From a bacterium (lineage in GTDB: Bacteria; SM23-31; JAUVVT01), in assembly GCA_030616165.1 (NCBI GenBank), contig JAUWXV010000151.1, positions 1 to 9,145 of the forward strand: a DNA stretch of 9,145 nucleotides, written 5' to 3'. Under the pieces are notes generated by a model that worked only from the letters and a program-made list of their open reading frames with translations, was not told where the DNA came from and searched no databases. Below, one piece after another: positions 1 through 9,145 of the stretch (its first letter is position 1; each line of letters opens with the position of its first letter). The translations under genes were made by a program, and so were the position numbers.

Positions 1-102
1 AGAACTAGAAAAAAGCCAGTTACGCAGACACCTGTACTTAGTTGCATGAGTAACTAATATTTGTATATCATAAATATGGACCAAACATCGCAAAATAACC
101 AC
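1..102. other. Left-edge sequence without a recognised gene
   Basis: AT-rich sequence with no gene that can be supported. Two + strand frames are open from the left edge but stop within about 60 bases, so the 3' tail of a gene beginning outside the window is possible. Neither short peptide was recognised. A six-base inverted pair AGTTAC (18-23) and GTAACT (50-55) is visible, but the spacer is long and it may be chance. Confidence 0.3.
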
Positions 103-150
103 TGTCATTCCCAAATTTTCTCTGTCATTCCTGCGAAAGCAGGAATCCAG
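103..150. repeat. dRS3-like palindrome, left flank of GIY-YIG gene
   Basis: At 127-146 there is a perfect 8-base stem, ATTCCTGC and GCAGGAAT, closed by a GAAA tetraloop. It lies in a longer unit TGTCATTCC...GGAATCCAG (124-150). The outer core fits ATTCCY-N8-RGGAAT, one change on each side from the Neisseria dRS3 consensus ATTCCC-N8-GGGAAT. A run of T (151-159) follows. A second, truncated copy of the outer end (TGTCATTCC) lies 21 bases upstream at 103-111, as if an older unit had been cut or partly duplicated. The matching unit in opposite orientation lies at 463-489, beyond the GIY-YIG gene. Confidence 0.85.
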
Positions 151-172
151 TTTTTTTTTGATATAATATGGT

Positions 173-460
173 ATGAAAACTTACTATGTATATATATTAG
201 CAAGTAAAAGAAACGGGACTTTATATATCGGCCTTACCAATAATTTGATGAAGAGAGTTTATGAGCATAAACAAGGTATGGTTAAAGGTTTTACAAAAAA
301 ATATCATGTTGACAAACTTGTGTATTACGAAGAAACTAATGATGCTAACAGTGCAATATCAAGAGAGAAACAAATGAAAAAGTGGAAGCGAAATTGGAAA
401 ATTAGTTTAATAGAAAGAACTAATCCAGAAGGGAAAGATTTATACAATAACTTGTTATAA
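173..460 (+). CDS. Small GIY-YIG domain endonuclease
   Basis: A 95-residue single-domain GIY-YIG protein of the UvrC N-terminal/YhbQ-like type, the usual length for this class. The signature is visible as YVY near residues 5-7 and YIG at 18-20. It is followed by R28 and H32 in the usual positions after the LTNNL turn, and by a conserved REKQMKKWKR stretch at about residues 64-73 whose glutamate is the expected metal ligand. The family cuts DNA with a single metal ion; the substrate of these stand-alone members is generally unknown. No Shine-Dalgarno site precedes the ATG. A TATAAT at 162-167 ends five bases before it, which would suit leaderless transcription but may be chance in AT-rich DNA. 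The gene fills almost all the space between two inverted palindromes (124-150 and 463-489), so gene plus flanks looks like one unit that moved together. The nuclease call is firm; the mobility is inference. Confidence 0.9.
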   Translation: MKTYYVYILASKRNGTLYIGLTNNLMKRVYEHKQGMVKGFTKKYHVDKLVYYEETNDANSAISREKQMKKWKRNWKISLIERTNPEGKDLYNNLL

Positions 461-462
461 AA

Positions 463-490
463 TGGATTCCCGCCTGCGCGGGAATGACAC
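463..490. repeat. dRS3-like palindrome, right flank of GIY-YIG gene
   Basis: A perfect 8-base stem, ATTCCCGC (466-473) and GCGGGAAT (478-485), with loop CTGC. It fits the Neisseria dRS3 consensus ATTCCC-N8-GGGAAT exactly. The unit reads TGGATTCC...GGAATGACA, the reverse complement of the unit at 124-150, so the two outer ends (TGTCATTCC) face away from the gene as terminal inverted repeats. It starts two bases after the GIY-YIG stop codon and could also serve as its transcript end. Confidence 0.85.
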
Positions 491-598
491 ATTAATCTTT
501 GATAAATTGTAAAAATGGTGGGTATTCAAGTTTCTGAAAATATATTGTTGATTTTTTGAATTAAATTTTCAATATTAGCTAAAATTTAATTTCAGTAT

Positions 599-640
599 AA
601 ACACTCATGCTCTTTCAGAGCGTCACGAAACATGAAAATA
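599..640. repeat. 42-base direct repeat, copy 1
   Basis: Matches 741-782 at 36 of 42 positions by eye, without gaps. Both begin AAACA, carry a small hairpin (here GCTCT-TTC-AGAGC) and end CACGAAACATGAAAATA. The changes fall mainly in the hairpin, where the stem is kept (GCTC paired with GAGC in both copies). That pattern is expected of a structured repeat. Confidence 0.75.
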
Positions 641-647
641 ACTATAG

Positions 648-681
648 GGACAGAACACTGCCTGCACACTGTGGTCTGTTC
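648..681. repeat. Imperfect hairpin repeat
   Basis: Arms GGACAGAACAC (648-658) and GTGGTCTGTTC (671-681) pair over 11 positions with one wobble and one mismatch, around a 12-base loop. It lies between the two 42-base repeats and looks like a decayed member of another REP-like family. No function is assigned. Confidence 0.5.
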
Positions 682-690
682 ATACATCTA

Positions 691-729
691 ATCTCTTTAA
701 TCTGTGTAATTCGTGAAATTCGTGGTTCT
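691..729. repeat. Tandem repeat of 9-base period
   Basis: The run reads GTGTAATTC, GTGAAATTC, GTGGTTC, that is, two near-identical 9-base units and a degenerate third. It is preceded by ATCTCTTTAATCT. Similar 'GTGTAATCCGTGAAATCCGTGG' style phrases are, from memory, scattered through many environmental bacterial genomes. Here the sequence is part of the repeat field between the GIY-YIG and DUF362 genes. Confidence 0.5.
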
Positions 730-740
730 ATTTTCGAACT

Positions 741-782
741 AAACATTCATGCTCCTTTGGAGCTCCACGAAACATGAAAATA
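741..782. repeat. 42-base direct repeat, copy 2
   Basis: Partner of 599-640, with six substitutions and no gaps. The hairpin here is GCTCC-TTT-GGAGC. The compensated stem change between copies (TCT/AGA against TCC/GGA) argues that the hairpin itself is conserved. Confidence 0.75.
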
Positions 783-838
783 TATTCTATTTTCTGGATT
801 AATTATGTAATTGCAGATTTAACAAAAATTAATATAAA

Positions 839-905
839 GGGCTTGATAAATCAAGCCCCTACAATCATAATGATAACATTTGTAGGGGTTCGATTTATCG
901 AACCC
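839..905. repeat. Inverted pair of REP-like hairpins
   Basis: Two palindromes face each other. The first has arms GGGCTTGA (839-846) and TCAAGCCC (851-858). The second has arms GGGTTCGAT (886-894) and ATCGAACCC (897-905). They are joined by an inverted linker: CCCCTACAA (856-864) is the exact reverse complement of TTGTAGGGG (880-888). The whole is a REP doublet of the GTAGGGG family, as in REPINs and BIMEs. The two inner palindromes differ from each other but each is perfect, so they come from different subfamilies or have changed in a compensated way. It ends 66 bases before the DUF362 gene. Confidence 0.8.
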
Positions 906-971
906 GATAATTAAAATATTCATCTAATTTAAAAATATATTCTATTTTCGAACTAAAAAATATATAATCCT

Positions 972-2045
972 ATGTCTGAAAAAGTTTATTATATACCATT
1001 AAGTGTGGATGAACCAGGGGATACGATTGAAAAGAAGATAAAAAAACTATTCAAGCGTTCGAATCTTGGAAAATGCTTTGAAAGCAGAGATGTAGTAGGG
1101 ATTAAACTGCATATTGGGGAAGAAGGGGTTATTACTGCTCTTCGTCCACACTTTATCAAGCCTCTGGTTGCAATTCTACGCAAGTCGGGCTGTCATCCAT
1201 TCTTGACAGATACAAATGTTCTTTATAAAGGAAAACGGAATAATGCGGTAGACCATATACTATTGGCGCACAAACACGGTTTTACCATTGAGAATACTGG
1301 TGCCCCTTTTGTTGTAGCAGATGGATTAATTGGCAGGAATGAAGTTGAAGTTGAAATTAATTGTGAGAACTATAAGAAAGTCCCTATTGCTGCGGAGGCT
1401 GTTAATGCCAGCGCACTGCTTGTTGTTACTCATGTTACCGGACATATTGCCTGTGGATTGGGAGGTACTATAAAAAATTTAGGTATGGGATTCTCCAGCA
1501 GAAAAGGAAAACTACATCAGCATGCAAATCTTCCTCCAGAAGTACTCGAATTAAACTGCACTGGCTGTGAAGTATGCCGCAGATGGTGTCCTTCAGATGC
1601 AATTGTAATGAGAAATAATATAGCGGTTATTATAGAGGAAAAATGTATATCATGCGGCGAGTGTATTGCTTTGTGCAGATATGATGCTGTTTCTTTTAAG
1701 TGGGATAGTACTTCTGAAATTTTACAGAAAAGAATAGCAGAACATGCTTTAGGTGTTACTAAAACTAAGAAAGATAAAATTGGATTCGTTACATTTATGA
1801 TAAATCAGACTGGAGAATGTGACTGTATGCCAAAAAAGATGAAGCCCATTCTTCCAGATATCGGTGCTCTTGCTGGTTTTGACCCGGTTGCTGTGGATAA
1901 GGCAGTTCTTGATATATCTCAACGGATACACAAAACAGATGTTTCCAGGTCGGCATTCCCAAATGTTGACCCGACAATCCAGTTGAGATACGGGGAGAAA
2001 ATCGGATTGGGAAGTCTGGATTATCGACTTATTGAGGTAGTTTGA
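972..2045 (+). CDS. DUF362 protein with two [4Fe-4S] ferredoxin motifs
   Basis: A complete 357-residue protein. Residues 1 to about 190 carry a DUF362 region, including VVGIKLHIGE near 41-50 and the glycine-rich HIACGLGGTIKNLGMG at about 158-173. An inserted ferredoxin module follows, with cysteines 196, 199, 202, 206 (CTGCEVCRRWCP) and 225, 228, 231, 235 (CISCGECIALC), enough ligands for two [4Fe-4S] clusters. The DUF362 C-terminal part (GECDCMPKK through ALAGFDPVAVDKAVLDI) closes it. Family members are probably cytoplasmic electron-transfer or redox-linked proteins; no reaction is established, and none is claimed here. There is no signal peptide or membrane helix. The start lacks a Shine-Dalgarno site, and TATAAT at 963-968 lies three bases before the ATG. 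Repeat fields lie on both sides and no operon partner is visible, so context gives no hint of the pathway. The family call is firm; the function is unknown. Confidence 0.9.
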   Translation: MSEKVYYIPLSVDEPGDTIEKKIKKLFKRSNLGKCFESRDVVGIKLHIGEEGVITALRPHFIKPLVAILRKSGCHPFLTDTNVLYKGKRNNAVDHILLAHKHGFTIENTGAPFVVADGLIGRNEVEVEINCENYKKVPIAAEAVNASALLVVTHVTGHIACGLGGTIKNLGMGFSSRKGKLHQHANLPPEVLELNCTGCEVCRRWCPSDAIVMRNNIAVIIEEKCISCGECIALCRYDAVSFKWDSTSEILQKRIAEHALGVTKTKKDKIGFVTFMINQTGECDCMPKKMKPILPDIGALAGFDPVAVDKAVLDISQRIHKTDVSRSAFPNVDPTIQLRYGEKIGLGSLDYRLIEVV

Positions 2046-2099
2046 GACATTTTCATTTAATAATGAAATACATGGCTATTAAATGGATACATTACATTT

Positions 2100-2145
2100 G
2101 TGTCGTTTCGAGCGGAGTCCGAAGGACGGAGTCAAGAAATCTCAC
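2100..2145. repeat. GAGTCC-type REP-like repeat
   Basis: The phrase GTTTCGAGCGGAGTCC, then GAAGGACGGAGTCAAG and AAATCTCACG, with a short GTCC-GAA-GGAC stem at 2117-2127. Sequences of the form 'TTTCGAGCGGAGTC...AGAAATCTC' are, from memory, a widespread intergenic repeat in environmental bacteria. A single copy is present in this window. Confidence 0.5.
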
Positions 2146-2163
2146 GTTTTAAAAAATGAACAA

Positions 2164-2191
2164 ATGTAGGGGCGACTCACTGTGGTCGCCC
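2164..2191. repeat. GTAGGGGC-family palindrome
   Basis: Arms GGGCGAC (2170-2176) and GTCGCCC (2185-2191) around an 8-base loop, preceded by the family lead ATGTAGG. It is the first of four hairpins leading up to the transposase. Confidence 0.75.
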
Positions 2192-2220
2192 TTCCTCTAT
2201 TTCTTTGGTTGATGGACGTT

Positions 2221-2244
2221 GTAGGGGCGAACGGCCGTTCGTCC
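2221..2244. repeat. GTAGGGGC-family palindrome
   Basis: Arms GGGCGAACGG (2225-2234) and CCGTTCGTCC (2235-2244) are self-complementary with one G-T wobble and essentially no loop, preceded by GTAGG. The wobble position marks slight decay compared with the perfect hairpins next to the transposase. Confidence 0.75.
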
Positions 2245-2316
2245 TCCCTCTATTTCAAGTTTCGTGAGGATATATCAGACATCTGGGTAATGGACGTCAT
2301 AGAGAATGAATAAATC

Positions 2317-2472
2317 TAATCTGCAAAACAATATCACAATACAATTTATGTAGGGGCACAGCGCGCTGTGCCCCCACCACAAAAACATGTAATAGCTCTA
2401 TTTCACGAAGAATGAATATTTTGTGGACATTTGGATAATGGACGTTTTAAGGGCGGTTCACGAACCGCCCTT
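2317..2472. repeat. 156-base direct repeat, left of the RAYT gene
   Basis: Pairs with 3104-3259 at a constant offset of 787 bases with no gap and about a dozen substitutions by eye. It contains two perfect palindromes: arms GGGGCACAGC (2353-2362) and GCTGTGCCCC (2365-2374), and arms GGGCGGTTC (2451-2459) and GAACCGCCC (2462-2470), joined by a linker of about 76 bases. Its first bases (TAATCTG) correspond to the last codons of the RAYT gene in the right copy. The left copy may therefore carry a trace of a transposase 3' end. Confidence 0.9.
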
Positions 2473-2531
2473 ACGCAGGGATGCCGGGATGGATGTAATG
2501 TATAGATGTTTTATGCAAAAATTGGAACGTT

Positions 2532-3113
2532 ATGAAATATAATCCAGAAAAACATCGTCGGCAGTCAATTAGGTTAAAAAATTTTAATTATTCACAATCC
2601 AGTGTCTATTTTGTTACTATTTGCACACATAGTCATGAATGTGTTTTTGGTGAAATAATGAATGGGGAAATGCATCTGAATGAGAATGGTCGTATTGTGG
2701 ATATTGAATGGGCGAAAACAAATGATAAACGAGATAATGTTGTATTGGATACATACGTAGTTATGCCGAATCATTTTCACGGAATTGTAATTTTGATTGA
2801 TACCTGTAAGGGCACAGCGCGCTGTGCCCCTGCCACAAAAACGTGTATTGGCCGTAATTATAGAAAATTTGGAAAAATGATTTCAGGGACATTACCAGCA
2901 ATAATTCGTTCATTCAAATCCGCCGTTACCAAACACATTAACGAGTTACGGAGTGAACAAGGTGTTCCTGTATGGCAGCGAAATTATTATGACCATATTA
3001 TCAGAAATGAAAAGGAATTAAATAAAATTCGAGAATATATCATCAACAATCCCCTAAAATGGGAATTGGATAAGGAAAATCCAAAAAATTGGGGGAAAAT
3101 TCATAATCTGTAA
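2532..3113 (+). CDS. REP-associated tyrosine transposase (IS200-like Y1 HUH)
   Basis: A 193-residue protein of the Y1_Tnp/RAYT family, full length for the group. The N-terminal RRQSIRLKNFNYSQSSVYFVTICTH stretch (9-33) is typical of the family. The HUH metal motif is H81-F82-H83 in VVMPNHFHGIV. The conserved PAIIRSFKSAVTKHINELR helix spans 122-140. The catalytic tyrosine is Y152 or Y153 in VWQRNYYDHIIRNE, and the C-terminal IINNPLKW lies at 170-177. RAYTs nick single-stranded REP DNA and are thought to spread REP/REPIN repeats; they are usually single-copy and domesticated. A weak GGA (about seven bases upstream) precedes the ATG. Two oddities stand out. A REP copy is translated in frame as residues 92-106 (CKGTARCAPATKTC). 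The stop codon directly abuts the start of the right-hand direct repeat. All catalytic motifs are intact, so it is probably active. The family call is firm. Confidence 0.93.
   Translation: MKYNPEKHRRQSIRLKNFNYSQSSVYFVTICTHSHECVFGEIMNGEMHLNENGRIVDIEWAKTNDKRDNVVLDTYVVMPNHFHGIVILIDTCKGTARCAPATKTCIGRNYRKFGKMISGTLPAIIRSFKSAVTKHINELRSEQGVPVWQRNYYDHIIRNEKELNKIREYIINNPLKWELDKENPKNWGKIHNL
2805..2848. repeat. REP copy inside the RAYT coding sequence
   Basis: These 44 bases match 3136-3179 (and 2349-2392 on the left) with about three substitutions. They include a perfect palindrome, arms GGGCACAGC (2810-2818) and GCTGTGCCC (2821-2829), and the tail CCACAAAAAC. The segment is read without a stop as residues 92-106 of the transposase, between the HUH strand and the following helix, where this family is known to vary in length. 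Confidence 0.9.
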
Positions 3114-3259
3114 ACCAATATTAAAACACAATCTATGTAGGGGCACAGCGCGCTGTGCCCCTACCACAAAAACATGTAATAGCTCTATTTCACGAAGAAT
3201 GAATATTTTGTGGACATTTGGGTAATTTACGTTGTAGGGGCGGTTCACGAACCGCCCTT
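3104..3259. repeat. 156-base direct repeat, right of the RAYT gene
   Basis: Right partner of 2317-2472. It contains palindromes at 3140-3161 (arms GGGGCACAGC, GCTGTGCCCC) and 3238-3257 (arms GGGCGGTTC, GAACCGCCC). Its first ten bases are the end of the RAYT coding sequence including the stop codon (3111-3113). Both palindromes are perfect in both copies, although the linker and flanks have changed, so the hairpins look maintained. Confidence 0.9.
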
Positions 3260-3704
3260 CCTCATTCCAAACAAACTTCCTGAAAAACCAAAAATTATTA
3301 TGATTAATAAAACAATTCTTGTTATTACGAATATATTTTATTATATTTAATATATGTTATTTTATATAATAACTCGTAATGATGGTTTTATTATGATTAT
3401 TTCAAAAAATATTTTCAACATAAATAATTTAGGAATATGTAAATACTTATATTTAAAATCTTTACAATCATTAAGAAATTTTACTATAAAAAATTTATTG
3501 TATTTTTCCAGCAAAAATAATGTAACTCTAAAAAAAATAATACCTCTAAAGATTAAAAAATGGTCAAAAATTATCATTTTTATCATTTTTTATCACAAAA
3601 TGACAAAATTTTATCACGAAATGAAAAAATTTTATCACGAAATGAGAGAAAATTCTCACAAAATAAACTGATTTTATAATAAAAAACTGAATTTATCTTA
3701 TCGT
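3260..3704. other. Very AT-rich intergenic stretch
   Basis: No gene is supported here. A 105-codon + strand frame (3354-3671) and an overlapping - strand frame (3362-3586) are open. Neither has a ribosome binding site, and their products are low-complexity I/K/N/F strings, as expected by chance in DNA this AT-rich. The only structured element is the 21-base tandem repeat at 3591-3674. The stretch separates the convergent RAYT and galK genes. No GC-rich terminator hairpin is visible. Confidence 0.6.
3591..3674. repeat. Tandem repeat, 21-base period, four units
   Basis: Units begin with TATCAC at 3591, 3612 and 3633; a degenerate fourth unit begins TCTCAC at 3654. The core is TATCACRAAATGA-N3-A. 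Shorter ATCATTTTT phrases directly upstream (3573-3590) look like older remnants. A 21-base period equals about two helical turns, which would put the units on one face of DNA. It is also seven codons: in the open + frame it reads KFYHEMK-type heptads. Confidence 0.8.
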
Positions 3705-4886
3705 TTATACCCCTTCAATCCTGTGAGCCCCTTCTTCCGCACTGCAAATATAAATTTCTGGCTTAATCCCTGTTTTTTTAGGGTATTCTAACATTATATT
3801 TTCTTTGAATTTTTCAATACTTTCATTTTTAACGAGACTGATTGTACATCCACCGAATCCTCCTCCAAGAAGTCTTGAACCCAGCACACCTTCGGTCTTC
3901 CTTGCAATATCAACCATTAAATCGAGTTCTCTGGAACTTACCTCGTACAGCTCTCGGAGACTGTCATGAGATTTCCACATCAATCCACCAAGTTTTAATA
4001 TATCATTATTTTTTAACCCTTCTATACTTTCGATTACACGATGGTTCTCATTTACAACGTGTTCACACCTTTTGGCAATAACCTTCGGAAGATGCTCTTT
4101 ATATTTATCAAACTCTTCCAGACTAATATCTCTTAATGATTTAACATCAGGAATATATCTGCTTAAAAGTTTTGCCCCTTCTGCTGATTCGCTTCTTCTT
4201 TTATTAAATTCGGAGCCAATAAGAGCCCTTTCAACGTTAGTATTTGCAAGGAATATTTTAATATCTTCAGTTTTAAATGGGATATACTCATATTCGAGAG
4301 AACGGCAGTCGATGAAAATTGCATAATTCTTTTTTGAAAGACGGGATGCAAACTGGTCCATAATCCCGCATCCAACCCCGACGAACTCGTTTTCAGCCCT
4401 CTGGGAGAGTTTGATGATTTCAATATCGGATATGTCAAGACTGAATAATTCTTTAAATGTGAGAGTAGTGGCGACTTCAACCGCTGCCGAGGAACTTAAA
4501 CCGGCATTTATTGGAACATCTCCCCCTATCAAAATATCTGCCCCATCGAGTTTATATCCCTTTTCAACAAGCATCTTTGCCACACCCATCTCATAATTGC
4601 TCCACATATCCTCTTTGTTATAAGTAATATTATCAGATGTAAAACTCACAAGTTTTTTAAACTTGTGAGAATATAGATTTATCTTTTTATCTTCTCTTAA
4701 GGCAGAAAGCATAATAATATGCATATTGACTGCTGCTGGAAGAACAAAACCTTCGTTGTAATCGGTATGTTCGCCTATCAGGTTTACTCTCCCGGGTGCA
4801 GATATGAAAATTTGCGGTTCTCTTTGAAAAACATCCTGAAATGTGGATTTCAATGAAAGTGCTTTTTCTTTTATATCTAACTCCAC
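3705..4886 (-). CDS. galK: Galactokinase
   Basis: A complete 393-residue GHMP-family kinase that phosphorylates alpha-D-galactose with ATP to galactose-1-phosphate in the cytoplasm, the entry step of the Leloir pathway. The galactokinase signature is at residues 31-44 (PGRVNLIGEHTDYN, with R33, E39, H40 and D42). The GHMP ATP loop is at 121-135 (GGDVPINAGLSSSAA). The catalytic aspartate is D177 in CGIMDQFAS. ANTNVERALIGSEFNKRR lies at 214-231, and the C-terminal LLGGGFGGC is at 339-347. The start is GTG (4884-4886), supported by AAGGGGAT seven bases upstream; the family motif begins at the usual distance from it. It is the last gene of a - strand set with a symporter and a small membrane protein, 139 bases downstream of the latter. 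No galT, galE or regulator is present in the window. All key residues are intact. Confidence 0.97.
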   Translation of the reverse strand: MELDIKEKALSLKSTFQDVFQREPQIFISAPGRVNLIGEHTDYNEGFVLPAAVNMHIIMLSALREDKKINLYSHKFKKLVSFTSDNITYNKEDMWSNYEMGVAKMLVEKGYKLDGADILIGGDVPINAGLSSSAAVEVATTLTFKELFSLDISDIEIIKLSQRAENEFVGVGCGIMDQFASRLSKKNYAIFIDCRSLEYEYIPFKTEDIKIFLANTNVERALIGSEFNKRRSESAEGAKLLSRYIPDVKSLRDISLEEFDKYKEHLPKVIAKRCEHVVNENHRVIESIEGLKNNDILKLGGLMWKSHDSLRELYEVSSRELDLMVDIARKTEGVLGSRLLGGGFGGCTISLVKNESIEKFKENIMLEYPKKTGIKPEIYICSAEEGAHRIEGV

Positions 4887-4933
4887 TTCAAATCCCCTTA
4901 ATTATATGAATATAAATTTAAAAAATTTTCAAA

Positions 4934-4948
4934 CAGGGCTTGCCCCTG
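4934..4948. repeat. Short palindrome upstream of galK
   Basis: Arms CAGGG (4934-4938) and CCCTG (4944-4948) with a 5-base loop, in an otherwise AT-rich gap between the small membrane gene and galK. On the - strand transcript it is followed by TTTGAAAATTTTTT. It could be a weak attenuator or the remnant of a GCAGGGGCAAGCCC-type repeat. Confidence 0.35.
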
Positions 4949-5025
4949 CATTTTAATATTTCTATTCTTTAATCATTTAGATTAAATAAGAATTTATCAA
5001 TGTTCAGTAATTATATCACAATCAC

Positions 5026-5259
5026 TCATTTTTTTCTGCTGTGATACGAAATTAATTGTAAAATAATTCCCGAAACAATCATTATTCCTCCCCACCAAAG
5101 GTTTGGATTAAGGTTTCCTAAAATTACATCCGTATAAGGATTAAAAATGTAATAAATACCTATAAGGCTCAAAATAACTCCATACGCAATTAACATAATA
5201 CCGACAAAAAACCAGATATCCAGCATTTTATCTTGAGTTTTTTCATTTAAATTTTCCAT
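5026..5259 (-). CDS. Small two-helix membrane protein, symporter neighbour
   Basis: A 77-residue protein of no recognised named family. Two hydrophobic segments are visible, at about residues 15-38 (IWFFVGIMLIAYGVILSLIG) and 54-71 (WWGGIMIVSGIILQLI). They are joined by a short polar loop ending NPNLWW; the ends are charged (ENLNEKTQDK and SYHSRKK). By the positive-inside rule the lysine/arginine tail would be cytoplasmic, giving both ends in. The ATG has a strong AAGGAGGAT site that overlaps the stop codon of the symporter, 15 bases upstream, so the two are probably translated in coupled fashion. This suggests a small subunit or assembly partner for the symporter. Small membrane proteins next to sodium:solute symporters are known in other bacteria, but homology to them is not shown here. 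The gene is very likely real; its role is inferred from position. Confidence 0.8.
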   Translation of the reverse strand: MENLNEKTQDKMLDIWFFVGIMLIAYGVILSLIGIYYIFNPYTDVILGNLNPNLWWGGIMIVSGIILQLISYHSRKK

Positions 5260-5274
5260 TATTTTAAATCCTCC

Positions 5275-6912
5275 TTACCAGTAAATAATATTCAGAATCA
5301 AAAATATTATAAGCGATATGACTGCCCAGAAAATAGGTTTTTGATAGTATTTTACTTCTTTTGTTTGGGTGATTTTTGTAAGTCCGTAAACTAAGCCCTT
5401 AAGTTCGGAATAATCTTTTGGTTTAGTGAAAAGACTGATGACGATTGTGAATACAAATGTAATTAGCCATGCCCACCAGGCTCTCCAGAAGTTAGCAGCC
5501 ATAAGGCTTGCATTTTCTGAAAAGGCAATTGCAGATACGGATATGATGTTGTATTTAACAAGTATAAACATAGTAAAGGAACTGACCATACCTATTAATA
5601 ATCCCCAGAAAGCTCCATTGGGTGTGCATCTTTTCCAGAACATCCCCAGAAGAATTATTGCAAAGAGAGGTGCATTCACCCATGAGAATATAGCCTGCAT
5701 ATAGTCCATAATACTGGGAAATCCCATTGTCCAATAGGCAGTACCAATGCTAATCACAACCCCGACAAGGGTTGCTATTCTTCCCATCAAGACATAATGT
5801 TTATCTGAGGCTCCTTTTATAATATGTGCCCTGTATAAATCGTATGTCCAGACTGTATTGAATGCACTAATATTTCCAGCCTGACCGGACATAAAACCGG
5901 CAAGTAGGGCGGTAACACCCAATCCCATCAGTCCAGGAGGGAAATATCTCTTAATCAACAAAGGAAGAACCTCGTTGTAAGAATGTTCTGTCCCTGGACC
6001 GAGTTTTGGTAGTAAGGTGATAGCCACCAGACCTGTAACACAGACAATAAATGGGATAGCCATTTTAAAAAATGATGCAACTATTGGAGTTGCTTGAGCG
6101 GCACGGAGGTCTCTTGATGAAAATGCTCTCTGCACAACCAGAAAGTCGGTAGTCCAGTATCCAAATGAAAGGACAAATCCAAGTCCCAGAACTATACCTG
6201 CCCAGTTTATAATCATCGGGTTATCTGTGGGATTAAGTGTAGTTGACCATAAGTGTTTATACGATTCGGGAATTCGCTCAAATATCTGGCTCAATCCACC
6301 AATTTCAATAATTCCGAATACCGAAAGAAGCAAGAGGCCAAACCATATAAGAAAAAACTGAACAATTTCGTTAAATATTGCCGATGTCAGACCACCTAAA
6401 TATACATATAAGGCAACGGTAACAGCAGAAATCAACATACTTGCATGCATATTCCATCCTATAATAGTATGAAGAACAAGTGCCATTGCATAAAGATTTA
6501 TTCCTGAAACGAGAAGTGTCATTATTGCAAATGATACTGCGTTTAATGTTCTGTTTTTTTCGTCAAACCTTAATTTTAGGTAACCGGGTACTGAATGGAT
6601 TTTACTGCTGTAATAAAACGGCATCATAAATAACCCAAGAAAAATCATTGCAGGTATTGCCCCAATCCAGTAAAAATGAGCAGTAAGGATACCATATTCG
6701 TATGAACTTGCAGCCATACCCATTAATTCTACCGCGCCCATATTTGCGGCTAAAAATGCCAGTCCGGCAACCCAGGCGCTGTTTCTTCTACCAGCAAGAA
6801 AAAAATCATCGCCAGTCTTTGTGTATTTTTTTAAATACCAGCCAATACAAAGTACTCCTATAAAATATATCAAGATGATAACATAGTCTATCCAGATAAT
6901 AGAAATTTTCAT
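5275..6912 (-). CDS. Sodium:solute symporter (SSS family), sugar-type
   Basis: A 545-residue inner-membrane transporter of the SSS (SLC5-like) family with the LeuT fold, about 13-14 hydrophobic helices including an extra one at the C-terminus (528-545). Family landmarks: DDFFLAGRR at 35-43, the unwound first helix with AAN at 55-57, YLGGLTSAIFNEIVQFF at 171-187, VQRAFSSRDLRAAQ at 260-273, and the signature GLMGLGVTALLAGFMSGQAGNISAFNTVWTYDLY at 328-360. S342 corresponds to one Na+ ligand serine. The start ATG has a GGAGGC site seven bases upstream. Position ahead of galK suggests galactose or a galactoside as substrate. However, aligned by eye with Vibrio SGLT, the galactose-contact positions appear to be E62 (for Q69), Y81 (for E88), S249 (for N260) and F409 (for Q428), so specificity is open. 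It is first gene of the operon with the small membrane protein and galK. Confidence 0.9.
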   Translation of the reverse strand: MKISIIWIDYVIILIYFIGVLCIGWYLKKYTKTGDDFFLAGRRNSAWVAGLAFLAANMGAVELMGMAASSYEYGILTAHFYWIGAIPAMIFLGLFMMPFYYSSKIHSVPGYLKLRFDEKNRTLNAVSFAIMTLLVSGINLYAMALVLHTIIGWNMHASMLISAVTVALYVYLGGLTSAIFNEIVQFFLIWFGLLLLSVFGIIEIGGLSQIFERIPESYKHLWSTTLNPTDNPMIINWAGIVLGLGFVLSFGYWTTDFLVVQRAFSSRDLRAAQATPIVASFFKMAIPFIVCVTGLVAITLLPKLGPGTEHSYNEVLPLLIKRYFPPGLMGLGVTALLAGFMSGQAGNISAFNTVWTYDLYRAHIIKGASDKHYVLMGRIATLVGVVISIGTAYWTMGFPSIMDYMQAIFSWVNAPLFAIILLGMFWKRCTPNGAFWGLLIGMVSSFTMFILVKYNIISVSAIAFSENASLMAANFWRAWWAWLITFVFTIVISLFTKPKDYSELKGLVYGLTKITQTKEVKYYQKPIFWAVISLIIFLILNIIYW

Positions 6913-7212
6913 TTTGTTGCCTCCAAATTTACAAGTTGGTGCTTTAAAATATTTGCAGAGATTTTTCTAAAAGAGATTGAAATATTTCAGGTAAGCCATA
7001 ATGCTACAGTTATAAAAAAAAATATTATATTAATTTTCAAATATAAGTTAATTTGTTTTTAAAATCAATATTTTACTTTATTGTTTAAGGTAATTATTAA
7101 TGGGTGGGAATAATTAGAAAGTTGACTAAGTTATTGATTTACTGAGTTTTATAATTTAATATTAAGAAATTTCTATTTAATAAATAAGAATAGTAATTAT
7201 TTTAATTAATTT
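6913..7212. other. AT-rich intergenic region upstream of the symporter
   Basis: No gene is supported. It holds the presumed promoter and a leader of about 120 bases for the symporter operon (- strand). The rest, towards the 58-codon gene, is plain AT-rich sequence without a convincing hairpin terminator or operator palindrome. Confidence 0.5.
7040..7068 (-). promoter_or_regulatory. Candidate sigma-70 promoter of the symporter-galK operon
   Basis: On the - strand, TTGATT (7063-7068) and TATATT (7040-7045) are separated by exactly 17 bases, four and five matches to the consensus -35 and -10. Transcription would start near 7033, leaving about 120 bases of leader before the symporter ATG. In DNA this AT-rich such a match can arise by chance. 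Confidence 0.35.
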
Positions 7213-7389
7213 TCATAATGATTCAACCTCTCTGTCCACCAACTCTTCACTATAATATTCTTTCATATATTTCCAAGCCATTTCTTTGTTTTTTGCATCA
7301 TTTATTATCGTTTCCCATTCTTTTTGAGTTCTTTTAAGTCTAACCAACTTTATTTTTTTTAGAGGCTTTTTAATTTTGTTGTTTTCCAT
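7213..7389 (-). CDS. Hypothetical 58-residue basic protein
   Basis: An ATG frame of 58 codons ending in TGA (7213-7215). It starts MENNKIKKPLKKIKLVRLKR, continues through a central TQKEWETIINDAKNKEMAW and ends in an acidic tail (SEELVDREVESL). The ATG follows GTGAGGAT with about six bases of spacing, a good Shine-Dalgarno site. The composition (two W, three Y, balanced charges, no I/F/N run) is unlike the low-complexity chance frames of this AT-rich region. The N-terminal third is strongly basic, and the rest looks helical and amphipathic. There is no signal peptide or membrane helix. The family is not recognised. It stands alone between the symporter operon and dnaJ, with AT-rich gaps on both sides, so context gives no role. 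It is likely a real small gene; binding to a nucleic acid or protein partner is only a guess from charge. Confidence 0.65.
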   Translation of the reverse strand: MENNKIKKPLKKIKLVRLKRTQKEWETIINDAKNKEMAWKYMKEYYSEELVDREVESL

Positions 7390-7727
7390 TTTATATCCTC
7401 ACTTTCAGGATATGAAAAGATAATAAAATTTTTTATAAAAAATAAGAAAAAATTTAAATTCTTATGATAAATTATCGGTATATTTAATAAATACTTAAAT
7501 AATAAAAAAAGTTATTTACAGTAAACTTATTTTCTGTTTTAAATTAAATTTTATATGATTTTTATGGCAACTCATATTTTGGTTAATATTAAACATATGT
7601 AAAATATTTTTAAAATTTTTTATATGAATTATAGTTTTAAGTATATATAAAATAATATATAAAAAATATAAGTATATTTATGGCAATTTTTATACCAAAA
7701 AAGGTATTGAAATGTTCAATTTTTTAT
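7390..7727. other. AT-rich intergenic region downstream of dnaJ
   Basis: No gene is supported; the stretch is extremely AT-rich with long A and T runs. A short stem, ATACC (7692-7696) and GGTAT (7703-7707) around six A, lies 20 bases past the dnaJ stop. On the dnaJ transcript it has a U6 loop and is followed by AAAAATT, so it is not a standard terminator. It also contains the leader of the 58-codon gene. Confidence 0.5.
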
Positions 7728-9012
<1,285 letters not shown>

Positions 9013-9073
9013 CTAATATTTTCTTTCTTTATTTACTTTTTAAAATATATAAAGCGATGGATCTAAGGTAAAG

Positions 9074-9145
9074 TTATTTGCTTACCACCACCTTTGCATG
9101 TCTTAGGACTCGACCATTAAAAAGATACCCTTTTTGATATTCATC
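9074..9145 (-). CDS. grpE: GrpE nucleotide exchange factor, C-terminal end (partial)
   Basis: The last 23 codons and the TAA stop (9074-9076) of a - strand gene that runs off the right edge. The peptide DEYQKGYLFNGRVLRHAKVVVSK is the strongly conserved GrpE C-terminus (family form: QKGY-L-N-RVLRPA-V-VS). It forms part of the beta domain that contacts the DnaK nucleotide-binding domain to release ADP. One deviation is histidine where proline is usual after VLR. The family pairing with dnaJ immediately downstream supports the call. The N-terminal coiled coil lies outside the window. Confidence 0.9.
   Translation of the reverse strand, partial: DEYQKGYLFNGRVLRHAKVVVSK

Follow-up and report, generated by a model that had tools for sequence, protein, structure and literature searches.

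The window, which is the whole 9,145-nt stretch of DNA analyzed here, contains a RAYT (TnpAREP) gene that carries, translated in frame in a variable loop, a copy of the REP hairpin that flanks the gene. What is the role of a REP inside the gene of the transposase that presumably mobilizes it? The most likely reading, to which we give about an even chance, is that the internal REP represents the cognate site of the enzyme and is retained in linkage with the helix that would read it; this reading is favored over a tolerated scar and, in turn, over self-targeting control. At the level of sequence, the feature itself, its recurrence, its conservation as DNA and the cognate nature of the internal stem can be regarded as settled, and it is well supported that the N-terminal part of helix aC tracks the stem. 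We infer that aC reads the stem and that the enzyme binds the internal copy.

The window RAYT and its internal REP

The window gene (positions 2532–3113, forward strand; 193 residues) fits TnpAREP subclass 2.4, which Quentin et al. (2018; PMC6006769) equate in their main text with RAYT group 4 of Bertels et al., and on this basis adds a member to a kind already in the literature. Its product matches the REP_Tyr_transpos profile NF047646 (E 8e-21; 74.5 bits, slightly below the cut-off of 80) and, weakly, PF01797 (Y1_Tnp), and the closest structure to its AlphaFold model is 4er8, the E. coli TnpAREP–REP complex (Z 12.9). For subclass 2.4, Table 1 of PMC6006769 gives the motifs NH[IFV]H (HUH), WQ (W motif) and YIxNNP (Tyr), and the main text describes a median length of 194 residues, a variable insertion between beta3 and aC, flanking REPs with GT[AG]G and C[TC]AC feet, and, as typical or predominant, REPs inserted without frame disruption, generally between HUH and Tyr. 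The window RAYT shares the key motifs (NHFH at residues 80–83, positions 2769–2780, forward strand; WQ at 148–149; YIINNP at 169–174), the length, the variable beta3–aC insertion, the flanking double-foot REPs and the in-frame REP between HUH and Tyr. N80, H81 and H83 are invariant across the homologue alignment, as is the column of the presumed catalytic Tyr169 (3036–3038, forward strand), where E. coli Y115 is aligned. In the model, beta3 spans residues 81–88, disorder extends over 93–110 with a loop pLDDT below 50, and aC spans 121–140. The same genome yields 24 RAYT matches, the best paralogue being 58% identical to the window RAYT; neither transposition as a unit nor near-identical genomic copies, the marks of IS200/IS605 elements, were seen in this 343-contig assembly, in which copies may be collapsed.

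The internal REP (2805–2848, forward strand) encodes residues 92–105 and part of 106 as the stop-free peptide CKGTARCAPATKTC. It is identical to positions 3136–3179 at 40 of 44 positions (the differences are three changes and the last base) and matches positions 2349–2392 similarly well. Its perfect 20-nt palindrome, GGGCACAGCGCGCTGTGCCC (2810–2829), is identical in the internal copy and both flanking copies. Furthermore, the match extends about 16 nt beyond the palindrome into a non-palindromic tail (CCACAAAAAC.TGTA), and therefore the internal element is a real REP copy and no chance palindrome. Chance is also ruled out by the genome-wide counts, the placement of hairpins in homologues and synonymous resampling. 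The sequence-only reading had proposed that a REP with an intact stem is translated without a stop in the variable loop that follows the HUH strand of a transposase flanked by the same REP, and each part of this description holds. It missed that the GTAG foot is gone on both sides of the internal copy (GTAA for GTAG and CTGC for CTAC), with the feet kept in the flanking copies. With the S. maltophilia TnpAREP, foot mutations are tolerated for binding and not for cleavage (PMC8266576). Judged by such requirements measured for other TnpAREPs, the window's internal copy is probably not cleavable and may still be bound but hardly cleaved. Because both feet are lost and GTAG is needed for cleavage in other TnpAREPs, the window gene may be an aging member of its kind.

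The gene is framed by two 161-nt direct repeats (2317–2477 and 3104–3264; 91% identical), each of which combines a GCACAGCGCGCTGTGC-stem REP with a palindrome of a second type. The upstream REP (2349–2377) has the feet GTAG and CCAC, the downstream REP (3136–3164) has the double foot GTAG and CTAC, and both have the stem of the internal copy. The second palindrome, GGGCGGTTCACGAACCGCCC, lies at 2451–2470 and 3238–3257, and a REP of another stem (GCGAACGGCCGTTCGT; 2224–2245) is of the type present inside and beside a paralogue on contig C268. Pattern searches of the 3.74-Mb assembly place the window 20-mer, within 3 mismatches, at six sites (reversed control, 0): three in RAYT loops, namely in the window gene and in truncated relics on contigs C268 and C38, two flanking the window gene and one diverged. 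The tail CCACAAAAAC also follows the palindrome in both relics. With five of its six sites at RAYT genes or relics, this stem type is not a multi-copy, mostly extragenic REP, and on the same counts we reject an invasion of the gene by a high-copy REP family.

The relics on C268 (L013/L024) and C38 (L025) end at or shortly after the loop REP. On C268, sequence from upstream of the following RAYT abuts the relic directly at the REP, the kind of junction that REP–REP recombination would leave. A 41-nt lead-in (window 2317–2357; also L137 and L138, on contigs C211 and C42 of the same genome) precedes different hairpins, GCACAGCGCGCTGTGC in the window and GCGACTCACTGTGGTCGC on C211 and C42, as if the hairpin had been exchanged behind a fixed lead-in. 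Elsewhere in the window, a GIY-YIG ORF (173–460; PF01541, 2.6e-17) lies between 31-nt inverted repeats (123–153 and 459–489), each itself a small palindrome (TGTCATTCCTGCGAAAGCAGGAAT / ATTCCCGCCTGCGCGGGAATGACA), in a mobile-unit-like arrangement, and three 21-nt tandem repeats (TTTTATCACGAAATGAAAAAA; 3588–3671) lie near the end of a 105-residue ORF without a family match.

Recurrence of the loop hairpin and conservation of its DNA

In-frame loop hairpins recur among homologues, as a comparison of the kind suggested by the sequence-only reading demonstrates. Eighty named-genome loci together with anonymous relatives provided 95 RAYT ORFs, and a hairpin was counted when it scored at least 8 in the loop between the HUH and W motifs. 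Such a hairpin is found in 85 of the 95 homologues and in 48 of 54 held-out homologues, and named hosts with a loop hairpin span 17 phyla. The best hairpin of the gene falls in this loop in 81 of 95 cases, although the loop makes up 31% of the length. At least one intact foot is retained in 121 of 131 internal copies; both feet are lost in the other 10, the window's included. About a tenth of the homologues have no internal REP and otherwise look intact. The E. coli rayT gene yielded no such loop hairpin, and the plasmid and phage collections searched yielded distant RAYTs only. Thus, the proposal that a REP landed in its own gene and was kept stands as regards a REP in its own transposase, but not as a one-off event, given that the feature is recurrent and published and that some genomes hold no other copy.

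Is it the DNA or the encoded peptide that is conserved? The conserved entity is the DNA palindrome, and the peptide is a by-product of whichever stop-free frame was taken. The GTAG foot lies at codon offset 1 in 34 genes and at offset 0 in 29, and never at the offset that would read TAG. One palindrome is translated as GRGTARRAPT or, with one base changed, as VGARRAVPL, and another as RGVLQYAPT or VGAYCDTPL. When the loop is resampled with synonymous codons, the observed hairpin is never reached in 59 of 85 genes. Silent sites were compared in 35 disjoint gene pairs, which were chosen solely by shared loop peptide because choice by palindrome similarity is biased. Four-fold sites differ at 30 of 293 positions (10%) under the shared loop peptide versus 746 of 1180 (63%) in the rest of the gene, and these 30 silent differences compare with 180 expected and with a lowest value of 147 in 20,000 simulations. 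In addition, compensatory changes in both arms are seen in the close pairs L042/L043 and L066/L071. Two-frame use and conserved silent sites rule out peptide conservation as the cause; the silent-site pattern could also have arisen if REPs inserted repeatedly or if flanking REPs converted the internal copy. The suggestion in the sequence-only reading that a new loop alters DNA recognition is unlikely, because the peptide depends on the frame and the loop is predicted to be disordered.

Other translated repeats were also encountered. In L231, L097 and L068, the RAYT loops contain short translated repeats arranged in long tandem runs (IGQAQ..., KPTHS... and VGAP...) that were apparently expanded from REP pieces. 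In a different type of Y1 transposase (DHIHG; L017 and L018, on contigs C302 and C283 of the same genome), a palindrome (GGGCGGGTAAACCCGCCC, translated in frame as GRVNPP) lies between the W motif and aC, which is not the subclass 2.4 site. Two non-RAYT ORFs near a RAYT (L039, 95–2891 and 3545–5012) hold two in-frame REPs each (GGGGCAATTCATGAATTGCCCC and others).

The main text of Quentin et al. (PMC6006769) does not contain the silent-site conservation, the two-frame use, the stem–aC match or the single-copy genomes found here. In-frame REPs in RAYT group 4 are already published there, and, so far as we found, three points are unreported: the DNA and not the peptide is conserved, the internal stem matches the flanking REPs, and aC predicts the stem.

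Cognate stems and helix aC

The internal stem is generally that of the REPs beside the gene. It matches a stem at most 500 bp outside the gene in 34 of 52 cases (shuffled mean 3.5, maximum 9), and in a wider version of the comparison, extending up to 3 kb with at most 2 mismatches, 33 of 85 internal stems are matched versus 28 of 680 for other loci. Across 79 genes, stem identity tracks the segment directly after the loop (SLgaIirsFKSavTK) and hardly the remainder of the protein. Gene pairs with an aC identity of at least 0.67 have the same stem in 196 of 287 cases, versus 3 of 1025 pairs below 0.4, and the partial correlation between stem and aC (r 0.48) is equaled in none of 1000 permutations. 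The relationship is also present in 47 held-out genes that were fetched once the aC hypothesis had been formed (partial r 0.34; 0 of 1000 permutations as high), where aC-alike pairs share the stem in 13 of 23 cases and unlike pairs in 1 of 624. Prediction of the stem from the nearest gene succeeds for 13.1 of 47 genes when nearness is judged by aC and for 2 of 47 when it is judged by the rest of the protein. A weaker separate stem signal is located near residues 55–69 or so, toward the end of the preceding helix (0.16 and 0.19 in the two sets).

Linkage is a real confounder of this correlation, because the aC segment lies within about 90 nt of the internal REP; the HUH strand on the other side of the REP is so highly conserved that it offers little variation to correlate. 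Linkage alone appears to be opposed by two sequence comparisons. Flanking stems by themselves also follow aC (51 of 117 versus 13 of 729), and genes without an internal REP have a flanking REP of the aC-predicted type, most clearly L046 (helix GKPVSGSIPSIIRSFKSA, flanking REP GCACGGCGCGCCGTGC) and, as judged by eye, L091, L105, L129 and L005.

The position of the stem-predicting segment is consistent with a direct role in recognition. In E. coli TnpAREP, alpha3 is the DNA-binding helix, and K82 in alpha3 contacts the REP (Corneloup et al. 2021; PMC8266576). Alignment equates the segment, the N-terminal part of aC (codons 119–134 in the window gene, 2886–2933, forward strand), with alpha3, and K82 aligns at S130 of the window RAYT. 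By analogy with 4er8 and PMC8266576, aC would face the REP. The E. coli protein (RayT; subclass 2.2) has the fold and flanking REPs in common with the window RAYT, but its gene has no internal REP, its REPs are bulged and its beta3–aC connection is short.

The C268 paralogue has a different palindrome, GCGAACGGCCGTTCGC, at the same loop site and again just beyond the gene end. It shares with the window protein 55 of 86 N-terminal residues (64%) and 34 of 41 C-terminal residues (83%), but only 3 of 14 in the loop and 7 of 22 in aC. Further translated palindromes (VGADPRVCP, VGAPPCGRP and VGTEQCSVPT) occur in other paralogues of this genome. The window gene and the C268 paralogue differ in loop and aC while sharing both ends, each with its own stem repeated alongside, in agreement with a cassette. 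With somewhat less than even confidence, we propose a readable code for RAYT group 4: the N-terminal part of aC, and more weakly a stretch near the end of the preceding helix, would specify the stem, and the gene would keep a matching hairpin, selected as DNA, in a linked enzyme–substrate cassette swappable as one piece.

Possible roles of the internal REP

In the mechanism that we favor, the in-frame REP would duplicate the hairpin that the transposase itself recognizes. It lies in a loop predicted to be disordered, immediately ahead of aC, which is probably the stem-reading helix. REP and adjoining helix would form a linked specificity cassette, which would keep the enzyme paired with its substrate through gene movement or recombination. 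The window copy, with its perfect stem and lost feet, would be a member that is at most still bound. Points against a cassette are the linkage of REP and aC, the possible origin of the silent-site pattern in re-insertion or gene conversion, the footless copies and the homologues without an internal REP.

A tolerated scar, continually renewed, is the strongest competitor, although we consider it distinctly less probable than a retained cognate site. The loop before aC alone would accept extra residues, and a cis-acting transposase would often insert REPs there; the copies, refreshed by insertion or gene conversion, would be functionless, and the stem would match aC since the enzyme inserts its cognate REP. 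The main text of PMC6006769 likewise views the insertion as a peripheral extension with probably little impact. The low pLDDT of the loop, the multiple tandem insertions held by many loops, sister genes with different stems (e.g. L045/L053) and the loss of feet in some copies are in line with a scar, as is the occurrence of REPs in other genes (PMC3733652). Those intragenic REPs and the Rickettsia palindromic elements are likewise palindromic repeats translated in frame in host genes, but they lie at scattered sites in unrelated genes, whereas here the gene is that of the presumed mobilizing enzyme, the site is single and the stem is cognate. The density of palindromes also argues against a scar: per 100 kb of the surveyed loci, RAYT ORFs contain 111, the intergenic DNA nearby contains 30 and the remaining ORFs contain 3.6, and three of the 12 cases in this last group are unrecognized RAYTs. 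Moreover, the assemblies that host L029, L037, L059, L073 and L086 contain no match within 3 mismatches other than the internal palindrome itself, and hence no existing pool from which the copy is renewed. The complete 2.4-Mb Ignavibacteria genome that hosts L073 has only two exact double-foot palindromes, both in RAYT genes, one apparently truncated. Other hosts have dozens to hundreds (Nostoc calcicola, 232; Desulfacinum, 113). A perfect internal copy therefore does not depend on a large genomic pool; alternatively, the gene may have arrived recently by transfer in the single-copy hosts, which could rescue the scar.

Self-targeting control is improbable in our estimation. The transposase would limit its own amount by binding the REP that its gene or mRNA carries, or by nicking it on the single-stranded coding or template strand. 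The cognate type of the internal copy and the intact feet of most copies agree with such control, and the RNA of the window copy is predicted to form a stable hairpin (−22.7 kcal/mol, z −2.1). By analogy with the S. maltophilia enzyme, even a footless copy could be bound. Against it stand the genes without an internal REP. We know of no RNA binding by RAYTs.

An ancestral peptide loop with coincidental or amino-acid-driven REP-like DNA, the outcome that the sequence-only reading had considered fatal to its own proposal, is almost certainly wrong: GTARRAP-like peptides do recur in genes without a nearby REP, but identical DNA gives different peptides in two frames, silent sites are conserved, synonymous resampling mostly fails to reach the hairpin and the window match continues into the non-palindromic tail.

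A cognate site retained beside its reading helix, our preferred reading, would bear on two open questions, namely how RAYTs recognize many different REPs and why RAYT genes persist. Provided that the in-gene stem is the cognate site and is read by aC, sequence alone would reveal many transposase–substrate pairs, and specificity would be swappable and testable with a short segment. For a transposase gene with its own target embedded as translated DNA, this would supply a concrete, testable function.
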